This document shows, piece after piece, positions 1 through 64,000 of a DNA stretch of 64,000 nucleotides. The notes under the pieces are model-generated. The model was not told where the DNA came from. It did no database searches and saw only the letters and a program-made list of their open reading frames with translations. Position 1 is the first letter of the stretch. Every line of letters starts with the position of its first letter. The stretch spans positions 1 to 64,000 of the forward strand of contig NZ_BONV01000041.1 in the NCBI RefSeq assembly GCF_016862895.1. The letters run 5' to 3'. Position numbers and translations under genes: made by a program. The stretch is from Planotetraspora kaengkrachanensis. GTDB taxonomy: Bacteria; Actinomycetota; Actinomycetes; Streptosporangiales; Streptosporangiaceae.

Positions 1-7
1 GCACACT

Positions 8-69
8 AGTGCCGCGTCAGACAACGTTTGCCCTATCACCTGGCTCGCCAGACGATGGAGCAAACGTTG
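8..69. repeat. Intergenic stem-loop and left copy of a 26-bp direct repeat
   Basis: CAACGTTTGC at 22-31 pairs perfectly with GCAAACGTTG at 60-69, giving a 10-bp stem with a 28-nt loop. The left part (8-33, AGTGCCGCGTCAG then ACAACGTTTGCCC) recurs at 1991-2016 with 22 of 26 matches, so the epimerase/XRE gene pair lies between two copies. It could serve as a terminator for the epimerase gene, which ends at 88 on the minus strand, or be a REP-like element. The function is inferred only. Confidence 0.5.
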
Positions 70-87
70 CCTGCCGGGCACTGGCTG

Positions 88-942
88 TCAGAGGGCTCCG
101 GCGTCCCGGGCGGCCCAGACGCTTGGATAGATGGGCCGGAAGCCGAGGTCCCGGCGGATCCGCTGGGTGGACATGATCCCGAACCACGGGTCGGGGTCGG
201 TCCGGGTGTGCATGTCGGCGGGCACCTCGACGCGGTTGAGTTGGTGCAGCTCAACCGCTGTGACGGGTGAGTCGTCGGCGATGTTGTAGATGGGGCTTGT
301 CACCGCCGGTGAGTACAGGAGGCGCATCAGCCCCTGGGCGATATCGACGTGATGAGCCATCTGCAGCCGCTGGGCGGGTGCCCAGTTCGCGGCCCAGCGC
401 AGCGACTGGGCGAGATGCGGGTCGCCGTCGCCGTAGACAAAGGGCAGCCGGCCGATGCGCACCTCCATTCCCTCCAGTGCCAGCAACTCCCGCTCGGCGG
501 CCGCCTTGGACTCCGGGTAGGCGCCCCACAGCTCGCCGCCGGGCCGGCTCTCGTCGTCCTCGGTCATCGGACGGCCTCGCCCCGAGCCGTACACGTTCCC
601 GGTGCTGACCTGCACGAATCGCCGCACGCCGGAGGCCAGCGCGGCCCGTCCCAACCCGACCGCCGCATCACGGTTGACGGCCCACGCCTCCTCGTCCGGC
701 ACTCCGCGGAAGGACGCGGCGACGTTCACGACCGCGTCCACCCCGGCCACCGCCTTGCCGAGGGCCTCCTCGTCCCGCAGATCACCGAGCATGACCTCGG
801 CACCCAGTTCCGCGAACCGCTCCGCGCGCGCCGCGTCGCGTACCAGGACCCGCACCCGCTCCTCCGCCTGGGTCTGCGCCAGCAGCCGCGGCACGAAGCG
901 CCGCCCGACCTGCCCCGTCGTACCCGTCACCAGTGTCAACAT
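88..942 (-). CDS. NAD-dependent epimerase/dehydratase (extended SDR)
   Basis: Predicted 284-aa cytosolic NAD(P)-binding Rossmann protein of the extended SDR family, acting on a nucleotide-sugar or another small carbonyl or alcohol substrate that cannot be named here. The N-terminus MLTLVTGTTGQVGRRF carries the TGxxGxxG dinucleotide-binding motif. A YPESKAAAE stretch near residue 155 supplies the catalytic Y-x-x-x-K. A longer reading to 972 is possible, but the ATG at 942 has GGAG close upstream and begins directly at the first beta strand, so it was preferred. It diverges from the XRE regulator at 1082, which probably controls it. Confidence 0.85.
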   Translation of the reverse strand: MLTLVTGTTGQVGRRFVPRLLAQTQAEERVRVLVRDAARAERFAELGAEVMLGDLRDEEALGKAVAGVDAVVNVAASFRGVPDEEAWAVNRDAAVGLGRAALASGVRRFVQVSTGNVYGSGRGRPMTEDDESRPGGELWGAYPESKAAAERELLALEGMEVRIGRLPFVYGDGDPHLAQSLRWAANWAPAQRLQMAHHVDIAQGLMRLLYSPAVTSPIYNIADDSPVTAVELHQLNRVEVPADMHTRTDPDPWFGIMSTQRIRRDLGFRPIYPSVWAARDAGAL

Positions 943-1081
943 GGTGTATCTCCTCACGATCTGATGCTCCACGGTCTGGCGCCACTACTGTGGGGTCGGA
1001 CCGGGATGAACGGGAGAGACCTTCCGATCATGGGACCGTCAGTCCCTGGATCCGCCGGGCGATCGGGGCCACCCTGGAGGG

Positions 1082-1951
1082 GTGAACCGCGCCGAACTCG
1101 CCGACTTCCTGCGCCGCGCACGCACCCGCCTCCACCCCTCAGACGTGGGTCTGGTGGCCGGCCCCCGGCGGCGCACCCTGGGTCTGCGGCGCGAGGAGGT
1201 GGCATCGCTGGCCGGCATGTCGACCGACTACTACACGCGCCTCGAACAGTCCCGGGGCCCACACCCGTCTCGTCAGATGCTGACGGCGTTGGCCCGCGCC
1301 CTGCGTCTGACGGGCGACGAACGGGCCCACTTGTTCCACCTGGCTGACGAGGAGCCGCCACGCCACGAGGTCCCGTCCGGCCACGTCCGCCCCGGCCTCC
1401 TCCTCGTCCTGGACCGCCTGTATGACGCGCCCGCCTCGGTGGTCACCGACCTGGGCGATGTCCTGGCGCAGAACGCGCTGTCGAAGGCACTCTCCGGCGA
1501 CGCCTCGGCCCGCCCGCCGAGGGACCGCAACCTGCTCCGCCGCTACTTCCTCGACCCGACGGCGCGCGAAATCGTCCCTCCGGAAGACCGCGAGGAGCAC
1601 GCGCGCGTGCATGTGGCGAACCTGCGCGCGGTGGCGGCATCCCGCCCGGCCGACCCCGCGCCCGCCGCCCTGGTTGCCGAATTGCGCACAGCCAGTGCCG
1701 AGTTCGCGACTCTCTGGGACGAACACGAGGTGGCGGTACGCCGAGCGACCACGAAACGCTTCCGGCACCCCGTGGTCGGCCTCCTGGAACTGGACTGCGA
1801 AATCCTCCTCAACGACGAGAGCCACCATCTCCTCGTCCTCCACACGGCTCGCCCGGGCACGGAATCCCACGAACGACTCCGACTCCTGCGGGTGGTGGGC
1901 CTGCAGGACATGACACCGAGCGGGTCCGTCAGGGCGCCGAACGAGCCCTGA
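1082..1951 (+). CDS. XRE-family regulator with MmyB-like ligand domain
   Basis: 289-aa DNA-binding protein. Residues 1-80 form a Cro/CI helix-turn-helix (RREEVASLAGMSTDYYTRLEQ), and the remainder resembles the MmyB PAS-like ligand-binding domain (Tyr-rich, ending HTARPGTESHERLRLL). Such proteins in actinomycetes usually sit divergent from an SDR or oxidoreductase gene that they control, matching the arrangement here with the epimerase at 88-942. The start is GTG. The gap to the epimerase start is about 140 bp and should hold both promoters. Confidence 0.88.
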   Translation: MNRAELADFLRRARTRLHPSDVGLVAGPRRRTLGLRREEVASLAGMSTDYYTRLEQSRGPHPSRQMLTALARALRLTGDERAHLFHLADEEPPRHEVPSGHVRPGLLLVLDRLYDAPASVVTDLGDVLAQNALSKALSGDASARPPRDRNLLRRYFLDPTAREIVPPEDREEHARVHVANLRAVAASRPADPAPAALVAELRTASAEFATLWDEHEVAVRRATTKRFRHPVVGLLELDCEILLNDESHHLLVLHTARPGTESHERLRLLRVVGLQDMTPSGSVRAPNEP

Positions 1952-1990
1952 CGGCACGGACCCGTCTCCCGCGATCGAGCGCACGGTGCC

Positions 1991-2016
1991 AGTGCCGTGT
2001 CAGGCCACGTTTGCCT
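1991..2016. repeat. Right copy of the 26-bp direct repeat
   Basis: AGTGCCGTGTCAGGCCACGT followed by TTGCCT matches 8-33 at 22 of 26 positions. It lies 40 bp past the XRE stop codon. Unlike the left copy it has no clear complementary arm. The pair brackets a 2-kb two-gene module, which suggests a repeat-mediated insertion or an intergenic element family. Confidence 0.5.
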
Positions 2017-2072
2017 TCTTGACGATGCGCCGTCGGCGGGGGCCGTCCTCCAATCGTGCGCATCGCAGCCCT

Positions 2073-2405
2073 TCAGGCTTTGGAGTCGAGCAGATTGTGG
2101 CTGAGGGAATGGTCGAAGCCGAGGATCGACAGCACACGATCGACCTGTGGTGTCAGATTCACCAGGGTTATCGTGCCGCCGTCCTTTTCCAGCCGCTCCT
2201 TGGCGTGCAGCAACGCCCGGAGGCCTGAGCAATCCATGAAACGTACTCCGCTCATGTCCACCTCCAGCCGTGAGACCTGCGCCTCTTGAAGGGCTGCGTC
2301 AAGGATGTGCTGTAGGTGGTCGGCGGTGGCTATGTCGATCTCGCCGCGCACCCGGACGGTGACCTGTTGGTGAGCGGGCTCGACTGTGACGTTCAGCAAC
2401 TCCAT
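2073..2405 (-). CDS. STAS-domain anti-anti-sigma factor (anti-sigma factor antagonist)
   Basis: 110-aa single STAS domain of SpoIIAA/RsbV type. These small cytosolic proteins bind an anti-sigma kinase and are switched off by serine phosphorylation. Ser60 in the DCSGLRALL segment is at the conserved phosphorylation position. No anti-sigma kinase or sigma-B-type sigma factor is adjacent; the histidine kinase at 4.2-6.2 kb is of a different type. It reads as a stand-alone unit with a GGAGG-like site ahead of the ATG. Confidence 0.88.
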   Translation of the reverse strand: MELLNVTVEPAHQQVTVRVRGEIDIATADHLQHILDAALQEAQVSRLEVDMSGVRFMDCSGLRALLHAKERLEKDGGTITLVNLTPQVDRVLSILGFDHSLSHNLLDSKA

Positions 2406-2684
2406 GATTCACCTCCCAGGTCAGCTGAATGTGACTGCCGGGAATGGCACCTTGATACCAGATTGCAGTTCGGCCTTTTGTATGAGCAAAACCAAGAAGG
2501 CGTAATGCCCTTATTGCAGCGTCACGCTGCACCGCGACGGCTACTGGTAGAGGGTCAATAACCGCTACGCGTCCGGCATGGCCCATATGGCGGCCCGCGG
2601 GGTGACGACCTGGATCCCGGCGCCCAACGCGAATATTGCCCTGCGGTGGTATCGACCGGGGGGCTCGTTGAGTCCTATGGAGGT
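2406..2684. other. Gene-free stretch upstream of the STAS gene
   Basis: About 280 bp with no convincing gene. The first 120 bp are less GC-rich and probably hold the promoter of the minus-strand STAS gene. Around 2570-2640 a plus-strand reading (MAHMAARGVTTWIPAPN) has protein-like composition but no start or ribosome site, so it may be a relic. Confidence 0.4.
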
Positions 2685-2786
2685 ATGGAGCTCGCGCTAG
2701 TAGGTGTCTTCGTGATCGTGGTGGTGATCCTGCCCGTGCTCTTGGTTTACATCAACGCGCGCCGTCGTCAGGGTTCGCGTCGTTGA
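2685..2786 (+). CDS. Candidate 33-aa single-pass membrane miniprotein
   Basis: Translation gives MELALVGVFVIVVVILPVLL, then VYINARRRQGSRR, followed by TGA. Residues 3-23 form one strongly hydrophobic helix followed by five arginines, the inside-positive pattern of an N-out/C-in small membrane protein. GGAGG lies almost directly against the ATG, which is a tight spacing. It is below the usual annotation cut-off. No partner is obvious; the SDR gene at 2966 is convergent. Confidence 0.45.
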   Translation: MELALVGVFVIVVVILPVLLVYINARRRQGSRR

Positions 2787-2965
2787 TGATGGGAGGCAGG
2801 GCGGTGAGGGGCGGACCGGGCTGCCCGTGCCGGTCCTGCGCCGTCGCCGGCGCCGTGGCGTGGGACGGCTGCGACGACCCCTGCACCAGCGAGGGGTGAC
2901 TAGCAACTATGGCCAGCCCGGACACCGCGATGAGCCGGGCGCGACGTGGGCTCACTGGCTGGTGA

Positions 2966-3874
2966 TCATCCGTTGAGCGTTGCTTTGAGCGCGTAGTCCC
3001 AGAGGCGGTCGGCAACGGCCGGGTCGACCGCCCAGTCCGCTACGCCGCCGGTCGCGTCCGGGCCGCCCGGCACTACCCCTTCTTCCTGGTTGTCCAAGAA
3101 GTAGCGGCCGGTCACACCGTCGAGCAGCGGCGACGCGGCAAGCAGCACCGAGGTGGCAGCGCCCTGCTCCGGGGTCTTGTAGTAGTCCGGGGTCAGGAGG
3201 TTTCCCTCATCGTCCATCGCGCCAAACGCCCGCATGGTTGCATCGTCGAGATGCCGCTGCAGGTTGGTGTGGATGTAGCCGGGGCTCAGCGAATTCGCGG
3301 TGACGCCGTCGGCGGCCCAGCGCCGGGCCACGCCGACGACGAGCAGGACTTCGGCCGTCTTCGACTGCCCGTACGCGGCCCATGGGTCGTACGGGCGTCG
3401 CTCGAAGTGCGGGTCGTCGAAGTCGAACGGCACGCCCAGATGAGCGCCGGAACTCACCGTGACCACCCGCGCGTCGCCAGCCTGCCGCAGGTTCTCGTAC
3501 AGGCCGGTCACCAGCGCGAAATGACCGAGGAAGTTCGTCGCCAACTGCAGCTCCCAGCCGTTGGCGGCGACCTGGCGGGTGGGTACCGCCATGATCCCGG
3601 CGTTCGCGACGATCGCGTGCACCGGCCCGGACCAGCCGGCCACAAATGCGCGCACCGAGCCGAGGTCGCTCAAGTCCAGGGCCCGCTCGCCGCTGGCGGG
3701 GTTGCGCGTCGCCACGGTAACCTCGGCCCCCGCGCCCCGCAGAGCCCGGACGGTCTCCAGGCCGATCCCGGAGGCACCGCCGGTGACGATGATCCGTCGC
3801 CCGGTGAGGTCGACGCCAGCGAGGACCTCCGCAGCCGTGGCCTTGGCGTTGAACGGAGTGCTGATAAGTGTCAT
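2966..3874 (-). CDS. Short-chain dehydrogenase/reductase (retinol-dehydrogenase-like)
   Basis: 302-aa classical SDR oxidoreductase using NAD(P). The TGGASGIG cofactor motif lies near residue 34, NAG near residue 95 (VANAGIMAVP) and the catalytic YGQSK near residue 170. Length and the long C-terminal tail fit the retinol/WW-domain oxidoreductase-like group; the substrate is unknown. The ATG at 3874 was chosen because AGGGG precedes it and the 25 extra upstream codons look non-homologous. It is preceded by an integrase relic on the same strand, so the present promoter may derive from that DNA. Confidence 0.85.
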   Translation of the reverse strand: MTLISTPFNAKATAAEVLAGVDLTGRRIIVTGGASGIGLETVRALRGAGAEVTVATRNPASGERALDLSDLGSVRAFVAGWSGPVHAIVANAGIMAVPTRQVAANGWELQLATNFLGHFALVTGLYENLRQAGDARVVTVSSGAHLGVPFDFDDPHFERRPYDPWAAYGQSKTAEVLLVVGVARRWAADGVTANSLSPGYIHTNLQRHLDDATMRAFGAMDDEGNLLTPDYYKTPEQGAATSVLLAASPLLDGVTGRYFLDNQEEGVVPGGPDATGGVADWAVDPAVADRLWDYALKATLNG

Positions 3875-3949
3875 GACCCCTACGGTAGGAACCGGAGTCT
3901 GGACGTGGAATGCTGCAGCCTCCGGCATAGTTGCGCGAGCGTCCGGCAA

Positions 3950-4215
3950 GCCGATCCAGTGGCGCCGGAGCCGGCCGCGATCGTGTTGCCCGTGTGCCGG
4001 AGATCATGGAAGTGGAGACCGAGGAAGCCGATCTTCCTTGTGTTCTCGTCCCACTTGGCAGCACGCCGGAAGTTGCTGCGCCGCAGGATGCCGCCGCGGG
4101 CTCCGGTGAAGATCAGCGCGTCGCCTTCTGGGTCGGTGAACTTGTCGAGGTGCACGCATGTCCGAAGTCCCGCGCCTGTGCTCTGGTTCTGTGCAGAGCC
4201 ACCCGAGCCCGGCGA
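3950..4215 (-). pseudogene. Tyrosine recombinase (phage-type integrase) C-terminal fragment
   Basis: The minus-strand reading contains DALIFTGARGGILRRSNF and then LHFHDLRHTGNTIAAGSGA, the box II H-x-L-R-H signature of tyrosine recombinases. About 85 residues remain. The N-terminal core-binding domain, the first catalytic Arg region and the C-terminal Tyr segment are absent; after the LRHT box the reading degenerates into unrelated sequence. This is a remnant of an integrated element. No tRNA or attachment site was seen beside it. Confidence 0.75.
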
Positions 4216-6198
4216 TCAGGCCAGCAGGGACATGCGCAGTACCAGACACGTTCCTTGGCCCGGGTCCTCGACCGTCAGGGTTCCTTGGTGGGCGTGGGCG
4301 ATCTCGCGGCTGATGGCCAGGCCGAGGCCGGTGCCTTTCGGATCGCGGGCGCGTGATTCCGGCAGCCGGGCGAAGCGTTCGAAGATGAGCTCGCGGTGGT
4401 CGGGAGCGACACCGGCGCCGTCGTCGAAGACCACCAAAACTGCGGTGTCGTCCTCGGCCCGGACGACAACGGTGACGCCGGTGGCGGCGTGGCGCTGAGC
4501 GTTGTTCAGAAGGTTGGTCAAGAGCCTGGACAGCAGCAGCCGGTCGCCGGAGACGAACACGCCCGGCGCCAGGTCGGTGCGGATCGGGACGCGGCCCGGA
4601 GTGCGGTGCTGCAGCTCGGTGCGGACGAACTCAGCCAGATCGGTGCGCTGGCGCTGCGCCGGTCGGTCGGCGTCCAGGCGGGCCAGGATGAGGATGTCCT
4701 CGGCGATCGCCTGCTGGCGTTCGACGTCGTTGAGCAGGTCTTTGGCCATGCACGGCCAGTCGACCGCGTCCGGGTCCATCAGCGCTTCCTCCAGGCGCAG
4801 GCGGACGCCGGTGATCGGGGTGCGCAGGTCGTGCGAGGCGTCGGAGGTGAAGCGCCGCTCGCGCTGCACGGCCGCCTCAAGCAGCTCCAGGTTGTGGTTC
4901 ACGATCGTGTACTGGCGTGCGTTGTCCAGGCTCAGCGCGGCCCGCGTGACCAGTTCCTCGGCCAGCAGCAGGTCGTCCCTGGTGAACGGCGCGGGGTTGG
5001 AGGTGCGCGCGAACGTCGCGACGCCGAGCACGTCGCCGCGCGCCTCCAGCGGAATGACGATCAGCGAGTGCATGCCGATGGCGTGGACGGGCCCCGCCCG
5101 GTCGGGGTCCAGATCCAGCCAGGTACCGGGCGAAGTGTCCAGCACGGGCTCGAAGTGCGGCCGGCGCGAGTGCAGGACCTCCGTGAACAGGGATCGCGGT
5201 GGCACGAACACGGTCTCCGTGCGCTCCCAGAGCGACTCGGGCGCCCCGTCGTGCACCGAGGCCACGCCGGCCCGCCGGAAGCCGGGGCTGCTAGTCACGG
5301 CCAGCCGCTGCAGCGGCTCTGTGCCGGGCAGCATCGCCTCCGGCAAATCGACGGTCACGTAGTCGGCGACGACCGGAATGGACAGTTCGGCCAGCTCCTG
5401 CGCGGTTTTCATGACGTCCAGCGTGCTGCCGAGCCGGACGCTGGCCTCGCGCAGCAGGCCGAGGTGATCCCGCGCCTTGCTGTTGCTGAAATCCAGGGCC
5501 ACCGAGCACACGCCCAGCGGCCGGCCGTCCGCGCCCTCCAAAGGCAACAGCGAGATGGACAGCGCGCGCTCCTGACTCCCGTGGAACCAGCGGGCCTCAC
5601 GGTCGATCGTGGGCCGGCTGTCGGCGAGCACCTCGCGCATCGCGTCCTGCACCGCTTCCGTGTCGATCCCCGCGATGACCTCGGTCAGGGAGCGGCCGAT
5701 CCGGTAGTACGGGTAGCCGTCGCTGAGCTGCTCGGCCGCCTCGTTGAACCAGACGCAGCGCAGGTTCTTGTCCCAGATGGCCATGGCGACGGGGAAGCTG
5801 CTGATGAGCGACTCCAGCAGGGCGCCGGTGCCGGTGGACAGGTCGATGGCGGCCGGGATCGCCGACACCAGCCAGGATTCCTGCCGGCTCCCGGCGTCGT
5901 CGCCCAGAGTGAGCGGGGCGGCCTCGGCGCGCACGATGACCACCTCGCCGTCCCGCCGCAGCATCTCCATCAATCCCGTCCGGGGCAGGTGCGCGCCGGG
6001 CCGTTCACCGTCGCGGTCGTGGCCGTCGGGCGGGAGGAGCGAACCGATGGGGCGGCCGAGGATGTCGGCGGCGGGGTAGCCGGTGAGCTCCTCGGCGGCC
6101 TGGGTCCAGCCGATCACCGTGCCGGCGCCGTCGACGACGGCGACCGCTGGGGTCGTCCCTCCACGGACGCTGCTGGTTGCTTTCATGCCATCACCCAT
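4216..6198 (-). CDS. Multidomain sensor histidine kinase (PAS-PAS-GAF-HisKA-HATPase)
   Basis: 660-aa apparently soluble kinase with no transmembrane segment, so the signal is probably cytoplasmic or redox/ligand-derived. Order: PAS about 15-115 (VDGAGTVIGWTQAAEELTGY), a second PAS about 125-240 (AIWDKNLRCVWFNEAAEQLS), GAF about 255-440, HisKA with the H-box SDASHDLRTPITG (phospho-acceptor His456), then HATPase_c with N-box NLLNNAQRHA, G1 DDGAGV and G2 GTGLGLAIS. It ends immediately after the ATPase domain. No response regulator is adjacent, so it is an orphan kinase. A start 12 nt further in (6186) is equally possible. Confidence 0.9.
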   Translation of the reverse strand: MGDGMKATSSVRGGTTPAVAVVDGAGTVIGWTQAAEELTGYPAADILGRPIGSLLPPDGHDRDGERPGAHLPRTGLMEMLRRDGEVVIVRAEAAPLTLGDDAGSRQESWLVSAIPAAIDLSTGTGALLESLISSFPVAMAIWDKNLRCVWFNEAAEQLSDGYPYYRIGRSLTEVIAGIDTEAVQDAMREVLADSRPTIDREARWFHGSQERALSISLLPLEGADGRPLGVCSVALDFSNSKARDHLGLLREASVRLGSTLDVMKTAQELAELSIPVVADYVTVDLPEAMLPGTEPLQRLAVTSSPGFRRAGVASVHDGAPESLWERTETVFVPPRSLFTEVLHSRRPHFEPVLDTSPGTWLDLDPDRAGPVHAIGMHSLIVIPLEARGDVLGVATFARTSNPAPFTRDDLLLAEELVTRAALSLDNARQYTIVNHNLELLEAAVQRERRFTSDASHDLRTPITGVRLRLEEALMDPDAVDWPCMAKDLLNDVERQQAIAEDILILARLDADRPAQRQRTDLAEFVRTELQHRTPGRVPIRTDLAPGVFVSGDRLLLSRLLTNLLNNAQRHAATGVTVVVRAEDDTAVLVVFDDGAGVAPDHRELIFERFARLPESRARDPKGTGLGLAISREIAHAHQGTLTVEDPGQGTCLVLRMSLLA

Positions 6199-6344
6199 CT
6201 CTGGTGGGGGACGAGTTCGCTTCCAGAATTTGCCAGAATAGTCGCGCCTACCTGCAGTTATTTAACCTTTAACCAGGCTTTGTCGTGACATTACGGCTAT
6301 ACGGTGCGGAGACGTAAGAGTTTCGCCACAGCCCCGCCCAGGGC
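6199..6344. promoter_or_regulatory. AT-richer leader upstream of the orphan kinase
   Basis: The 145 bp before the kinase start are markedly less GC-rich than the surroundings (for example TTATTTAACCTTTAACC near 6260) and contain no gene. This is the probable promoter region of the kinase. No palindromic operator stood out. Confidence 0.4.
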
Positions 6345-6875
6345 CGGGGGTCCGCTCAGAGCCGGGGATCTAGTACTACAGCTTGATTTCGTGATGTCTG
6401 AGCCAGCGTTTCCAGTAGTGGCTGCTGCGGGCGCGTGTCTGGTGCTGGCATCTGCGGTGTGACCAGGCGAGGGCCAAGTCCAGTGGTCGGGAGATGGCGT
6501 GGGTCAGGTGTGCCAGGAGACGGCGGATCTCCGCTGGCGTGAGGCGGACCAGGCCGCGGCTGCTTTTGGGGCTGTGGCTGCGGTGACGGCGAGGTAGGCG
6601 CGAGCGAGCATGGCCAGGGTGATGTGGCGGTGCCAGGCGTCGTACCGTCTGACCTGGTAGTGGTCGAGGCCGGTCTCGTTCTTGGCGGCCTGGAAGCACT
6701 CTTCGATTGCCCAGCGCGCCCCGGCGATACGGATGAGGTCGTCGACGGTGCTGCCGGTGGGGGCCGTGGCACAGGTAGTAAGCCGGTTCCATAAGAAACC
6801 CGGAAGATCCACAGGGGGAGACATGCTGACGATGCGTACACGCCTAAGAGCATTCAGTTAAGCCGCGGACCCCCG
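6345..6875. repeat. 11-bp inverted repeat bracketing the IS701-like relic
   Basis: CGGGGGTCCGC at 6345-6355 is the exact reverse complement of GCGGACCCCCG at 6865-6875. The relic lies between the arms and the right arm is followed by TTTT. The simplest reading is that an insertion sequence landed in the loop of a terminator hairpin serving the minus-strand XRE-cupin gene at 6997-7605. An alternative is that the arms are part of the element itself. Confidence 0.45.
6366..6830 (-). pseudogene. IS701-like (DDE) transposase C-terminal remnant
   Basis: Three minus-strand frames must be joined: PAYYLCHGP, then DDLIRIAGARWAIEECFQAA continuing into DHYQVRRYDAWHRHITLAML, then LTPAEIRRLLAHL to the stop at 6376. 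The ARW.IEE.F..AK block and the downstream RRYDAW.RHITL block are characteristic of IS701-type transposases from streptomycetes. At least two frameshifts, plus loss of the N-terminal half, make it inactive. AGTACTACAGCTTG just outside the stop codon looks like the terminal repeat of that family. The opposite end was not recognised. Confidence 0.8.
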
Positions 6876-6996
6876 TTTTGCATGGGTTCATCGGACGCGT
6901 CGGCTGCCTGTCGTCAAACGATCGTTTCTCGACAGGCGGCGAGCAGCCGCCTGTACGAGTTCTCAGCCCCCTCTGCCTGGGGGCGCTCCGGTCGTG

Positions 6997-7605
6997 TCAC
7001 TCGGAACCTGTCGCGGTGTCCTGGGGTCGTACCGTTCGGGCGCGGAGGTGTGCGCGCTCTCCCTGGTGGCCCAGGAGGCTGAGAATTTCGACGGGGTTGT
7101 CGTCGGCGTTGCCGAACCAGTGGGGGGTGCGGGTGTCGAATTCGGCGGCTTCACCGGGCCCCATGACCAGATCGTTGTCGCCCAGGACCAGGCGGAGGCG
7201 TCCGTCGAGGACGTAGATCCATTCGTAGCCCTCGTGGCTGGACTGCTCGGGCTCGGGCGAGCGCATTCTGGGAGAGATGATCAATTTGTAGGCCTGGAGG
7301 CTTCCTGCCCGCCGGGTGAGGGGCAGCATGGTCATGCCGTGGCGGGTGACGGGTTTGAGATGCAGGCGCGGGTCGCCGGTCTGCGGAGCTCCGATGAGCT
7401 CGCTGATGTCCACGCGCAGCTCGCGTGCCAGGGGAAGCAGCAGTTCCAGGGTGGGGCGGCGCTGACCTGATTCCAGTCGAGACAGCGTGCTCAGCGAGAT
7501 CCCGGTGGCGTTGGCCAGGAAGGTCAACGAGAGGTCGCGCTGTGTGCGCAGCCCCTTCAGGCGGGGGCCGACGGCCGCCATCGTCGACGCGGTCTCATCA
7601 TCCAC
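6997..7605 (-). CDS. XRE-family regulator with cupin domain
   Basis: 202-aa regulator. Residues 10-65 carry the helix-turn-helix (LANATGISLSTLSRLESGQ), and residues 120-190 form a cupin_2 barrel (SHEGYEWIYVLDGRLRLVLGD...GPGEAAEFDTRTPHWF) that normally binds a small effector or metal. The start is GTG. It faces the MFS transporter at 7713 across 107 bp, so it is the obvious candidate repressor of the MFS/methyltransferase/SDR operon and of itself. The downstream sequence is interrupted by the IS701-like relic. Confidence 0.88.
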   Translation of the reverse strand: MDDETASTMAAVGPRLKGLRTQRDLSLTFLANATGISLSTLSRLESGQRRPTLELLLPLARELRVDISELIGAPQTGDPRLHLKPVTRHGMTMLPLTRRAGSLQAYKLIISPRMRSPEPEQSSHEGYEWIYVLDGRLRLVLGDNDLVMGPGEAAEFDTRTPHWFGNADDNPVEILSLLGHQGERAHLRARTVRPQDTATGSE

Positions 7606-7712
7606 GCCTCAATCTTGCCACCGCAGCAAGGATCTTTGCGCATCGGGTCTGGCGGACCAATAGTGGCGGCAGATGCCCCGATGTACGGGCGAACGAGGAC
7701 AGGGGATGCGTA

Positions 7713-9170
7713 ATGATCAGGGGAAACTCGCCCACCGCGCCGACGCGTGCGCCCCACACCCTGCCGGTGCCGCCGACGGGGGCGATGGTGAGCGTTCGGC
7801 ACGGCTCGGTGACGCTGGCCGTGGGAATCTTGGTGCTGACGCAGCTGATGTTCGTCGTGGACACCTCCATTGTGAATGTGGCCCTGCCCGACATCGGCCG
7901 AGCCATGGGCTTCTCCAGCGCCGGTCTGTCCTGGGTTGTCACCGCCTATGCGCTGACCTTCGGCGGCTTGATCCTGCTCAGCGGCAAGGTCGGCTCAGTG
8001 ATCGGCCGGCGCCGGGCTCTCGTCCTTGGAGTGACGGTTTTCGTGATCGCCTCGCTCGCCGGAGGCTTTGCCGCTTCGGCGTGGCTCCTGGTGGCCGCGC
8101 GTGCTCTGCAAGGGGCAGGGGCTGCGGTCGCCGCGCCCAGCGTGATGGTTCTCCTCATGGGGATTACCGCTCCTGGTCCGCAGCGTTCGCGTGCGATGGC
8201 GATGTTCGTTCTCGCCGTCGGCGCCGGCGCGGCGGTCGGTCTGCTCGCGAGCGGAGTGCTGACGCAGACGCTGGGCTGGCGGTGGGTGATGTTCGTCAAC
8301 GCCCCGATCGGTGTGCTGGCCCTGCTCGGCACTCTGCGCAACCTGCCCGAGACGGCGCGTCAGCGCACCTCGTTGGACCTCGGGGGAGCTGCTGGCTCGA
8401 TCGTGGCGATGGTGGCCCTGGTCTTCGCCTTCACCTCCGCCGCCGACCAGGGGTGGTTGAGTCCCTCGGTCCTGGGTTCGTTCGCCGTCGCAGTGATCTC
8501 CCTGGTGGTGCTCGTCGTGTGTGAGCGTAGGCATCCGCACCCGGTGATGCCGCTGGCGTTCTTCTCCGCCATGCGCAGTGCAGGGCCCCTTCTGGCGATG
8601 CTGCTCGTCCCGGCCGGTCAGGTCGGCTTCCTGTTCTTCACCACGCTGCTGACCCAGCAGGTTCTCGGCTTCAGCCCGATCCAGACCGGCCTCGCGCTGT
8701 TGCCCTTCACCCTGGGGCTGATCGCCACCAACCAGCTCACCCCACGGCTGCTCCCGCGGTGGGGCGAACGCGTCATCGGCAGTGCCGGTCTGTCCGGCCT
8801 GGTCCTGGGGATCGCCTGGATGGCACTGGTTGCCGCCGACGCTGGCCCGGACACCTCGATCCTTCCGGTGCTGCTGGCCTCGGTCCTGCTCGGCGCGGGT
8901 GCGGGCGCGACCTTCGCGCCGGTCACCGCCGTCATCATGCACCAGGCCCCCGCCGAGCACATCGGTGCCGCAGCCGGCCTCAACCAGGGCCTCCAGCAGC
9001 TCGGCGGCGCGATGGGCCTGGCCATCCTTACCAGCATCCTGGCCGCTGCCGGCGGCCTGGACCACGGGCTGGGCACGACCCTCCTGGCCACCGCGACCTT
9101 CCCTCTGGCCGGCCTGGCTCTCTTCGGCATATGGGCGCGCCGCATCCCCGCCCCTGACACCCCCGCATGA
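7713..9170 (+). CDS. MFS transporter, DHA2 (14-TMS drug:H+ antiporter) family
   Basis: 485-aa integral membrane efflux protein. Motif A-like and motif C-like stretches of the EmrB/QacA group are visible (LMFVVDTSIVNVALPDIGRA near residue 50; WVVTAYALTFGGLILLSGKV), followed by about fourteen hydrophobic helices. The ATG at 7713 has AGGGGATG upstream; the reading open from 7425 overlaps the divergent regulator and is artefactual. It is the first gene of an operon with a methyltransferase relic and an SDR, typical of small drug-resistance or detoxification modules. Confidence 0.9.
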   Translation: MIRGNSPTAPTRAPHTLPVPPTGAMVSVRHGSVTLAVGILVLTQLMFVVDTSIVNVALPDIGRAMGFSSAGLSWVVTAYALTFGGLILLSGKVGSVIGRRRALVLGVTVFVIASLAGGFAASAWLLVAARALQGAGAAVAAPSVMVLLMGITAPGPQRSRAMAMFVLAVGAGAAVGLLASGVLTQTLGWRWVMFVNAPIGVLALLGTLRNLPETARQRTSLDLGGAAGSIVAMVALVFAFTSAADQGWLSPSVLGSFAVAVISLVVLVVCERRHPHPVMPLAFFSAMRSAGPLLAMLLVPAGQVGFLFFTTLLTQQVLGFSPIQTGLALLPFTLGLIATNQLTPRLLPRWGERVIGSAGLSGLVLGIAWMALVAADAGPDTSILPVLLASVLLGAGAGATFAPVTAVIMHQAPAEHIGAAAGLNQGLQQLGGAMGLAILTSILAAAGGLDHGLGTTLLATATFPLAGLALFGIWARRIPAPDTPA

Positions 9171-9199
9171 CCGCTTCCCACCGTCCGAAAGAGTGTGTG

Positions 9200-9615
9200 A
9201 TGACCGAGAACGACCCGCGCTTCAGCGCCGCCTTCTGGGACCAGCGCTACCGCAGCACCAGCCAAGTGTGGAGCGGCGAGCCCAACCCCGCGCTCGTCGA
9301 AGAGGTCTTGTCCCTCGCGCCCGGGACAGCACTGGAGGTGGGATGCGGTGAGGGCGCGGACGCCATCTGGCTGGCCGGGCCGCTCCCGACGGGCACCTGG
9401 TGATCGTCGGACACCACCCCGGCGACCTCGACACCGCCATGCCCCGCCCGCCCGAGCCCGGCCTCTTCTACACCGCCGACGACCTCGCAGCCGATCTCCC
9501 TGGCCATGTGTGGACGGTCATCACCCGCACCGCGCGCCCGCGCACCGCCACCACACCCGACGGCACACCGGTGATCGTCCACGACACCGTCCTGACCGCC
9601 CGGCGCACCCGCTGA
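9200..9615 (+). pseudogene. Class I SAM-dependent methyltransferase with internal deletion
   Basis: Two readings in different frames belong to one gene. 9200-9403 gives FWDQRYRSTSQVWSGEPNPA and the SAM motif I region ALEVGCGEGADAIWLA. 9400-9615 gives IVGHHPGDLDTAMPRPPEPG and a normal-looking C-terminus (RTATTPDGTPVIVHDTVLTA). The middle, which should hold SAM motifs II-III and the substrate pocket (roughly 90 residues by comparison with full-length relatives), is missing, and the junction at about 9390 is frame-shifted. The product cannot be a functional methyltransferase. Neighbours remain intact and in phase. Confidence 0.8.
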
Positions 9616-9646
9616 ACACCCGCATCACTGACAGGGAAGCACGATC

Positions 9647-10384
9647 ATGATCAAGGATCTCGCCCAGCAGACCGCCCTGGTCACCGGTGCCACCGCAGGC
9701 ATCGGCCGCGCCGCTGCCCTGGCCCTGGCCGCTCGCGGCGCCGACATCATCGTCCACGGCCGCGACAAGAACCGGGCCGCCGACACCCTCCAGCAGATCG
9801 AGGCGCTGGGAGCCAGCGCCCGCTTCGAGCCCGCCGACCTGTCCGACCCGGCACAGGTGACCGCACTCGCCGAATCCGCCGGCACCGTCGACATCCTGGT
9901 CAACAACGCGGGCATCTTCCACTTCGCCCGCACCGCCGACACCGACCCGGCCACCTTCGACGCCCACATCGCCGTCAACCTGCGCGCCCCCTACCTCCTC
10001 GTCCAGGCCCTCGCCCCCGGCATGGCCGCACGCGGACACGGCACCGTCATCAACATCAGCAGCGGCGCAGCCACCACCCCCGGCCTCGGCAGCGGCATCT
10101 ACGGCGCCACCAAGGCCGCCCTCGAATCCCTCACGCGCGTCTGGGCGGCCGAATACGGTCCTGCCGGTGTCCGCGTTAACGCCGTCGCCGCCGGGCCAAC
10201 CCGTACCGAAGGCACCGCCGCCTACGGCGAAGCCTTCGAGTCAGCCGGACAAGCCGTAGCACTCAAGCGCCTCGCCGAGGCCGAGGAGATCGCCGGCCCC
10301 ATCGCCTTCCTCGCCTCGCCCGCTGCCAGCTACGTCAACGGTGCCACCCTCAGCGCCATGGGCGGCCAACCCGCCCTCGGCTGA
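9647..10384 (+). CDS. SDR-family oxidoreductase
   Basis: 245-aa classical SDR (about 250 aa is normal). TGATAGIG cofactor site at residues 14-21, NNAG near residue 88, catalytic Ser in ISSGAA and YGATKAA near residue 155; the C-terminal FLASPAASYVNGATL segment is typical of FabG-like enzymes. NADPH-dependent carbonyl reduction is expected, substrate unknown. It lies 31 bp past the methyltransferase relic and is probably still transcribed with the MFS gene under the XRE-cupin regulator. Confidence 0.9.
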   Translation: MIKDLAQQTALVTGATAGIGRAAALALAARGADIIVHGRDKNRAADTLQQIEALGASARFEPADLSDPAQVTALAESAGTVDILVNNAGIFHFARTADTDPATFDAHIAVNLRAPYLLVQALAPGMAARGHGTVINISSGAATTPGLGSGIYGATKAALESLTRVWAAEYGPAGVRVNAVAAGPTRTEGTAAYGEAFESAGQAVALKRLAEAEEIAGPIAFLASPAASYVNGATLSAMGGQPALG

Positions 10385-10424
10385 GCACAGGACTTCCGGT
10401 GGACGACGCCCTCGATCGTCATGC

Positions 10425-10499
10425 CACCTCTCTCCTCGGCTCCTCATTGAACTTGCCGTACGACGTCGCCTGTTCGTCGGTCAGGAACTCCACTGGCAT
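10425..10499 (-). pseudogene. Tn3-family transposase N-terminal scrap
   Basis: Minus-strand reading from an ATG at 10499: MPVEFLTDEQATSYGKFNEE then PRR, after which similarity stops. This is the usual opening of actinobacterial Tn3 transposases (DUF4158 region). Only about 25 codons survive. No terminal repeat was identified. It is one of three Tn3 transposase pieces in the window, the others lying at 27.7 and 56.6 kb. Confidence 0.6.
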
Positions 10500-10688
10500 G
10501 GGCGAGAAGCTAGCGGCGCCCGGAGCCGATCAGGGATCTTCCGTCGAACCTCGCCGCCGGGCCTGCCACCTGTGCTAGACGCCATGATCACCGGCTTAGC
10601 GTTAACCGCTATACCGATGTTCCCCGAGGCCGGACATCTGCCCGATGCCCGCGACCTGGTCGTTCACCGCATTCAGCCAGGTGATGCC
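10500..10688. other. Gene-free junction DNA
   Basis: About 190 bp between the transposase scrap and the hydrolase relic. No start, ribosome site or palindrome was convincing. Short readings have no recognisable domain. It probably marks a deletion or insertion junction. Confidence 0.35.
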
Positions 10689-11229
10689 TCGAGCGGGTCG
10701 CCGTCGCCGGGCACTCGATGGGCGGACAGAGCGCGACATGCTCCTCGGCGCGAGCGTGGAGGAGGACGGCCACACCGTCCGTGCCCTCGACGAACGGGTC
10801 AAGGCAGGCGTCCTGTTGGCCTCAACGGGCGCCGGTGACGATCACCTCTCGGACATGGCGAAGCGGTTCACCGCCCTGAGGACCGCCCGGTTCGACGAGA
10901 TGACGACGCCCACGCTCGTGATCGTCGGCGACAAGGACGACTCTCCCGAACTCACCGACCGCGGACCGGCCCACCACGCCGACGGCTACCACCAAGCGCC
11001 CGGCCCGAAGTCGCTGCTGACCCTGCACGGGGCCGAGCACATGCTCGGCGGCATCACCGGCTACGACACCGTCGAGACCACCGACGAGGACCCGGAACGC
11101 GTGGCCGTGATCCAGCGAATGAGCTAGGCGTTCCTGCGCGACACCCTCACGTCCGACACCTCGGCCTGGCCGAGGGCGACGTCCGCATTCGCACGCCTCG
11201 ACGCGATCGGCCGCCTGGAGAGCAAATGA
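10689..11229 (+). pseudogene. Alpha/beta hydrolase pseudogene
   Basis: The nucleophile elbow ERVAVAGHSMGGQSA is read at 10689-10733. The frame then shifts at about 10735 to MLLGASVEEDGHTVRALDER, continuing through TPTLVIVGDKDDS and LTLHGAEHMLGGITGYD (late acid and His regions) to 11124. There a TAG replaces what is probably a Trp codon, after which AFLRDTL runs in frame to 11229. The N-terminal half is absent. At least one frameshift plus one nonsense change make it non-functional. Intact relatives are secreted or cytosolic esterase-like hydrolases of about 300 aa. Confidence 0.75.
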
Positions 11230-11364
11230 CCACCACACCCGTACCCGACTGGTTCAAGAAAGCGCTAGCGGTGACGTGCTGATCGTTGAGTTCACCGGAG
11301 TCGGCACCCGCGTCGCCGGCGACGAACCGCTCCGGCTCGCGCCAGTCGAGCCGTGCACCGCGTG
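11226..11364 (+). pseudogene. Short remnant of an unidentified enzyme gene
   Basis: ATG at 11226 overlaps the hydrolase terminal TGA (ATGA) and gives MTTTPVPDWFKKALAVTC before a stop. A second frame then reads SGDVLIVEFTGVGTRVAGDE. The coupled overlap suggests that a second gene followed the hydrolase in its original operon and has been almost completely lost. Confidence 0.4.
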
Positions 11365-11427
11365 AGGGCTCCCAGGCGGGGAAGTGGCCTGACCTGCAGA
11401 TTCACCGGGAAACGGTGCATGGGAGTG

Positions 11428-11475
11428 ACTGACAAAACTCTGCGCTCACTGACAATCCCTGCGTTTCCACTGTCA
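11428..11475. repeat. Three iteron-like ACTGACA/ACTGTCA repeats
   Basis: ACTGACA occurs at 11428 and 11448 and ACTGTCA at 11469, spacings of 20 and 21 bp, that is about two helical turns. They sit in the otherwise empty stretch between the hydrolase relic and the coiled-coil protein gene. Same-face binding by a dimeric regulator is a reasonable inference. Confidence 0.35.
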
Positions 11476-11601
11476 GAACGGGTGCGCTCAACACACGCGG
11501 CACGGGTCTTCATTGCGGCTCGAAAGGTCTCAGGCCGATAACTTGCGGGAATTGAACATCTCCCAAGTGACGGCCACGCTCACCGAAGCAAGAGATCACC
11601 G

Positions 11602-11625
11602 TTTCTGAATATCTATTTCCAGAAA
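11602..11625. promoter_or_regulatory. Candidate operator ahead of the coiled-coil gene
   Basis: TTTCTGAA (11602-11609) and TCCAGAAA (11618-11625) form an inverted repeat matching 7 of 8 positions with an 8-bp spacer, inside an AT-rich promoter-like stretch 27 bp before the GTG at 11652. Autoregulation by the downstream protein would fit KfrA-type behaviour, but this is inference. Confidence 0.4.
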
Positions 11626-11651
11626 TTCGAAAATTCGCTAGATTCGGCGTC

Positions 11652-12833
11652 GTGACGACCCCAGCGCCGACCCCCGCCACGACCACGTGCAAGCACTGCG
11701 GCACCGCCATCGAGCAGCGAGCAGGCCGGGGGAGACCCAAGGAGTACTGCCCCGACGGCGACTGCCAGGCTGCGGCCAAGCGGCAACGCGAGGTGCGCCG
11801 ATCCACACCGGGTCTCGAGGGCGCGCTCGCCCGCGTCGAGGATCTCTACGACCGGATGGAGAACGGCCTCGCGGCGGCCATCGCGCCTCTCGCGCAGGTC
11901 CTGTCCGAGGAATTGAGCCCGGCCGGTGTGGAGGCGAAGCTCAGCGCCGTGCAGGCCGAGGCCCACACCCGGGTGGCCCTCGCGCATACCGAGCGGGAGC
12001 AGGCGCTGGCCCAGGTGCGCCTCGCGCGAGAGGCCGCCGAGGCGGCCAGGCGCGAAGCGGAGGAAGCCCGGATGCAGGCCGAGGAGGCCCACTCCGAACG
12101 TGACGGAGCGTTCGCCGACGCCGAGACCGCACGGGAGCAGGCGCTCGCGGCTCTCCGGGAGGCGTCGGCCACCGAGCGCCGGGCCAGGCAGGAGGCCGAG
12201 GAGGCCCACCGCAGAACCGAGCTGGCTGAGACCGCCCGGGACCAGGCCGCACGCGAGCTCGCCGAGCGCGTCGAGAAGGCGACCGCCGACGTACGGCAGG
12301 CCGAGGCGGAAGCCGTACAGGAACGCAAGGAACGGGAGCGCGCCGAGGCGGACGCGGCGAGCGCCAGACAGGAAAGCGAACTGGCGCGGCGCGCCCGGCG
12401 CGAGGCCGAGCAGTCGAGCGCCGCGTCCGCGGCCCGGGCTCAGGCGGCGGAGGCCGAACGGGACCGTGCGATCTCCCGAGCCGAGGCGGAGCGTGACCGC
12501 GCGGTCGCGGCGGCGGCGGCACAACGCGACCAGGCAATCGAACGCGCGGAGACGGCGGAGACGGCGCGGGCGATGGCCGTCGTGGACGCCGGCCGGGCCG
12601 CCACCGAGGCCGAGCAGGCCACCGCACGTGCGGCACAGACCGCCGATGAGCTGGACCGGCTGGCCGGCGAGCTGCGCACCGCCGGTGCGCAGCGGGAACG
12701 GATCGCGGCCGAGCTGGAGCTCGAGCGGTCGCGGCTCGCTGACGCGCGTGCCCAGCTCGAGGCCGCCCGAGCGGAGGCGGCCGAGCTGCGCGAGAGGGCG
12801 ATAACCGCCGAACTGCGGCTGCGCGACCAGTAG
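11652..12833 (+). CDS. Long coiled-coil protein with N-terminal CxxC/CxxxxC zinc-type motif
   Basis: 393 aa, start GTG. Residues 13-40 contain CKHCG...YCPDGDC, four cysteines arranged like a small zinc ribbon followed by a basic stretch (AAKRQREVRR). From about residue 55 to the end the sequence is almost pure heptad-like Ala/Glu/Arg coiled coil with no proline, far longer than needed for simple dimerisation. The architecture is reminiscent of KfrA-like nucleoid or plasmid-segregation proteins, but the DNA-binding end differs, so no function is assigned. The next gene follows after 70 bp on the same strand. Confidence 0.75.
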   Translation: MTTPAPTPATTTCKHCGTAIEQRAGRGRPKEYCPDGDCQAAAKRQREVRRSTPGLEGALARVEDLYDRMENGLAAAIAPLAQVLSEELSPAGVEAKLSAVQAEAHTRVALAHTEREQALAQVRLAREAAEAARREAEEARMQAEEAHSERDGAFADAETAREQALAALREASATERRARQEAEEAHRRTELAETARDQAARELAERVEKATADVRQAEAEAVQERKERERAEADAASARQESELARRARREAEQSSAASAARAQAAEAERDRAISRAEAERDRAVAAAAAQRDQAIERAETAETARAMAVVDAGRAATEAEQATARAAQTADELDRLAGELRTAGAQRERIAAELELERSRLADARAQLEAARAEAAELRERAITAELRLRDQ

Positions 12834-12903
12834 CCCCGGTCTCCTATCTCTGACCACTCTGCGATCCGGGCACAACGAAACGTCACACGGGAGACGCCAA
12901 CCC

Positions 12904-14016
12904 ATGAACACTCCACCATCGCCACCTGGAGCGGAGCGGACTGACGGATCATCCGTCCAGATCGGCGCTCTCGTTCCGCTGACCCGGCCTGGCTGGGCCG
13001 AGGCGGGCCGGCACCTGCTCGCCGGACTCGAGCTGGCCGTCCGCGAAGTCAACGACGCCGGCGGGATCGCCGGAAGACCACTCGAGCTGGTGGTCCGAGA
13101 CACCGCGGCTGATCCACAGAGGGCCGAGGCGGCCGTGGACGAATTGGCCCGCCTGGGCGTGGCCGCCTTGGCGGGGGAGTATCACAGCGTCGTCGCTCGC
13201 GCCGCCGCCGCCAGGGCCGACGCCCTCGGCCTGCCGTTCCTCTGCTCGTCGGCGGTTCTCGACGCGCTCACCGAACAGCCGACGGAATGGGTCGCCCGCC
13301 TCGCCCCGGCGCAGTCCCACGGCTGGCGGATCTACGCGGACTTCCTCCTCAGCGCGGGCCACAGCCGAATCGCCGTCGCAGCCGAGCCGAGTGTCTACTG
13401 GGCGTCCGGGGCCCGCGTTCTGCGGGACCACATCACTCCACGCGGCGGCACCGTCATCGAACTCGACATGCGCGCGCTCACCCCCGCGGCCGTGTGCGAC
13501 GAACTCGTCGACAATCGCGCGACGGCCCTCCTTCTTCTGGTCGGCCACCCGGAGCCGGCGGTGTCGATCGTCACGTCCGTCCGCCGCGACCGGCGCCTCG
13601 CCGAGATCATGATCGGTGCTCCGGCCGGGCAACCGGAGTTCGCCGAATGGGCGACGTCGCTGGGCGGCGACGGCGCCGCGATCCCGTTCTTGCGCTACCT
13701 GCCCGAGCGCCTCAGCCCACTCGGTGCACGAGTCGAGACGGCCCTCCGTGAGCGGCTGGCCGAGGCGCCGTCCTTCGTCGCCTTCGAGGGCTACGACACG
13801 GTCGTCGTCCTCGCCGACGTGCTGCGTTCTCACGGCGCGGACCGGGCGCGCACAGCTGAATCCTGGCCGCGCGTCGCCGTCGAGGGCACCCGCGGGCGGA
13901 TCCAGTTCTCCCGCACGCCAGGCATCAGCGTTTGGCAATGGGCTTGGCCGCCGATCCACGTCGTCGATCGAGATCCGGCGGACCCCGATCGCTTTCGGAT
14001 CCTTCACGCCGGCTGA
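12904..14016 (+). CDS. Periplasmic-binding-fold (type 1, Leu/Ile/Val-binding) protein lacking a signal peptide
   Basis: 370-aa type-1 ligand-binding protein. IGALVPLTRPGWAEAGRHLL near the start, AVREVNDAGGIAGRPLELVV and later AFEGYDTVVVLADVLRSHG are the landmarks of branched-chain amino-acid receptor-type binding proteins. Family members are normally exported lipoproteins, yet here the N-terminus (MNTPPSPPGAERTDGSS) has no hydrophobic segment or lipobox, and no ABC permease or ATPase follows. It probably acts in the cytosol as a ligand sensor or is inactive as a transporter. It sits 70 bp after the coiled-coil gene and may be co-transcribed with it. Confidence 0.8.
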   Translation: MNTPPSPPGAERTDGSSVQIGALVPLTRPGWAEAGRHLLAGLELAVREVNDAGGIAGRPLELVVRDTAADPQRAEAAVDELARLGVAALAGEYHSVVARAAAARADALGLPFLCSSAVLDALTEQPTEWVARLAPAQSHGWRIYADFLLSAGHSRIAVAAEPSVYWASGARVLRDHITPRGGTVIELDMRALTPAAVCDELVDNRATALLLLVGHPEPAVSIVTSVRRDRRLAEIMIGAPAGQPEFAEWATSLGGDGAAIPFLRYLPERLSPLGARVETALRERLAEAPSFVAFEGYDTVVVLADVLRSHGADRARTAESWPRVAVEGTRGRIQFSRTPGISVWQWAWPPIHVVDRDPADPDRFRILHAG

Positions 14017-14052
14017 GAGAGCACGGAGGTCCGGCCGGCCGCATTCTCAGTT

Positions 14053-14072
14053 GCCGGCCCGAGAAGGCCGGC
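14053..14072. terminator. Hairpin between convergent genes
   Basis: GCCGGCC at 14053-14059 pairs with GGCCGGC at 14066-14072 around a 6-nt loop. It lies between the binding-protein gene ending at 14016 and the GNAT gene ending at 14088 on the other strand. There is no clear U-tract, as is common in actinomycetes. Confidence 0.5.
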
Positions 14073-14087
14073 GAGGCTTTCACACAA

Positions 14088-14960
14088 TCAGGGCTTCGGG
14101 GCCGTGTAGGTGCGCGTGCGCGTGTACGCACCGAAGCCCATCGACGTGTAGAGCCGCAGGGGAACGGGATATCCGTCGTCACCGCGCGCGTAGACGACGG
14201 CGCGTTCACCGCCGCCGGCCGCGAAGGCGTGCAACACGGCGATGCACGCGGCACGGCCGAGTCCGAGTCGACGGTGGCGGGGATGCGTGCCGACCGGTTC
14301 GAACTCCCCGACCCGATTTACCTCGTCGTACCAGCCCTGGCAGTAGGCCGCGACCTCGCCGGCAGGTGATACGACGACGAGGTCCATCTCGGGCCGGTAC
14401 GGCCAGGCGTCCCTCATCCGGGCATGCCGTCCGGCGGTGACCCGGGGCGACCCGAACGCGGCACGGTGGGCCGCTGCCCGGCCGGCCACGTCGGCGTGGC
14501 CCCGCTGGGCCCGGATCGTGTAACCGTCCGGCAGGTGGGGCGCCTCCGGCAGATCCACGAGCGGACGGCGAAGGCACATCATGAACGGCCCGTCGGCGGC
14601 ACGGGTGTAGCCGCGTCGCTCCAACGCCGCGACCAGGTGCTGTTCGGTCTCGGCGACCTCGGTGCTCAACGGGCCGCCGGCCGTCCGTTCGGCCCAGTCG
14701 AGCACCTCATCGGCCAGTTCCGGGCGGTCGGGGTCGACCTGCAGCATCAGCTCGCCGGACACATCCAGCCAGCCCCAGGCCAGGGTCGTGTCGCCTTCTG
14801 TCCAGATCGCCGTCGGGCATTCCCCGGCCCGGTCGAGGGCCAGGCACCAGTTCCAGGTGAGGTCGCCGATGTGCCGGTATCCGGTCGCCGGGAAGCTCCG
14901 GACGGCCAGGTCCTGCATGGCGCGCAGCGCCACGGGGCCTGCGTGCTCACGGCGTCGCAT
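14088..14960 (-). CDS. GNAT-family N-acetyltransferase
   Basis: 290-aa protein. The C-terminal half is a clear acetyl-CoA-dependent GNAT fold: EFEPVGTHPRHRRLGLGRAA is motif A (R/Q-x-x-G-x-G/A), followed by the motif B-like LYTSMGFGAYTRTRTY. The N-terminal half is a second, degenerate GNAT-like repeat, giving the length of tandem-GNAT proteins. The substrate is unknown. The ATG at 14960 was preferred over one 9 nt upstream because GGGGAG is then at proper spacing. Confidence 0.85.
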   Translation of the reverse strand: MRRREHAGPVALRAMQDLAVRSFPATGYRHIGDLTWNWCLALDRAGECPTAIWTEGDTTLAWGWLDVSGELMLQVDPDRPELADEVLDWAERTAGGPLSTEVAETEQHLVAALERRGYTRAADGPFMMCLRRPLVDLPEAPHLPDGYTIRAQRGHADVAGRAAAHRAAFGSPRVTAGRHARMRDAWPYRPEMDLVVVSPAGEVAAYCQGWYDEVNRVGEFEPVGTHPRHRRLGLGRAACIAVLHAFAAGGGERAVVYARGDDGYPVPLRLYTSMGFGAYTRTRTYTAPKP

Positions 14961-15136
14961 GGCGCCCATGCTCCCCGACGGACTTTCCGCCGGGCAACGT
15001 GATTTCCCCGGGCCCGGTCCTGACGCGGGGGCATCGGGCGCGAGTAGTCGAGGTCTTGACCCGCCCACTCCCTGCGAGGCGACCGCTCCGGCCACGGGGG
15101 CGCGCCCAGTGCCGCGGGAAATCCGAGCGCGCCCCG

Positions 15137-16294
15137 TCAGCGACCTCGGCGGGCGTTGAGCCGGGCGGCCTGGCGCGTCAGGTGGTCGCGCTCGGCGAGG
15201 TTGGGTGCCTTGTGGGCCGCCTCGGCGTACAGCCGTGCCGCCGTCGCCAGGTCGCCGTCGCGCTCGTGGAGGTACGCCGCCACCGCGGCGTGGCGGGGCA
15301 GTGAGGCGTCCAGCGCCGCGAGCGCCGCCAGGCCGGCGCGCGGTCCGTCGGCCTCCCCGACGGCGACCGCGCGGTTGAGCCGTACGACCGGGCTGCCGGT
15401 CAGGCGCGTGAGCTCGTCGTACCACTCGACGATCTGCACCCAGTCGGTCTCCCCGGCGGTGGGCGCGTCGGCGTGGAGTGCCGCGATGGCGGCCTGGGCC
15501 TGGAACTCGCCCAGCCGGTCGCGGGCGAGGGCCGCCTGGAGGATCCCGACGCCCTCGGCGATCAACGTGGTGTCCCAGCGGCCGCGGTCCTGCTCGGCGA
15601 GCGGCACCAGGCTGCCGTCGGACGCGGTGCGGGCGGCACGCCGGGCGTGGTGGAGCAGCATGAGGGCGAGCAGCCCGGCCACCTCGGGGTGGTCGATGCG
15701 GGCCGCGAGCTGCCGGGTGAGCCGGATGGCCTCGGCGGCGAGGTCGACGTCGCCGGAGTAGCCCTCGTTGAAGACGAGGTAGAGGACGCGCAGCACGGTG
15801 GCGACGTCGCCGGGCCGGTCGAAGCGCACACCGGAGACGGTGCGCTTGGCCCGGCTGATGCGCTGCGCCATGGTCGCCTCGGGCACCAGGTAGGCCTCGG
15901 CGATTTGGCGGGTGGACAGCCCGCCGACGGCGCGCAGCGTGAGCGCGACCGCCGACGCCGGGGTCAGCGACGGGTGGGCGCACAGGAAGTAGAGCTGGAG
16001 CGTGTCGTCCATCGCGGGCGCCGTCCCGGGCGCCGGCTCCTCCTCGACGCGGTCCTCACGCCGGCGGCGGGCGGCGTCGGCGCGCGTCGTGTCGAGGAAC
16101 TTGCGCCAGGCCACGGTGACCAGCCAGCCCTTGGCGTCCCGCGGCGGGTCGGCCGCCCAGACCCGGAGCGCCTCGACCAGAGCGTCCTGCACGGCGTCCT
16201 CGGCCGCCGCGAAGTCGGCTCCGCGGCGGACGAGGACGGTGAGCACGTTCGGAGTGAGGCTCCTGAGCAGGACCTCGTCCATCGGTGACGTCAC
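15137..16294 (-). CDS. ECF42-type RNA polymerase sigma factor (copy 1)
   Basis: 385 aa. Region 2 (AAAEDAVQDALVEALRVWAA near the N-terminus, KGWLVTVAWRKFLD) and region 4 (LSTRQIAEAYLVPEATMAQR) are followed by a long helical TPR-like C-terminal extension (FNEGYSGD, LLLHHARR, DWVQIVEWYDEL). That is the layout of the ECF42/DUF6596 sigma group, which is controlled through its own C-terminal domain rather than by an anti-sigma factor. GTG at 16294 overlaps the TGA of the upstream DGPF gene (GTGA), indicating translational coupling; an internal ATG lies at 16282. Confidence 0.9.
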   Translation of the reverse strand: MTSPMDEVLLRSLTPNVLTVLVRRGADFAAAEDAVQDALVEALRVWAADPPRDAKGWLVTVAWRKFLDTTRADAARRRREDRVEEEPAPGTAPAMDDTLQLYFLCAHPSLTPASAVALTLRAVGGLSTRQIAEAYLVPEATMAQRISRAKRTVSGVRFDRPGDVATVLRVLYLVFNEGYSGDVDLAAEAIRLTRQLAARIDHPEVAGLLALMLLHHARRAARTASDGSLVPLAEQDRGRWDTTLIAEGVGILQAALARDRLGEFQAQAAIAALHADAPTAGETDWVQIVEWYDELTRLTGSPVVRLNRAVAVGEADGPRAGLAALAALDASLPRHAAVAAYLHERDGDLATAARLYAEAAHKAPNLAERDHLTRQAARLNARRGR

Positions 16295-16698
16295 TCCGTG
16301 ATGGTGGGCGGCTCGGCCAGGAACGGGCGCACCTCGAGCCACTCGTGGATCGGCTTGCCGCCCGCCCCTGGGGCGGCCGACAGCTCCCCGGCCAGCTCGA
16401 CGGCGCGCTCGTAGCTGTCGACGTCGATGATCATCCAGCCGGCGATGAGGTCCTTGGTCTCCGCGAACGGTCCGTCGGTGACCGGCGGGCGCCCCTCACC
16501 GTCGTAGCGGACCCACGCCCCCTCGGGGGCGAGCGCCTGACCGTCGACGAACTCGCCGGTCTTCTCCAGCCCAGCCGCGAAGTCGTTCATGTACTGCACA
16601 TGCGCCGAGATCTCCTCCGGGCTCCACTGGTCCATCGGCACGTCGTTGACCGCAGCCGGGGCGCCGCGGTAGTGCTTCAGCAGCAAGTACTTGGCCAT
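16291..16698 (-). CDS. YCII-related DGPF-domain protein
   Basis: 135-aa dimeric alpha-beta barrel protein with the diagnostic TDGPFAETKDLIAGW motif at about residues 73-87. DGPF proteins are the conserved genomic partners of ECF42 sigma factors and are reported targets of them, although their biochemical role is unknown. AAGGAG lies 9 nt before the ATG. It is followed by the sigma gene with a 4-nt overlap. Confidence 0.92.
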   Translation of the reverse strand: MAKYLLLKHYRGAPAAVNDVPMDQWSPEEISAHVQYMNDFAAGLEKTGEFVDGQALAPEGAWVRYDGEGRPPVTDGPFAETKDLIAGWMIIDVDSYERAVELAGELSAAPGAGGKPIHEWLEVRPFLAEPPTITE

Positions 16699-16750
16699 CG
16701 TGGTTCTCCTTGGTGCTCGTGTGACCCATTGTGGTCGCGTTCACTCCGGG

Positions 16751-16777
16751 GACGGAACCGGACGCGGGTTCTCGACA
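16751..16777 (-). promoter_or_regulatory. Candidate ECF42-dependent promoter of the DGPF-sigma operon
   Basis: On the minus strand TGTCGA (16777-16772) is followed after 17 nt by CGTC (16754-16751), about 55 bp before the DGPF start. A -35 of TGTCGA with a CG(A/T)C-type -10 is the signature reported for ECF42 promoters, so autoregulation is likely. The match was found by eye and not tested statistically. Confidence 0.55.
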
Positions 16778-16853
16778 TCGCCGGCCGATTTTTTTTCTGG
16801 GATCTCGTGGATGAGCCTGGGTGAGCCGCAACCGGTACGGCGGATCGCCGCGG

Positions 16854-16900
16854 TTGACACCTCTTATGGATAACCGCTACCTATATGGCCAACCGTTAGG
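16854..16900 (+). promoter_or_regulatory. Promoter and PadR-type operator of the PadR-ABC operon
   Basis: TTGACA (16854-16859) and TACCTA (16878-16883) with an 18-bp spacer make a good vegetative promoter. Overlapping it is a direct repeat with a 19-bp period: TATGGATAACCGCTACC at 16865 and TATGGCCAACCGTTAGG at 16884 share 12 of 17 positions. Binding of the PadR product here would block the promoter, giving autoregulation. Confidence 0.5.
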
Positions 16901-16908
16901 GGGTTGGA

Positions 16909-17442
16909 GTGCAGGACGCGGTGCTGGCCATGCTCGCCAAAGAGCCGTCGCACGGGTACCACCTGCGCGCGCGGCTGCAGCGGAGTCTCGGCCCGCTGGG
17001 CGAGTCGATGAATCCCGGTCAGATCTATGTGACGTTGGCCCGGCTGGAAAAGGCGGGGCTCGTCGTCTGCGAGCGGGCGGACGGTCTTCCCGACCGGCCG
17101 GAGCGCAAGGTCTATGCGCTGACGCCGGCCGGGCAGCAGCGGGTCGCCACGTGGCTGTCCGAGGTGAGCTGGCCGAAGCCGGACCTGGCGGAGTTCCACC
17201 TCAAGCTCGTCGCGGCGGCCGCGGCCCGGCTCGCCGATCCCGTCGAACTCGTGGCGGCGCAGCGCCGTGAGCTGTTGCGCCGCATGCGTGAGGCACAGCG
17301 AGCGGTTCTGGCCGAGCCGGAGGGTTCGGCGGCCGTCCTGCTGCTGGAAGGGGTCGTGCTTCGGCTGCAGGCGGACCTGCGCTGGTTGGCGGCCTGCGAG
17401 CGAGCCTGGTCCAAGGTCGACGACGAAGTTGAGGATGCATGA
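16909..17442 (+). CDS. PadR-family transcriptional regulator
   Basis: 177-aa winged-helix repressor. VLAMLAKEPSHGYHLRARLQ and PGQIYVTLARLEKAGLV form the PadR recognition module (residues 5-75), with a C-terminal helical dimerisation arm (Vir_act_alpha_C-like). The GTG start at 16909 follows GGGGGTTGGA. Its TGA overlaps the ATG of the ABC ATPase gene by 4 nt, so regulator and transporter are coupled. It probably senses the substrate of that transporter. Confidence 0.88.
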   Translation: MQDAVLAMLAKEPSHGYHLRARLQRSLGPLGESMNPGQIYVTLARLEKAGLVVCERADGLPDRPERKVYALTPAGQQRVATWLSEVSWPKPDLAEFHLKLVAAAAARLADPVELVAAQRRELLRRMREAQRAVLAEPEGSAAVLLLEGVVLRLQADLRWLAACERAWSKVDDEVEDA

Positions 17443-18167
17443 ACGTGGTGAGCGCCCGCGGCCTGGTGAAACAGCATGGTCACGGGCAGGGCCGGGTCCG
17501 CGCGGTCGACGAGGTCGACCTGGAGGTGCCCCGGGGGGAGATGCTGGCGGTGATGGGGCCGAGCGGCTGCGGAAAATCCACCCTGCTGCACCTGCTGGGC
17601 GGCCTGGAAAGGCCCACCGGCGGGGAGGTGTGGCTGGCCGGGCGGCGCGTCGACACCCTGAGCGAGCGGGCTCTGGCGCGGCTGCGGCGCCGGTCGGTGG
17701 GATTCGTCTTCCAGGCCTTCCATCTGATGGAGGAGCTGTCGGCGGCGGAGAACGTCGAGTTGCCCGCGCTGCTGGCCGGGCGCTCGCGGCGGGAGGCCAG
17801 GCGACGCGCGAGCCTTCTGCTGGACCGGGTCGGGCTCGCCGGCCGCGCCCGGCATCTGCCTTCGCAGTTGTCCGGCGGGCAACGTCAGCGGGTCGCCATC
17901 GCCCGGGCCCTGGTCAACGAGCCTCTGGTCGTCCTGGCCGACGAGCCGACCGGCAACCTCGACACCGCGGCGACACTCGACGTGCTCAGGATCTTCGAGG
18001 AGCTGCGTTCGGCGGGGCAGACCTTCGTGATCGTCACGCACGACGAGCGGGTCGCGGCCACCGCGGACCGGCTGGTCTCTATGCGCGACGGGATGTTCGT
18101 CGACGACACCCGGTTGGCCGGCACCGGCACCGGGTGGCTCGGCGGCCTGGCCGGGCTGGAGGGCTGA
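17439..18167 (+). CDS. ABC transporter ATP-binding protein (LolD/MacB type)
   Basis: 242-aa nucleotide-binding subunit. Walker A GPSGCGKST near residue 39, Q-loop in VGFVFQAFHLMEEL, signature LSGGQRQRVAIARAL, Walker B VVLADEPTGNLD, H-loop THD. The LSGGQRQR/DEPTGNLD pair places it in the group that partners FtsX-type permeases for export of lipids, peptides or drugs. The permease follows after 5 bp. Confidence 0.93.
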   Translation: MNVVSARGLVKQHGHGQGRVRAVDEVDLEVPRGEMLAVMGPSGCGKSTLLHLLGGLERPTGGEVWLAGRRVDTLSERALARLRRRSVGFVFQAFHLMEELSAAENVELPALLAGRSRREARRRASLLLDRVGLAGRARHLPSQLSGGQRQRVAIARALVNEPLVVLADEPTGNLDTAATLDVLRIFEELRSAGQTFVIVTHDERVAATADRLVSMRDGMFVDDTRLAGTGTGWLGGLAGLEG

Positions 18168-18172
18168 ACGAC

Positions 18173-19963
18173 ATGGGCCGCACCGTGCTCGTCTTCCGCC
18201 TCGTCCTGGCCGACGTCCGCCGGCACAAGGCACAGGCCGCGATGCTCCTGCTGGCGGTGACCGTGGCCACCGCCACCCTGGCCCTTGGCCTGTCCCTGGG
18301 CGGGGCGACGCAGACGTTGTACGAGGAGACCCGCGCGGCCACCGCCGGGCCGGACGTGGTGGCGCTCGCCCCCGACCCGGGTCCCGACGTGACCCCGGCT
18401 CTGGCCTCGCTGGCGCACGCCCCCGAGGTCGTCGCCCACAACGGTCCCTACCGCATCGTCTACGCCACCCTCACCGCGCACCGCACCGCCTCCCTCGTCG
18501 TGGTGCACGGCGCCGCCGACAAACCCGGCGCGGTCGATCGCCCGCTGGTCACCTCGGGCCACTGGGTACGCTCCGGCGGCGCGGTCCTCGAACGGGGCTT
18601 CGCCACCGCGCTGGGCGCCGGGGTCGGCGACCGCGTCACCATCTCCGGCCGGACGTACCCCGTCGTCGGGATCGCCGTGACCGCGGCCACCCCCGTCTTC
18701 CCGTGGGCGCCGCAGATCGGCCCGGGCGGCGGCCCGAGTGACGGGGGCGGTCTGGTCTGGCTGACCCAGTCAGATGCCCGGGCGCTGGCATCGCGGGATC
18801 TCCCGGTGACCATGGCCATGGACCTCAAGCTGCGCGACCCCGCCGCCACCGAGGCCTTCATCGACGCCCACCGCCACACCTTCAACACCCGGGTGAACTT
18901 CCACAGTTGGCAGTTCATGGCCCACCAGGACACCGTCATGCTCAATGACACACAGCCGATCCTGGTGGTCGGCAGCTGGCTGCTCAGCTTCCTGGCCATC
19001 ACCGGAGTGGCCGCACTGGCCGCGGGACGCGCCGCCGAGCAGACGCGCCGGGCGGGACTGCTGAAGGCCGTCGGCGCCACCCCCGGCCTGATCGCCGCCG
19101 TCCTGCTCACCGAATACCTGGCCCTGGCCCTGCTGGCCGACGCACTCGGGCTGGCGGTCGCCCGTCTGGCCGAGCCCGCCATCGCCACCCCCACCGCCAG
19201 CCGGATCGGCGGTGTCGGCGGGCCTACCGGCGCCATCATCATCGCGACGACCGTCCTCGCGGTGGCGGTGGCCGCGCTGTCCGCCCTGCCTCCCACACTG
19301 CGTGCCCTGCGCACCGCGACCGTCACCGCCCTGGCCGTCACCGCTCACCGGCCCCGCCACCGCCCCTGGCTGACAGCGCTGTCCGCGCTGCTGCCCACCC
19401 CGCTTCTGCTCGGACTGCGGCTGACCGCCCGCCGGCCCGGCCGCGCCGTACTGCACGGGTGCTCCACCGCCGTCACACTGATCGCGATCACCGCCCTGAT
19501 CACCTACGACGCCCAGCCCCGCTGGGGCTTCGCCCAGCATCGCGAGGGCTGGGGCCCGGGCCTGTCCGGCCTGCCCGACCTGCGAGCCGATCACGACGGC
19601 CGGTTGCTGCTGGCGGTCTCCGTCCTGCTGATCGCACTCGCCACCGTGAACACCGTCACGCTCACCTGGTCCACGGCGATGGAAGCCCGAGCGAACATGG
19701 CCATCGCGCGCACCCTCGGCGCCACCCCCGGGCAGATCTCCGCAGGGCTGTCCATCGCCCAGCTTCTGCCCGCCCTGCCCGGCGCCGTCGCGGGCGTTCC
19801 CCTGGGCATCCTCTTGTCCGGGCAGGTGACCACGCTCCCCGTCTCCTGGATCGCCGCCGCCGCACTCGTGATCCTCCTGGCGACGACGGCGCTCACCGCC
19901 GTACCCGCACGTTTTGCGGCCCGCCGGCCGGTGGCGCAGACTCTCAGCGCAGAAGCCGCCTGA
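18173..19963 (+). CDS. ABC transporter permease, FtsX-like
   Basis: 596-aa membrane protein. The N-terminal helix (LLAVTVATATLALGLSLGG) is followed by a large extracytoplasmic MacB-like domain (about 45-260), a three-helix FtsX core around 270-400, a further helix pair and a C-terminal FtsX helix set ending ARRPVAQTLSAEAA. This is the duplicated layout of actinobacterial FtsX/MacB permeases. It is the last gene of the PadR-ABC operon and converges on the ECF42 operon 68 bp away. The substrate cannot be told. Confidence 0.9.
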   Translation: MGRTVLVFRLVLADVRRHKAQAAMLLLAVTVATATLALGLSLGGATQTLYEETRAATAGPDVVALAPDPGPDVTPALASLAHAPEVVAHNGPYRIVYATLTAHRTASLVVVHGAADKPGAVDRPLVTSGHWVRSGGAVLERGFATALGAGVGDRVTISGRTYPVVGIAVTAATPVFPWAPQIGPGGGPSDGGGLVWLTQSDARALASRDLPVTMAMDLKLRDPAATEAFIDAHRHTFNTRVNFHSWQFMAHQDTVMLNDTQPILVVGSWLLSFLAITGVAALAAGRAAEQTRRAGLLKAVGATPGLIAAVLLTEYLALALLADALGLAVARLAEPAIATPTASRIGGVGGPTGAIIIATTVLAVAVAALSALPPTLRALRTATVTALAVTAHRPRHRPWLTALSALLPTPLLLGLRLTARRPGRAVLHGCSTAVTLIAITALITYDAQPRWGFAQHREGWGPGLSGLPDLRADHDGRLLLAVSVLLIALATVNTVTLTWSTAMEARANMAIARTLGATPGQISAGLSIAQLLPALPGAVAGVPLGILLSGQVTTLPVSWIAAAALVILLATTALTAVPARFAARRPVAQTLSAEAA

Positions 19964-20030
19964 CGTCAGCCACAGCCGGTATCGTGCGGTCGAGTGACCG
20001 GCGGCCGCTGGAGCCGTCCGCCGGTGATGC

Positions 20031-21395
20031 TCATCCCCAGCGCAGACGCTCGCTCAACAGTGCCTGCTGAGCCGGGTTGACGGTCAGCGCCAGCGCCTGT
20101 TCGTCGCAGGTCCGTGCCTCGTCGGCGCGGCCAAGCTCGCGCAGCAGTTCGGCGCGGGTGGCGTGCCACAGACCGTAGCGGGCCAGGTCGTGCTCCAGTT
20201 TCTGCAGTTCGGCCAGCGCAGCCTCGGCTCCGTGCACGTGGCGCAGGGCGATGGCCCGGTGCATCCGGGTGACCGGCGAGGGCACCAGGTGCGTCAGCAT
20301 GTCGTAGAGCACCAGGATCTGCACCCAGTCGGTCTCCTCAAAGGAGGCCGCCTCGGCATGGCAGGCCGCGATCGCCGCCTGCAGTTGGTACGGCCCAGGC
20401 CGGCGGTGCGCGCGGGCCGCCCGCGTCAGCAGCGCGGCCGCCTGCTCGATCGCCTGCCTGTCCCAGCGGGTGCGGTCCTGGTCGGCCAGCAGCACCAGGC
20501 GGCCGCGCTCGTCGAAACGGGCCGCGCCACGCGCCCGATGCAGCCGGATCAGTGCCAGCAGCCCGGCCACCTCCGGCTCAGCCGGTGCCAGTTGGGCCAG
20601 CAGCGCGGCCAGCCATTCGGCGTCGTCGACCAGGTCGCGGGCCTGGGCGCGTTCGGGCGTACTGGACAGATAGCCCTCGTTGAACAGCAGGTAGACGACC
20701 GCCAGCACCGAGCGCAGCCGCCCGGGCAGCTCCTCATCGGACGGAATCCGGTACGGGATCCCGGCCTCGCCGACCTTCTTCTTCGCCCGGGTGATGCGCT
20801 GTGCCACCGTCGGCTCCGGCACCACGAACGCCGCGGCGATCTGCGCGGTAGACAGCCCGCACACCACCCGCAGGGTGAGGGCGATCTGCGCCTCAGGCGC
20901 CAAAGCCGGGTGGCAGCAGGTGAAGATCAGTCGCAGCCGGTCGTCGGTCGGCGCCGCCTCCGGCCAGCGCAATTCGGCGAGCTTGGCGCGGTAGTTCGAC
21001 TCACGGCGCAGCACGTCCAGGCCTCGCCGGCGCGCGACCGTGTACAGCCACGCTTGCGGCCGCTGCGGAACGCCCTCCACCGGCCAGCGGCGCAGCGCGG
21101 TCTCGACGGCGTCCTGCACCAGGTCCTCGGCCGCGGAGAAGTCGCCCAGCAGCGAGATCAGGGCGGCCGCGAGCCGGCTCGCGTGTTCGCGCACCACGCC
21201 GGCCAGCACCTGCTCGCTCCGCGCGCCGGGCCCGCCGTCACGGTCCTCGGCACGGTCTCCGCCGTCATCCCCGTCACGATCCCATCCGGGATTCCCGCCA
21301 CGGTCCCCGCCGCGATCGTGACCGGGAAGGTCGGCGGGCACGTGACCCGCCGACCCCGGCGCGGACCCGTCGCCGCTCTGGCCTGAGGTGCTCAT
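20031..21395 (-). CDS. ECF42-type RNA polymerase sigma factor (copy 2)
   Basis: 454 aa. It starts with an unusual Gly/Asp/Arg-rich low-complexity leader (about residues 1-55, repeats like GGDRGGNPGWDRDGDDGG) that the other two copies lack. Then come region 2 (FSAAEDLVQDAVETALRRW; YTVARRRGLDVLRRE), region 4 (LSTAQIAAAFVVPEPTVAQR) and the TPR-like C-terminal domain (FNEGYLS...DWVQILVLYDML...RAELLRELGRADEA). The ATG at 21395 overlaps the DGPF stop codon (ATGA). Part of the leader could be untranslated if a downstream start is used, but the coupling supports the full form. Confidence 0.88.
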   Translation of the reverse strand: MSTSGQSGDGSAPGSAGHVPADLPGHDRGGDRGGNPGWDRDGDDGGDRAEDRDGGPGARSEQVLAGVVREHASRLAAALISLLGDFSAAEDLVQDAVETALRRWPVEGVPQRPQAWLYTVARRRGLDVLRRESNYRAKLAELRWPEAAPTDDRLRLIFTCCHPALAPEAQIALTLRVVCGLSTAQIAAAFVVPEPTVAQRITRAKKKVGEAGIPYRIPSDEELPGRLRSVLAVVYLLFNEGYLSSTPERAQARDLVDDAEWLAALLAQLAPAEPEVAGLLALIRLHRARGAARFDERGRLVLLADQDRTRWDRQAIEQAAALLTRAARAHRRPGPYQLQAAIAACHAEAASFEETDWVQILVLYDMLTHLVPSPVTRMHRAIALRHVHGAEAALAELQKLEHDLARYGLWHATRAELLRELGRADEARTCDEQALALTVNPAQQALLSERLRWG

Positions 21396-21730
21396 GAGAG
21401 AGGGCGGATCTCCACGATCGGGCACGCCGGCCAGGAACGGGCGATCTTCAGGGCCTCGTCCAGATCGGCCACCTCGACCTCGGCGAACCCGCTGACCACC
21501 TCCTTGCCCTCCACGAACGGCCCGTCGGTGATCACCGGCTCGGCACCGTCCAGGCGCATGGTGGTGGCGGTGTGCACCGGAGCCAGATGCGCATGGTGAG
21601 TGATCTTGTCGGCGTGCTCGGTGAACCACTGACCCACCGCCTCATACGCCTGGCGCAGCTCCAGTTCGCCCATCGCCTCCAGTTGGCGGGCGAACTGTTC
21701 GGTCTCGACGAACATCAGCACGTATTTCAC
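21392..21730 (-). CDS. YCII-related DGPF-domain protein
   Basis: 112 aa. MKYVLMFVETEQFARQLEAM at the N-terminus and ITDGPFVEGKEVVSGFAEVE at about residues 68-87 identify the DGPF fold. The start is GTG with AGGAGG 9 nt upstream (chosen over longer readings that overlap the VOC gene). It is the middle gene of a VOC-DGPF-ECF42 operon. Confidence 0.92.
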   Translation of the reverse strand: MKYVLMFVETEQFARQLEAMGELELRQAYEAVGQWFTEHADKITHHAHLAPVHTATTMRLDGAEPVITDGPFVEGKEVVSGFAEVEVADLDEALKIARSWPACPIVEIRPLS

Positions 21731-21783
21731 GCTCTGAACCTCCTGATCCTTGATGGTCTGCCTGCCGCCTCCCGCGCCGGGGG

Positions 21784-22182
21784 TTAGCCGACCGGAAGGG
21801 CCGCGTACAGGTCGACGCCGTTGCCGTCGGGGTCTGCCACCGTGGCATACCGCATCCCCCAGAACGCGTCGAACGGCTCGGCCAGCCCCTTGTATCCGGC
21901 CGCGACCAGCCCGGCATAGGCGGAATCCACCCGGGCCGGAGCCTCGAACTCGAAGCACAGCAGAGTGCGCGGCCCGCCGGTCGGCCTTGTCCAGCCTGGC
22001 AGGAGCGGGGTGCGGAAGTTCTCGGTGTCCAGCATCACGTGCAGGCCGCCGGGCAGGTCGCAGCCGCCGTGTTCGGGCGAATGCTCATCGATCTTGAACT
22101 CCAACCCGAGCCGGGCGTAGAAGGCGATCGAGGCCTGCAGGTCGGACACCACGATGTCGATGGTGTTGAGCGTCGGATGCAT
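21784..22182 (-). CDS. VOC-family (glyoxalase/bleomycin-resistance fold) protein
   Basis: 132 aa, two beta-alpha-beta-beta-beta modules. TLNTIDIVVSDLQASIAFYA opens module 1 and DAFWGMRYATVADPDGNGVD closes module 2. Members include metal-dependent dioxygenases, isomerases and drug-binding proteins; the substrate is not predictable. AGGAG precedes the ATG. It heads the operon with DGPF and ECF42 copy 2, and a close paralogue occurs at 50961-51359. Confidence 0.88.
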   Translation of the reverse strand: MHPTLNTIDIVVSDLQASIAFYARLGLEFKIDEHSPEHGGCDLPGGLHVMLDTENFRTPLLPGWTRPTGGPRTLLCFEFEAPARVDSAYAGLVAAGYKGLAEPFDAFWGMRYATVADPDGNGVDLYAALPVG

Positions 22183-22554
22183 GATCGGGCTCCTGTCGTC
22201 TGGTCATACGGGCCCTGGCACCGCCACAGAGATGGGGCCGGGGTCGTTCACCAACACGACGATCGGGACATGCCCCGATACGACATCTGGCGGTACGACT
22301 TTTTCAGGCGGCCGCGCATCGTAAAAACACCACCACGCCCGACAAAGGCTCGGCTGACGGGGCGTTTCAGACCGGCCAGCGGTCCCATAACAACGCTGGT
22401 GAGCCCGCCTTCGTGGCCGGCTCCGCGCGTGCCGCCGCCTGCGAACCCGCAGGTCACTCCCGCGCATGTCGACGATCAACCTGGTTCACCGCGCCGCGGG
22501 CGATCCTGTTCGCCCGTGCCCGCCTGGGACGTGGACCAAGGAGTCGGAGGAACC
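22183..22554. other. Intergenic region between VOC and DUF302 genes
   Basis: About 370 bp between two divergent genes. It must contain both promoters. Around 22275-22300 GATACGACATCTGGCGGTACGACTTTTT contains a short direct repeat (tACGAC). A minus-strand reading covering 22204-22479 has random-looking Arg-rich composition and was not accepted as a gene. Confidence 0.35.
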
Positions 22555-23088
22555 ATGAGCCAGTCGGTGAACAACAGAATCGAAACCGTGCCGCATCGGG
22601 TGAATCGCATGTCCATAGCGGTCGGCGAGCCGTTCGACACCTTCCGCGCCCGCTACGAACGGGCCGTCCCCGCCTTCGAGACCAGACGCTTCGAACGGCT
22701 CATTGAGGACGAGGTCGACTGGGACACCATCCTCCAGGCGACGGCCGAGAACGCGCCGCACCAGTTCATCATCTACTGGACAGGAGACTTCAACTCGCTG
22801 CTGCGGCTGGCGGGGGACCGGTTGCGCTGCGTCGAATACCTGATGGGCAACCACACGATCGCCCAGCGGATGTTCCACCACAATCCCGCAATCCTGCTGT
22901 ACGCCCCGCTCCGCACGGCCATCTACGAGGACGCCGACGGGGAGACCTGGTTCTCGGTGGAACAGCCCAGCAGCCATTTCTCCAGCTTCGGCAGCCCGGA
23001 GATCACCGATGTCGGCCTCGAACTCGACCGGGATCTCGCCGACCTGCTGGCGTACCTCGGCCTGCCGGTCCCGGCCGCGCTCGTCTGA
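22555..23088 (+). CDS. DUF302-type protein
   Basis: 177 aa, cytosolic. The C-terminal half (YLMGNHTIAQRMFHHNPAIL then LYAPLRTAIYED and FSVEQPSSHFSSFGSPEI) matches the DUF302 fold, whose biochemical role is unknown. The N-terminal 70 residues are less typical. The ATG at 22555 was chosen for the GGAGTCGGAGG site; longer readings back to 22039 overlap the VOC gene. Confidence 0.7.
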   Translation: MSQSVNNRIETVPHRVNRMSIAVGEPFDTFRARYERAVPAFETRRFERLIEDEVDWDTILQATAENAPHQFIIYWTGDFNSLLRLAGDRLRCVEYLMGNHTIAQRMFHHNPAILLYAPLRTAIYEDADGETWFSVEQPSSHFSSFGSPEITDVGLELDRDLADLLAYLGLPVPAALV

Positions 23089-23128
23089 GCCGGGGCGACC
23101 CGGACCTCGCCCTGACCGGCGATCTCGT

Positions 23129-24091
23129 TCAGCTCGCCAGCCGCCGTGCGAGATCGACGAGGTCCGGCGCTCTCAGCACGCGGCCGTCGAAGCCCGGCAG
23201 CGGAACGTGCAGGGGTTCGGTCCAGCGGGCGGGGACGGCGTCCACGCCGTACCGGGCACCGGCGAGCCCGCCGGCGACCGCGGCGACGGTGTCGGTGTCG
23301 CCACCGAGATCCACCGCGGCGCGGACCGCGTCCTCATAGGAGGTCGTGGTGCGGACGGCCCATACGGCGGAGCCCAGGCACGGCCATACGGCGCCGTTGA
23401 ACTCCGTCGCCCGATCGGGGTGCCAGTCGTCGGCCAGAACCGTCGCGTACCGGCCACGGTGATCGGGGTGGACGTGGGCGAGGGCGGCGGGAACGGCGGC
23501 GAGCGGATCGGCGCCGTTCAACGCCACCCGCACGAGTTCATGGAAGACGGCGGTGCCCTCCCAGGCGGCGGGGTCGCCGTGGGTGAGGGCGGCGATGCGC
23601 CGGGCGGCTTGCATGGTGGTCTCGTCGCTCCCACGGGCGAAGTAGACCGCGGAGGTGGTCGCTCTCATCAAAGAGCCGTTGCCCGCCGCACGCTGAGCGG
23701 TGCGGAAGTGGTGCGCAGCGGCGCGGTCCCAGGGCAGGCCGTTGGTCAGGACGTCCTCGGTCTGCAGCCCGATGTCCTTCGGGTCCGCGGCCGCCCATCT
23801 CTGGAAGCGGGTGAACATGTCGGGGAGGTCGAGACCGTGTCGCTCCAGGAGTGATTCCGCGACCAGGACGGCCATCTGCGTGTCGTCCGTGGCCTCCCCG
23901 GCGTCCCAGCCCCCGCCGCCGCGCATCTCGCCGGCCGATTCGGCAGCGGGGAAACGTGCGGAGAACGCTCCTGCGGGCCCGAACTCGAAGGGCGCGCCGA
24001 GCGCGTCGCCCACCGCGGAACCGATCACCGCACCGGCGGCGCGGCGGATCCGATCGGGGTTCCCGGCTCGGGCCGGGGAGGACGGGCTCAA
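23129..24091 (-). CDS. ADP-ribosylglycohydrolase (DraG-like)
   Basis: 320 aa, close to the normal family length. Binuclear-magnesium signatures are present: [15 protein letters not shown] near residue 25, [10 protein letters not shown] near residue 66 and [20 protein letters not shown] near residue 275. It removes ADP-ribose from modified proteins or small molecules. The apparent start is TTG overlapping the VOC stop (TTGA), so translation is coupled; no better start lies before the first conserved block. Last gene of the run ArsR-ECF42-VOC-hydrolase. Confidence 0.88.
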
Positions 24092-24453
24092 CTCTGCTGG
24101 AGCACCGACAGAATGTTGCCGGCGGGGTCCTTGAACCAGGCGATGGGCGGACCGACCCGTCGGAAGATCCCCCTGTCGTCCGAACCTTCGTAGGTCTCGA
24201 ACCGGACTCCCCTCGAGGTCAGCGCGTCGACGGCGGACTCGATGTCGTCCACGGGAAAGTTGAGGATCGTGAACGTCGCGGGCGTGTGGTCGGGCTTGGG
24301 GTAGATCAGCGTGTCCCGATCACCGGCGATGTGCAGCGTGAGCATGCCGTGCTCCTCGGACACCGCGATGCCGAGGATCTCGCCGTAGAACCGTTTCGCC
24401 GCCGGGATGTCGTCCACGGAGAATCCGCTGAACGCCCTAGTGTGCTCGAACAT
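24088..24453 (-). CDS. VOC-family protein
   Basis: 121 aa. [20 protein letters not shown] begins module 1 and [17 protein letters not shown] ends module 2 with the usual terminal metal-ligand Glu position changed to Ser/Gln. The ATG at 24453 has CGGAG at correct spacing; the longer reading back to 24696 runs into the sigma gene. It is coupled to the ADP-ribosylglycohydrolase downstream. Confidence 0.88.
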
Positions 24454-24565
24454 GCCGCTCCGTTCCAGGTGCCGGGCCGATCGTGAGACCCACCACGCTA
24501 TCCGGATTCTCCTGCTCGTCAGGACGGCATCGACGGAACGCCCGTTGCCCGCCCGTGGACGGTTC

Positions 24566-25822
24566 TCAGGTGGGCAGCCGGGCGGCCCGGTTCTCGAGGT
24601 AACGCTGCTCGGGCAGGCTGGTGGTCCGCCGTGCCGCGGCGCGATATCCCGCGCGGGCGCCGTCCAGGTCGCCTGCCATCTCCAGCAGATGGGCACGGAC
24701 GGCGGCCAGGCGGTGATGACCAGTCATCCTGTCGTCGGCGTCCAGGTCGGCCAGCAGGTCGAGGCCGGCGCGGGGGCCTTCCACCATGGCGACGGCGACG
24801 GCCTGGTTGAGCGTCACCATCGGGTTGGGGGAGATCTGATCGAGCAGCCGGTACAACGCGAGGACCTGCGGCCAGTCCGTGTCCTGCGCCCGCGGGGCCT
24901 CGTCGTGGACCGCGGCGATCGCGGCCTGCAGCTGGTACGGCCCGAGTGACGTCGTCGACAGCGCCCAGGTGACGAGCTCGACACCCTCCCGGATGAAGCC
25001 GGGGTTCCACAACGTCCGGTCCTGCTCCGCCAGCGGGATCAGCTCTCCGCCGGGCCCGGCCCTGGCCGGGCGCCGCGCGTCGGTGAGGACCATGAGCGCG
25101 AGCAGGCCGGCCACCTCGCCGTCGTCCGGCAGCAGACGATGTACGGCACGCGTCAGGCGGATCGCCTCACCGGTCAGTTCGACGCTGTGCAGATCGGGGC
25201 CCGAGGTGGTGGTGTACCCCTCGTTGAAGATCAGATAGAGAACGTGCAGCACCACGCGCAGCCGTTCGTCCCGTTCGCTCGGCGGCGGCATGGTGAACCC
25301 GGTTCCGGCGGTCTTGATCCGCTGCTTGGCCCGGCTGATGCGCTGCCCCATGGTCGCCTCGGGCACCAGGAAGGCCCGGGCGATCTGCGCCGTCGTCAGC
25401 CCCCCGACGGCGCGCAGCGTGAGCGCCACCTGGGACGCGGCGGACAGGGCGGGATGGCAGCACAGGAACAGCAGGGTGAGCGTGTCGTCCCGGTCGAGGG
25501 GCGGCTCGTCCTCGGGCGAACGGGCGAGGAGGTCGTCGGCGGGTGCCATGGCGGCGACGGCGACCTCCCGCCGGTTGCGTGCCTCGTCGCTGCGCAGTTC
25601 GTCGGTCAGCCGGCGCGACGCGACCGTGATCAGCCAGCCCCGGGGACTGTCGGGCACGCCCTGGTCCGGCCATTGGACGGCGGCGGCCAGCAGCGCCTCC
25701 TGCACCGCGTCCTCGGACGCGTCGAAGTGCCCGTAGCGCCGCACGAGCGCGCCGAGGACCTGAGGCGCCAGCTCGCGGAGCATCTCCTCGATGGCCGGGG
25801 CGACGCCCCCCTCCGCGTTCAT
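24566..25822 (-). CDS. ECF42-type RNA polymerase sigma factor (copy 3)
   Basis: 418 aa. Region 2 ([36 protein letters not shown]), region 4 ([20 protein letters not shown]) and the TPR-like tail ([39 protein letters not shown]). In contrast to copies 1 and 2 no DGPF gene precedes it; the upstream neighbour is an ArsR gene and the downstream one a VOC gene. No TGTCGA motif was seen in its upstream 100 bp. A GTG 6 nt further upstream is an alternative start. Confidence 0.9.
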
Positions 25823-25926
25823 CGCCACGCCCCCCGGTGATCTCCCGCACGGTCTCCACGCGTGTGCCGGTGTCGGGATGCCAAGTTACCCGCATCCCCG
25901 GCCGGGCGTGCGGCCGCCGCCGAGCA

Positions 25927-26319
25927 CTATGAGGACGGGGAGTCCGGGGATCCGCCCGGCACCCCGGCCGCCTCCTCCGGCGCCTCACCTGCCGTACGGC
26001 GGGCCCGCCTGCCCCGGGCGATCTCGGTGCCGAGCGCGTCGAGCCGCTGGGTCCAGAACCGGCGGAAGGGCCCCAGCCACACGTCGACCTCCTGCAACGG
26101 GGCGGGGTCGACGGCGTAGAGGCGCCGTGTGCCGGCGGCCCGCACGGTGGCGAACCCGCTCTCCCGCAGCACGCGCAGGTGTTGCGACACCCCGGGCTGG
26201 GAGATCCCGAACTCGTCCTGGACGATCGCGCCGATCTCACCGGCCGAGCGCTCGCCGCCGGCGAGCAGTTCCAGGATCCGCCGCCTCACCGGGTCCCCGA
26301 GAACGTCGAACGCGTGCAT
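25927..26319 (-). CDS. ArsR-family winged-helix regulator
   Basis: 130 aa. FDVLGDPVRRRILELLAGGE and SQPGVSQHLRVLRESGFATV are the ArsR/SmtB wHTH; no metal-binding Cys motif is present, so a non-metal signal is likely. The C-terminal tail from about residue 100 is Arg/Pro/Gly-rich and probably disordered. This group usually partners AHSA1-type proteins, but here the next genes are ECF42 and VOC. The ATG is followed closely upstream by an AT-rich stretch (TTATATAAAT at 26342). Confidence 0.85.
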   Translation of the reverse strand: MHAFDVLGDPVRRRILELLAGGERSAGEIGAIVQDEFGISQPGVSQHLRVLRESGFATVRAAGTRRLYAVDPAPLQEVDVWLGPFRRFWTQRLDALGTEIARGRRARRTAGEAPEEAAGVPGGSPDSPSS

Positions 26320-26400
26320 GACCGCAGCGTCTCAGTTGCGGCTTATATAAATCAACTTCGAAACTTGCCACCCGGGCCAGAAACGGCCCAGAAAAGGGCA

Positions 26401-26431
26401 AAGCGCGCCCGGAGTGACTCCGGGCGCGCTT
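26401..26431 (-). terminator. Strong terminator of the CHAP gene
   Basis: AAGCGCGCCCGGAGT and ACTCCGGGCGCGCTT make a 14-15 bp perfect stem with a minimal loop. It lies 25 bp past the CHAP stop codon and before the ArsR promoter. Confidence 0.75.
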
Positions 26432-26455
26432 CGTCCGTGATCCGATCGGCTCCGA

Positions 26456-27127
26456 TCAGGCGGTGTCGTTCGCCGTGTAGTACGGGTAGCCGTATCCGGC
26501 GACGCTCGAGGTGGGCCGGGTGCGGATCTCCACGACGCCGTTGCCCGTGTTGCCCTCGACCGTCTTGATCGTTCCGTCGCCGTTGTCCTTGATGACGAAG
26601 CCGACGTGGTCGATTCCGTCGATGCTCTTGCTGCCGCTCCAGCTGAAGAACACGACGGCGCCCGGCTTGGGCACGGTGCCCCACCGGTTGTTCTGCGCGA
26701 ACCACCGCGCGTGCGCGACGGTGTAGGCGTCCCATCCCAGGACCGGGCGGATGCCGAGCTGGTTGCCGACCCAGGAGACGAACATGTCGCACCAGGGAGC
26801 GTTGGCGTAGTCGGCCAGGGCCCCGCCGTCGCGGGCGACGGTCTGCTGGGCCCGCGGCGAGGACATGTACCAGGCCTGGAACTTCGTGCCGCCGCCGAGG
26901 GCGTTCTCACGCACGCCGACCTGGCTCTCGGCCAGCTTCAGCAGCTGAGACGGGCTGACCTTGGGCAGCCCGGCCGCCTCCTTGGCCAGAGGCGTCGTGC
27001 TCGTGCCGCCGGCCACGATGTGGTCGGCGCTCTGGGCGTGAGCCGTCGCCACCGATCCCGCCGCCACCGCAGAAGCGAGGGCGCCGGTCACGAGCGCAGC
27101 GCGAATACAGGTCTTCAGGGCTCGCAT
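26456..27127 (-). CDS. Secreted CHAP-domain peptidoglycan amidase/endopeptidase
   Basis: 223 aa. A Sec signal peptide (MRALKTCIRAALVTGALASA, cleavage near THA/AQS at about residue 32) is followed by a CHAP domain: DYANAPWCDMFVSW holds the catalytic Cys (about residue 113) and IDGIDHVGFVIKDNG the catalytic His. Predicted to cleave peptidoglycan cross-links or the stem peptide outside the cell. The upstream c-di-AMP riboswitch supports a cell-wall remodelling role, because that class controls wall hydrolases in actinobacteria. Terminated by the hairpin at 26401. Confidence 0.88.
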   Translation of the reverse strand: MRALKTCIRAALVTGALASAVAAGSVATAHAQSADHIVAGGTSTTPLAKEAAGLPKVSPSQLLKLAESQVGVRENALGGGTKFQAWYMSSPRAQQTVARDGGALADYANAPWCDMFVSWVGNQLGIRPVLGWDAYTVAHARWFAQNNRWGTVPKPGAVVFFSWSGSKSIDGIDHVGFVIKDNGDGTIKTVEGNTGNGVVEIRTRPTSSVAGYGYPYYTANDTA

Positions 27128-27140
27128 GCTGGGGTCTACT

Positions 27141-27275
27141 CCCTTGCTTCCAGTTCCGCCTACCGGGTTAGCTGACGGGTTCGGGCTGGAAGGCGCCCTA
27201 CGGCACGAGCTGTGCCGATTCACCCCAGGAGAGGTGGGTCCCCGGCTCCGCGATGACGCGGACTCGGCGGTGACG
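27141..27275 (-). ncRNA. Cyclic di-AMP riboswitch (ydaO/yuaA class)
   Basis: In the 5' leader of the CHAP gene the minus strand contains GGGGTGAATCGGCACAGC, then CCGAACCCGTCAGCTAACC and CGGTAGGCGG, ending in GGAAGCAAGGG. These are the conserved blocks of the ydaO/yuaA riboswitch, which binds c-di-AMP and turns off wall-hydrolase genes. Boundaries are approximate (the 5' arm was placed at CGCCGAGTCCGCG). The start codon follows 14 nt after the 3' end, compatible with control of transcription or translation. Confidence 0.88.
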
Positions 27276-27604
27276 GTCCTTCTTGACGGAAGTCCGCCAT
27301 CCGAGTGCAAACCTGCCTTTTCCTAACAAACAGGACAGGTATGCCTTGAGTTACCTAGAAGGTAATAGACGCATCCATACCGGTCAAGTAAGGGCAAGTC
27401 AGATTTTACGTGTCAAGGCCTGGACGGACGTCCGGACCACTGAATGTGGCGCGTCGATCCCCTGCTCCGCCGGGCGATCCGGATCGGGGGTAAAACCTCG
27501 CGCGATCGCAGTGAGCAGGGCGCCGGCTTTACGGTTAACCGCCATTCGACTCGGGGGTTGCCCACCATGGTGGCCGCTTTGCCCCGTGCCTACCGTTGAC
27601 CGAC

Positions 27605-27725
27605 ATGATCAGCCTCAACGGACTGTGCAGACGCTACGGGGACCGGATGGTCGTCGACGACCTGACGCTCGATGTCAGACCCGGCGTGGTCACCGGATTC
27701 CTCGGCCCAACGGCGCGGGCAAGTC
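27605..27725 (+). pseudogene. ABC ATPase pseudogene, 5' part (interrupted by the Tn3 element)
   Basis: MISLNGLCRRYGDRMVVDDL then TLDVRPGVVTGFLGP is the start of a drug-exporter-type ABC ATPase. The Walker A codons follow but one nucleotide is missing after GGCCC (expected GGCCCGAACGGC), shifting the frame even before the transposon. The Tn3 element is inserted in the Lys-Ser codons. The continuation is at 32256. Confidence 0.85.
27721..27725. repeat. Left target-site duplication AAGTC
   Basis: AAGTC precedes the GGGG end of the element and recurs at 32256-32260 just outside the right end. Five bases is the normal Tn3-family duplication length. Confidence 0.85.
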
Positions 27726-27744
27726 GGGGCGCCGGTAAGAACTC

Positions 27745-28506
27745 AACTACACGGACAGCCATGGCCAGTCGGAAATCGGGTTCGGCATCACCCGGTTGCT
27801 GAACTTCGACCTGCTGCCGCGTATCAAGCGGATCAACAAGGTCAAGCTGTACCGGCCGGTGGCCGGCGACCCAGACGCCTACCCGCAGCTCGGTCCGGCG
27901 CTGACCCGCCCGATCCGCTGGGAGCTCATCGCCCAGCAGTACGACCAGATGATCAAGTACGCGACCGCGATCCGGACCCGGACGGCGTCCACGGAGGCGA
28001 TCCTGCGGCGCTTCACCCGCAATGCCTGCCACCCCACCTACGCGGCGATGCTGGAGGTCGGCCGCGCGCAGAAGACAATCTTCGTGGCCCGCTATTTGCG
28101 GCTTCGAGACCTCCAGCGGGAGATCGAGGAGGGCCTGAACGTCATGGAGTCCTCCAACGGCGCGAACTCCGTGATCGCCTACGGCAAGGGCGGAGAGATC
28201 GCCTCCAACCGACGCGACGAACAGGAGATGTTCGTCCTGTGCCTGCGGATTCTGCAATCGGCCCTGGTCTACGTGAACACCCTGATGCTCCAGGACATCC
28301 TGGGCGAACCGGAGTGGGCCGGCCTCCTCACGCCCGCCGACCGGCGCGGCCTGACCCCGCTGTTCTGGTCTCACGTCCGCCCGTACGGGGAGGTCAACCT
28401 CGACATGTACGCCCGCCTCAACCTCGCCGCAGGAGCCGTGCCCGGCCCTCGTGCACCGATGGACTCCCACAACCAGCACCCGGCCGAGGACGGTACGGGC
28501 GCGTGA
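27745..28506 (+). pseudogene. tnpA: Tn3-family transposase, C-terminal fragment
   Basis: About 250 residues of the DDE domain: NYTDSHGQSEIGFGITRLLN, FDLLPRIKRINKVKLYRPVA, then AQQYDQMIKYATAIRTRTAS and GGEIASNRRDEQEMFVLCLR to the C-terminus. The reading starts right after the left terminal repeat; everything N-terminal (about 700 aa in intact relatives) is gone, including the first catalytic Asp region. The D and E near the C-terminal part are retained. No start codon before the fragment is credible; the ATG at 27796 lies within the domain. Confidence 0.85.
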
Positions 28507-28609
28507 TCCACGGCACCTGCGAGGGAGCGCCCGCGTCGCAGGGGCTGCGCCTGAGCTTGGTCCGGCTCTACCATCGCGGTGACGGCACGGGGTAAAGGGG
28601 GGCCCGGGG

Positions 28610-29047
28610 ATGTTGGCGGAGGCGTTGGTGGCGCTGGCTGCTGCTGGCGGTACGGCGGTGGCGCAGGCGGCCGGCACGGACGCGTGGGAGAGTCTGCGGC
28701 AGCGGGTGGCACGGCTGCTGGGCCGCGGGATTCCTGAACGCGAGCGAACGGAGCTGGAGCGTCTCGACCGCACCGCGGCCGATGTGGAGGCGGCAGGCGA
28801 CGGGGAGACGGAACGGGTGCTGGTGGGGCAGGAGGCGGCTTGGCGGACCCGGTTCGAGACTTTGCTGGAGGAAGCGGGCGACGCTGAGCGCCAGGAGATC
28901 GCCATCGCGCTGCGCGAGCTGGTCGAGCAGGTCCGGCAGGTGCAGTCTCGCGGGGGTGGGGTGTCCGGGAACACCTTCCACGGGCCGACTGCCGTCCAAG
29001 TCGGCGACCACAACCGGCAGGACAACAGCTTTGGGCCAGGGACATGA
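28610..29047 (+). CDS. Small helical effector-like protein with C-terminal amyloid-signalling-type motif (Bell/BASS-like)
   Basis: 145 aa. Residues 1-25 form a hydrophobic Ala-rich helix (LAEALVALAAAGGTAVAQAA), and residues 30-112 are amphipathic helices rich in Glu/Arg. The tail at residues 122-141, TFHGPTAVQVGDHNRQDNSF, is Gly/Asn/Gln-rich and reappears near the N-terminus of the next gene product. This is the arrangement described for Bell-domain proteins with BASS motifs, bacterial analogues of fungal HeLo-type cell-death executors triggered by amyloid templating from an NLR. The function is inferred from architecture. The TGA overlaps the next ATG (ATGA). Confidence 0.75.
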   Translation: MLAEALVALAAAGGTAVAQAAGTDAWESLRQRVARLLGRGIPERERTELERLDRTAADVEAAGDGETERVLVGQEAAWRTRFETLLEEAGDAERQEIAIALRELVEQVRQVQSRGGGVSGNTFHGPTAVQVGDHNRQDNSFGPGT

Positions 29048-31398
29048 CCACCCCTCTCCCTCGTGGTGAGGGCGGGGTGTCCAGCAGCACCTTCCACGGA
29101 CCGGCTCCCTTCCAGGCCGGGAGCCACTCCACTCAGAACAACTACTTCTCCGACACGCCGCGCACACTCGTGGCGTGGCCGCACCAGGTCGGGGTGCTGC
29201 CCAGGCGAGCCGACGGCTTCCAGCAGCGCAGCGCGGTCCGGTGGCTGGATGCCTCAGGAGCCGACGGAGGAACGGCGGTGCGTTGCCAGGTGTTGGCAGG
29301 CACCGGTGGGGTCGGCAAGACCCAACTGGCCGCCGACTACGCCCGCCGTGCCCTGGCCGAGGGGGATCTCGACCTGCTCGTATGGGTCACCGCCGCCAAC
29401 CGCGAGGCCATCGCCACCGCCTACGCTCAGGCCGCGGTCGAGGTCCTCGGCGCCGACCTGTCCCTGCCTGAGCAGGCCGCAGCACGGTTCCTGGCCTGGT
29501 TGGAACCCAAGCCGCCGGCGGAGGGCAGCAGATCCTGCCGGTGGCTGGTGGTTCTGGACGACGTGGCCGACCCGGCGGATCTACGGGGTCTGTGGCCGCC
29601 CGTCGGCCCGCACGGCAGAGCACTGGTCACCACCCGCCGCCGGGATGCCCTCCTGACAGGGCCAGGCCGCCACCTCGTACCCGTCGGTCTGTTCATTCCT
29701 GCCGAGGCCGCCTCCTACCTGACCACGTCCCTGGCAGCGCACGACCGCCACGACCGGCCCAGCGACATCCAGGCCCTGGCAGCCGCCCTGGGACACCTGC
29801 CGCTGGCTCTGGCCCAGGCGGCCGCCTACCTGATTGACGCCGGCCTGGACTGTGCTGACTACCGCGAACGCCTGGCCGACCGCGCCCACACCCTGTCCGA
29901 CCTGATTCCCGAGGACACCGGCCTGCCCGACGACCACCGCTCCACCGTGGCCGCCACCTGGTCCTTGTCGATCGAGTACGCGGACCGTATGCGCCCGCTG
30001 GGCCTCGCCCGCCCTGTGCTGCAACTGGCGGCGATGCTCGACCCCAACGGCATCCCCGCGGCCGTCCTCACAGCCCCCCCGGCGCTGGCCTGCCTCGCTG
30101 AACTACGCACCCGGGGCGCGAACACCGGCGGCAATGGCCGGGGAAGGCAGGTCAGCGCCCGGGATGCGACTGACGCGATGCGGTGCCTGCACCGGCTCAG
30201 TCTGGCCGACCACACCCCTGATACACCCCACCAGGCGATACGTGTGCACAACCTCATCCAACGGTCTGTCCGTGACTCCCTGCACGCAGACCAGTACGAC
30301 CGCCTCGCCCGCGTCGCCGCCGACGCCCTGATCGCCGCCTGGCCCGAGGTGGAACTCGACACGGCTCTCGCTCAAGCCCTGCGCGCCAACACCGACACCC
30401 TCACCCGCCACGCCGAGGACGCTCTGTGGCGCCCCGACGCCCACCGTGTCCTGTACCGAGCGGGCAGAAGCCTCGGTGAATCCGGCCAGGTCACCACTGC
30501 CGTTTCGTACTTCCGGCACCTGGTCCGTGCCGCTCACGATCACCTCGGCCCGGACCATCCCGACACCCTGGAGGCCCGGAACAATCTCGCTCGGTGGCAG
30601 GGGGAGGCGGGAGACCCGGCCGGAGCCGCAGATGCCCTCGCCGAACTGGAGGAGCACACGCAGCGTGTGCTGGGCCCGGACCACTCTCACACCCTGGAGG
30701 CCCGCCACGACCTCGCCAACTGGCGGGGGGAGGCAGGAGACTCGGCCGCAGCCGTAGCCTCCCTCGTCGAAGTGCTGGCCGACCGGGAGCGGGTGCAGGG
30801 CCCGGACTACCTGTACACGCTGGATGCCCGCCACGACCTCGCCCGGTGGCGGGGGGAGGCGGGAGACCCGGCCGGAGCCGCAGCCGCCTTCGCCGAATTG
30901 CTGGAGCACCTCCTGCGAGTACTGGGCCCGGACCACCGCTTCACGCTGGACGCCCGCCACAACCTCGCCCGGTGGAAGGGAGAAGCGGGAGACCCCGCCG
31001 GAGCCGCAGCCGCGTCTTTCGAGGTACTGGAGCACATGCTGCGTGTACTGGGCCCGGACCACCGGTACACGCTGGCCGCCCGGAGTAACCACGCCAGGTG
31101 GCTGGGGAAGGCAGGGAATGCGACTGGAGCCGCCACCGCCTACGCCGAACTGTTGGAGCACTGCTTGCGGGTGCTGGGCCCCGACCATCCCGACACCCTC
31201 GCCACACGGCATGGCCTGGCCCGGTGGCGGGGTGAGGCCGGCGACGCGGCCGGAGCGGCCACCGCGTTCGCCGAATTGCTCGGCGACCGGGTGCGGGTGC
31301 TGGGCCCCGACCACCCCGACACACTTACCACCCGAGTCAACCTCGCCGACTGGCAAAGAAAGGCAGCCGAGTCTGCTGTTCGCGAATCGACCGATTGA
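29044..31398 (+). CDS. NB-ARC/TPR STAND NTPase (bacterial NLR-like protein)
   Basis: 784 aa. Residues 16-35 (TFHGPAPFQAGSHSTQNNYF) mirror the C-terminal motif of the preceding protein with 11 of 20 identities. NB-ARC follows: Walker A GTGGVGKT at 86-93, Walker B WLVVLDDVADP at 167-177, sensor ALVTTRRR at 193-200, GLPL-type LGHLPLALAQAA near 249-260. A winged-helix/linker region leads to seven 42-residue TPR-type repeats (consensus LGPDHPDTLEARNNLARW) from about residue 501. Expected behaviour: ligand sensing by the repeats, ATP-driven oligomerisation, and motif-templated activation of the small partner. Translation is coupled to the partner. Confidence 0.88.
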   Translation: MTTPLPRGEGGVSSSTFHGPAPFQAGSHSTQNNYFSDTPRTLVAWPHQVGVLPRRADGFQQRSAVRWLDASGADGGTAVRCQVLAGTGGVGKTQLAADYARRALAEGDLDLLVWVTAANREAIATAYAQAAVEVLGADLSLPEQAAARFLAWLEPKPPAEGSRSCRWLVVLDDVADPADLRGLWPPVGPHGRALVTTRRRDALLTGPGRHLVPVGLFIPAEAASYLTTSLAAHDRHDRPSDIQALAAALGHLPLALAQAAAYLIDAGLDCADYRERLADRAHTLSDLIPEDTGLPDDHRSTVAATWSLSIEYADRMRPLGLARPVLQLAAMLDPNGIPAAVLTAPPALACLAELRTRGANTGGNGRGRQVSARDATDAMRCLHRLSLADHTPDTPHQAIRVHNLIQRSVRDSLHADQYDRLARVAADALIAAWPEVELDTALAQALRANTDTLTRHAEDALWRPDAHRVLYRAGRSLGESGQVTTAVSYFRHLVRAAHDHLGPDHPDTLEARNNLARWQGEAGDPAGAADALAELEEHTQRVLGPDHSHTLEARHDLANWRGEAGDSAAAVASLVEVLADRERVQGPDYLYTLDARHDLARWRGEAGDPAGAAAAFAELLEHLLRVLGPDHRFTLDARHNLARWKGEAGDPAGAAAASFEVLEHMLRVLGPDHRYTLAARSNHARWLGKAGNATGAATAYAELLEHCLRVLGPDHPDTLATRHGLARWRGEAGDAAGAATAFAELLGDRVRVLGPDHPDTLTTRVNLADWQRKAAESAVRESTD
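30544..31395 (+). repeat. Seven in-frame 126-bp repeats encoding the TPR array
   Basis: The codons for LGPDH recur from 30544 to 31300 at exact 126-bp steps (six full units and a partial seventh). Units 3-4 are especially alike at DNA level (CGGTGG...GAGGCGGGAGACCCGGCC), a sign of recent duplication or gene conversion. Such arrays vary in copy number between alleles of sensor proteins. Confidence 0.85.
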
Positions 31399-31477
31399 TG
31401 AGCAAGATCGGAAAGCGGCGGCGCGCGGCCGAATCGACGCCGGATCATGCCCATAAAACGGCGTCAGAAAGTCGATG

Positions 31478-31495
31478 TGCTCAAGAACTTGAGCA
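31478..31495. other. Candidate resolvase crossover/binding subsite (res)
   Basis: TGCTCAAGAACTTGAGCA has two perfect 8-bp arms around a central AA, the layout of a serine-recombinase crossover site. It lies 27 bp upstream of the resolvase GTG, where Tn3-family res sites usually occur. Further subsites were not resolved by eye. Confidence 0.5.
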
Positions 31496-31521
31496 GCACC
31501 CTTTTCTGTACAATCTGGCGG

Positions 31522-32211
31522 GTGCAGCCACCCCAGGACGACGACACCGCCGATCTCCTCGCCCCCGTACCGGCCGTACGGAGCGGCGGCCTCGTGGGAT
31601 ACGCACGCGTGTCCACCAAGGGGCAGTTGCTCGACCGGCAGATCCACGCACTCACCGAGGCAGGGTGCATCCGGATCTTCTCCGACAAGAAGTCCGGCAA
31701 GAACGCCGAACGCGAGGAACTGTGGAAGGCCCTCGACTACCTGCGCGAGGGTGACACCCTCGTCGTCCCGTCGCTGGACCGGCTCGGCCGTTCCATCCAG
31801 GACCTCATCGCGATCGTGTCCGGCCTGCGCAAGCGTGGCGTCGGCTTCACCTCGCTGCACGAGGCGCTCGACACGACCACGCCCGGTGGACGCCTGGTCT
31901 TCCACGTGTTCGCGGCCCTGGCGGAGTTCATTCGCGAGCTCATCGTGCAGGGCACCAACGAGGGCCTGGACGCCGCTCGCGCCCGCGGCGCCCGACTCGG
32001 CCGCCCGCCAGCGATGACGGAGGAGCAGGTACGTCACGCCCGCGACCTGCTCGCCCGCCCAGAGAACACCGTCACCTCGATCGCGAAGCTCCTCGGCGTC
32101 TCCAGGAACACGATCTACAACTACGTGCCCGAGTTGAAGGGTGGTCGCGTCGCACTCGCCGAGGCGGCGAGCACGCCGGAGCTGCCCCAACCCACCAGGT
32201 CCGAGGACTGA
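31522..32211 (+). CDS. tnpR: Serine recombinase (Tn3-type resolvase)
   Basis: 229 aa. GYARVSTKGQLLDRQIHALT includes the nucleophilic Ser; VPSLDRLGRSIQDLI and GRLVFHVFAALAEFIREL are further resolvase/invertase blocks, and SIAKLLGVSRNTIYNYVPEL is the C-terminal helix-turn-helix. Length and completeness suggest it is functional. GTG at 31522 is preferred to an upstream ATG at 31447 because the latter would place the putative res site inside the gene. It would resolve cointegrates of the surrounding element. Confidence 0.88.
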   Translation: MQPPQDDDTADLLAPVPAVRSGGLVGYARVSTKGQLLDRQIHALTEAGCIRIFSDKKSGKNAEREELWKALDYLREGDTLVVPSLDRLGRSIQDLIAIVSGLRKRGVGFTSLHEALDTTTPGGRLVFHVFAALAEFIRELIVQGTNEGLDAARARGARLGRPPAMTEEQVRHARDLLARPENTVTSIAKLLGVSRNTIYNYVPELKGGRVALAEAASTPELPQPTRSED

Positions 32212-32236
32212 TCACCGCCGTTTGCGGCTGGTGACA

Positions 32237-32260
32237 GAGTTCTTACCGGCACCCCAAGTC
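32237..32260. repeat. Right terminal inverted repeat and target-site duplication
   Basis: GAGTTCTTACCGGCACCCC (32237-32255) is the complement of the left terminal repeat with one mismatch, followed by AAGTC (32256-32260). Confidence 0.87.
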
Positions 32261-32430
32261 GACGACGATGCGGCTCGTCCTCGGGCTCGACCACCCCACC
32301 GCGGGCACCGCCCTGATCGGCGGCGTCCCTTACCACCGGCTGAGGAACCCGCTGCGGACCGTCGGCGCGCTCCTGGACGCCCGCGCGCTCCATCCGGGAC
32401 GCAGCGGCCACCCCCATCTGACTGCGCTGG
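32256..32430 (+). pseudogene. ABC ATPase pseudogene, 3' continuation
   Basis: Directly after the transposon the reading resumes with the Walker A end (KSTTMRLVLGLDHPTAGTAL) and continues IGGVPYHRLRNPLRTVGALL, DARALHPGRSGHPHLTALAH. It stops at about 32430 by fusion to an unrelated response-regulator gene, so the Q-loop, signature and Walker B parts are deleted. Confidence 0.82.
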
Positions 32431-32864
32431 CGCACAGCCGGCCGGACGTCGGCGTGCTCGTGCTGTCGCAGTACGTGGAGAAGACGTACGCGGCCACGCT
32501 GCTGGCGGGCACCGGCGGAGGGCTGGGTTACCTGCTCAAGGGCCGGGTCTCCGAAGTCTCCGACTTCCTGGACTTCCTCTTGCGGGTGAGCGAGGGCGAG
32601 ACGGTCTTCGACCCCCGAGGTCGTCCGCCGGTTGCTCGCCCGCACCACCCACGCCGACCCGCTGAGCAGGCTGAGCCCGCGCGAGACCGAGGTGTTGAGG
32701 CACCTCGCGCAGGGCTACGTCAACGCGGCGATCGCCGAACGCCTGCACGTGTCCCTCAGCACCGTGGAAAAGCACGTCAACGCCATCATGGACAAGCTCG
32801 AGCTGCCACGTGACCCCGGCTACAGCCGCAGGTGCTGCCCATCCTGCGCTACCTCGACGGCTGA
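32431..32864 (+). pseudogene. LuxR/NarL-type response regulator, truncated and frameshifted
   Basis: The receiver-domain end PDVGVLVLSQYVEKTYAATL with LLKGRVSEVSDFLDFLLRV, then after an extra C near 32610 the reading jumps frame to LSPRETEVLRHLAQGYVNAA and LSTVEKHVNAIMDKLELPR, the LuxR helix-turn-helix. Another one-base loss near 32830 shifts the last codons (expected end ILRYLDG). The receiver Asp and N-terminal half are lost. ABC exporters of this type often neighbour a two-component system, so one deletion probably removed the intervening permease and kinase genes. Confidence 0.8.
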
Positions 32865-32871
32865 GGCCGCC

Positions 32872-34224
32872 TCAGCGCCAGCCCTGCGGGTCGACGCCTC
32901 CCGGCACCGGAGCGCTCGCGTCGTACGGCTCCCGCGTGAAGACGAAGGTGTTGAGGTCCAGGTGCGCGCCGCCGGCGGTCCTGACGACCCGCAGGGTCTC
33001 GCCCGCGTAGTAGCCGTCCAGCCCGAGCCAGGTGCCGTCCGCCTGGGCGGCGAAGCGCGAGGCCCGGCCCTGGCCGTTCACGGGGGACAGTGACAGCCCC
33101 CGCTGCGGCAGCACGCGGCACACATACGCCGTCGGACCCCAGTACCACGGGCCGGTCAGCGCCAGCAGGTCCTCCTCGACGGGCGCGGGCGACCATTCGG
33201 CGGGCAACTGCGGCTCGTGCACGGCCAGGATGTCGAGCAGGTCGGTCAGGAGCGAGGCGCGCACCCCCGAGGTGGTGTTGGCCAGGAACAGGACGCCGGT
33301 GCCGTCCGCCGGATCGGCCCAGACGGTGGCGAGGAATCCCGGCATCGACCCGGTGTGCCCGGCGAGCCTGCGGGAACCGGCCGGACCGGTGTGCCGGCTC
33401 AGCTGCAGGCCGAGGCCGTATCCCCGCGTCCAGGCGTCTCCGTCCTCGACGGTGGCGGGCTCGCGCATCTCCGCGACCGTCTCGGGCCGCAGCACGCCGC
33501 CGGTGTCGCCGCCGACGAACGCCGCCCACCTGGCGAGGTCGGACGCGGTCGACCAGAGCTGCCCGGCCGGAGCCATCGCCCCGTGATCGTTCTCCGGTTC
33601 GGGGAGCAGCACGTCGGCCCAGGGGTGCACGGCGAAGCCGGTCGCGTGCGGCGGACGCGGACGCGTGGTGGTGTCGCGCATGCCGAGCGGTCGCAGGACC
33701 TCGTCGCGCAGGACCTGTTCCCAGGGGGCCGAGCGCCTGCGGGCGACGATCTCGCCGAGCAGGGCGAAGCCGACGTTGGAGTAGTGGTAGCGGCGGCCGG
33801 GCCGGTGCCGGGCCGTGTCCGATCCGAGGGCGCCGATGAGCTCGGCCGCGGGGACTCCGGGGGTGCGCTCCCACCACTGGCCCGGCGACTCGGCGGTCAG
33901 GCCGGCGGTGTGGGACAGCAGCTGGGCGATCGTCACGTCGCCGACCGGCGTTCCCGGCAGATGCTTGTCCAGGGGATCGAGCAGGTCGAGTTGTCCCTCG
34001 TCGCGCAGCCGCATGATCAGGACCGCGACCATGCTCTTGGTGATCGAGCCGATGCGGTACTGCGTGTCCTCGCCGGGCCGCTCCCCGCCGACCCGTCCGC
34101 GGCCGCCGAACCAGGCGACCTCGCCGTCGCGGACCAGCGCCGCGACCACCGACGGAACGCGCGATTCCGCCTGCTCCACCGCCAGTCTCCGCAGCAACGC
34201 GCGAGCCGTTCCCTCCAGAACCAT
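32872..34224 (-). CDS. Serine hydrolase, class C beta-lactamase/D-aminopeptidase family
   Basis: 450 aa, no signal peptide seen. The S-x-x-K motif is SITK in RIGSITKSMVAVLIM near residue 60, the Y-x-N motif is YSN in YHYSNVGFALLGE near residue 150, and the third box is HTG in AGHTGSMPGF near residue 300. The C-terminal lipocalin-like domain (about 340-450) is common in esterase or D-stereospecific peptidase members. The ATG at 34224 has GGGAGG upstream; the longer reading overlaps the divergent regulator. The divergent MmyB-type regulator at 34363 is a likely controller. Confidence 0.87.
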   Translation of the reverse strand: MVLEGTARALLRRLAVEQAESRVPSVVAALVRDGEVAWFGGRGRVGGERPGEDTQYRIGSITKSMVAVLIMRLRDEGQLDLLDPLDKHLPGTPVGDVTIAQLLSHTAGLTAESPGQWWERTPGVPAAELIGALGSDTARHRPGRRYHYSNVGFALLGEIVARRRSAPWEQVLRDEVLRPLGMRDTTTRPRPPHATGFAVHPWADVLLPEPENDHGAMAPAGQLWSTASDLARWAAFVGGDTGGVLRPETVAEMREPATVEDGDAWTRGYGLGLQLSRHTGPAGSRRLAGHTGSMPGFLATVWADPADGTGVLFLANTTSGVRASLLTDLLDILAVHEPQLPAEWSPAPVEEDLLALTGPWYWGPTAYVCRVLPQRGLSLSPVNGQGRASRFAAQADGTWLGLDGYYAGETLRVVRTAGGAHLDLNTFVFTREPYDASAPVPGGVDPQGWR

Positions 34225-34362
34225 TTTCGCGACCCTCCCGTATCGTGATCGCTCCAGGTTAACGCCCTCGCGGAGCCGGGCCGCGGGGTTCGCCCCGATC
34301 ACGGCGCAGGCGGCGACGGCGGGCGCCGTCCGCGCCGTACGACGCCGGATAGCATCGGGCTC

Positions 34363-35184
34363 GTGGCTGTGACCAGCGGACTCGGTGAATATCTGCGGGC
34401 GCGGCGCCGGCTGGTCCGCCCAGGTGAGGTCGGCCTCCCCGAGGGGGAGCGGCGCCGGGTGCCCGGTCTGCGGCGCGAGGAGGTCGCCCTGCTGGCCGGG
34501 ATCAGCACCGAGTACTACCTGCGGCTGGAGCAGGGCCGCGACCGGCACCCGTCCGACCAGATCCTCGACTGCCTCGCGGAGGCGTTGCGGCTGGACGCCG
34601 AGGCCTCGGCGTACCTGCACGACCTCGCGCGTCCGGCGCCGCGCGGGCGCCGCCCGGCCCATCCCGAACAGGTCGCCGACAGCGTGCGGAACCTGATCGC
34701 CAACTGGACGACGACGCCGGCGTACGTCCACGGACGCACCGGGGACGTCCTGGCGGCCAACCGGGCGGCGGTGGCGCTGTCACCGCACTTCGCGCCCGGC
34801 TCCAACACCCTCCGCGCGGCCTTCCTCGAACCGGAGATGCGCGTCTTCTACCGCGACTGGGACGAGATGACCGCCAAGGTCGTGCCGTACCTGCGGTCGG
34901 TGGTCGGAGCCCACGCCGACGACCCGCGCCTGATCGGCCTCATCGAGGAGCTGAGCCGGGGCAGCGAACGGTTCCGCACCCTGTGGGCCCGCCACGACGT
35001 CCGGCACAGGACCAGCGGTCTGACCCGTCTGCTGCACCCGGAGGTCGGCCCGCTCGACCTGCGTTACGAGAAGCTCGGCCTGTCCGTGGCCGGCCAGATG
35101 CTGATCACCTACCACGCCGATCCCGGCTCCGAGTCGGAGCGGCGGCTGCGCCTGCAGGCGACACCGGCCAGGCGACCCTTGTGA
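34363..35184 (+). CDS. XRE-family regulator with MmyB-like ligand domain
   Basis: 273 aa, same architecture as the gene at 1082-1951. HTH in RREEVALLAGISTEYYLRLE; C-terminal MmyB domain including GDVLAANRAAVALSPHFAPG and ITYHADPGSESERRLRL. It diverges from the serine hydrolase with about 140 bp between. The start is GTG at 34363. Confidence 0.87.
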   Translation: MAVTSGLGEYLRARRRLVRPGEVGLPEGERRRVPGLRREEVALLAGISTEYYLRLEQGRDRHPSDQILDCLAEALRLDAEASAYLHDLARPAPRGRRPAHPEQVADSVRNLIANWTTTPAYVHGRTGDVLAANRAAVALSPHFAPGSNTLRAAFLEPEMRVFYRDWDEMTAKVVPYLRSVVGAHADDPRLIGLIEELSRGSERFRTLWARHDVRHRTSGLTRLLHPEVGPLDLRYEKLGLSVAGQMLITYHADPGSESERRLRLQATPARRPL

Positions 35185-35247
35185 TGCACGCCACATTGTG
35201 AAATCAATGGTCGAAACGCTGCCGATTCGAATGCGCGTGGAGGCGAC

Positions 35248-35511
35248 GTGGCAGGACCGACCGCGGATCCCGTCAGGCGATTGGTGATCTTCCAGCGCGT
35301 GCTCGCCGGCGTTTTCCTGTTCTGGTTGTTCGTCAGCTTCGCCATCGTCGGCTCGTCGATGACCGAGGCATCCTGGTTCATGCCCACGACGGCTGTTCTC
35401 GGCATCCTTGTGGGCCTGGGCCAGTGGTGGGGCAGGAGTCAGATCAACAGGGCCCTGGAGAGCACCCCCGTCGATCGTCGCGACGCCGCGGGCGACCCGC
35501 CCCAGGGATGA
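35248..35511 (+). CDS. Small two-helix membrane protein, unknown function
   Basis: 87 aa, start GTG. Two hydrophobic segments: about 20-37 (VLAGVFLFWLFVSFAIVG) and about 45-60 (PTTAVLGILVGLGQWWG), with a polar C-terminal tail. No family recognised. It lies between the MmyB regulator and the RecD2 helicase on the same strand with intergenic gaps of 63 and 76 bp. Confidence 0.6.
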   Translation: MAGPTADPVRRLVIFQRVLAGVFLFWLFVSFAIVGSSMTEASWFMPTTAVLGILVGLGQWWGRSQINRALESTPVDRRDAAGDPPQG

Positions 35512-35587
35512 CGCGACGGGCGGCGACCCACCCGGCCCCGCCGGCGGGTGGGCGCACGTCCCCGGGCGCTGCGGGACAATGCCGTCC

Positions 35588-37834
35588 ATGACCAATCCTC
35601 CTGGCGGCCCCTCCGGCGGATCCGGCGCAGGCTCAGGGGAAAGCAGGCCGCCGGGCGCGGTCCTCGAGGCGGTCCTCGAACGGATCACCTACGCCAACGA
35701 GGAGACGGGCTACACGATCGCCAGGGTCGCCACCGAGCGCGGCGGCAACGAGCTGCTGACCGTCGTCGGCCCGCTGCTCGGTGCGCAGGTCGGCGAGTCC
35801 CTGCGACTGACCGGCCGGTGGGGCTCCCACCCCCGGTACGGCAGGCAGTTCGAGGTGTGGTCCTACACCACGGTCCTGCCGGCCACCATCCAGGGAATCC
35901 AGCGTTACCTCGGCTCGGGGCTGATCAAGGGCATCGGGCCCAAGATGGCCGAGCGCATCGTGGACCACTTCGGCACCGACACCCTGCGGGTGATCGAGGA
36001 GGAGCCCGCCCGGCTCGTCGAGGTGCCGGGGCTCGGCCCGAAGCGCACGAAGATGATCGGCGCCGCCTGGGAGGAGCAGAAGATCATCAAGGAGGTGATG
36101 ATCTTCCTGCAGGGCGTCGGCGTCTCCACCTCGATCGCGGTGCGGATCTTCAAGCAGTACGGCGACGAGTCCATCGACGTGGTACGCAAGGAGCCCTACC
36201 GGCTCGCCGACGACGTGTGGGGCATCGGCTTCAAGACGGCCGACACCATCGCACAGGCGGTGGGCATCCCGCACGACAGCCCGGAGCGGGTGAAGGCCGG
36301 TCTGCGCTACACGCTGTCGCAGGCGGCCGACGACGGCCACTGCTACCTGCCCGCGCCCAACCTCGTGGCGGACGCCGTGAAGATCCTCGAGGTGGCGCCC
36401 GACCTCACGGCCGCCTGCCTCGAGGAGCTCGTGGCCGAGGAGGGCGTGGTCCGCGAGGAGGTGCCGGTGGGGGAGGGCTCGGTCCCCGCCGTCTATCTGG
36501 TGCCCTTCCACCGCGCCGAGCTGTCACTGGCGGGCACCCTGCGCGGTCTGCTCGGCTCCGGCCACGACCGGCTGAAGGCGTTCACCGACGTCGACTGGCC
36601 CGCCGCCCTCGACTGGCTGCGCGGCCGCACCGGCTCCGAACTCGCCCCCGAGCAGGCCCAGGCCGTACGGCTGGCGCTGACGGAGAAGGTGGCCGTGCTG
36701 ACCGGCGGTCCCGGCTGCGGCAAGAGCTTCACCGTCCGTTCCGTCGTCACCCTCGCGAGGGCCAAACGGGCCAAGGTCATCCTCGCCGCCCCCACCGGCC
36801 GCGCCGCCAAGCGGCTGGCGGAGCTGACCGGCCACGAGGCCACCACCGTGCACCGGTTGCTGCAGCTGCGCCCGGGCGGCGACGCCACCTTCGACCGCGA
36901 CAATCCGCTCGACGCCGACCTGGTCGTCGTCGACGAGGCGTCCATGCTCGACCTGCTGCTCGCCAACAAGCTGGCCAAGGCCGTCGCGCCCGGAGCTCAC
37001 CTGCTGTTCGTCGGCGACGTCGACCAGCTCCCCTCGGTCGGCGCGGGAGAGGTCCTGCGCGACCTGCTGGCCGCACCGGAGATCCCCCGCGTACGGCTCA
37101 CGCAGATCTTCCGCCAGGCCCAGGAGTCGGGCGTGGTGGTCAACGCCCACCGGGTCAACACCGGACAGAGCCCCCTGGTCCGGGAATTCCCCGACTTCTT
37201 CCTGTTCCCCTGCGAGGAACCGGAGGAGATCGCCGCGCTGACCGTCGACGTGGTGGCACGGCGGATCCCGGCCAAGTTCGGCCTCAACCCGCGAAGGGAC
37301 GTCCAGGTGCTCGCCCCGATGCACCGCGGAGCCGCCGGCGCGGGCGCCCTCAACATCGCCCTGCAGGAGGCGCTGACGCCGTCACGCGAGGGCATGCCCG
37401 AACGCCGGTACGGCGGACGCGTATTCCGTGTGGGCGACAAGGTCACCCAGCTGCGCAACAACTACGACAAGGGCGCAGCGGGGGTGTTCAACGGAACGGT
37501 CGGCGTGGTCACCGGCATGTCGCCGGAGGAGAGCAAGCTGACCGTCCTCACCGACGAGGACGAGAACGTCGACTACTCCTTCGACGAACTCGACGAGCTC
37601 GCCCACGCGTACGCGGTCAGCATCCACCGCTCGCAGGGAAGCGAGTACCCGGCCGTGGTCATCCCCCTCGCGACCAGCGCGTGGATGATGCTGCAGCGCA
37701 ACCTGCTCTACACCGCCATCACGCGGGCGAAGAAGCTGGTCGTCATCGTGGGGTCCAGGCGCGCGCTCGCGCAGGCCGTACGGACGAAGGGGGCGGGCCG
37801 CAGGCACACCGGCCTGACGCATCGCCTCGACTGA
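35588..37834 (+). CDS. recD2: RecD2-type ATP-dependent DNA helicase (SF1B)
   Basis: 748 aa. An N-terminal OB/SH3-like region (LERITYANEETGYTIARVAT) is followed by helix-hairpin-helix repeats (IKGIGPKMAERIVDHFG; VPGLGPKRTKMIGAAW), the 1A/2A motor with Walker A GGPGCGKS near residue 375 and Walker B VVVDEASMLD, and a C-terminal UvrD-like domain with AYAVSIHRSQGSEYPAVVIP. It unwinds DNA 5'-3' in repair, independent of RecBC. An ATG at 35579 is an alternative start; neither has a strong ribosome site. Confidence 0.92.
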   Translation: MTNPPGGPSGGSGAGSGESRPPGAVLEAVLERITYANEETGYTIARVATERGGNELLTVVGPLLGAQVGESLRLTGRWGSHPRYGRQFEVWSYTTVLPATIQGIQRYLGSGLIKGIGPKMAERIVDHFGTDTLRVIEEEPARLVEVPGLGPKRTKMIGAAWEEQKIIKEVMIFLQGVGVSTSIAVRIFKQYGDESIDVVRKEPYRLADDVWGIGFKTADTIAQAVGIPHDSPERVKAGLRYTLSQAADDGHCYLPAPNLVADAVKILEVAPDLTAACLEELVAEEGVVREEVPVGEGSVPAVYLVPFHRAELSLAGTLRGLLGSGHDRLKAFTDVDWPAALDWLRGRTGSELAPEQAQAVRLALTEKVAVLTGGPGCGKSFTVRSVVTLARAKRAKVILAAPTGRAAKRLAELTGHEATTVHRLLQLRPGGDATFDRDNPLDADLVVVDEASMLDLLLANKLAKAVAPGAHLLFVGDVDQLPSVGAGEVLRDLLAAPEIPRVRLTQIFRQAQESGVVVNAHRVNTGQSPLVREFPDFFLFPCEEPEEIAALTVDVVARRIPAKFGLNPRRDVQVLAPMHRGAAGAGALNIALQEALTPSREGMPERRYGGRVFRVGDKVTQLRNNYDKGAAGVFNGTVGVVTGMSPEESKLTVLTDEDENVDYSFDELDELAHAYAVSIHRSQGSEYPAVVIPLATSAWMMLQRNLLYTAITRAKKLVVIVGSRRALAQAVRTKGAGRRHTGLTHRLD

Positions 37835-37876
37835 CGGGACGCGGCGCCGAGCGGAAAAGCACCGTGGAGGAACACC

Positions 37877-39244
37877 GTGGACGAGCTTTCGCACGCGGCC
37901 CGGATGGCCGCCGACCACCTGTCCGCCGTCCCCGAGCAGCCGGTCTGGCGGCCGGTGCCGGCGGACGACAGGGCCTGGCTGACAGGGCAACCGCTGCCGG
38001 ACACGGGCGCCGCGCTGGAGGACCTGCTGCGCGCGATCTGTGATCACGTGCTGCCCTATCCGATGGGCAACGGTCACCCCCGCTTCTTCGGCTGGGTCAA
38101 CTCGCCTCCGTCACCCGCCGGTGTGCTGGTCGCGCCGCTGGCCGCGGCGATGAACCCGTCGTGCGCGGGCGGTGAGCACGCCGGAGCGCTCCTGGAGCGC
38201 ACCGCCGTACGGTGGCTGGCCGAGTTGGCCGGCTTCCCGCACCGGCCAGGCGCGGGCCTCCTGACCAGCGGGGCGTCCATGGCGACCGTGGTCGCGCTGG
38301 CCACCGCCCGGCAGCGGGTGCCGGGCGTGCGCGTCGACGGCCTGTACGGCGAACGCCCGCTGACCACGTACGTCTCCGCCGAGGGGCACAGCTGCCTGCG
38401 CAAGGCGGCCGAGCTGCTCGGTCTGGGCGGCCGGTACATCAGGACCGTTCCGGTGGACCACGCGTTCCGCATGGACGTGCCCGCGCTCCGGCGCATGATC
38501 GGGGACGACCTCCACGCCGGGCTGCGGCCCCTTCTGGTCGCCGCGAGCGCGGGCACGGTCAACACCGGCGCGGTGGACCCGCTGGCCGACATCGCCGAGG
38601 TCGCCCGCGAGCACGACCTGTGGTTCCACGTCGACGGGGCCTACGGCGCGCTCGGCGTCCTGGACGAGCGTCTGCGCCCGGCGTATGCGGGCATGGACCT
38701 CGCGGACTCTCTCGTACTCGACCCGCACAAGTGGCTCGGGGTTCCCGTGGACGCCGGGTGCGTCCTGTTCCGCGACCCGGCCGGGCCACGCGACGCCTTC
38801 AGCCTCGTTCCGCCTTACCTGCGCGACGAAGGCGCGGGCGAGCTGGGATGGTTCTCCGAGTACGGTCCCGAGCAGACCCGGCCCTTCCGTGCGCTGCGGG
38901 TCTGGGCCACCATCGCCCACCTGGGCAGGGACGGCGTCACGCGCCTGGTCGAGCGCACCCGCGACCGTGCCGCGGAACTCGCCGCCATGGTCGCGGCCGC
39001 CGGCGACTTCGAGCTCGCCGCGCCCGCCGTCACCTCGGTCGTCGCGTTCCGCTACCTTCCCCTCCGGGTCAACGGGGGGATCCCGGCCGTCGTCCAGCGG
39101 CGCGGGCGCGCCTTCCTGACCGGGACCCTGCTCGGCGGCCAGGAGACGCTGCGCGCCTGCGTTCTGCATCCCGGCACCACCCGCGACGACCTCGCCGTGC
39201 TCCTGGACGAGATCCGCGCCGCCGCCGAGGAACTCGCCGGATGA
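37877..39244 (+). CDS. PLP-dependent group II decarboxylase (aromatic-amino-acid decarboxylase-like)
   Basis: 455 aa. PMGNGHPRFFGWVNSPPSPA and FHVDGAYGALGVLDERL (cofactor Asp and Ala) precede LVLDPHKWLGVPVDAGCVLF, whose Lys forms the Schiff base. The PLP-binding His is in SAEGHSCLRKAAE. Length and motif order match bacterial AADC/glutamate-decarboxylase-like enzymes; the amino-acid substrate is unclear. The start is GTG with GGAGG 8 nt upstream, 43 bp after the helicase gene. Confidence 0.9.
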   Translation: MDELSHAARMAADHLSAVPEQPVWRPVPADDRAWLTGQPLPDTGAALEDLLRAICDHVLPYPMGNGHPRFFGWVNSPPSPAGVLVAPLAAAMNPSCAGGEHAGALLERTAVRWLAELAGFPHRPGAGLLTSGASMATVVALATARQRVPGVRVDGLYGERPLTTYVSAEGHSCLRKAAELLGLGGRYIRTVPVDHAFRMDVPALRRMIGDDLHAGLRPLLVAASAGTVNTGAVDPLADIAEVAREHDLWFHVDGAYGALGVLDERLRPAYAGMDLADSLVLDPHKWLGVPVDAGCVLFRDPAGPRDAFSLVPPYLRDEGAGELGWFSEYGPEQTRPFRALRVWATIAHLGRDGVTRLVERTRDRAAELAAMVAAAGDFELAAPAVTSVVAFRYLPLRVNGGIPAVVQRRGRAFLTGTLLGGQETLRACVLHPGTTRDDLAVLLDEIRAAAEELAG

Positions 39245-39267
39245 GGCGACGCGCCGGGATGCGTCTT

Positions 39268-39714
39268 CTAACGGCGGAGTTCCGCCTCCAGGGCGGTGAG
39301 CTGCTCGAGGGTCCCCTGTTCCCGCCAGGCCGGCTGCTCGTGCCCGTCGAGGAACGTGTCCTGCTCGGTGAGCACCAACCGGGTGCCCTCGCCCTCGGGG
39401 GACAGTTCCACACATGTGACGGACACCGTCGCCAGGGTGTCCCCGAACGTGAGGGCGGAGGCGCAGACGATCCGCCGGTCGGGGACGATGTCGTGATACA
39501 CCGACTCGAACGTCAGTACCGAGCCGTCCTCCCCGCGTCCGCGGGCGACCTCCCTGCCGCCGAGGCGGAAGTCGAGTTCGTGCTCGGAGGAGGGACCGGC
39601 GAACCAGCGGGCCTTGGCGGCGGGGTCGGCCCAGGCGGCGAAGACGCGGGCCGGCGACGCGGCGTAGACCCGTTCGTGGGTGAACGTGGTGTGGATGACG
39701 GAACGGTCGCTCAT
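39268..39714 (-). CDS. SRPBCC (AHSA1-type) protein
   Basis: 148 aa START-like helix-grip fold. HERVYAASPARVFAAWADPA, ARWFAGPSSEHELDFRLGG and VELSPEGEGTRLVLTEQDTF are the AHSA1 landmarks; a hydrophobic ligand pocket is expected. The ATG overlaps the stop of the ArsR gene by 4 nt, the standard ArsR-AHSA1 pairing. It converges on the decarboxylase with only 23 bp between. Confidence 0.9.
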   Translation of the reverse strand: MSDRSVIHTTFTHERVYAASPARVFAAWADPAAKARWFAGPSSEHELDFRLGGREVARGRGEDGSVLTFESVYHDIVPDRRIVCASALTFGDTLATVSVTCVELSPEGEGTRLVLTEQDTFLDGHEQPAWREQGTLEQLTALEAELRR

Positions 39715-40070
39715 GATGTGCTCCTCTTCTCGAGTCCCTGATCTGGTGCCTGTGGCTCCTCGGCCAGGTAGTCGCCGAGGCGGTCGAGACCGCGTTCCCA
39801 GGACGTGCGCTGCGCCGCGATCCACTCCTGCGCGGCCCGCAGTCCCTCGGGCTGGATGTGGCACGTGCGGACCCGGCCCGACTTGCCGGACCTGACCAGC
39901 CCGCACGCCTCGAGCACCTGCAGGTGCTGCATGACCGCCGGCAGGGACATCTCCAGGGGTCGGGCGAGGTCGCTCACCGAGGCCGGCCCGCGTACCAGCC
40001 GCTCGACCATGCTCCTGCGGGTCTCGTCCGCCAGCGCCTGGAAGATCCGGTCCAACTCATACTTAGGCAC
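39711..40070 (-). CDS. ArsR-family regulator of the AHSA1 partner
   Basis: 119 aa. RIFQALADETRRSMVERLVR and LPAVMQHLQVLEACGLV form the winged helix; a C-terminal extension (AAQEWIAAQRTSWERGLDRL) is typical of the ArsR/AHSA1 couple. The GTG at 40070 was selected; the reading back to 40106 adds residues encoded by operator-like DNA. Translation is coupled to the AHSA1 gene. Confidence 0.88.
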   Translation of the reverse strand: MPKYELDRIFQALADETRRSMVERLVRGPASVSDLARPLEMSLPAVMQHLQVLEACGLVRSGKSGRVRTCHIQPEGLRAAQEWIAAQRTSWERGLDRLGDYLAEEPQAPDQGLEKRSTS

Positions 40071-40079
40071 GTACTTAAC

Positions 40080-40125
40080 TATTCCCCGAGACCCGTCAAC
40101 AGTCAAGTAGTTGATTAACTATTTG
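40080..40125 (-). promoter_or_regulatory. Operator/promoter of the ArsR-AHSA1 operon
   Basis: TAGTTGATTAACTA at 40108-40121 is a near-perfect palindrome (12 of 14), embedded in AT-rich DNA just upstream of the ArsR start. Self-binding by the ArsR dimer is likely. Confidence 0.5.
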
Positions 40126-40186
40126 GGAGCCGATTCGCAGGCGCGGTGTGCGTGCGGTCGGCGGGGTGCACGCATCGACGCATCGG

Positions 40187-41149
40187 TCAGGGGCCGTACG
40201 GGCCGGGGCGGGGCGCCGAGCGGAAGGTCCGGCGATAGGCGTCCGGAGGCACGCCGACCGTGCGGTTGAAGTGCCGGCGCAGCGTCGTGGCGGTGCCCAT
40301 GCCCGTGGCAGCCGCGATGGCGTCGATGCCGTCGTCGGTGGTCTCCAGCAACTCCTGGGCGTGGCGGATCCGCTGGGTCAGCAGCCATTGCAGCGGGGTG
40401 GTGCCGGTCACCGATCTGAAGTGGCGGCCCAGGTTGCGCGAGCTCATCCGCGCCTGGCGGGCCAGATCCTCCACGGTCAGCGGGTGGTCCAGCCGTTCGA
40501 TCACCCAGGGGAACAGCTCAGCCAGTGGATGGCTGGACGGGGCGGGCACCGGGGTGGTGACGAACTGGGCCTGGCCGCCGTCCCGGTGCGGCGGCACGAC
40601 CAGGCGGCGGGCGACGGTGTTGGCGACCGACGAGCCGTGGTCGAGGCGGACGATGTGCAGGCACAGATCCATGGCGGCCGCCTTGCCCGCGGAGGTGAGC
40701 ACGCTGCCGTTGTCCACGTACAGGACGTCCGGGTCCACCTGCACCCGGGGGTAGCGCGCGGACAGGACTTCGGTGTGCGCCCAGTGCGTGGTCGCGTGCC
40801 GCCCATCCAGGAGGCCGGCGGCGGCCAGCACGAACGCGCCCGTGCAGAGGGAGGCCACCCGCGCGCCCGCCTCATGGGCCGCGCGCACCGCGTCGACCAG
40901 GTCCGCGGGCGGATCCACGTCGACGTCGGCCCAGCCGGGGACGATCACGGTGTCGGCGTGCGAGAGCCGGTCGAGGCCGTGGTCGGGCTCCAGCAGGAAC
41001 CTGCCGGTCCGTACGGCGCCCGGCCCGCAGACGACGAAGCCGTACCAGGGGCCGGCCACGCTGGTCATGTCGGCCCCGAAGACCTCGTACGCCAAGGACA
41101 GCTCGAACTGCAACATCCCGTCGGTGACGGCCAGGGCGACAGTGTGCAT
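40187..41149 (-). CDS. GlxA-family AraC-type regulator (DJ-1/PfpI + AraC HTH)
   Basis: 320 aa. The N-terminal DJ-1/PfpI-like amidotransferase fold contains VASLCTGAFVLAAAGLLDG with the nucleophile-position Cys and GRHATTHWA. The C-terminal AraC double HTH starts at about residue 225 (LTVEDLARQARMSSRNLGRH; DAIAAATGMGTATTLRRHFN). Usually an activator of a nearby catabolic or oxidoreductase gene. The divergent gene at 41250 is the obvious target. Confidence 0.9.
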   Translation of the reverse strand: MHTVALAVTDGMLQFELSLAYEVFGADMTSVAGPWYGFVVCGPGAVRTGRFLLEPDHGLDRLSHADTVIVPGWADVDVDPPADLVDAVRAAHEAGARVASLCTGAFVLAAAGLLDGRHATTHWAHTEVLSARYPRVQVDPDVLYVDNGSVLTSAGKAAAMDLCLHIVRLDHGSSVANTVARRLVVPPHRDGGQAQFVTTPVPAPSSHPLAELFPWVIERLDHPLTVEDLARQARMSSRNLGRHFRSVTGTTPLQWLLTQRIRHAQELLETTDDGIDAIAAATGMGTATTLRRHFNRTVGVPPDAYRRTFRSAPRPGPYGP

Positions 41150-41249
41150 GTCCGGAATTGTATGGGTATTGGCGTTCCAGACACTCGTACGGAACGCCCG
41201 CCCTCGCCAGGATGTTCGCGACAGATCATTTTGAGCACGAGGAGAACCC

Positions 41250-42278
41250 ATGAAATCGGGGCTCACGGTGGCGGTGTTCGGCGCGTACGGGCACACCGGT
41301 CGATTCGTGGTCGCGGAGTTGCGGGAACGCGGGTTCGTCCCGGTCCTGTCCGGCCGCGACGCCGACAGGCTGAAGACTCTGGCGTACGAACACGGACTCG
41401 ACGCCCGCCCCGCGTCCGTCGACGACCCGGCCTCGCTCGACCACGCGCTGGCGGGTGCGGCGGCCGTGATCAACTGTGCCGGGCCGTTCGCCACGACGGC
41501 CGCACCCGTGATCGAGGCGGCACTGCGCGCGGGGATCCCGTATGTGGACGTGGCGGCCGAGATCGAGGCCAACGTCGACACGTTCGCGCACTTCGCGGAT
41601 CGCGCCCGCGCCGCGGGCGCGGTGATCGTCCCTGCGATGGCCTTCTACGGCGGCCTCGGCGACCTGATGGTCACCGCAGCGATGGGCGACTGGACGGCGG
41701 CAGACGAGGCGCACATCGCGTACGGGCTGAACAGCTGGCACCCCACCGCCGGGACGCGGGTCTCGGGCGTGGTCTCCCGGCAGCGGCGGGACGGCCGGCG
41801 CGTCCGCTACTCGAACGGGCGGCTGGAGTACCGCCACGACGACCCGCCGGCCCTCGAGTGGCCCTTCCCCGACCCGATGGGGCCCCGGGCCGTCATCGGG
41901 GAGTTCACGATGGCCGACGTCGTCACCGTTCCCAGCCACCTGCCGATCCCCGAGGTGCGCACCTACATGACGGTCGAGGCGGCCAGGGACATAGCGTCCC
42001 CGGACACTCCGGCGCCGGCCGCCTCCGACGAACGTGGGCGGTCCGCGCAGACCTTCCTCGTCGACGTCGTCGTGCGCTCCGGCGACGATGAACGTCGCGC
42101 CGTGGCGAGAGGCCGGGACATCTACGCCGTGACCGCGCCGCTCGTGGTGGAAGCGGTCGACCGCATCCTCACCGGACGGACCAGGACGACCGGTGTCGCC
42201 TCCGCCGGCGAACTCTTCGACGCGCCCGACTTCCTCCGCGCGCTGTCCCCGCACATTTCCGTGGAGCTGCGCCCGTAG
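41250..42278 (+). CDS. Saccharopine-dehydrogenase-like NAD(P)-binding oxidoreductase
   Basis: 342 aa. VAVFGAYGHTGRFVVAELRE is a Rossmann start, followed by GRDADRLKTLA, VINCAGPFATTAAPVIEAAL and YVDVAAEIEA, as in saccharopine-dehydrogenase-like or trans-acting enoyl-reductase proteins. The reaction is not established. It begins after AGGAGAACCC and diverges from the GlxA-type regulator with 100 bp between. Confidence 0.82.
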   Translation: MKSGLTVAVFGAYGHTGRFVVAELRERGFVPVLSGRDADRLKTLAYEHGLDARPASVDDPASLDHALAGAAAVINCAGPFATTAAPVIEAALRAGIPYVDVAAEIEANVDTFAHFADRARAAGAVIVPAMAFYGGLGDLMVTAAMGDWTAADEAHIAYGLNSWHPTAGTRVSGVVSRQRRDGRRVRYSNGRLEYRHDDPPALEWPFPDPMGPRAVIGEFTMADVVTVPSHLPIPEVRTYMTVEAARDIASPDTPAPAASDERGRSAQTFLVDVVVRSGDDERRAVARGRDIYAVTAPLVVEAVDRILTGRTRTTGVASAGELFDAPDFLRALSPHISVELRP

Positions 42279-42392
42279 TCAGATATGAATTTCGATTTCC
42301 GCGCGGCCGCAATGCCCGACGGCCTGGACCCGCGTCCGGGGATCATCGGCACCTCAAAAGCGCGAAGGACGGCACCGACATATGGTGCAGAC

Positions 42393-42644
42393 ATGGGGCC
42401 CCTGCATCGGTACGACTCCGTCGATCTGACGAATCCCCCGAACAAGAAGACCGGGCGTGGGGACGGGATTCTCGACGCCATCGAGTTCGTACTGAATTTG
42501 CCCTTCTCCATCGGCAAGGTGCTCCTTTTGGCGGCGTGGGGCGTCTGGCGGACCCGGATCCCCCGACTCGTCAAAATCCTCATCGTCGGCGTCATCACCC
42601 CTGTCGGGGCGGTGCTCCTGCTGCTCGAACTGCTCCTCGGCTGA
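42393..42644 (+). CDS. Small membrane-associated protein, unknown function
   Basis: 83 aa if started at the ATG at 42393 (118 aa from 42285). A polar N-terminus with SVDLTNPPNKKTGRGDG precedes FVLNLPFSIGKVLLLAAWGV and LVKILIVGVITPVGAVLLLL, two likely membrane segments separated by a basic loop (WRTRIPR). No family recognised. Neither start has a good ribosome site. Confidence 0.6.
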   Translation: MGPLHRYDSVDLTNPPNKKTGRGDGILDAIEFVLNLPFSIGKVLLLAAWGVWRTRIPRLVKILIVGVITPVGAVLLLLELLLG

Positions 42645-42686
42645 ACGGTGCGAGGTCTGCGTGGGAGCCGCCGATACGATCCACCC

Positions 42687-43163
42687 GTGAATGCAGACTG
42701 GCGGGCGGACCGCATCGGGGCCGCGCACAAGGGCGAGAACCCCACCGTTTTGACACGCATGAAGGCGGGATTCGCGGTGATCGGAGACGTCCAATTCCTG
42801 CCCGGATATTGCGTGCTCCTCGTCGACGACCCCGCAGTTACTCGGCTGTCGGAACTGCCGTTTCGACGTCGAATGGAATACCTGATGGACATGGAGCGGC
42901 TCGCTGAGGCCGTCGAGCGCGTGTGCGGTCGCACAGACCCGGATTTCCTCCGGGTCAATCTGGAGATTCTCGGTAACACGGACCCCTATCTTCACGCGCA
43001 CATCTGGCCTCGTTACGCGTGGGAGCCGGATGAGGTCGTCGGGAGGCCGGTGTGGCTCTACCCGCCGGACCGTTGGCGCGACCCTGCGTACGCCCTCGGC
43101 CCGGACCATGATGATCTGCGCACCGCGCTGACCACGGAGGTGAAGAGGCTCGCCGCATCGTGA
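42687..43163 (+). CDS. HIT-like (histidine triad) protein
   Basis: 158 aa. GDVQFLPGYCVLLVDDPAVT and DPYLHAHIWPRYAWEPDEV resemble HIT-family nucleotide hydrolases or transferases; H-A-H matches the first part of the His-x-His-x-His triad but the third His is replaced (W-P-R), so catalysis is uncertain. The start is GTG at 42687. Confidence 0.65.
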   Translation: MNADWRADRIGAAHKGENPTVLTRMKAGFAVIGDVQFLPGYCVLLVDDPAVTRLSELPFRRRMEYLMDMERLAEAVERVCGRTDPDFLRVNLEILGNTDPYLHAHIWPRYAWEPDEVVGRPVWLYPPDRWRDPAYALGPDHDDLRTALTTEVKRLAAS

Positions 43164-43243
43164 CTCGCTGCATCGTGATTCGAGCCGCGGTGCGACGGCA
43201 TGCTTCGCCTCTCGCCGAAACGTCACCCGCCTAGCGTTCCGGC

Positions 43244-44389
43244 ATGACGAACTCCCCCCTGGTTTTCCGGCGGCATGCCGACGTCCGGGCCGTACTGTCC
43301 GATCCCTGCTTCGAGGTGCCCCCGGTCGCGCCGGCGACGGACGGCGCTCAGGGCATGGCCTGGCTCCGGGGGGCGGTGAGCCGGTTCAGCAACGGCGCCG
43401 AGCACGCCCGGCGCAGGTCACAGGTGATCGGCCTGCTGTCCGCGATCGACGTCGTCGCGTTGCGCGAGGACGCGTTCGACCTGGCCTCCGCCGAGTTGGC
43501 CTCATCCGAAGCGTCCAGGGTGTCCTCACCGGGTCCATCCGAGTCCGCGCCGTCCGGGCCGACCGCGTCGGGGCCGAACGGGCCGTCTGAGCCGGGCGTG
43601 GTCGATGTCGTCGTCGATGTCATGGCACGGCTAGCCCGCCGCGTACCGGTCGGGGTCCTCGCGACCCACCTGGGCGTCGCTCCGGAGCACCGGGAGGACG
43701 CCGTGGGCGCGGTCGTGGCGATGGCCGCCGCCTACCATCCCCGGCCGGATGCATCCGTTTCCGAAGCCGAGGATCGGGCCGACCGGGCCGTGGCCGTGCT
43801 GGCCGACCTGCTCGGCCGTCCTGACCCGGAACGGATGGCCGCCGTGGCGGCGTCACTGATCCAGGCGTGCGACGCGACGGCGGGCCTGATCGGCAACGCC
43901 CTCAACCTGCTGACGCGACTGCCGCGTGCCGCGATCGCCGGCAGGCCGGCCGAGGCGATCCTCATGGAGACGCTCCGCCACGACCCTCCCGTACGGCTGA
44001 CCCGCCGGGTGGCCGTCATGGACACCACGGCCGGGGGAGTGGCCGTCCCCGCGGGCACCGCGGTCGTGCTCGACCTCGCGGCGGCCAATCGTGATTTCGG
44101 CGCGTTCCGCGATCCCCACCGGTTCGGCCCTGATCGGTTCGGCCCTGACCGGTTCGATGCCGATCGGCGAGACGGGAGTGAGGACGGCGTCTGCCCGCAT
44201 CTCGGATTCGGAGCCGGAATCCGGCCATGTCCCGGCGACGCGGCCGCCGTCGCTCTCGCGGCGGGGGTGGTCGACGCCGCGGCCGGGTGGATGCGGGTCA
44301 ACCCGGAGATCGACTACGAACCGTCACCCAACCTCAGGGTTCCCGCACGTCTCGATCTGCGGCGACCGAATCGCGAAAAAATCAGCTGA
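43244..44389 (+). CDS. Cytochrome P450 (divergent)
   Basis: 381 aa, a little short for the family. The ETLRHDPPVRLTRRVA segment contains the E-x-x-R motif, and HLGFGAGIRPCPGDAAA the heme-ligating Cys. The I-helix (QACDATAGLIGNAL) lacks the usual A-G-x-D/E-T order. Two repeat expansions stand out: a Ser/Gly/Pro-rich insert at about residues 85-112 and a tandem FGPDR block near residue 300. A monooxygenase role is likely; no ferredoxin or ferredoxin reductase is adjacent. Confidence 0.82.
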   Translation: MTNSPLVFRRHADVRAVLSDPCFEVPPVAPATDGAQGMAWLRGAVSRFSNGAEHARRRSQVIGLLSAIDVVALREDAFDLASAELASSEASRVSSPGPSESAPSGPTASGPNGPSEPGVVDVVVDVMARLARRVPVGVLATHLGVAPEHREDAVGAVVAMAAAYHPRPDASVSEAEDRADRAVAVLADLLGRPDPERMAAVAASLIQACDATAGLIGNALNLLTRLPRAAIAGRPAEAILMETLRHDPPVRLTRRVAVMDTTAGGVAVPAGTAVVLDLAAANRDFGAFRDPHRFGPDRFGPDRFDADRRDGSEDGVCPHLGFGAGIRPCPGDAAAVALAAGVVDAAAGWMRVNPEIDYEPSPNLRVPARLDLRRPNREKIS

Positions 44390-44550
44390 CTGACTATCAT
44401 GATCAGGTTTGACGCGGACTTTACCGGTGATCGAGATAGGTGTGAACGTTCGGCGACCAAACTGTGACCTAACTGGTCCAGAAATTGCACATATCTACGG
44501 CTACCCCTAATAAGGTCTTGTGTGCACTTTGCGCCCATGGGGGAGAAGTT

Positions 44551-45756
44551 GTGACGAGCACTCACACCCGGTCTAAGTTGCCCATCGCCGGGGTCGCCGT
44601 GGCCATGGTCACGGCATTGGCAGCATGTTCCAGTGGGTCGGGGTCGGGCTCCGCGTCGTCGCCGGGGGGCGACGGAGGAGAAACGACACCGGCCAAGCCG
44701 GTACCGACCATCAAGATCAGCCCCGTCAAGGGCACCGCGAAGGTGCGCCCGGACAAGGCTGTGGTCGTGACCGCCGACAACGGTTCGCTTGAAGAGGTCG
44801 TCGTCGAGTCCAACGGTGTTCCGGTCGAGGGGGAATTCGACGCGGACCGCACCAAGTGGACGTCGAAGGGCCCGTTGAAGCCGTCGAGCAAGTACACCGT
44901 GTCGGCCAAGGCCACCGGTGAAGGCGGTCCCACCGAGGCGAACAGCCAGTTCAGCACGCTGAAGCCCAAATTCCCGCTTGCCGTCGCGGACATCACGCCG
45001 GGCGTCAAGGGGGAGACGGTGGGCGTCGGAATGCCGATCATGGTGACCTTCAACCAGTCGGTGACAGACAAGGCGTCCGTTGAGAAGGCGCTCCAGGTCA
45101 AGGCCGAGAAACCGGTCGACGGAGCATGGCGCTGGATGAGCTCCAAGCAGGTGATCTACCGCCCCGCCAAGTACTGGCCCGCTCACCAGAAGGTGAAGTT
45201 CACCGCGAACCTCGCGGGCGTGCGCGGCGGCAAGGACATGTACGGAGTCAAGAACTCCAGCGCGACGATCAACATCGGCGCGGCCCTGATCAGCACCGTC
45301 AACGTGAAGACGCACATGATGTACGTCAAGAAGGACGGCAAGACCGTCCAGACGATGAAGATCAGCGCCGGCAAGGGTGACACGCGCGAGTACACCACGA
45401 CGAGCGGCGTCCACCTGACCATGGAGCGGGCGAACCCAGTCACGATGATCTCTCCGGGCAAGAAGGAGGGCGACCCGGGCTACTACAAGGAGGTCGTGAA
45501 CTACGCCGTCCGCATCTCCAACAGCGGCGAGTACGTTCACAGCGCCCCCTGGTCGGTCGGTTCGCAGGGCTACGCCAACGTCAGCCACGGTTGCGTGAAC
45601 GCCAGCCCGGCGCAGGCGAAGTGGTTCTACGACAACTTCCACCGCGGCGACGTCGTCAAGATCACCGGCACCTCCCGCATTCTGGAGTCGTGGAACGGCT
45701 GGGGCTTCTGGCAGATGTCGTTCAAGGAATGGGAGAAGGGCAGCGCGCTCAAGTAG
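44551..45756 (+). CDS. Lipoprotein L,D-transpeptidase (Ldt) with Ig-like domains
   Basis: 401 aa. The lipobox is at ALAAC after a hydrophobic leader, followed by a Ser/Gly linker, two Ig-like domains (about 55-240) and a YkuD catalytic domain ending with YVHSAPWSVGSQGYANVSHG then CVNASP, whose HGCxN contains the catalytic Cys. It makes 3-3 cross-links in peptidoglycan outside the membrane. The GTG at 44551 has GGGGGAG at good spacing. Followed by the strong hairpin at 45770. Confidence 0.93.
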   Translation: MTSTHTRSKLPIAGVAVAMVTALAACSSGSGSGSASSPGGDGGETTPAKPVPTIKISPVKGTAKVRPDKAVVVTADNGSLEEVVVESNGVPVEGEFDADRTKWTSKGPLKPSSKYTVSAKATGEGGPTEANSQFSTLKPKFPLAVADITPGVKGETVGVGMPIMVTFNQSVTDKASVEKALQVKAEKPVDGAWRWMSSKQVIYRPAKYWPAHQKVKFTANLAGVRGGKDMYGVKNSSATINIGAALISTVNVKTHMMYVKKDGKTVQTMKISAGKGDTREYTTTSGVHLTMERANPVTMISPGKKEGDPGYYKEVVNYAVRISNSGEYVHSAPWSVGSQGYANVSHGCVNASPAQAKWFYDNFHRGDVVKITGTSRILESWNGWGFWQMSFKEWEKGSALK

Positions 45757-45769
45757 GAGCGCCTCCCGG

Positions 45770-45814
45770 CAGTGAAAGGGCCCTCCGGCGATTCGCCGGA
45801 GGGCCCTTTCACTG
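45770..45814. terminator. Perfect long hairpin terminator between convergent genes
   Basis: A 22-bp perfect stem (CAGTGAAAGGGCCCTCCGGC plus GA, and its complement) with a minimal loop at 45792. It lies 14 bp after the L,D-transpeptidase stop and 15 bp before the end of the minus-strand membrane protein gene, so it can terminate transcription from both sides. Confidence 0.9.
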
Positions 45815-45828
45815 CCCCCGAAGCCCGG

Positions 45829-46008
45829 CTACCGGAGCCCCGACTGCATCAGCACGAACGCTCCCACGATCTTGAGGATGATCAGCCCGACGACGACGCA
45901 GAAGACGATCAGCGCCGGACGGTGCTCGAAGTGCTTGCCCTCCTTGAGGGGCGGGCGCTTGGCGACTCGCTCCGCGATGCGCTCTTCGATCGGCTTGCGG
46001 TGGAACAT
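45829..46008 (-). CDS. Small single-pass membrane protein (59 aa)
   Basis: Translation: MFHRKPIEERIAERVAKRPP, LKEGKHFEHRP, then hydrophobic ALIVFCVVVGLIILKIVGAF and VLMQSGLR. A charged cytosolic N-terminus precedes one C-terminal helix. It ends next to the long terminator. The clean codon bias and stop placement argue that it is real. Function unknown. Confidence 0.65.
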   Translation of the reverse strand: MFHRKPIEERIAERVAKRPPLKEGKHFEHRPALIVFCVVVGLIILKIVGAFVLMQSGLR

Positions 46009-46042
46009 GTGGGCAAGGCTATCGGTGTCGCAGCCGAGGGCC

Positions 46043-46816
46043 TCACGTGCCCGACAGGCCCAGCCGTACGGCCCGGGCCAGTGGCGTGGACTCGCCCGCG
46101 GTCAGGGACTCGACCAGGATGAACGGGATCTGCGACATGAAGCGGGGCCGGGTGCCGTGGTGCGGCTGCGCGGCGTGGACCAGGAACGGATGACACAGGT
46201 AGGCGTCGCCGGGGAGGCCGGTGGCGAGGGCGAGCGGCCGGTCCGCGCCGGCCGCGTCCATGATGGGACCGGTTTCGCCGAAAGGCAGCCCCTGCTCGCC
46301 GTACGGCTCGAGGGCGCGGGCCGTGTCGAGGTGTGAGCCCACGCGGATCCGGGTGGGGGCGTCCTGCTCGGTCACCTCGGAGTAGAGCAGCAGCACGAGC
46401 ATGGTGCGGGGCCTGGCCGAGATGATCCCCCAGGCGTTGTCCGGGCCGGGATGATTCTGGTCGATGTGCCAGCCGGTGTCGCCCGCGTCCTCCGGATGCG
46501 GGAAGCGGATCGGCATCATGCCGAGGGTGCCCCTCGGGTACCAGGTGCCCTCTCCTGCGACCCGGTTCAGCGCGGCGGTGAGCCGGGGGCTGCGGGCCGC
46601 CTCTCCGAACGGGCCCTGCCCCGTCTCGTCGGCCATCCAGATCACCGGCTTGGCCCACTCCGACGGCCGGTCCGGCGACAGTCCCATCCGCTCCCACAGG
46701 GATTCCCGGATGCGGTCGCCCACGTCACGCGGGAAGGCCACCTCCACTTTGAGGAACCCCTCCGTCACGAACCGCTCGATGTCGAGGTCGGCCGCCGTCT
46801 CCTTCACCGTGCTCAT
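46043..46816 (-). CDS. Phytanoyl-CoA dioxygenase-family (PhyH) oxygenase
   Basis: 257 aa Fe(II)/2-oxoglutarate-dependent oxygenase fold. HIDQNHPGPDN supplies the H-x-D iron ligands and HPFLVHAAQPHHGTRPRFM the distal His and the 2-oxoglutarate Arg. The substrate is unknown. The ATG at 46816 was preferred to the reading from 46858. The small membrane protein at 45829 follows on the same strand after 34 bp. Confidence 0.85.
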   Translation of the reverse strand: MSTVKETAADLDIERFVTEGFLKVEVAFPRDVGDRIRESLWERMGLSPDRPSEWAKPVIWMADETGQGPFGEAARSPRLTAALNRVAGEGTWYPRGTLGMMPIRFPHPEDAGDTGWHIDQNHPGPDNAWGIISARPRTMLVLLLYSEVTEQDAPTRIRVGSHLDTARALEPYGEQGLPFGETGPIMDAAGADRPLALATGLPGDAYLCHPFLVHAAQPHHGTRPRFMSQIPFILVESLTAGESTPLARAVRLGLSGT

Positions 46817-46933
46817 GCCAGGAACGCTAACGATCCCGTGCCGCGGACGTCTCCCCATTTTTCGCGTGCGGGGTCGAGGCGCGGGCGTGTCGGGGTGAGC
46901 CCGCCGGGTTTGGACAGGAGCCGGAAGCGGGGT

Positions 46934-47971
46934 TCAGACCAGGGCGAGCTGTCTGGCCGGCGCCCGGCGGCGGCGCCAGCGCCTGGCCGACTGTCCCACG
47001 CCGTACGCCTCGGCCAGGCCGCTGACCTGGTCGGCGATCCGCCGCCGGTAGTCGGCGTCGACCGTGGGGCCCTTGCCGTACAGGGCCTGGTAGCGGGGGA
47101 CGAGGCCGGGATGTTCGCGCTCCAGCCAGCTCATGTACCACTCCCGCGCGCCGGAGGGCAGCCGCAGCACGACGGGGGTCACGCTGACCGCGCCGGCCTC
47201 GGCGGCGCGCCGCACGGTGGACAGCAGGTGATCGGCGGAGTCGGTGATCAGGGGCAGGATCGGCGCCATCAGGACGCCGCAGGGGATGCCGTTGTCGTTC
47301 AGCGTGGCGCACACCTCCAGCCGTCTCTGGGGGGTCGCGGCGCCCGGCTCGACCGCGCGGCGGATCCGGTCGTCGACGAAGCCCACGGACACCGCGGCGG
47401 TCACCTGGGTCGTCTTGGCCGCCTCACGCAGCAGGTCGAGGTCGCGCAGCACGAGCGGGCTCTTGGTCATCACGGAGAAGGGGTTTCCGGCGTCCGCGAG
47501 TGCGCGGATGACGCGGGGCATGAGGAGGTAGGTCTCCTCGGCGGGCTGGTAGCAGTCGCCGGTGAGCCCGAGGGCGATCGGGTCGCCGGTCCAGCGGGGC
47601 GAGGCGAGCTCGCGGCGTAACCGGTCGGCCAGGTTGGTCTTCACGACGATCTTCGAGGCGAAGTCGTGACCGGCGTCGAGCCCGAGATAACGGTGGCCGC
47701 GCCTGGCCATGCAGTAGCCGCACGCCGCCTCGCAGCCGCGATACGGGCTCACCGCCCACTGGTAGGGAAGCTCCGCGGTCTCGGGGATCGGGTCGATCGC
47801 CGTCCGCGCGGGCACCTCGTAGCAGGTGATGCCGTCGAAGGACCGTATGACGGCCTGCCGTTCGACTCGGGGCCGCGAGGGGCCGCCGTCGAGAAGCGAC
47901 TGCTGGACCCCTGGGGTGATGGCGGGGCCGGAGGAGGCGTCGCGACGCATGGGGATCAGTAGAACACGCAT
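46934..47971 (-). CDS. Rv2578c-family radical SAM protein
   Basis: 345 aa. SPYRGCEAACGYCMARRGHR carries the C-x3-C-x2-C [4Fe-4S] cluster motif. FDGITCYEVPARTAIDPIPE before it and TGDCYQPAEETYLLMPRVIR after it are typical of this spore-photolyase-like family, common in actinobacteria and of unproven role (nucleic-acid repair has been suggested). ATG at 47971 with CAGGG upstream; MRRD at 47950 is an alternative. Confidence 0.87.
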   Translation of the reverse strand: MRVLLIPMRRDASSGPAITPGVQQSLLDGGPSRPRVERQAVIRSFDGITCYEVPARTAIDPIPETAELPYQWAVSPYRGCEAACGYCMARRGHRYLGLDAGHDFASKIVVKTNLADRLRRELASPRWTGDPIALGLTGDCYQPAEETYLLMPRVIRALADAGNPFSVMTKSPLVLRDLDLLREAAKTTQVTAAVSVGFVDDRIRRAVEPGAATPQRRLEVCATLNDNGIPCGVLMAPILPLITDSADHLLSTVRRAAEAGAVSVTPVVLRLPSGAREWYMSWLEREHPGLVPRYQALYGKGPTVDADYRRRIADQVSGLAEAYGVGQSARRWRRRRAPARQLALV

Positions 47972-48137
47972 TCGACCCTGACGCCAAGTGCCGCGCCGCA
48001 CGGGAACGGCGGCGGCGAGGAGATCCCCGGGCACCGGCGACGGCACGCGGTATGGCCGCGCCGGACATGAGCGGCCGGGACCCCGGGCACGACCCCTACT
48101 CGGGGGCTGCCGAGCCTGACGGAAAGAGCCGCGATTG

Positions 48138-48184
48138 CCCATGGCCCTGACCATGGGAAACCTTTAAACTGGTACAAGCGTACC
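48138..48184 (+). promoter_or_regulatory. Promoter/operator region of the SMR-TetR operon
   Basis: CCCATGG (48138-48144) and CCATGGG (48151-48157) form one stem, and GGTAC-AAGC-GTACC (48171-48184) a second dyad framed by TTAA on both sides, 19 bp before the SMR start. The second is a good candidate operator for the TetR protein encoded two genes on. No guanidine-riboswitch pattern was recognised. Confidence 0.45.
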
Positions 48185-48202
48185 GCTTAAGTGGAGGTTG
48201 CC

Positions 48203-48526
48203 ATGGCGTGGCTCCTGCTCGTCGCCGCCATCGTCTCGGAGGTCCTGGCCACCTCCGCTCTCAAACTGAGCAACGGACTGACCAACGCCGGGTGGACCGT
48301 CGTGGTCTGCATCGGATACGTCGCGTCCTTCATCCTGCTGGCTCGCGCCCTGAAGCTGGAGATGCCGGTCGGCGTGGCGTACGCCGTGTGGGCGGGCATC
48401 GGCACCGCGGCGATCGCCCTCATCGGAACGTTATTCCTCGGCGAGGGGATGAACCTCACCAAAGCCGCCGGTATCGTTTTGATCATCTGCGGTGTCGTGG
48501 TGCTGAACCTGGCCGGCGCCCACTGA
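48203..48526 (+). CDS. Small multidrug-resistance (SMR) transporter, QacE-like
   Basis: 107 aa, four helices. AIVSEVLATSALKLSNGLT holds the essential membrane Glu (about residue 13) in helix 1; YAVWAGIGTAAIALIGTLFL is the conserved helix 3 dimer interface. It exports cationic compounds in exchange for protons as an antiparallel dimer. GGAGGTTGCC precedes the ATG. The TetR gene follows 80 bp downstream and probably controls it. Confidence 0.93.
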   Translation: MAWLLLVAAIVSEVLATSALKLSNGLTNAGWTVVVCIGYVASFILLARALKLEMPVGVAYAVWAGIGTAAIALIGTLFLGEGMNLTKAAGIVLIICGVVVLNLAGAH

Positions 48527-48606
48527 GCCCACCGAGCCCACACCGGGCCATCGGCGGCTCACCGAGATCGGCACATCACTTCAGGTCTGTTTCGTGAGGT
48601 CGTTCC

Positions 48607-49230
48607 TTGGACGAGGTTGACGGACAGCGCGAGGAGCACACCGGCGCGGTGGTCGCGACCCAGCGCCGGCGCAGGCAGGAGCGCGCCCTGCGCCGCCGTG
48701 ACGCCCTGCTGAGCGCGGCCGCCGACCTGCTGGGGGAGGGCGGCTTCGCCGCGGCGACGCACCGGGCCGTGGCCCGCAGGGCCGGGATCCCCCTCGCGGC
48801 GACCACCTACTACTTCGCCGGCCGCGACGAACTGCTCGCCCAGGCGTTCGCCCTGCTCGTCGAGCGGGAGCTGGCCGACATGCGCCGGTCGCTGGCGGAC
48901 CTGCGCGATCAGTCCCCCGAGGTTCTCGCCGACACGCTCGCCATGGTCTACGCCGTCGACCGGCCGCGGCAACTCGGTCTGTGGGAGCTCTACCTCCAGG
49001 CGGGCCGGGATCCGGCGCTGCAGGACGTCGCCCGGGCATGGACCGACGGCTGCGACGAGATCGTCGCCTCGGTGCTCGAACGGGCGGGATACCCCTGCGG
49101 GCGATCGGAGGTCCGTTTCCTCACCACCGTGCTGTCCGGCCTGTGGCTGGAGGACATCGTGGAGGCGCGGCCCGAGGGACGGGAACGCGCCCGGAACGTG
49201 GTGGCCCGCGCGCTTGCGGCGATCAGCTGA
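48607..49230 (+). CDS. TetR-family regulator
   Basis: 207 aa. The N-terminal HTH (RRDALLSAAADLLGEGGFAA; HRAVARRAGIPLAATTYYFA) is followed by a helical ligand domain. The start is TTG, since no ATG or GTG fits ahead of the HTH. It probably represses the upstream SMR gene through the dyad at 48171. Confidence 0.88.
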   Translation: MDEVDGQREEHTGAVVATQRRRRQERALRRRDALLSAAADLLGEGGFAAATHRAVARRAGIPLAATTYYFAGRDELLAQAFALLVERELADMRRSLADLRDQSPEVLADTLAMVYAVDRPRQLGLWELYLQAGRDPALQDVARAWTDGCDEIVASVLERAGYPCGRSEVRFLTTVLSGLWLEDIVEARPEGRERARNVVARALAAIS

Positions 49231-49247
49231 CCCGTAGGCTCCGTTTC

Positions 49248-49571
49248 ATGATTTTTCACCTCGCGCTCGTGTCCGACTGGGAACAGGCCCAGGGGGCGGG
49301 CGAGTACCGCATGTCCACCCTCGGCCGCACGCTCGACGAGGAGGGCTTCATCCACGCGTCCGCCGACCTCGCCCAGGCCGAGGGCGTGGCCAGGCGTTTC
49401 TACCTGGACGTCACCGAGCCGCTGGTGCTCCTGGCCGTCGATGAGAGCCTGCTGGGCTCGCCGGTGAAGTTCGAGGTCCCCGAGGGGACGACCGAGGCGT
49501 TCCCGCACATCTACGGCCCGATCCCCACCGCCGCCGTCACCACCGCCACCCCCTTCACCCCCGGGGTGTGA
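49248..49571 (+). CDS. DUF952-domain protein
   Basis: 107 aa. MIFHLALVSDWEQAQGAGEY, EEGFIHASADLAQAEGVAR and FPHIYGPIPTAAVTTATPF match the compact DUF952 fold, whose role is unknown. It is separated from the TetR gene by 17 bp. Immediately downstream lies the first TGATCATGCA repeat array. Confidence 0.88.
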   Translation: MIFHLALVSDWEQAQGAGEYRMSTLGRTLDEEGFIHASADLAQAEGVARRFYLDVTEPLVLLAVDESLLGSPVKFEVPEGTTEAFPHIYGPIPTAAVTTATPFTPGV

Positions 49572-49803
49572 TCCCGCGCAGGCCCGCCACCTCCGGAGTG
49601 TGATCCGCCTGCCCCCGGGGTGTGATCCGCCCGCCCCCGGGGCGTGATCATGCACAGATTCGCCGAAACGCCCGCTGAGCTGGGACGACGCTTTTCGTGA
49701 TCATGCATGGATTCGGCGCCGAGCCGTCCGACCTGGGCGGAGACACTTGGTGATCATGCAGTTGGGTCCGGGAAAAGGGTTTGCGGTGAATACAGAGGTC
49801 CGG
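49569..49803. repeat. 53-bp-period TGATCATGCA repeat array A
   Basis: TGATCATGCA starts at 49645, 49698 and 49751, exactly 53 bp apart. The first two heads continue similarly (CAGATTCGCCG, TGGATTCGGCG), the third is degenerate. Shorter TGATCC heads precede them at 49569, 49601 and 49623 (32- and 22-bp steps). The rest of each unit is variable GC-rich DNA. The period is not a multiple of three and no reading frame crosses it well. The same family occurs at 55310-55616. Confidence 0.8.
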
Positions 49804-49825
49804 TAGTCATTACCGTCGGAAGGCC

Positions 49826-49849
49826 CGGTGATCGCTGGGCCGATCACCG
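49826..49849. other. Stem-loop ahead of a short leader-type ORF
   Basis: CGGTGATCG and CGATCACCG form a 9-bp perfect stem around CTGGGC, 20 bp before the ORF at 49870. It may be a terminator for the repeat region or part of an attenuator. Confidence 0.45.
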
Positions 49850-49869
49850 ACGAGAGGAGGGATAAGCCC

Positions 49870-49923
49870 ATGACCCCCATGATCATCGCGCTTGTGTCCT
49901 CCCGGGGCGCGCACCGCGTCTGA
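49870..49923 (+). CDS. Candidate 17-aa leader peptide ORF
   Basis: GAGGAGGG lies 7 nt before ATG; the peptide is MTPMIIALVSSRGAHRV. It precedes the GNAT gene by 63 bp and a weaker stem (GCTC...GAGC, about 49931-49950) falls between. The strong ribosome site and position suggest a translated leader, but no amino-acid run identifies the signal. Confidence 0.4.
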   Translation: MTPMIIALVSSRGAHRV

Positions 49924-49986
49924 CCCCGGATCACAGGCGCTCTCACAGGAGCGTGCCTTACCTTGCATCACCAGAATGACCTGATC

Positions 49987-50904
49987 ATGCGTCCGCTCGC
50001 CGGACGCGAAGAACTCGACCTCTTCTCCCGTCTGCCGTACACCCTCAATGAGGAACTGGCGGGCGATCTCGACACCGGCCGCCGCCGGGCGTCCTGGATG
50101 TGGGTCGCCCTGCGTGGTGACCGTCTGGTGGCCCGCGCCGCCTGGTGGGGACGGCCAAGCGACGACGCGCCGTCGTTCCTGGACGTCTTCGACATCGACG
50201 ACACCGAGCCGGATCGCGTGGCCGTCGGTGTACGGCTGCTGCAAGCGGCCATGCCCGAGACCTTGCAGGCCGGGACGACACCTCCCGAATATGTTCGCTT
50301 CATCCCACCCGACTGGCGCGAAGACGCGACGTCCCAGAAGGTGGTCCAGGACCGCATGACTGCTTTGGAGCAGGTCGGCGCCCGATTGTTCGTCGAACGG
50401 CTCCGACTGGAGTGGCGTCCCGGTACGCCGGTTCCCGAGCCGGACGGACGCCTGAATTTCCGGGCGGTCCGCGACACCGAAGAGATCCTCGACCTGATGA
50501 CGCGAACGCTGGACGGGACCCTCGACGCACACAGTCGCGACGACCTGACCCGGGTTCCCGCCCGCGAGGCGGCCCAGCGGCATCATGACGACGAGCTCGC
50601 CCGCTACACCAGTCCGAAAGACTGGTGGCGGATCGCGACCCTGCCCAGCGGCGAGCCCGTGGGATTCGTCGTCCCGGCCCGCAACGACTACAACCCGATC
50701 ATCGCCTACATCGGCGTTCTGCCCGGCCACCGCGGCAACGGCTACATCGACGACATCCTCGCCGAGGGCACACGCGTCCTCGCCGTGCAGGACGTCCCGC
50801 GTATCCGTGCCGCCACGGACGTCGGGAACGTCCCCATGGCCAAGGCCTTCCAGCGGGCCGGATACGTGAACTACGAACGTCAGATCACGATGACCTGGAG
50901 CTGA
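49987..50904 (+). CDS. GNAT-family N-acetyltransferase
   Basis: 305 aa. The acetyl-CoA-binding half lies at the C-terminus: IIAYIGVLPGHRGNGYIDDI (motif A R-x-x-G-x-G) and TDVGNVPMAKAFQRAGYV. The N-terminal half is a second GNAT-like unit. The ATG at 49987 sits within a TGATCATGCG sequence resembling the repeat head; a TTG at 49963 is the alternative. No good ribosome site was found for either, so translation may depend on the short ORF upstream. Confidence 0.85.
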   Translation: MRPLAGREELDLFSRLPYTLNEELAGDLDTGRRRASWMWVALRGDRLVARAAWWGRPSDDAPSFLDVFDIDDTEPDRVAVGVRLLQAAMPETLQAGTTPPEYVRFIPPDWREDATSQKVVQDRMTALEQVGARLFVERLRLEWRPGTPVPEPDGRLNFRAVRDTEEILDLMTRTLDGTLDAHSRDDLTRVPAREAAQRHHDDELARYTSPKDWWRIATLPSGEPVGFVVPARNDYNPIIAYIGVLPGHRGNGYIDDILAEGTRVLAVQDVPRIRAATDVGNVPMAKAFQRAGYVNYERQITMTWS

Positions 50905-50960
50905 GCCGGGCGTCCGATTCGTTCAAGACGATGCCATGCGGGTCCCGTAGCGTGACCCGC

Positions 50961-51359
50961 ATGGCACCTACCTTCAATCTGATCGGCCTCGTGGTGGCCG
51001 ACATGGGCAAATCACTCGCCTTCTACCGCCGCCTCGGGCTCGACATCCCCGCGGACGCCGACACCCAGCCACACGTCGAGGTCGCTTTGCCCGGCGGCCT
51101 GCGGCTCGCGTGGGACGACGTCGAGACCATCCGTTCGTTCGAGCCCGGCTGGACGCCGCCGAGCGGCGGTTCCCAGATGAGCCTGGCCTTCCTGTGTGAC
51201 GATCCGCAGGACGTCGACCGCGTCTACGCAGATCTGATCGAGGCCGGTTATGAAGGGCACAACCCTCCGTGGGACGCGTTCTGGGGCCAGCGGTACGCAT
51301 GCGTGTCCGATCCGGACGGCAACAACGTCGACCTGTTCGCCCCGCTGCCCGTCAGCTGA
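50961..51359 (+). CDS. VOC-family protein
   Basis: 132 aa, paralogous to the gene at 21784-22182. FNLIGLVVADMGKSLAFYRR starts module 1 and DAFWGQRYACVSDPDGNNVD ends module 2. The last 8 bp overlap the convergent AraC gene. Function unspecified (bleomycin-resistance/dioxygenase fold). Confidence 0.88.
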   Translation: MAPTFNLIGLVVADMGKSLAFYRRLGLDIPADADTQPHVEVALPGGLRLAWDDVETIRSFEPGWTPPSGGSQMSLAFLCDDPQDVDRVYADLIEAGYEGHNPPWDAFWGQRYACVSDPDGNNVDLFAPLPVS

Positions 51360-52095
51360 GCAGCACGCTCAAGGGAACCCCGGCCAGCGCCCTGACCTCT
51401 CGTGCCAAATGGGCCTGGTCCGCATAACCCGCCGTGGCCGCCACGGTCGCGAACGGCGTGCCGATACGCGCCAGGTCGACCGCGTGGTTCATGCGGAGAA
51501 TCCGGCCGAGGGTCTTGGGCCCGTACCCGAATGCCGCCAGACACCGACGGAGCAGCTGCCGCTCACTGATGCCCGCCGCGACGGCCACGCCCGCGGCGGG
51601 CAGCCCGGCCCGTACCAGCGTGACCATCTGCGCCACGGCGGGGTCGGGCGGACCCGCCAGTGAATAGCGGGCTCCCGCCACCTGCTCCATCGCCGCGCCG
51701 ACGTCCGTCATCTCCCCGGACTCCAGCACCGAGTGCAGGTGGCCGGCCAGCCGCCGGACCTGTACGGCAGGCCACAGATCAGCGAGCGCGACCCGGCGGT
51801 TCCGCAACTCATGTGCGGGCGTTCCGAGAATGGCCGGGCCGGTGCCCGGCGCGAAGCGGAGCCCGACGTAGCGCGTGCCCGCGGGCGCCGATCCCAGCTG
51901 TGCCTCGGTGTCGGGCCCGGCGACCATCAGCTCGCCGTCCGCCCAGATGAGGTCCATGCAGCCGTCAGGCAGCACCCGCTGCGCGGTGGACCCGGGCGGC
52001 GTGATCCGCCGCCACAGGACAGCGCCGGGAACACTCGAGGCTCGCTCCCGGTAACGCCCGGGATCGGTCGCCGCGGCGCCCGCGCGCGCCTCCAT
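51352..52095 (-). CDS. AraC-family regulator (DUF6597-type N-terminus)
   Basis: 247 aa. The N-terminal domain (RVLPDGCMDLIWADGELMVA; PAGTRYVGLRFAPGTGPAIL) is the ligand or sensor domain common to many actinobacterial AraC proteins. The C-terminal double HTH includes AAGISERQLLRRCLAAFGYG and ATAGYADQAHLAREVRALAG. ATG at 52095, with a GTG one codon upstream as the alternative. Confidence 0.88.
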   Translation of the reverse strand: MEARAGAAATDPGRYRERASSVPGAVLWRRITPPGSTAQRVLPDGCMDLIWADGELMVAGPDTEAQLGSAPAGTRYVGLRFAPGTGPAILGTPAHELRNRRVALADLWPAVQVRRLAGHLHSVLESGEMTDVGAAMEQVAGARYSLAGPPDPAVAQMVTLVRAGLPAAGVAVAAGISERQLLRRCLAAFGYGPKTLGRILRMNHAVDLARIGTPFATVAATAGYADQAHLAREVRALAGVPLSVLLS

Positions 52096-52156
52096 CACGC
52101 CACCGGCTCAAGGGATCCGGCGCACGACGGCACCTCTGCACGGCCGACGGGGCACT

Positions 52157-52963
52157 TCACACGCACAACATCTTCTCCACGCGGCGCGAGGCGAGCCACA
52201 GCCCGCCCACGACCAGGACGGCGAGGTAGGCGATGTTCACCAGGATGCCAGGCCCGACGATTCCCGTACACAGCGAGCGGACCAGCTCGACCGCGTGGTA
52301 GAGCGGGGTGAGCTGGATCAGGATCTCGACCCCGACGGGGTAGTCGTGCACGGGCGAGAAGGTGCCGGAGAACAGGAACATCGCGAACTGGCCCGTGCCG
52401 AGCAGGTCGAAGTCCTGCCATCCGCGCATGAGCGTGCTGACCCACATGCCGACGGCGCCGAAGGCCAGGCCGATCAGCACGGTCGCCGGGAAGGCGGCGA
52501 TCGCGCCGGCCACCGTCGTCAGCCCCAGCGCGACCATGAAGCCGAGGAAGATGACGGTGTACACCGAACCGCGGACCACGGCCCAGACGAGCTCGCCCAC
52601 CGCGATCTCGAAGGGCCGCACCGGGGTGGCGAGGACCGCTTCATAGGTCTTCATGTATTTGAGCTTGAAGAAGAAGTTGAACGTGGTCTCCGCGAGCGCG
52701 CCCGACATGGCCGACACGGCGAGCATGGCCGGCGCGACGAACGCGGCGTAGGACATGGTGTGCCCGTCGACGCTCAGGTCGCCGACCAGTGCGCCGACTC
52801 CGACGCCGATCGACAGCAGATAGAGCAGCGGCTCGAAGAAGCCGGAGATGAGCACGATCCAGTACGAGGGGCCCGACCGGAGGGCGCCCACATTCCGGTT
52901 GATCACGGCGCCCACCCGGCCTGGCGAGAGCGAGAGCCGGGCGGCCACAAGGGTGGTCATCAT
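52157..52963 (-). CDS. ABC-2 type transporter permease (downstream subunit)
   Basis: 268 aa, six helices. YWIVLISGFFEPLLYLLSIG begins the membrane domain; LIGLAFGAVGMWVSTLMRGW and MFLFSGTFSPVHDYP are ABC-2 landmarks. The start ATG overlaps the preceding stop (TGATG). Together with the paralogous permease and the ATPase it makes a DrrAB-like exporter with two distinct permease chains. Confidence 0.92.
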   Translation of the reverse strand: MMTTLVAARLSLSPGRVGAVINRNVGALRSGPSYWIVLISGFFEPLLYLLSIGVGVGALVGDLSVDGHTMSYAAFVAPAMLAVSAMSGALAETTFNFFFKLKYMKTYEAVLATPVRPFEIAVGELVWAVVRGSVYTVIFLGFMVALGLTTVAGAIAAFPATVLIGLAFGAVGMWVSTLMRGWQDFDLLGTGQFAMFLFSGTFSPVHDYPVGVEILIQLTPLYHAVELVRSLCTGIVGPGILVNIAYLAVLVVGGLWLASRRVEKMLCV

Positions 52964-53769
52964 CAGTCTTCCAGCCTCCGGGCGAACACTCGTCTCGCCG
53001 CGATCAGCCCGACCACGGCCCACAGCAGCAGATATCCGACGTGCACGAGGATCGGCCAGCCCGGCGCACGGCCGAGCGTCGCTGCGCGGCTGAGCTCCAC
53101 CGCGTGCCACACCGGCGACGCGTACGCCACGGGACGGATCGCGGCGGGAAGCTGCTCGACGGGGAAGAACACGCCGGAGAACAACGTCGCGGGGATCACC
53201 ACGAAGCGGAAGAGCAGCGCGAAGTAGCTGTCACTTTCGATCGAGGCGGCGAACGCGGCGACCGGTGTCACGACCGCGGCCGTCAGCAGGGCGCAGATGG
53301 GCACGGTGGCGAGCGCCCAGGGCGAGTGCAGCCCGTCGAAGAAGACGACCACCAGCAGGAACGCCGCTATGGCCAGCTCGACCCTGAAGATCATGTAGAT
53401 CAGGTGCCCGTGGACGATGTCCTTGGGGCTGACCGGCGCGGCACGCATGGCGTGGTAGGCCCGCACCCATTTGAAGTCGCCCAGGACGGGATAGGTCGAC
53501 TCGCCGACGCAGATCTGGAACGCCGTCGAGACGAGCACGCCGGGGACGATCCACGACAGGTAGTCGACTCCCTCGACGGACCCGACGTATCCGCCGACAC
53601 CGATGCCGATGCTGACGAGGAACAGGATCGGCAGGATGAACGACGAGAAGACCGACGCCTGCCACAACCGCCGGTAGAGCGTCAGATACCGCTCCACGAT
53701 GGCGACGACGGGACGCAACCGGGGCGGGTCCGCTGCGCGCGTGACTGGGGTCGATTCCGTGGTCATCAT
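52963..53769 (-). CDS. ABC-2 type transporter permease (upstream subunit)
   Basis: 268 aa, six helices. SSFILPILFLVSIGIGVGGY and VVIPATLFSGVFFPVEQLPA identify the ABC-2 fold. Coupled at both ends by TGATG overlaps with the ATPase gene upstream and the second permease downstream. Confidence 0.92.
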   Translation of the reverse strand: MMTTESTPVTRAADPPRLRPVVAIVERYLTLYRRLWQASVFSSFILPILFLVSIGIGVGGYVGSVEGVDYLSWIVPGVLVSTAFQICVGESTYPVLGDFKWVRAYHAMRAAPVSPKDIVHGHLIYMIFRVELAIAAFLLVVVFFDGLHSPWALATVPICALLTAAVVTPVAAFAASIESDSYFALLFRFVVIPATLFSGVFFPVEQLPAAIRPVAYASPVWHAVELSRAATLGRAPGWPILVHVGYLLLWAVVGLIAARRVFARRLED

Positions 53770-54704
53770 CAGTCCACCAGCGTCCGGCCGGTCAGGTGCA
53801 GGAAGACGTCTTCCAGCGTGGAGCGGCGCACAAGCACGCTCGCCGGGGTGAGGCCGCGGCGGTGCACCTCGGCCACGGCCTCGTCACCGTCGTCTGCGTA
53901 CAGGAGCACCCGGTCGGGCAGCGGGTCGACGCGCTCGCCGATCCCGTCGAGCTTGGCGGCGTACTGCGCGTTGGAGTCGAGCCCATCGGCGAAGCGTAAC
54001 TCGACGACCTCGGCCGTCGAATAGTTCTGGATGAGCGACCTCGGGGAGCCCTCAGCGACGATCTTCCCGCCGTCCATGACGACGAGCCGGTCGCACAGTT
54101 GCTCGGCCTCGTCCATGTAGTGCGTGGTCAGCACCAGGGTGGTGCCGCGCTGCTTGAGCCGGAACAGGCGCTCCCACACCAGGTGACGCGCCTGGGGGTC
54201 GAGGCCGGTCGTGGGCTCGTCGAGCAGCACCAGGTCGGGGTCGTTGACCATCGCCCTGGCGATCGTCAGGCGCCGCTTCATGCCGCCGGACAGCGGCTCG
54301 ACCTTGCCGTTGGCCCGGTCGGACAGCTGGACGAACTCAAGAAGCTCGTCGGCCCGTGTGCGCGCCTCGGCCCGGGACACCCCGAAATAGCGCGCGTAGG
54401 TGGTCAGGTTCTCCCGGACGGACAGATCGGGATCGAGGTTGTCGAGCTGCGGGCAGACCCCGAGCCTCGCCCGGATGCGGGTGCCGTCGCGGACCGGATC
54501 CATTCCCAGGATGCGCAACTGTCCGGCGGTCGGCCTGGAGACGCAGCCGATCATTCGCATCGTGGAGGACTTGCCCGCGCCGTTGGGCCCGAGGAAGCCG
54601 AAGGCCTCTCCCGGCGCCACGTCCAGATCGATCCCGTCGACGGCGGTGAAGTCCCCGAAACGTTTGACCAGGCCGCGAGCAAAGATCAGAGATTGGTCAG
54701 CCAC
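53769..54704 (-). CDS. ABC transporter ATP-binding protein (DrrA/NodI-like)
   Basis: 311 aa. Walker [13 protein letters not shown] near residue 37, signature [17 protein letters not shown], Walker [14 protein letters not shown]-loop [11 protein letters not shown], and a C-terminal DrrA-type domain ([20 protein letters not shown]). The start is GTG at 54704 with no ATG available. First gene of a three-gene export operon; the substrate is probably a hydrophobic drug, glycolipid or polyketide, by family analogy. Confidence 0.93.
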
Positions 54705-54847
54705 GTGTCGAGACCCTAACCAACGGCACCGACATTCCCGCAACAGGTTTTCGGGCGCCGGCGGGACCGGGAACCGGCCGGATGATCGGCATCCCTTCGC
54801 CGCCCCTGCTGTGGATCAGCGCGGCCGCCGGGTCATAGGCTCACGGC

Positions 54848-55297
54848 ATGAGCGGGTTCGAGATTGGCACCGATGGACCTCAGCGGATCATGGTGGGGAT
54901 CGACGGCTCGGACACCTCGCTCCGGGCCGTCGCCTACGCGTGGGGGCTGGCCCGCCGCCAGGGCTCTCAGCTGGTCTTCGTGTTCGCCGCGACCTCCAAC
55001 ACGATCACCTCGTTCGTTCCCGACGCCACCGCGTCCGCCATCATGGCCGGCCATGAGGTCGCGGCCGACCTGCGTGAACGAGTGGCCAAGGTCTCGGAGA
55101 CCATCCATCCTGCGGTGCCGTACGTCTTCCGCGTCGAGCACGGGGACGCCGCGGGTGTGCTGATCCGCGTCGCCGACGAGGTCAGGGCGGACGCCGTAGT
55201 GGTCGGCGCCTCGGTTCAGGCAGGCCACCGCATCATGGGTTCGGTGGCGATCCGCCTCGTCCGCGCCGGCCGGTGGCCGGTCACCGTCGTCCCCTGA
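54848..55297 (+). CDS. Universal stress protein (UspA) family
   Basis: 149 aa single USP domain. RIMVGIDGSDTSLRAVAYAW is the N-terminal strand-helix; ADAVVVGASVQAGHRIMGSV and VAIRLVRAGRWPVTVVP give the ATP-binding G-x2-G-x9-G(S/T)-like region, here with an altered middle (A-S-V-Q-A-G-H), so ATP binding may be weakened. Its stop is followed 12 bp later by repeat array B. Confidence 0.85.
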   Translation: MSGFEIGTDGPQRIMVGIDGSDTSLRAVAYAWGLARRQGSQLVFVFAATSNTITSFVPDATASAIMAGHEVAADLRERVAKVSETIHPAVPYVFRVEHGDAAGVLIRVADEVRADAVVVGASVQAGHRIMGSVAIRLVRAGRWPVTVVP

Positions 55298-55309
55298 CCC
55301 CCTTGGGTG

Positions 55310-55654
55310 TGATCATGCACAGGTTCGGGCGGTGCCGGCGTCACCTGCGCGGATTCCCGCCGTGATCATGCACACCTTCGGCGAAGTGCCCGCCGACCTC
55401 GCCGGACGACATGCGTGATCATGCGATGTGCGCCCCCGACAAGGTACGGCCGGCGGAACGACGGCAACACCACACACCGGCGCCGCATCCGCCCCCGACG
55501 TGCATGATCACGAACGGCCTTTCCCCTGCTCACAACCACTCCGGACGAATCCATGCATGATCACGGGTGGGGTTTCGCCAGCTCAGGCATGCGACTCACG
55601 AACCTGTCCATGATCACGCCCATGGGACATGATCACACCCATGGGACATGATCA
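55310..55654. repeat. 53-bp-period TGATCATGCA repeat array B, in head-facing halves
   Basis: Forward heads TGATCATGCA/G start at 55310, 55363 and 55416. Inverted heads (TGCATGATCA or TCCATGATCA) end at 55510, 55563 and 55616. Every step is exactly 53 bp in both halves, so the array is a dyad with its centre near 55463. Two further inverted heads at 55626 and 55645 follow at 19-bp steps. Conserved unit start: TGATCATGCA then two variable bases, then G/C-N-TTCG. The remainder of each unit is variable. Confidence 0.85.
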
Positions 55655-55694
55655 CGCCCATGGGAGGGGGGCGGCCGCAGGGGCCTGATGGGAC

Positions 55695-55739
55695 GACACT
55701 TGACCCCGCAACACTTGAGCCCGCGACACTTGACCCCAC
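55695..55739. repeat. Three 15-bp tandem repeats upstream of the SRPBCC gene
   Basis: GACACTTGACCCCGC, AACACTTGAGCCCGC and GACACTTGACCCCAC follow without gaps. They lie 32 bp before the SRPBCC start and could contain promoter-like TTGACC/TTGAGC hexamers at regular spacing. Confidence 0.7.
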
Positions 55740-55770
55740 GACGTCGCCTGACAAAGCGAGGAGCCCTGAC

Positions 55771-56520
55771 ATGACGCATCCGTTCGAGGTCAACGAGGAA
55801 ATCGAACTCGACGCCTCTCCCGAACAGGTGTGGGACGCGATCGCGTCCGGGCCGGGCGTCGACTCCTGGTTCATGGGGAGCACGGAGATCGAGCCCCGCG
55901 AGGGCGGCCGGGGCCACATGACCCTGATGGGCGTCACCGCCCATTCCACCGTGACCGCGTGGGAGCCGGGCAGGCGTTTCGCCTATCGCACCGATGACAA
56001 CCCCGACGGCACGTTCATGGCGCTCGAGTACATCATCGAGGGACGCGGTGGGAGCGGCACGACCCTCAGATTTGTGCACAGCGGCTTCCTCGGGGACGAC
56101 TGGGAGGCCGAGTACGACGCGATGTCCAAGGGCGACGGCATGTACCTGCGCAAGCTCGCCGCCTACCTCGAGCACTTCTCCGGCCGGACCGCGACGTCCA
56201 ACCTGTTCGCTCCCGGTCCGCGCGTCACCGATCCCGATCGCGCCTTCCGGGTCATCGCGGACGCTCTGGGGCTGACCGGGACGCCCGCGGCCGGCGACCG
56301 CGTCAAGGTCGGCGCGCAGGGCCTCGCACCCGAGGAGGGAGTCGTCGTCTTCGCCGAGACGCCCTTCTGCCTGGGCGTGGTCACCGCCGAGGCGCTCTAC
56401 ACCTTCATCCACGGCTACCAGGAGGTCATCGTCCTGGAACGCCACGGCTTCACGGACGAGGCCGACGCCAAGAAGGCCGAAGCCGCCTGGCAGTCCTGGT
56501 TCTCCCGCGCGTTCGCCTGA
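55771..56520 (+). CDS. SRPBCC-domain (AHSA1-like) protein
   Basis: 249 aa. NEEIELDASPEQVWDAIASG, WFMGSTEIEPREGGRGHMTL and GTTLRFVHSGFLGDDWEAEY place the N-terminal 150 residues in the START-like superfamily. The C-terminal 100 residues (PAAGDRVKVGAQGLAPEEGV, FIHGYQEVIVLERHGF) form an extra alpha-beta domain often seen in this group. The ATG at 55771 has GAGGAG upstream; the open reading back to 55648 covers the tandem repeats and is not needed. Confidence 0.83.
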   Translation: MTHPFEVNEEIELDASPEQVWDAIASGPGVDSWFMGSTEIEPREGGRGHMTLMGVTAHSTVTAWEPGRRFAYRTDDNPDGTFMALEYIIEGRGGSGTTLRFVHSGFLGDDWEAEYDAMSKGDGMYLRKLAAYLEHFSGRTATSNLFAPGPRVTDPDRAFRVIADALGLTGTPAAGDRVKVGAQGLAPEEGVVVFAETPFCLGVVTAEALYTFIHGYQEVIVLERHGFTDEADAKKAEAAWQSWFSRAFA

Positions 56521-56632
56521 CACCCAGGCCGGGGTCCCCGTAGTACTCGCCGAAAATCGGGCGGATATGGCTGGGTAGGCTTCTGAGCTGGGAATCTGTG
56601 GGTCTGGCGGGAGGTCGTTCTCGGCGACGCAG

Positions 56633-57210
56633 ATGTTCGCGGACGAGGAGCTGGAGCGCTTGCGGGGTTCCCGGAGATTGGCAGGGACGAGCCAGCGAGG
56701 TTCTTCACCCTGACTCCGGCGGATGTCGCGTTCGTCGATCCCGGTCGGGGCCGTGGTCCGGCGGACCGGCTCGGCTTGGCCGTGGAGTTATGCACGTTGC
56801 CGTGGCTGGGGTTCGTGCCGGACTAGGTGCTTTCGGCCCCGCCGGTGGCGGTGGCCAGGCTGGCCGAGCAGCTCGGCGTCGACCTGGCCGGGCTGCGCTC
56901 GTACGGGCCGCGGGCGAAGACGCGGACCGAGCATTCGCGGCTGGTGGCGAAGTATCTGGGGTGGCGGCTGCCGACCACGCTGGAGCTCAAGGAACTAGAC
57001 GAGTTCCTGCTCGCCAGGGCGATGGAACACGACTCGCCGACCCTGCTGTTCCGGCTCGGGTGCGAGTACCTGATCTCGGCACGCGTGATCCGTCCGGGAC
57101 TGGTGACCGTGTGCGAGCGCGTCGAGCGCTACCGACCGCTGCTGCCGTCTGCCCGGACGGGAAAGTCCGGAACGCGAGGACTACCTGCGGACGCAGATCG
57201 CGCACCGATT
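56633..57210 (+). pseudogene. Tn3-family transposase N-terminal (DUF4158) fragment
   Basis: MFADEELERLRG, then after a frame change RDEPARFFTLTPADVAFVDP and VELCTLPWLGFVPD, a TAG at 56824-56826, and then RLAEQLGVDLAGLRSYGPRA, LELKELDEFLLARAMEHDSP and TLLFRLGCEYLISARVIRPG. These are the conserved blocks of the N-terminal domain of actinobacterial Tn3 transposases. Frameshift, nonsense codon and loss of everything beyond about 190 residues make it dead. GGGGTCCCCGTAGTACTCG near 56532 might be a decayed terminal repeat. Confidence 0.75.
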
Positions 57211-57268
57211 AGGTTTCCGCGTCGTGCCCGTCTGTACGTGTGAGATCGACTCACGAGAGGCTGGCACG

Positions 57269-57832
57269 ATGCGGAAACTGATCTTCGGCATGAACCTGAG
57301 CCTGGACGGCTACATCGCCGCGCCCGGCGACGACCTCGGCTGGAGCGTACCGAGCGACGAGCTGTTCCAGTGGTGGTCCGACCGGGTGGGCGCGACCGGC
57401 CTGGCGCTGTACGGGCGCAAACTGTGGGAGACGATGAGCTCCCACTGGCCGACCGCCGACCAGCAGCCCGGCGCCACTCCGGCGGAGATCGAGTACGCCC
57501 GCCGCTGGCGGGACATGCCGAAGGTGGTGTTCTCCTCGACGACCAGCACGGTCGACTGGAACACCCGCCTGGTCACCGGCGACGCGGTCACCGAGATCAC
57601 CCGGCTCAAGGCCGAGGACGGCGGCCCGATGGACATCGGCGGCGCCACGCTCGCCGGGGCGGCCATGCGGGCCGGGCTGATCGACGAGTACGTGCTGGTC
57701 ACCCACCCGGTCCTGGTGGGCGGCGGCACGCCGTTCTTTACGGCCCTGGACAGTTGGGTGGACCTGAACCTGGTGAAGACGCGGGCGTTTCCCGGCGGCG
57801 TGGTACTGACCCGATACGAGACGAGGCGATGA
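57269..57832 (+). CDS. Dihydrofolate-reductase-like (RibD C-terminal) reductase
   Basis: 187 aa. RKLIFGMNLSLDGYIAAPGD and LALYGRKLWETMSSHW open the fold; DIGGATLAGAAMRAGLIDEY and THPVLVGGGTPFF complete it. NADPH-dependent reduction of a pteridine- or pyrimidine-like or other carbonyl substrate is assumed. The ATG at 57269 has GAGAGG upstream; the extra upstream codons come from the transposase relic. Confidence 0.9.
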   Translation: MRKLIFGMNLSLDGYIAAPGDDLGWSVPSDELFQWWSDRVGATGLALYGRKLWETMSSHWPTADQQPGATPAEIEYARRWRDMPKVVFSSTTSTVDWNTRLVTGDAVTEITRLKAEDGGPMDIGGATLAGAAMRAGLIDEYVLVTHPVLVGGGTPFFTALDSWVDLNLVKTRAFPGGVVLTRYETRR

Positions 57833-58018
57833 GCACGGGCCAGATGCTCGGCTCGTGAGGCCAGGTCGAAATCCTTCCTGGCGTGCTCACCGTGACCCTC
57901 GGCTATGAGGGAACCTTCCCCGGGCCCTTCCTTGCGTTCCGAGTGAGCTGTTGACCGACTTGCTGGACATGAGGGCGACGGCGTCGTTGATTGTGACGAT
58001 GTTCTTCGGGCATGAAGA
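57833..58018. other. Intergenic region, no gene seen
   Basis: About 190 bp between the reductase and the terminator shared with the ECF sigma gene. Short readings have no domain. Nothing regulatory stood out. Confidence 0.35.
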
Positions 58019-58020
58019 TG

Positions 58021-58043
58021 CCCCGCCGGCAACGCCGGCGGGG
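58021..58043. terminator. Terminator of the SnoaL-type ECF sigma gene
   Basis: CCCCGCCGGC-AAC-GCCGGCGGGG gives a perfect 10-bp stem with a 3-nt loop, 47 bp past the sigma gene stop. It can also act on the reductase gene from the other side. Confidence 0.75.
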
Positions 58044-58089
58044 CGGTGGTGTCCGCGTTGTCGCGTTGGTGTTCAGCTGGTCAGGGTGC

Positions 58090-59181
58090 TCATTCCGCGG
58101 TGACTTCGGTGACTTCGGTGACGGCGGCCCGTGCGCTGGACTCGTCGACGATGGGGCTTTTGTCTGATGACAGTGTCGGGGGCAGGCCCAGCCATGGTTT
58201 GTCGGTGGCGTCGAATCCGGTGAGCTCGGCGATCTTCCCGTCGACGATGTGCAGGACCGCGATGGTAAATAGCCGGTACTCCGGGTCGTCGGGGGTGCGG
58301 AGGTACAGCACGGCGGCAGGCATGCGGTTGACCGTCGTGGTGATACAGCGCCAGTCGTCGTGGCCGCGCTGGAAGAGCCCACCGGAGACCCAGCCGTCCA
58401 CCGCGTCCTTGGCCGTGATGACCGAGGTTCCCGGCTCGGGCAGCATCGCGAAGCGCAGGTCGTCGCGCAGCAGGGCCATCAGCCCGTCCAGGTCGTTGCG
58501 CTCATGGGCGTCGATATACGACTTCACCACGCCCCGCTCGTCATTCGACAGCTCGTGGGTGGCGGGGCTCCGCCAGTCGAGGCGGCGGTCGGGCAGCTGC
58601 TCGCGCATCGTCACACGCGCCCGCTGCAGTGCGCTGGTCACCGATGCGACGGTCAGCTCGAGGGCGTCGGCGGCCTTCGACGCCGGCCAGCCGAGGACGT
58701 CGCGCAGGATGAACACCGCCCGCTGCCGCGGCGGCAGGTGCTGGACGGCGACGATGAACGCCAGCTCGATCGTCTCCCGCGCCACCACCGATTCCTGCGG
58801 GTCCTCGGGGAGCATCCGGTCGGGGTAGGGCTGCAGGTACAGCACCTCGGAACCGGGGTCCGGCAGCTCGGACGGTACGGGTGTGCGGTCGTTGCGCTTG
58901 TCCAGGAAGTCGAGGCAGGCGTTCGTCGCGATTCGGTACAGCCAGGTCCGCAGGGCCGCGTGGCCCTTGAACGACTCCCGCTTGTTCCACGCTCGCAGGA
59001 ACGTCTCCTGCGTCAGGTCCTGGGCATCCTCGTAGTTCGCGAGCATCCGGTAGCAGTGCACCTGCAGCTCACGCCGGTGGCGCTCCGTGATGAGTGCGAA
59101 CCGCGCCGTGTCGCCTGAGCGGACCGCCGCGAGGAACGTGGCCTCGTCGGCGCCCAGCGGTCTGGTGTCGGTCATGGTCAT
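58090..59181 (-). CDS. ECF sigma factor with C-terminal SnoaL-like domain
   Basis: 363 aa. Region 2: RHRRELQVHCYRMLANYEDA with DLTQETFLRAWNKRESFKG and ALRTWLYRIATNACLDFLDK. Region 4: LPPRQRAVFILRDVLGWPAS and ASVTSALQRARVTMR. Residues 225-340 are a SnoaL-2-type domain (VKSYIDAHERNDLDGLMALL; WRCITTTVNRMPAAVLYLRT) typical of SigJ/RNAP-SigG-like factors, where the domain replaces an anti-sigma factor. The C-terminus has a TEVTEVTAE repeat. No anti-sigma gene is adjacent. Start 59181 or 59175; GGAAGG precedes both. Confidence 0.88.
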   Translation of the reverse strand: MTMTDTRPLGADEATFLAAVRSGDTARFALITERHRRELQVHCYRMLANYEDAQDLTQETFLRAWNKRESFKGHAALRTWLYRIATNACLDFLDKRNDRTPVPSELPDPGSEVLYLQPYPDRMLPEDPQESVVARETIELAFIVAVQHLPPRQRAVFILRDVLGWPASKAADALELTVASVTSALQRARVTMREQLPDRRLDWRSPATHELSNDERGVVKSYIDAHERNDLDGLMALLRDDLRFAMLPEPGTSVITAKDAVDGWVSGGLFQRGHDDWRCITTTVNRMPAAVLYLRTPDDPEYRLFTIAVLHIVDGKIAELTGFDATDKPWLGLPPTLSSDKSPIVDESSARAAVTEVTEVTAE

Positions 59182-59433
59182 AAATCCTTCCACCGGTGCG
59201 AGGGCTAACAGAACTGACGACGTGGCGGAGGATTTCTGATCGGTGAAGCCGCTGACACCGGGCCGTTCGCCAGGCCGGATGGGTCGGGGTCGATCCAGGG
59301 AACGCGCTCCGGGTCGGCCCTCGATGTCGAGGTGGGCCAGCACGGCTAAGCGTTGTTTCTCGGCGCCTGCTACTTAGAACTTCCAACAAAATGATCTAGG
59401 AATGCTTCTGATCGTCTCCGAGTTGATCATGGT

Positions 59434-59590
59434 ATGAGGAAGGGCGAGCAGCCGCCGTGGAACGTGTCGGATGAGTTGTGGGCGCGGATTCAGCTCGGGG
59501 ACGACCTGCTGGCGCCGGTTGCGGGACTGGCATGCCGTCGAGGAAGCTGCACGAACTGCTGCCGGCGGAGTTGCATCTGACAGGCGGTGA
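59434..59590 (+). pseudogene. IS5-like transposase relic
   Basis: MRKGEQPPWNVSDELWARIQ followed, after a deletion and frame change, by TCWRRLRDWHAVEEAARTAA. Both blocks are landmarks of IS5-type (IS427/IS1647-like) transposases, but about 60 residues between them and all downstream parts are missing. The short stretch to 59665 beyond it contains no gene. Confidence 0.65.
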
Positions 59591-59665
59591 ATCCCAGGAG
59601 TCGCAGTGCCCGGGCTCTGGCCGCGTCGTCGCTGTCGGAGCTGAATCGCCGATTCGACAGCAGGT

Positions 59666-60244
59666 CTAGGTCGGACCGGGGCCGTCAGTGAAGTGCGGCA
59701 GGACCATCTCGACAAGTGCGGCGACGTCGGCGTCGACCATCGGCTCGCCGGTCATGCCCATCCGGTGGAGCAAGGTTCCGACGACGACGTCAATGAAGAA
59801 CAGGACCCGGTTCTCCGGCTCGCCGAGCGCGTCCTGGAGCGCGAGCCGGTACGGGTCCTGCAACCGCGTGGACAGGACCTCGCGCAGGGCCGGATCGCTG
59901 ACGGCGTCACTGAACACGCCTGCGAACGCGTCGCCTACTCCGGGCTCGCTGATCTTCGCTGCGATCCAGTGGATGGCCGAGGACATGAACGCGGCTCGAC
60001 TGGCACCCTCCAGCGGCAGCGGGCCGAACGCGTCAAGGAGGCAGTCCACGATCAGCGCGCCCTTGGACGGCCAGCGGCGGTAGATCGTCGTCTTCGCGAC
60101 GCCGGCCGCGGCGGCGATGCGGTCGACGGTGGCATGCGCGTAGCCGAGCTCGTTGACCGTGCTCAGCGTTGCGGCGAAGACCACGGCGTTGACGCCGGAG
60201 CGCGGGCGACCGGGTGGTCTGGCGGATGTGGTCGATCGGGTCAT
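59666..60244 (-). CDS. TetR-family regulator
   Basis: 192 aa. HTH: LSTVNELGYAHATVDRIAAA, GVAKTTIYRRWPSKGALI. The C-terminal TetR_C domain includes DAFAGVFSDAVSDPALREVL. ATG at 60244 is chosen since the reading from 60307 crosses the operator. It diverges from the esterase gene and probably represses it. Confidence 0.9.
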   Translation of the reverse strand: MTRSTTSARPPGRPRSGVNAVVFAATLSTVNELGYAHATVDRIAAAAGVAKTTIYRRWPSKGALIVDCLLDAFGPLPLEGASRAAFMSSAIHWIAAKISEPGVGDAFAGVFSDAVSDPALREVLSTRLQDPYRLALQDALGEPENRVLFFIDVVVGTLLHRMGMTGEPMVDADVAALVEMVLPHFTDGPGPT

Positions 60245-60260
60245 GGCCACACGATAGCCA

Positions 60261-60299
60261 TTTGCGCTACGATCGGTATCGATACCTTTGGTAGCGAAA
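60261..60299. promoter_or_regulatory. TetR operator between TetR and esterase genes
   Basis: GGTATCGATACC (60275-60286) is a perfect 12-bp palindrome flanked by a second nested dyad (CGCTAC on the left, GTAGCG on the right, with TTT and AAA outside). It lies 16-55 bp from both start codons, the right place for TetR control of both genes. Confidence 0.65.
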
Positions 60300-60316
60300 C
60301 TGGCCAAGGAGAAGAC

Positions 60317-61312
60317 GTGAGCGAGGTCACCGGTACGGAGCGGCCGCCGCTGGGCATCCGGTTACTGCATGCCCTGGGAAGGGAGCCGGACTGGTCGGCG
60401 ATGACGGCCGAGGAACTGGCCGCCTACAGCGACGCGCAGAACCGCAAGCGGGCATCCGGCCTGGCGCGGGTGATCACCGGGTTCCCGGACCGCGGCGCCA
60501 CGATCCAATGGCAGGAGGTGGCACTGCCCGGCCGCGAGCTCCGGGTCCGGGTGTACCGGCCGTCGCCCGGGCGCGGCGACGGGGACGCCGACCGGGCCGA
60601 CCTGCCCCTCGTGCTCCACGTGCACGGAGGCGGGTTCGTGGGCACGGCGGTGCAGAGCGACTGGGTGAACAGCCACCTCGCCGCGCGGCTGCCCGCGGTC
60701 GTCGTCTCGGTCGAGCACCGCCTCCTCGACCCGGAGACTCCGCTGTCGGCGGCCGTCGACGACGGCTGGGACGTGCTCCGGCACGTGGTACAGCACGCCG
60801 ACCAGTGGGGAATCGACCCGGCGCGGACCGCCGTCTTCGGGGAGAGCACCGGCTCGATGGTCACCGCCCTGGCCGCGATCCGGGCCAGAGAGCATGGCTT
60901 GCCCCTGCGGGCGCAGGTGCTGGTCAACCCCGCTGTTGACATGACCTCGACGATGTTCGACCACGCCTCGATCACCCAGCACGCCCACAGCCCGACCCTC
61001 ACCGTGCCGCAAATGCAGCTGCTCCACCGGCTTGCCGTTCCGCCGGGAACGGATCCTCGTGCGATGTCGCCGCTGTATGCCGACGATCTGAGCGGCCTGC
61101 CCCCAGCGCTCGTGGTGGTGCCGACCATTGACCCGCTGGCTGATCACGGCCGCAGTTACGCCGAACGACTGCGAGCGGCGGGGACGCCCGCGCGGCTCAC
61201 CGAACATTCCGGAGCGACGCACGCGTTCCTCAGCATGCCGGGCGTGGTGCCGCAAGCCAAGGCCGCGCGGGCGGAGATCGTCGAGTTCCTCCAGGTGGCC
61301 CTCGCTGGGTGA
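60317..61312 (+). CDS. HSL-type alpha/beta hydrolase (esterase/lipase)
   Basis: 331 aa. The oxyanion motif HVHGGGFVGTA lies near residue 101, nucleophile Ser in FGESTGSMVT (G-x-S-x-G, about residue 176), Asp in VPTIDPLADH and His in GATHAFLSM. These define the hormone-sensitive-lipase (family IV) carboxylesterases. AAGGAG precedes the GTG. Divergent from and probably repressed by the TetR product. Confidence 0.92.
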   Translation: MSEVTGTERPPLGIRLLHALGREPDWSAMTAEELAAYSDAQNRKRASGLARVITGFPDRGATIQWQEVALPGRELRVRVYRPSPGRGDGDADRADLPLVLHVHGGGFVGTAVQSDWVNSHLAARLPAVVVSVEHRLLDPETPLSAAVDDGWDVLRHVVQHADQWGIDPARTAVFGESTGSMVTALAAIRAREHGLPLRAQVLVNPAVDMTSTMFDHASITQHAHSPTLTVPQMQLLHRLAVPPGTDPRAMSPLYADDLSGLPPALVVVPTIDPLADHGRSYAERLRAAGTPARLTEHSGATHAFLSMPGVVPQAKAARAEIVEFLQVALAG

Positions 61313-61544
61313 CAGATCCCGGCCTGCCGGTTTCTGTTCCCCAGCATCGGGTCCAACCGAGATACGGGGAATGGTCCGCAACCCCCATAGCGTGGCGGGT
61401 ACGAACGTCCAGCCACCGAAACCGGCGCGGCCGCGTTCAGGCCGATCGTTACCGGTGCTCCTGCCCCGGCCAGACGAAGGAAGGCGGCCGGCAGGTACAC
61501 CCCCCGCGGCGGCGAACTGCACGAACCGCCGGAGACCGACCTGC
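61313..61544. other. Intergenic region, no gene seen
   Basis: 230 bp after the esterase gene. Only short, compositionally random readings were found. The right part borders the MFS relic. Confidence 0.35.
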
Positions 61545-61713
61545 TCATGTGGAAGGCGTAGTCGCAGTCAGCGGCAGCGCGAGGTTGGTGACCTGGGTGC
61601 CGAGCAGCGACAGGCTCTCACCGAGCCAGAGACTTCAGGAAGTCGCCGTTGCGCCACAGGCCTTCCTGCGCGGAGGCAGCCGCCGACTCGGAGCGAGGTT
61701 CGGTGGCCGTCAC
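61545..61713 (-). pseudogene. MFS transporter N-terminal relic coupled to the aminotransferase gene
   Basis: GTG at 61713 overlaps the aminotransferase TGA (GTGA). The peptide reads MTATEPRSESAAASAQEG then LWRNGDFLKSLA, after which a frameshift leads to GESLSLLGTQVTNLALPLTA, the first helix of an MFS efflux protein, and then nothing. About 55 codons remain of an expected 400. The intact ancestor was evidently an operon of aminotransferase plus exporter. Confidence 0.72.
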
Positions 61714-62954
61714 GGTTGCTGCCTGAGGTTCGCGACGCTGAGATCGGCGACCGCCGCGATGACCTGGTCCACTTCCTGCTCGGTGTTGTAGTAGTGGGGC
61801 GACAGGCGCAGGCACCAGTCGATGTCCTTGTCGCCGAAGTCGAACTGCGCGAAGTGGCGAAAGCTCAGCGCCGAGTTTATGCGGCGCGCGTCCATTGCCG
61901 CTTTGAACGGCTCCGGCTGCCAGCCGTCGATGGCGAAGGTGACCAGGGCGCCCAGCTGCCGGCCATGGTCGAGCACGCGTATTCCGGGGAGGTCGGCGAG
62001 CCTGTCGCGCAGGTTGGCGGCCAGGGCAGGGGTACGGCGGGCGATGGCGTCCATGCCGACCTTGCGGGCGTAGCGTGCGGCGGCCGCGCAGCCGAGCACG
62101 ATGGCGTAGGGGAACTCCCAGTCCTCGAACCTCGCTGCCGTCTCGACGGGCTGGTAGCGGCCCGGCTCGACCCAGCGCGCGCCGTACATGTCGATGAACA
62201 GCGGCTCGTAGCCGGCGCTCAGCACACGGTCGGACACGTACAGGAAGCCAGAACCGCGAGGTCCGCGCAAAAACTTGCGGCAGGTGGCGGTGAGCAGGTC
62301 GCAGCCGATCTCGGCCACGTCGATCGGGTACTGGCCGACGGACTGGCAGGCGTCGACCAGATACAGCAGATCCAGCTCGCGGCAATGCCGGCCGATCTCG
62401 GCGACCGGCTGGACCAGGCCGGAGTTGGTAGGGATGTGAGTGGCGGCCACCAGTCGCGGGCGGTGGCGCCGCATCATTTCGGCCATCGCCGCCACGTCCA
62501 CCCCGCCCTCGGGGAGGTCGGACGCGTGCACGATCTGCACGCCGAACCTCTTGCGCAGCGACAGGAAGGCGATCTGGTTGGAGATGAAGTCGTTACGCGT
62601 GGTGAGAATGACATCACCGGCCTCGAACGGGATCGCCGACAGGGCGGTAGAGAACGCATGGGTGGCGCTACCGGCGAAGGCGATGTTCTCGGGAGCGCAG
62701 TTGATCAGCGCGGCGGTTTCGGCGTAGAACTCGCGGACCTGCTCGGCGCGGGCGGCAGAGGCCTCGTAGCCACCGATGTTGGCCTCCAGCCGCAGATGGT
62801 CGACCATCGCGGACAGCACAGGGGTGGCCAGGAGGCCGCAACCGGCGTTGTTGAAGTGCACGACGCCGTCGGCGCCGGGCGTGTCCGCGCGCAGGGCCGC
62901 GACGTCCAGAAGTGATTCTGTGAAAGCGCTGGAAGCGCTATTATCATTTCTCAT
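61710..62954 (-). CDS. Class V aminotransferase (cysteine-desulfurase-like)
   Basis: 414 aa PLP enzyme. VHFNNAGCGLLATPVLSAM near the start, LLYLVDACQSVGQYPIDVAE (cofactor Asp) and LLTATCRKFLRGPRGSGFLY with the Schiff-base Lys. The active-site loop Cys of true desulfurases is not evident; relatives act as C-S lyases or isopenicillin-N-epimerase-like enzymes. Start ATG at 62954. Coupled by 4 nt to the MFS relic. Confidence 0.88.
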   Translation of the reverse strand: MRNDNSASSAFTESLLDVAALRADTPGADGVVHFNNAGCGLLATPVLSAMVDHLRLEANIGGYEASAARAEQVREFYAETAALINCAPENIAFAGSATHAFSTALSAIPFEAGDVILTTRNDFISNQIAFLSLRKRFGVQIVHASDLPEGGVDVAAMAEMMRRHRPRLVAATHIPTNSGLVQPVAEIGRHCRELDLLYLVDACQSVGQYPIDVAEIGCDLLTATCRKFLRGPRGSGFLYVSDRVLSAGYEPLFIDMYGARWVEPGRYQPVETAARFEDWEFPYAIVLGCAAAARYARKVGMDAIARRTPALAANLRDRLADLPGIRVLDHGRQLGALVTFAIDGWQPEPFKAAMDARRINSALSFRHFAQFDFGDKDIDWCLRLSPHYYNTEQEVDQVIAAVADLSVANLRQQP

Positions 62955-63012
62955 GTCGGACAGTAGCAGTTCTATGGAGTTGGCGACAAGGACCGCGGCG
63001 CGGCCGAGCTGC

Positions 63013-63200
63013 TGACCACTGCTGCGCCCGGCCGATATCCAACAGGAGCTGCCGACCGGGCCGCTGCAGGGCGCGTACGACCCGAGCCGGCACGACGCGG
63101 CGTTGTTCGCGTTCTTCGCCGGGATGGCCGAGTCCGAGCCGCTTCTGCCCGTATCCCGGCTGGGCCCGGGCCTGGAGGACCGCGGGACCGCCTTTGCTTG
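63013..63200 (+). pseudogene. Unidentified coding fragment
   Basis: Between the divergent aminotransferase and the MocR gene, a plus-strand reading PLLRPADIQQELPTGPLQGA, YDPSRHDAALFAFFAGMAES, EPLLPVSRLGPGLEDRG has protein-like composition and good codon bias but no start (a TGA lies immediately before it). It loses coherence near 63200. Probably a gene fragment of unknown origin. Confidence 0.4.
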
Positions 63201-63279
63201 CTGGCGACCTCGATACACGACGCATCCGGCGAGGTCCAGGCCAAGAGCGAGAATCTTCTTTCGAACGGGACAGCTTCGA

Positions 63280-64000
63280 TCAGCGTGTGCCGGCGGCAGG
63301 TTCGTGGGTGGACGCGAGTCGGCGTGCGGCTTCGATCAGCTCGGCGCGGTCGGTGGTGGCGGCGAAGCCGAGGCGCAGGTAGGCCGCCGGGAGTTCAGTG
63401 GCGAAGTAGCGGTTGCCGGAGCTGACGGCGACGCCGTGCTGGCGGGCCATGTCGGCGATCACGGTTGCGTCGGTGCCGTATGGCAGGCGGACCCACAGGT
63501 GGAGTCCGCCCGTGGGGATACAGGTCAGAGTCCAGCCGGGAAGTTCGTGCGTGACGGCGGCTGCCAGTGCCCCGCACCGCTCCCGCAGTGCTGCGGCCAG
63601 GGTGCGGACGTGCCGTTCCCACGTGGGGGAGCTGAGGAGTTCCAGCGCTGTCTCCTGGAGTGGGCGGCTGACGAAGAAGTCGTCGACCAGGCGGATGGCG
63701 CGCAGGCGTTCCATCACCGGGCCTCGGGCCACCAGGGTGCCGATGCGCAGGCTCGGCGCCGCGGGTTTGGTGAGTGAAGTCAGGTAGACCACGGTGCCAT
63801 CGCAGTCGTCGGCCAGCAGGGGCGGCGGCACCGGCGCGCCGTGACCGAGGTGACGTGCGAAGTCGTCCTCGATCACGAATGCGCCTGCTGCTCTGGCCGT
63901 GTCGATGATCTGCCGGCGGCGTTGTGGCGCCAGCACGGTGCCTGTGGGGTTGTGATAGGTCGGCTGGCAGTACAGCAGGCGTGCGCGGGTCCTCGCGAAG
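63280..64000 (-). CDS. MocR/PdxR-type PLP-dependent regulator, C-terminal part
   Basis: 240 residues visible, continuing past the window end (5' incomplete). RLLYCQPTYHNPTGTVLAPQ, FVIEDDFARHLGHGAPVP and VVYLTSLTKPAAPSLRIGTL, whose Lys binds PLP, give the aminotransferase-like fold I domain of MocR regulators. The GntR helix-turn-helix part should lie beyond 64000. It normally regulates a divergent vitamin B6, amino-acid or transporter gene outside this window. Confidence 0.85.
   Translation of the reverse strand, partial: FARTRARLLYCQPTYHNPTGTVLAPQRRRQIIDTARAAGAFVIEDDFARHLGHGAPVPPPLLADDCDGTVVYLTSLTKPAAPSLRIGTLVARGPVMERLRAIRLVDDFFVSRPLQETALELLSSPTWERHVRTLAAALRERCGALAAAVTHELPGWTLTCIPTGGLHLWVRLPYGTDATVIADMARQHGVAVSSGNRYFATELPAAYLRLGFAATTDRAELIEAARRLASTHEPAAGTR

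Follow-up and report, generated by a model that had tools for sequence, protein, structure and literature searches.

Mirror-symmetric arrays of 53-bp units at gene ends in Planotetraspora and related Streptosporangiaceae: putative sites of an unidentified DNA-binding protein

The window, a stretch of 64,000 nucleotides from the genome of the soil actinobacterium Planotetraspora kaengkrachanensis, contains between two genes of the same strand an array of short conserved words (heads) that extends from 55309 to 55617 (Table 1). Three forward heads starting at 55310, 55363, and 55416 face three inverted heads (55501–55510, 55554–55563, and 55607–55616) around a midpoint near 55463; the third forward head, which reads TGATCATGCG, and the last inverted one have one mismatch each. 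This layout and its exact 53-bp steps had been given in a preliminary description, and the sequence bears them out. Of the extent proposed there, 55310–55654, the array itself is real, whereas the right end cuts through a 19-bp tandem triplet. With at most one mismatch allowed, the head word has 15 matches in the window versus 1.65 expected, i.e., an approximately ninefold excess (0/100 shuffles). A second array, several tandem repeats, and a riboswitch are also located in the window.

Table 1. Features of the window. Protein types were assigned by inspection of the sequence, without a family search.
Feature	Positions	Strand	Sequence and remarks
Upstream gene	54848–55297	+	Universal-stress-type protein; 3' end abuts the array
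Outer flank	55298–55308	+	CCCCCTTGGGT, from the stop codon to the first head; outer flanks are C-rich in all lineages examined
Forward unit 1	55309–55361	+	Head GTGATCATGCAC 55309–55320; TTCG 55324–55327; box TCACCTG 55341–55347
Forward unit 2	55362–55414	+	Head GTGATCATGCAC 55362–55373; TTCG 55377–55380; box CGACCTC 55394–55400
Terminal forward head	55415–55425	+	GTGATCATGCG, 53 bp past unit 2
Dyad center	55426–55500	.	75 bp separating the facing inner heads
Innermost (terminal) inverted head	55501–55511	-	TGCATGATCAC
Inverted unit	55512–55564	-	Head 55554–55564; CGAA 55546–55549; box CTGCTCA 55526–55532
Inverted unit	55565–55617	-	Head TCCATGATCAC 55607–55617; CGAA 55599–55602; box CAGCTCA 55579–55585
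19-bp tandem	55609–55665	-	CATGATCACGCCCATGGGA, three copies; overlaps the last head and adds two head-like words at 19-bp steps
15-bp tandem	55693–55742		ACGACACTTGACCCC, 3.3 copies; between the dyad and the next gene
Downstream gene	55771–56520	+	SRPBCC-type protein
Second array	49644–49760	+	Forward-only heads at 49645, 49698, and 49751; 73 bp past a gene on the + strand
22-bp tandem	49593–49649		CCGGGGTGTGATCCGCCCGCCC, 2.6 copies; runs straight into the second array, GTGATC being common to both
126/252-bp tandem	30547–31322		6.2 copies; apparently coding
c-di-AMP (ydaO/yuaA) riboswitch	27142–27279	-	92 bits

The whole genome (8.77 Mb) carries 811 exact copies of TGATCATGCA (394 + 417), versus 1 + 0 for the reversed control. 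The preliminary description had named many intergenic arrays of the same period as a finding that would lend support. This condition was fulfilled: 864 kb of the genome contain approximately 25 clusters with exact 53-bp steps, and only 1/110 own-genome heads is coding; the opposite outcome, a word as common in coding DNA and a period found only here, did not materialize. Of 77 same-strand steps below 400 bp in these 864 kb, 64 are exactly 53 bp and five are 106 bp. A 41-position matrix, used with a threshold at which a shuffled contig yields no units, finds 91 units. The count of 24 clusters in 864 kb extrapolates to about 240 arrays in the genome, spread along the contigs; base-by-base reading covered only about 10% of this genome and samples of others.

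Array geometry was studied in a set of 143 distinct arrays, for which 99 loci were taken from other records of Planotetraspora and Microbispora. Convergent arrangements, with arms facing inward, constitute 66 of these, 43 arrays are forward-only and 34 reverse-only (77 one-sided, 54%), and none is divergent. Same-strand steps equal 53 bp in 347 of 373 cases, 52 bp in 14, and 54 bp in 8. In nearly all convergent arrays, each arm terminates on its inner side in one additional head. Facing heads are most often separated by 13 bp in Planotetraspora and by 2 bp in Microbispora and g34, and inner gaps form no clean 10.5-bp series of helical turns. The halves of a dyad are sometimes 0.8–3 kb apart, mostly with one gene between them; a mobile gene in this place was considered and dismissed, as the genes look ordinary (TypA, aldehyde dehydrogenase, GNAT, peptidase; judged from their sequences alone, with no family search).

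The 53-bp unit has a consensus composed of the head CGTGATCATGCAC, TTCG at +14 to +17, the box C(C/T)GACCTGC at +30 to +38, and an A/C preference at +43/+44. Conservation thus is not restricted to approximately the first 18 bp, as had been stated in the preliminary description: the third box (YGACCTGC, +31 to +38) and the weaker positions +43/+44 also recur. When 12 arrays were aligned with their counterparts in a P. mira-like genome (G161), identity was 95% for the heads, 94% for TTCG, 83% for the third box, and 66% for the remainder of the unit, compared with 80–97% in the flanking DNA. Whole units have been gained and lost between the two genomes, and the 53-bp steps are maintained despite the drift of the spacers. 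Spacers that have diverged so far should have lost their length by insertions and deletions, and hence these alignments suggest that the unit length itself is probably under constraint. The earlier proposal that all heads lie on one face of the DNA is consistent with this constancy and with a step close to five helical turns (5 × 10.5 = 52.5 bp), although no binding data exist.

Outside the conserved boxes the units differ even within an array. Neighboring units are 0.40 identical at variable positions, and just 4% of them exceed 0.8; spacers of separate arrays are unrelated, and no exact unit is common to two arrays. Facing arms have an identity of 0.37 versus 0.33 for unrelated arms, i.e., they vary independently. 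As 53 mod 3 = 2 and TGATCA gives TGA on both strands, the arrays contain stops in three frames; a role as three-frame stop codons was rejected, since it leaves the other boxes unexplained.

Among named records, arrays of the Planotetraspora type are found almost only in Planotetraspora, and the genomes with the largest share of them likewise belong to this genus. Steps of the form GTGATC-N47-GTGATC number 164–697 per Planotetraspora genome, 444 in g42, and 51 and 220 in g34. Five Microbispora genomes contain 163 (G097), 54 (G163), 51 (G014), 45 (G101), and 9 (G135), and ten others have 0–3, which is background. The 53-bp architecture with genus-specific head words is present in Microbispora and two further genera of Streptosporangiaceae. 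The Microbispora element often is a module of approximately 236 bp, with an outer unit GTGATCTTGTAGTTTGTCGCA, an inner unit GTGATCATGCAG, and a 24-bp palindromic core GTGATCTTGCAATTGCAAGATCAC, followed by the mirror image, whereas in g34 the head GTGATCTTGC precedes an A/T-rich triplet and CTCGCA. At a purine-catabolism-like locus, three genera have a 53-bp array in the same intergenic slot, each in a spelling of its own, and in most other Microbispora this slot is empty or retains only a remnant. Array positions are orthologous between species and between genera. The combination of positional inheritance with genome-wide respelling points to a trans-acting factor that has changed together with all its sites, and is the strongest argument for such a factor. 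In another Streptosporangiaceae genome (G008, g3; L294, L298), 28-bp palindromes GTGATCTTG...CAAGATCAC with compensated middles stand 53 bp apart, alongside a repeated flanking stretch.

In a class-wide sample of 217 genomes, which is thin per genus, the 11-mer GTGATCWTGCA mostly does not exceed background. It has, however, 414 copies in G278 (f32), 328 and 45 in G337 and G276 (f30), 90 in G396 (f42), and, in f33, 27 copies in G304 and 35 in G319. The downstream sequence in these four families is different, whereas the C-rich outer flank recurs. The head steps there are 22, 31, 34, or 37 bp rather than 53 bp, and hence helical phasing is not general. Distribution may be uneven even within a genus, with 328 heads in G337 versus one in its congener G293. 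Head words also occur in a shorter lattice, e.g., an eleven-head run with 22-bp steps and one gap (G276:C9:47885-48137). The f33 genomes G304 and G319 (L310-L315) have inverted head pairs of a constant 60 bp, with stems compensated at 12 positions.

Such a distribution, with many intergenic copies scattered patchily across species and arrays decayed or lost in some Microbispora, might be produced by non-autonomous mobile repeats of the REP/BIME or MITE kind, which a transposase would disseminate and which would be tolerated at the ends of genes; the fixed 60-bp inverted pair of f33 with its compensated stems also resembles these. We nevertheless regard such an origin as rather improbable. Firstly, of 19 array-bearing genomes, 13 have no match to the RAYT transposase domain Y1_Tnp (PF01797), among them the one studied here (G000, G060, G149, G161, G177, G097, G163, G278, G337, G276, G396, G304, and G319), and an REP/RAYT origin was rejected on this ground. 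Secondly, the spacers are unrelated from array to array, without a single exact unit in common, and orthologous positions are maintained between species and genera. Finally, inspection by eye revealed no target duplication at the ends of the Microbispora elements.

The arrays avoid genes. Only 7 of 342 heads (2%) in seven genomes from several families are located within called genes, with about 85% of the DNA coding; genes were called with a purpose-written simple codon model and not taken from annotation. This scarcity bears on the idea that heads are DNA-uptake or transfer signals that accumulate through biased exchange and, like the DUS of Neisseriaceae (PMC3630211), have dialects specific to clades. 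High copy number, dialects, and patchiness would fit, and ComEC is encoded in every genome tested. It is, however, equally present in array-bearing and array-negative genomes and does not discriminate between them, and the near absence of coding heads is unfavorable. We know of no uptake words organized in phased, oriented arrays, and consider an uptake role very improbable.

Only 6/100 clusters lie in divergent intergenic regions, whereas this type accounts for 284/862 intergenic regions with a length of 100 bp or more (Fisher p = 7e-10). Of 199 outer edges, 135 are directed toward the 3' end of a gene, mostly 0–30 bp from the stop codon, and in 28 of these the TGA of the head itself is the stop codon. 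The preference for 3' ends is a bias and not a strict rule, as about one-third of the outer edges point to the 5' end of a gene; tRNA genes, considered as the missing 3' ends in the latter cases, were not found within 150 bp. DNA beyond the outermost head is C-rich and G-poor in all lineages examined. In cases in which the stop codon is part of the head, positions -20 to -11 are 0.66 C and 0.09 G, versus 0.35–0.39 C and 0.34 G at control stops.

Both the C-rich, G-poor flank and the location at gene 3' ends might point to elements acting in the RNA, the C-rich tract causing Rho-dependent termination and the facing heads forming hairpins that end or protect mRNAs; in the hairpin that the f33 pair does form, 12 base pairs are compensated. 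In Planotetraspora, by contrast, the arms are non-complementary outside the boxes, and since they vary independently, RNA pairing is disfavored in this clade. A long RNA hairpin formed by the two arms was rejected, as no covariation was seen beyond the boxes, and a possible stem CAGGTTCGG/CCGACCTG of the present genome is lost in G104, which reads GAAGTTCGG. Nor would an RNA element need an exact 53-bp step, a single arm is all there is in 54% of arrays, and no gene reads into one-third of the arms. Comparison of the array with Rfam models gave no match at gathering level, just one at chance level (E 0.21). RNA-level action seems quite improbable. Replacement of intrinsic terminators was another candidate: gene ends with an array less often have a strong hairpin (below -30 kcal/mol; 10/104) than do other ends (43/168). 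We set it aside, since the signal is weak, hairpin z-scores do not differ between the two groups, and base composition confounds the rarity.

The architecture, spacing, conservation, location, and genus-specific respelling of the arrays are direct observations. Strict length, conserved boxes, independent drift of the arms, and coordinated respelling fit recognition of DNA by a protein, and protein binding is well supported by this inference, albeit without binding data. We tentatively favor the explanation that the arrays are cooperative sites for an unidentified sequence-specific protein forming a two-sided barrier at the ends of transcription units. One such protein would read GTGATC(A/T)TGCA together with the adjoining TTCG/TCGCA and YGACCTG boxes on double-stranded DNA. 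With sites at every five helical turns, bound copies may touch on one face and bind cooperatively, which likewise is inferred. A polymerase leaving either flanking gene would meet sites in the same orientation, and a filled array could act as a two-sided barrier or insulator. Given the invariably inward orientation of the arms and their position at the ends of transcription units, we take the barrier or insulator role as the most likely one; it is only suggested by location, no expression data being available, and a function in transcriptional insulation or termination remains an inference. No clear candidate for the binding factor emerged among array neighbors shared across distant lineages or genes beside the few divergent arrays.

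The nearest rival to the barrier model is a role in chromosome organization or replication, in which phased protein arrays would serve for bridging, segregation, or fork arrest and stand at gene ends because they do least harm there. The extrapolated number of about 240 arrays per genome and their spread along contigs, the mirror symmetry, and the avoidance of coding DNA and promoters all agree with this. On the other hand, a distance of 0–30 bp from stop codons is tighter than avoidance of harm would require, and we consider such roles unlikely, though not to be neglected.

If a protein does bind the arrays, these bacteria possess a system devoted to marking or insulating gene ends across the genome by means of multi-site complexes, and they are organisms in which transcription termination is poorly understood. 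The genus-specific spelling would be a clean case of one factor evolving together with hundreds of sites. As array presence is patchy within single genera, the missing factor should be findable by comparison. It is possible, but by no means established, that all this represents a new actinobacterial nucleoprotein system, comprising an unknown protein, phased arrays with mirror symmetry and co-evolved genus-specific spelling at hundreds of boundaries of transcription units, and simpler relatives in four other actinobacterial families.

No description of such arrays was found in the open-access literature, most subscription papers being outside the search. SlmA, Noc, and MatP are DNA-binding proteins each of which has single short sites dispersed over a chromosome. 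The present arrays are similarly dispersed, but they are ordered, multi-site, and located at gene ends. The preliminary description had excluded CRISPR, REP/BIME, and ERIC, and our data support this for the first two. CRISPR arrays consist of near-identical repeats of about 20–50 bp in a single orientation with unique spacers, whereas here the conserved head is about 12 bp, a second box lies within the spacer, and the halves are mirrored. ERIC has an imperfect palindrome (about 127 bp) in its center with a core that is conserved, and no core of this kind was seen in the array units (by inspection only, with no alignment). BIME/REP of γ-proteobacteria are short extragenic repeats that occur by the hundreds close to gene ends, in groups with inverted orientation and regular spacing (PMC2817692). 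The arrays share with them extragenic location, more than 100 copies, inverted regular groups, and clade-specific words, but most of the array-bearing genomes lack the Y1 transposase family, and the units form no hairpins in this clade and run in one direction before being mirrored rather than alternating, on an exact 53-bp lattice. Their consensus consists of boxes and the mirrored arms do not covary, so they are not palindromic repeats of the REP type. Uptake sequences are frequent in coding sequence as well. The DUS of Neisseriaceae is a short over-represented word with clade dialects (PMC3630211); the present heads are almost absent from coding DNA and belong to long multi-box units in phased arrays. 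MIRU, dispersed tandem repeats of actinobacteria, are 46–101 bp long and occupy 41 loci (PMC3914561), and a 53-bp form exists (PMC2453075). No direct comparison with MIRU sequences was made, and the distinction rests on organization: MIRU are tandems of nearly identical units, whereas array units share only boxes, their spacers differ, the arrays have mirrored halves, and the head word does not exceed background in most of the actinobacteria sampled.
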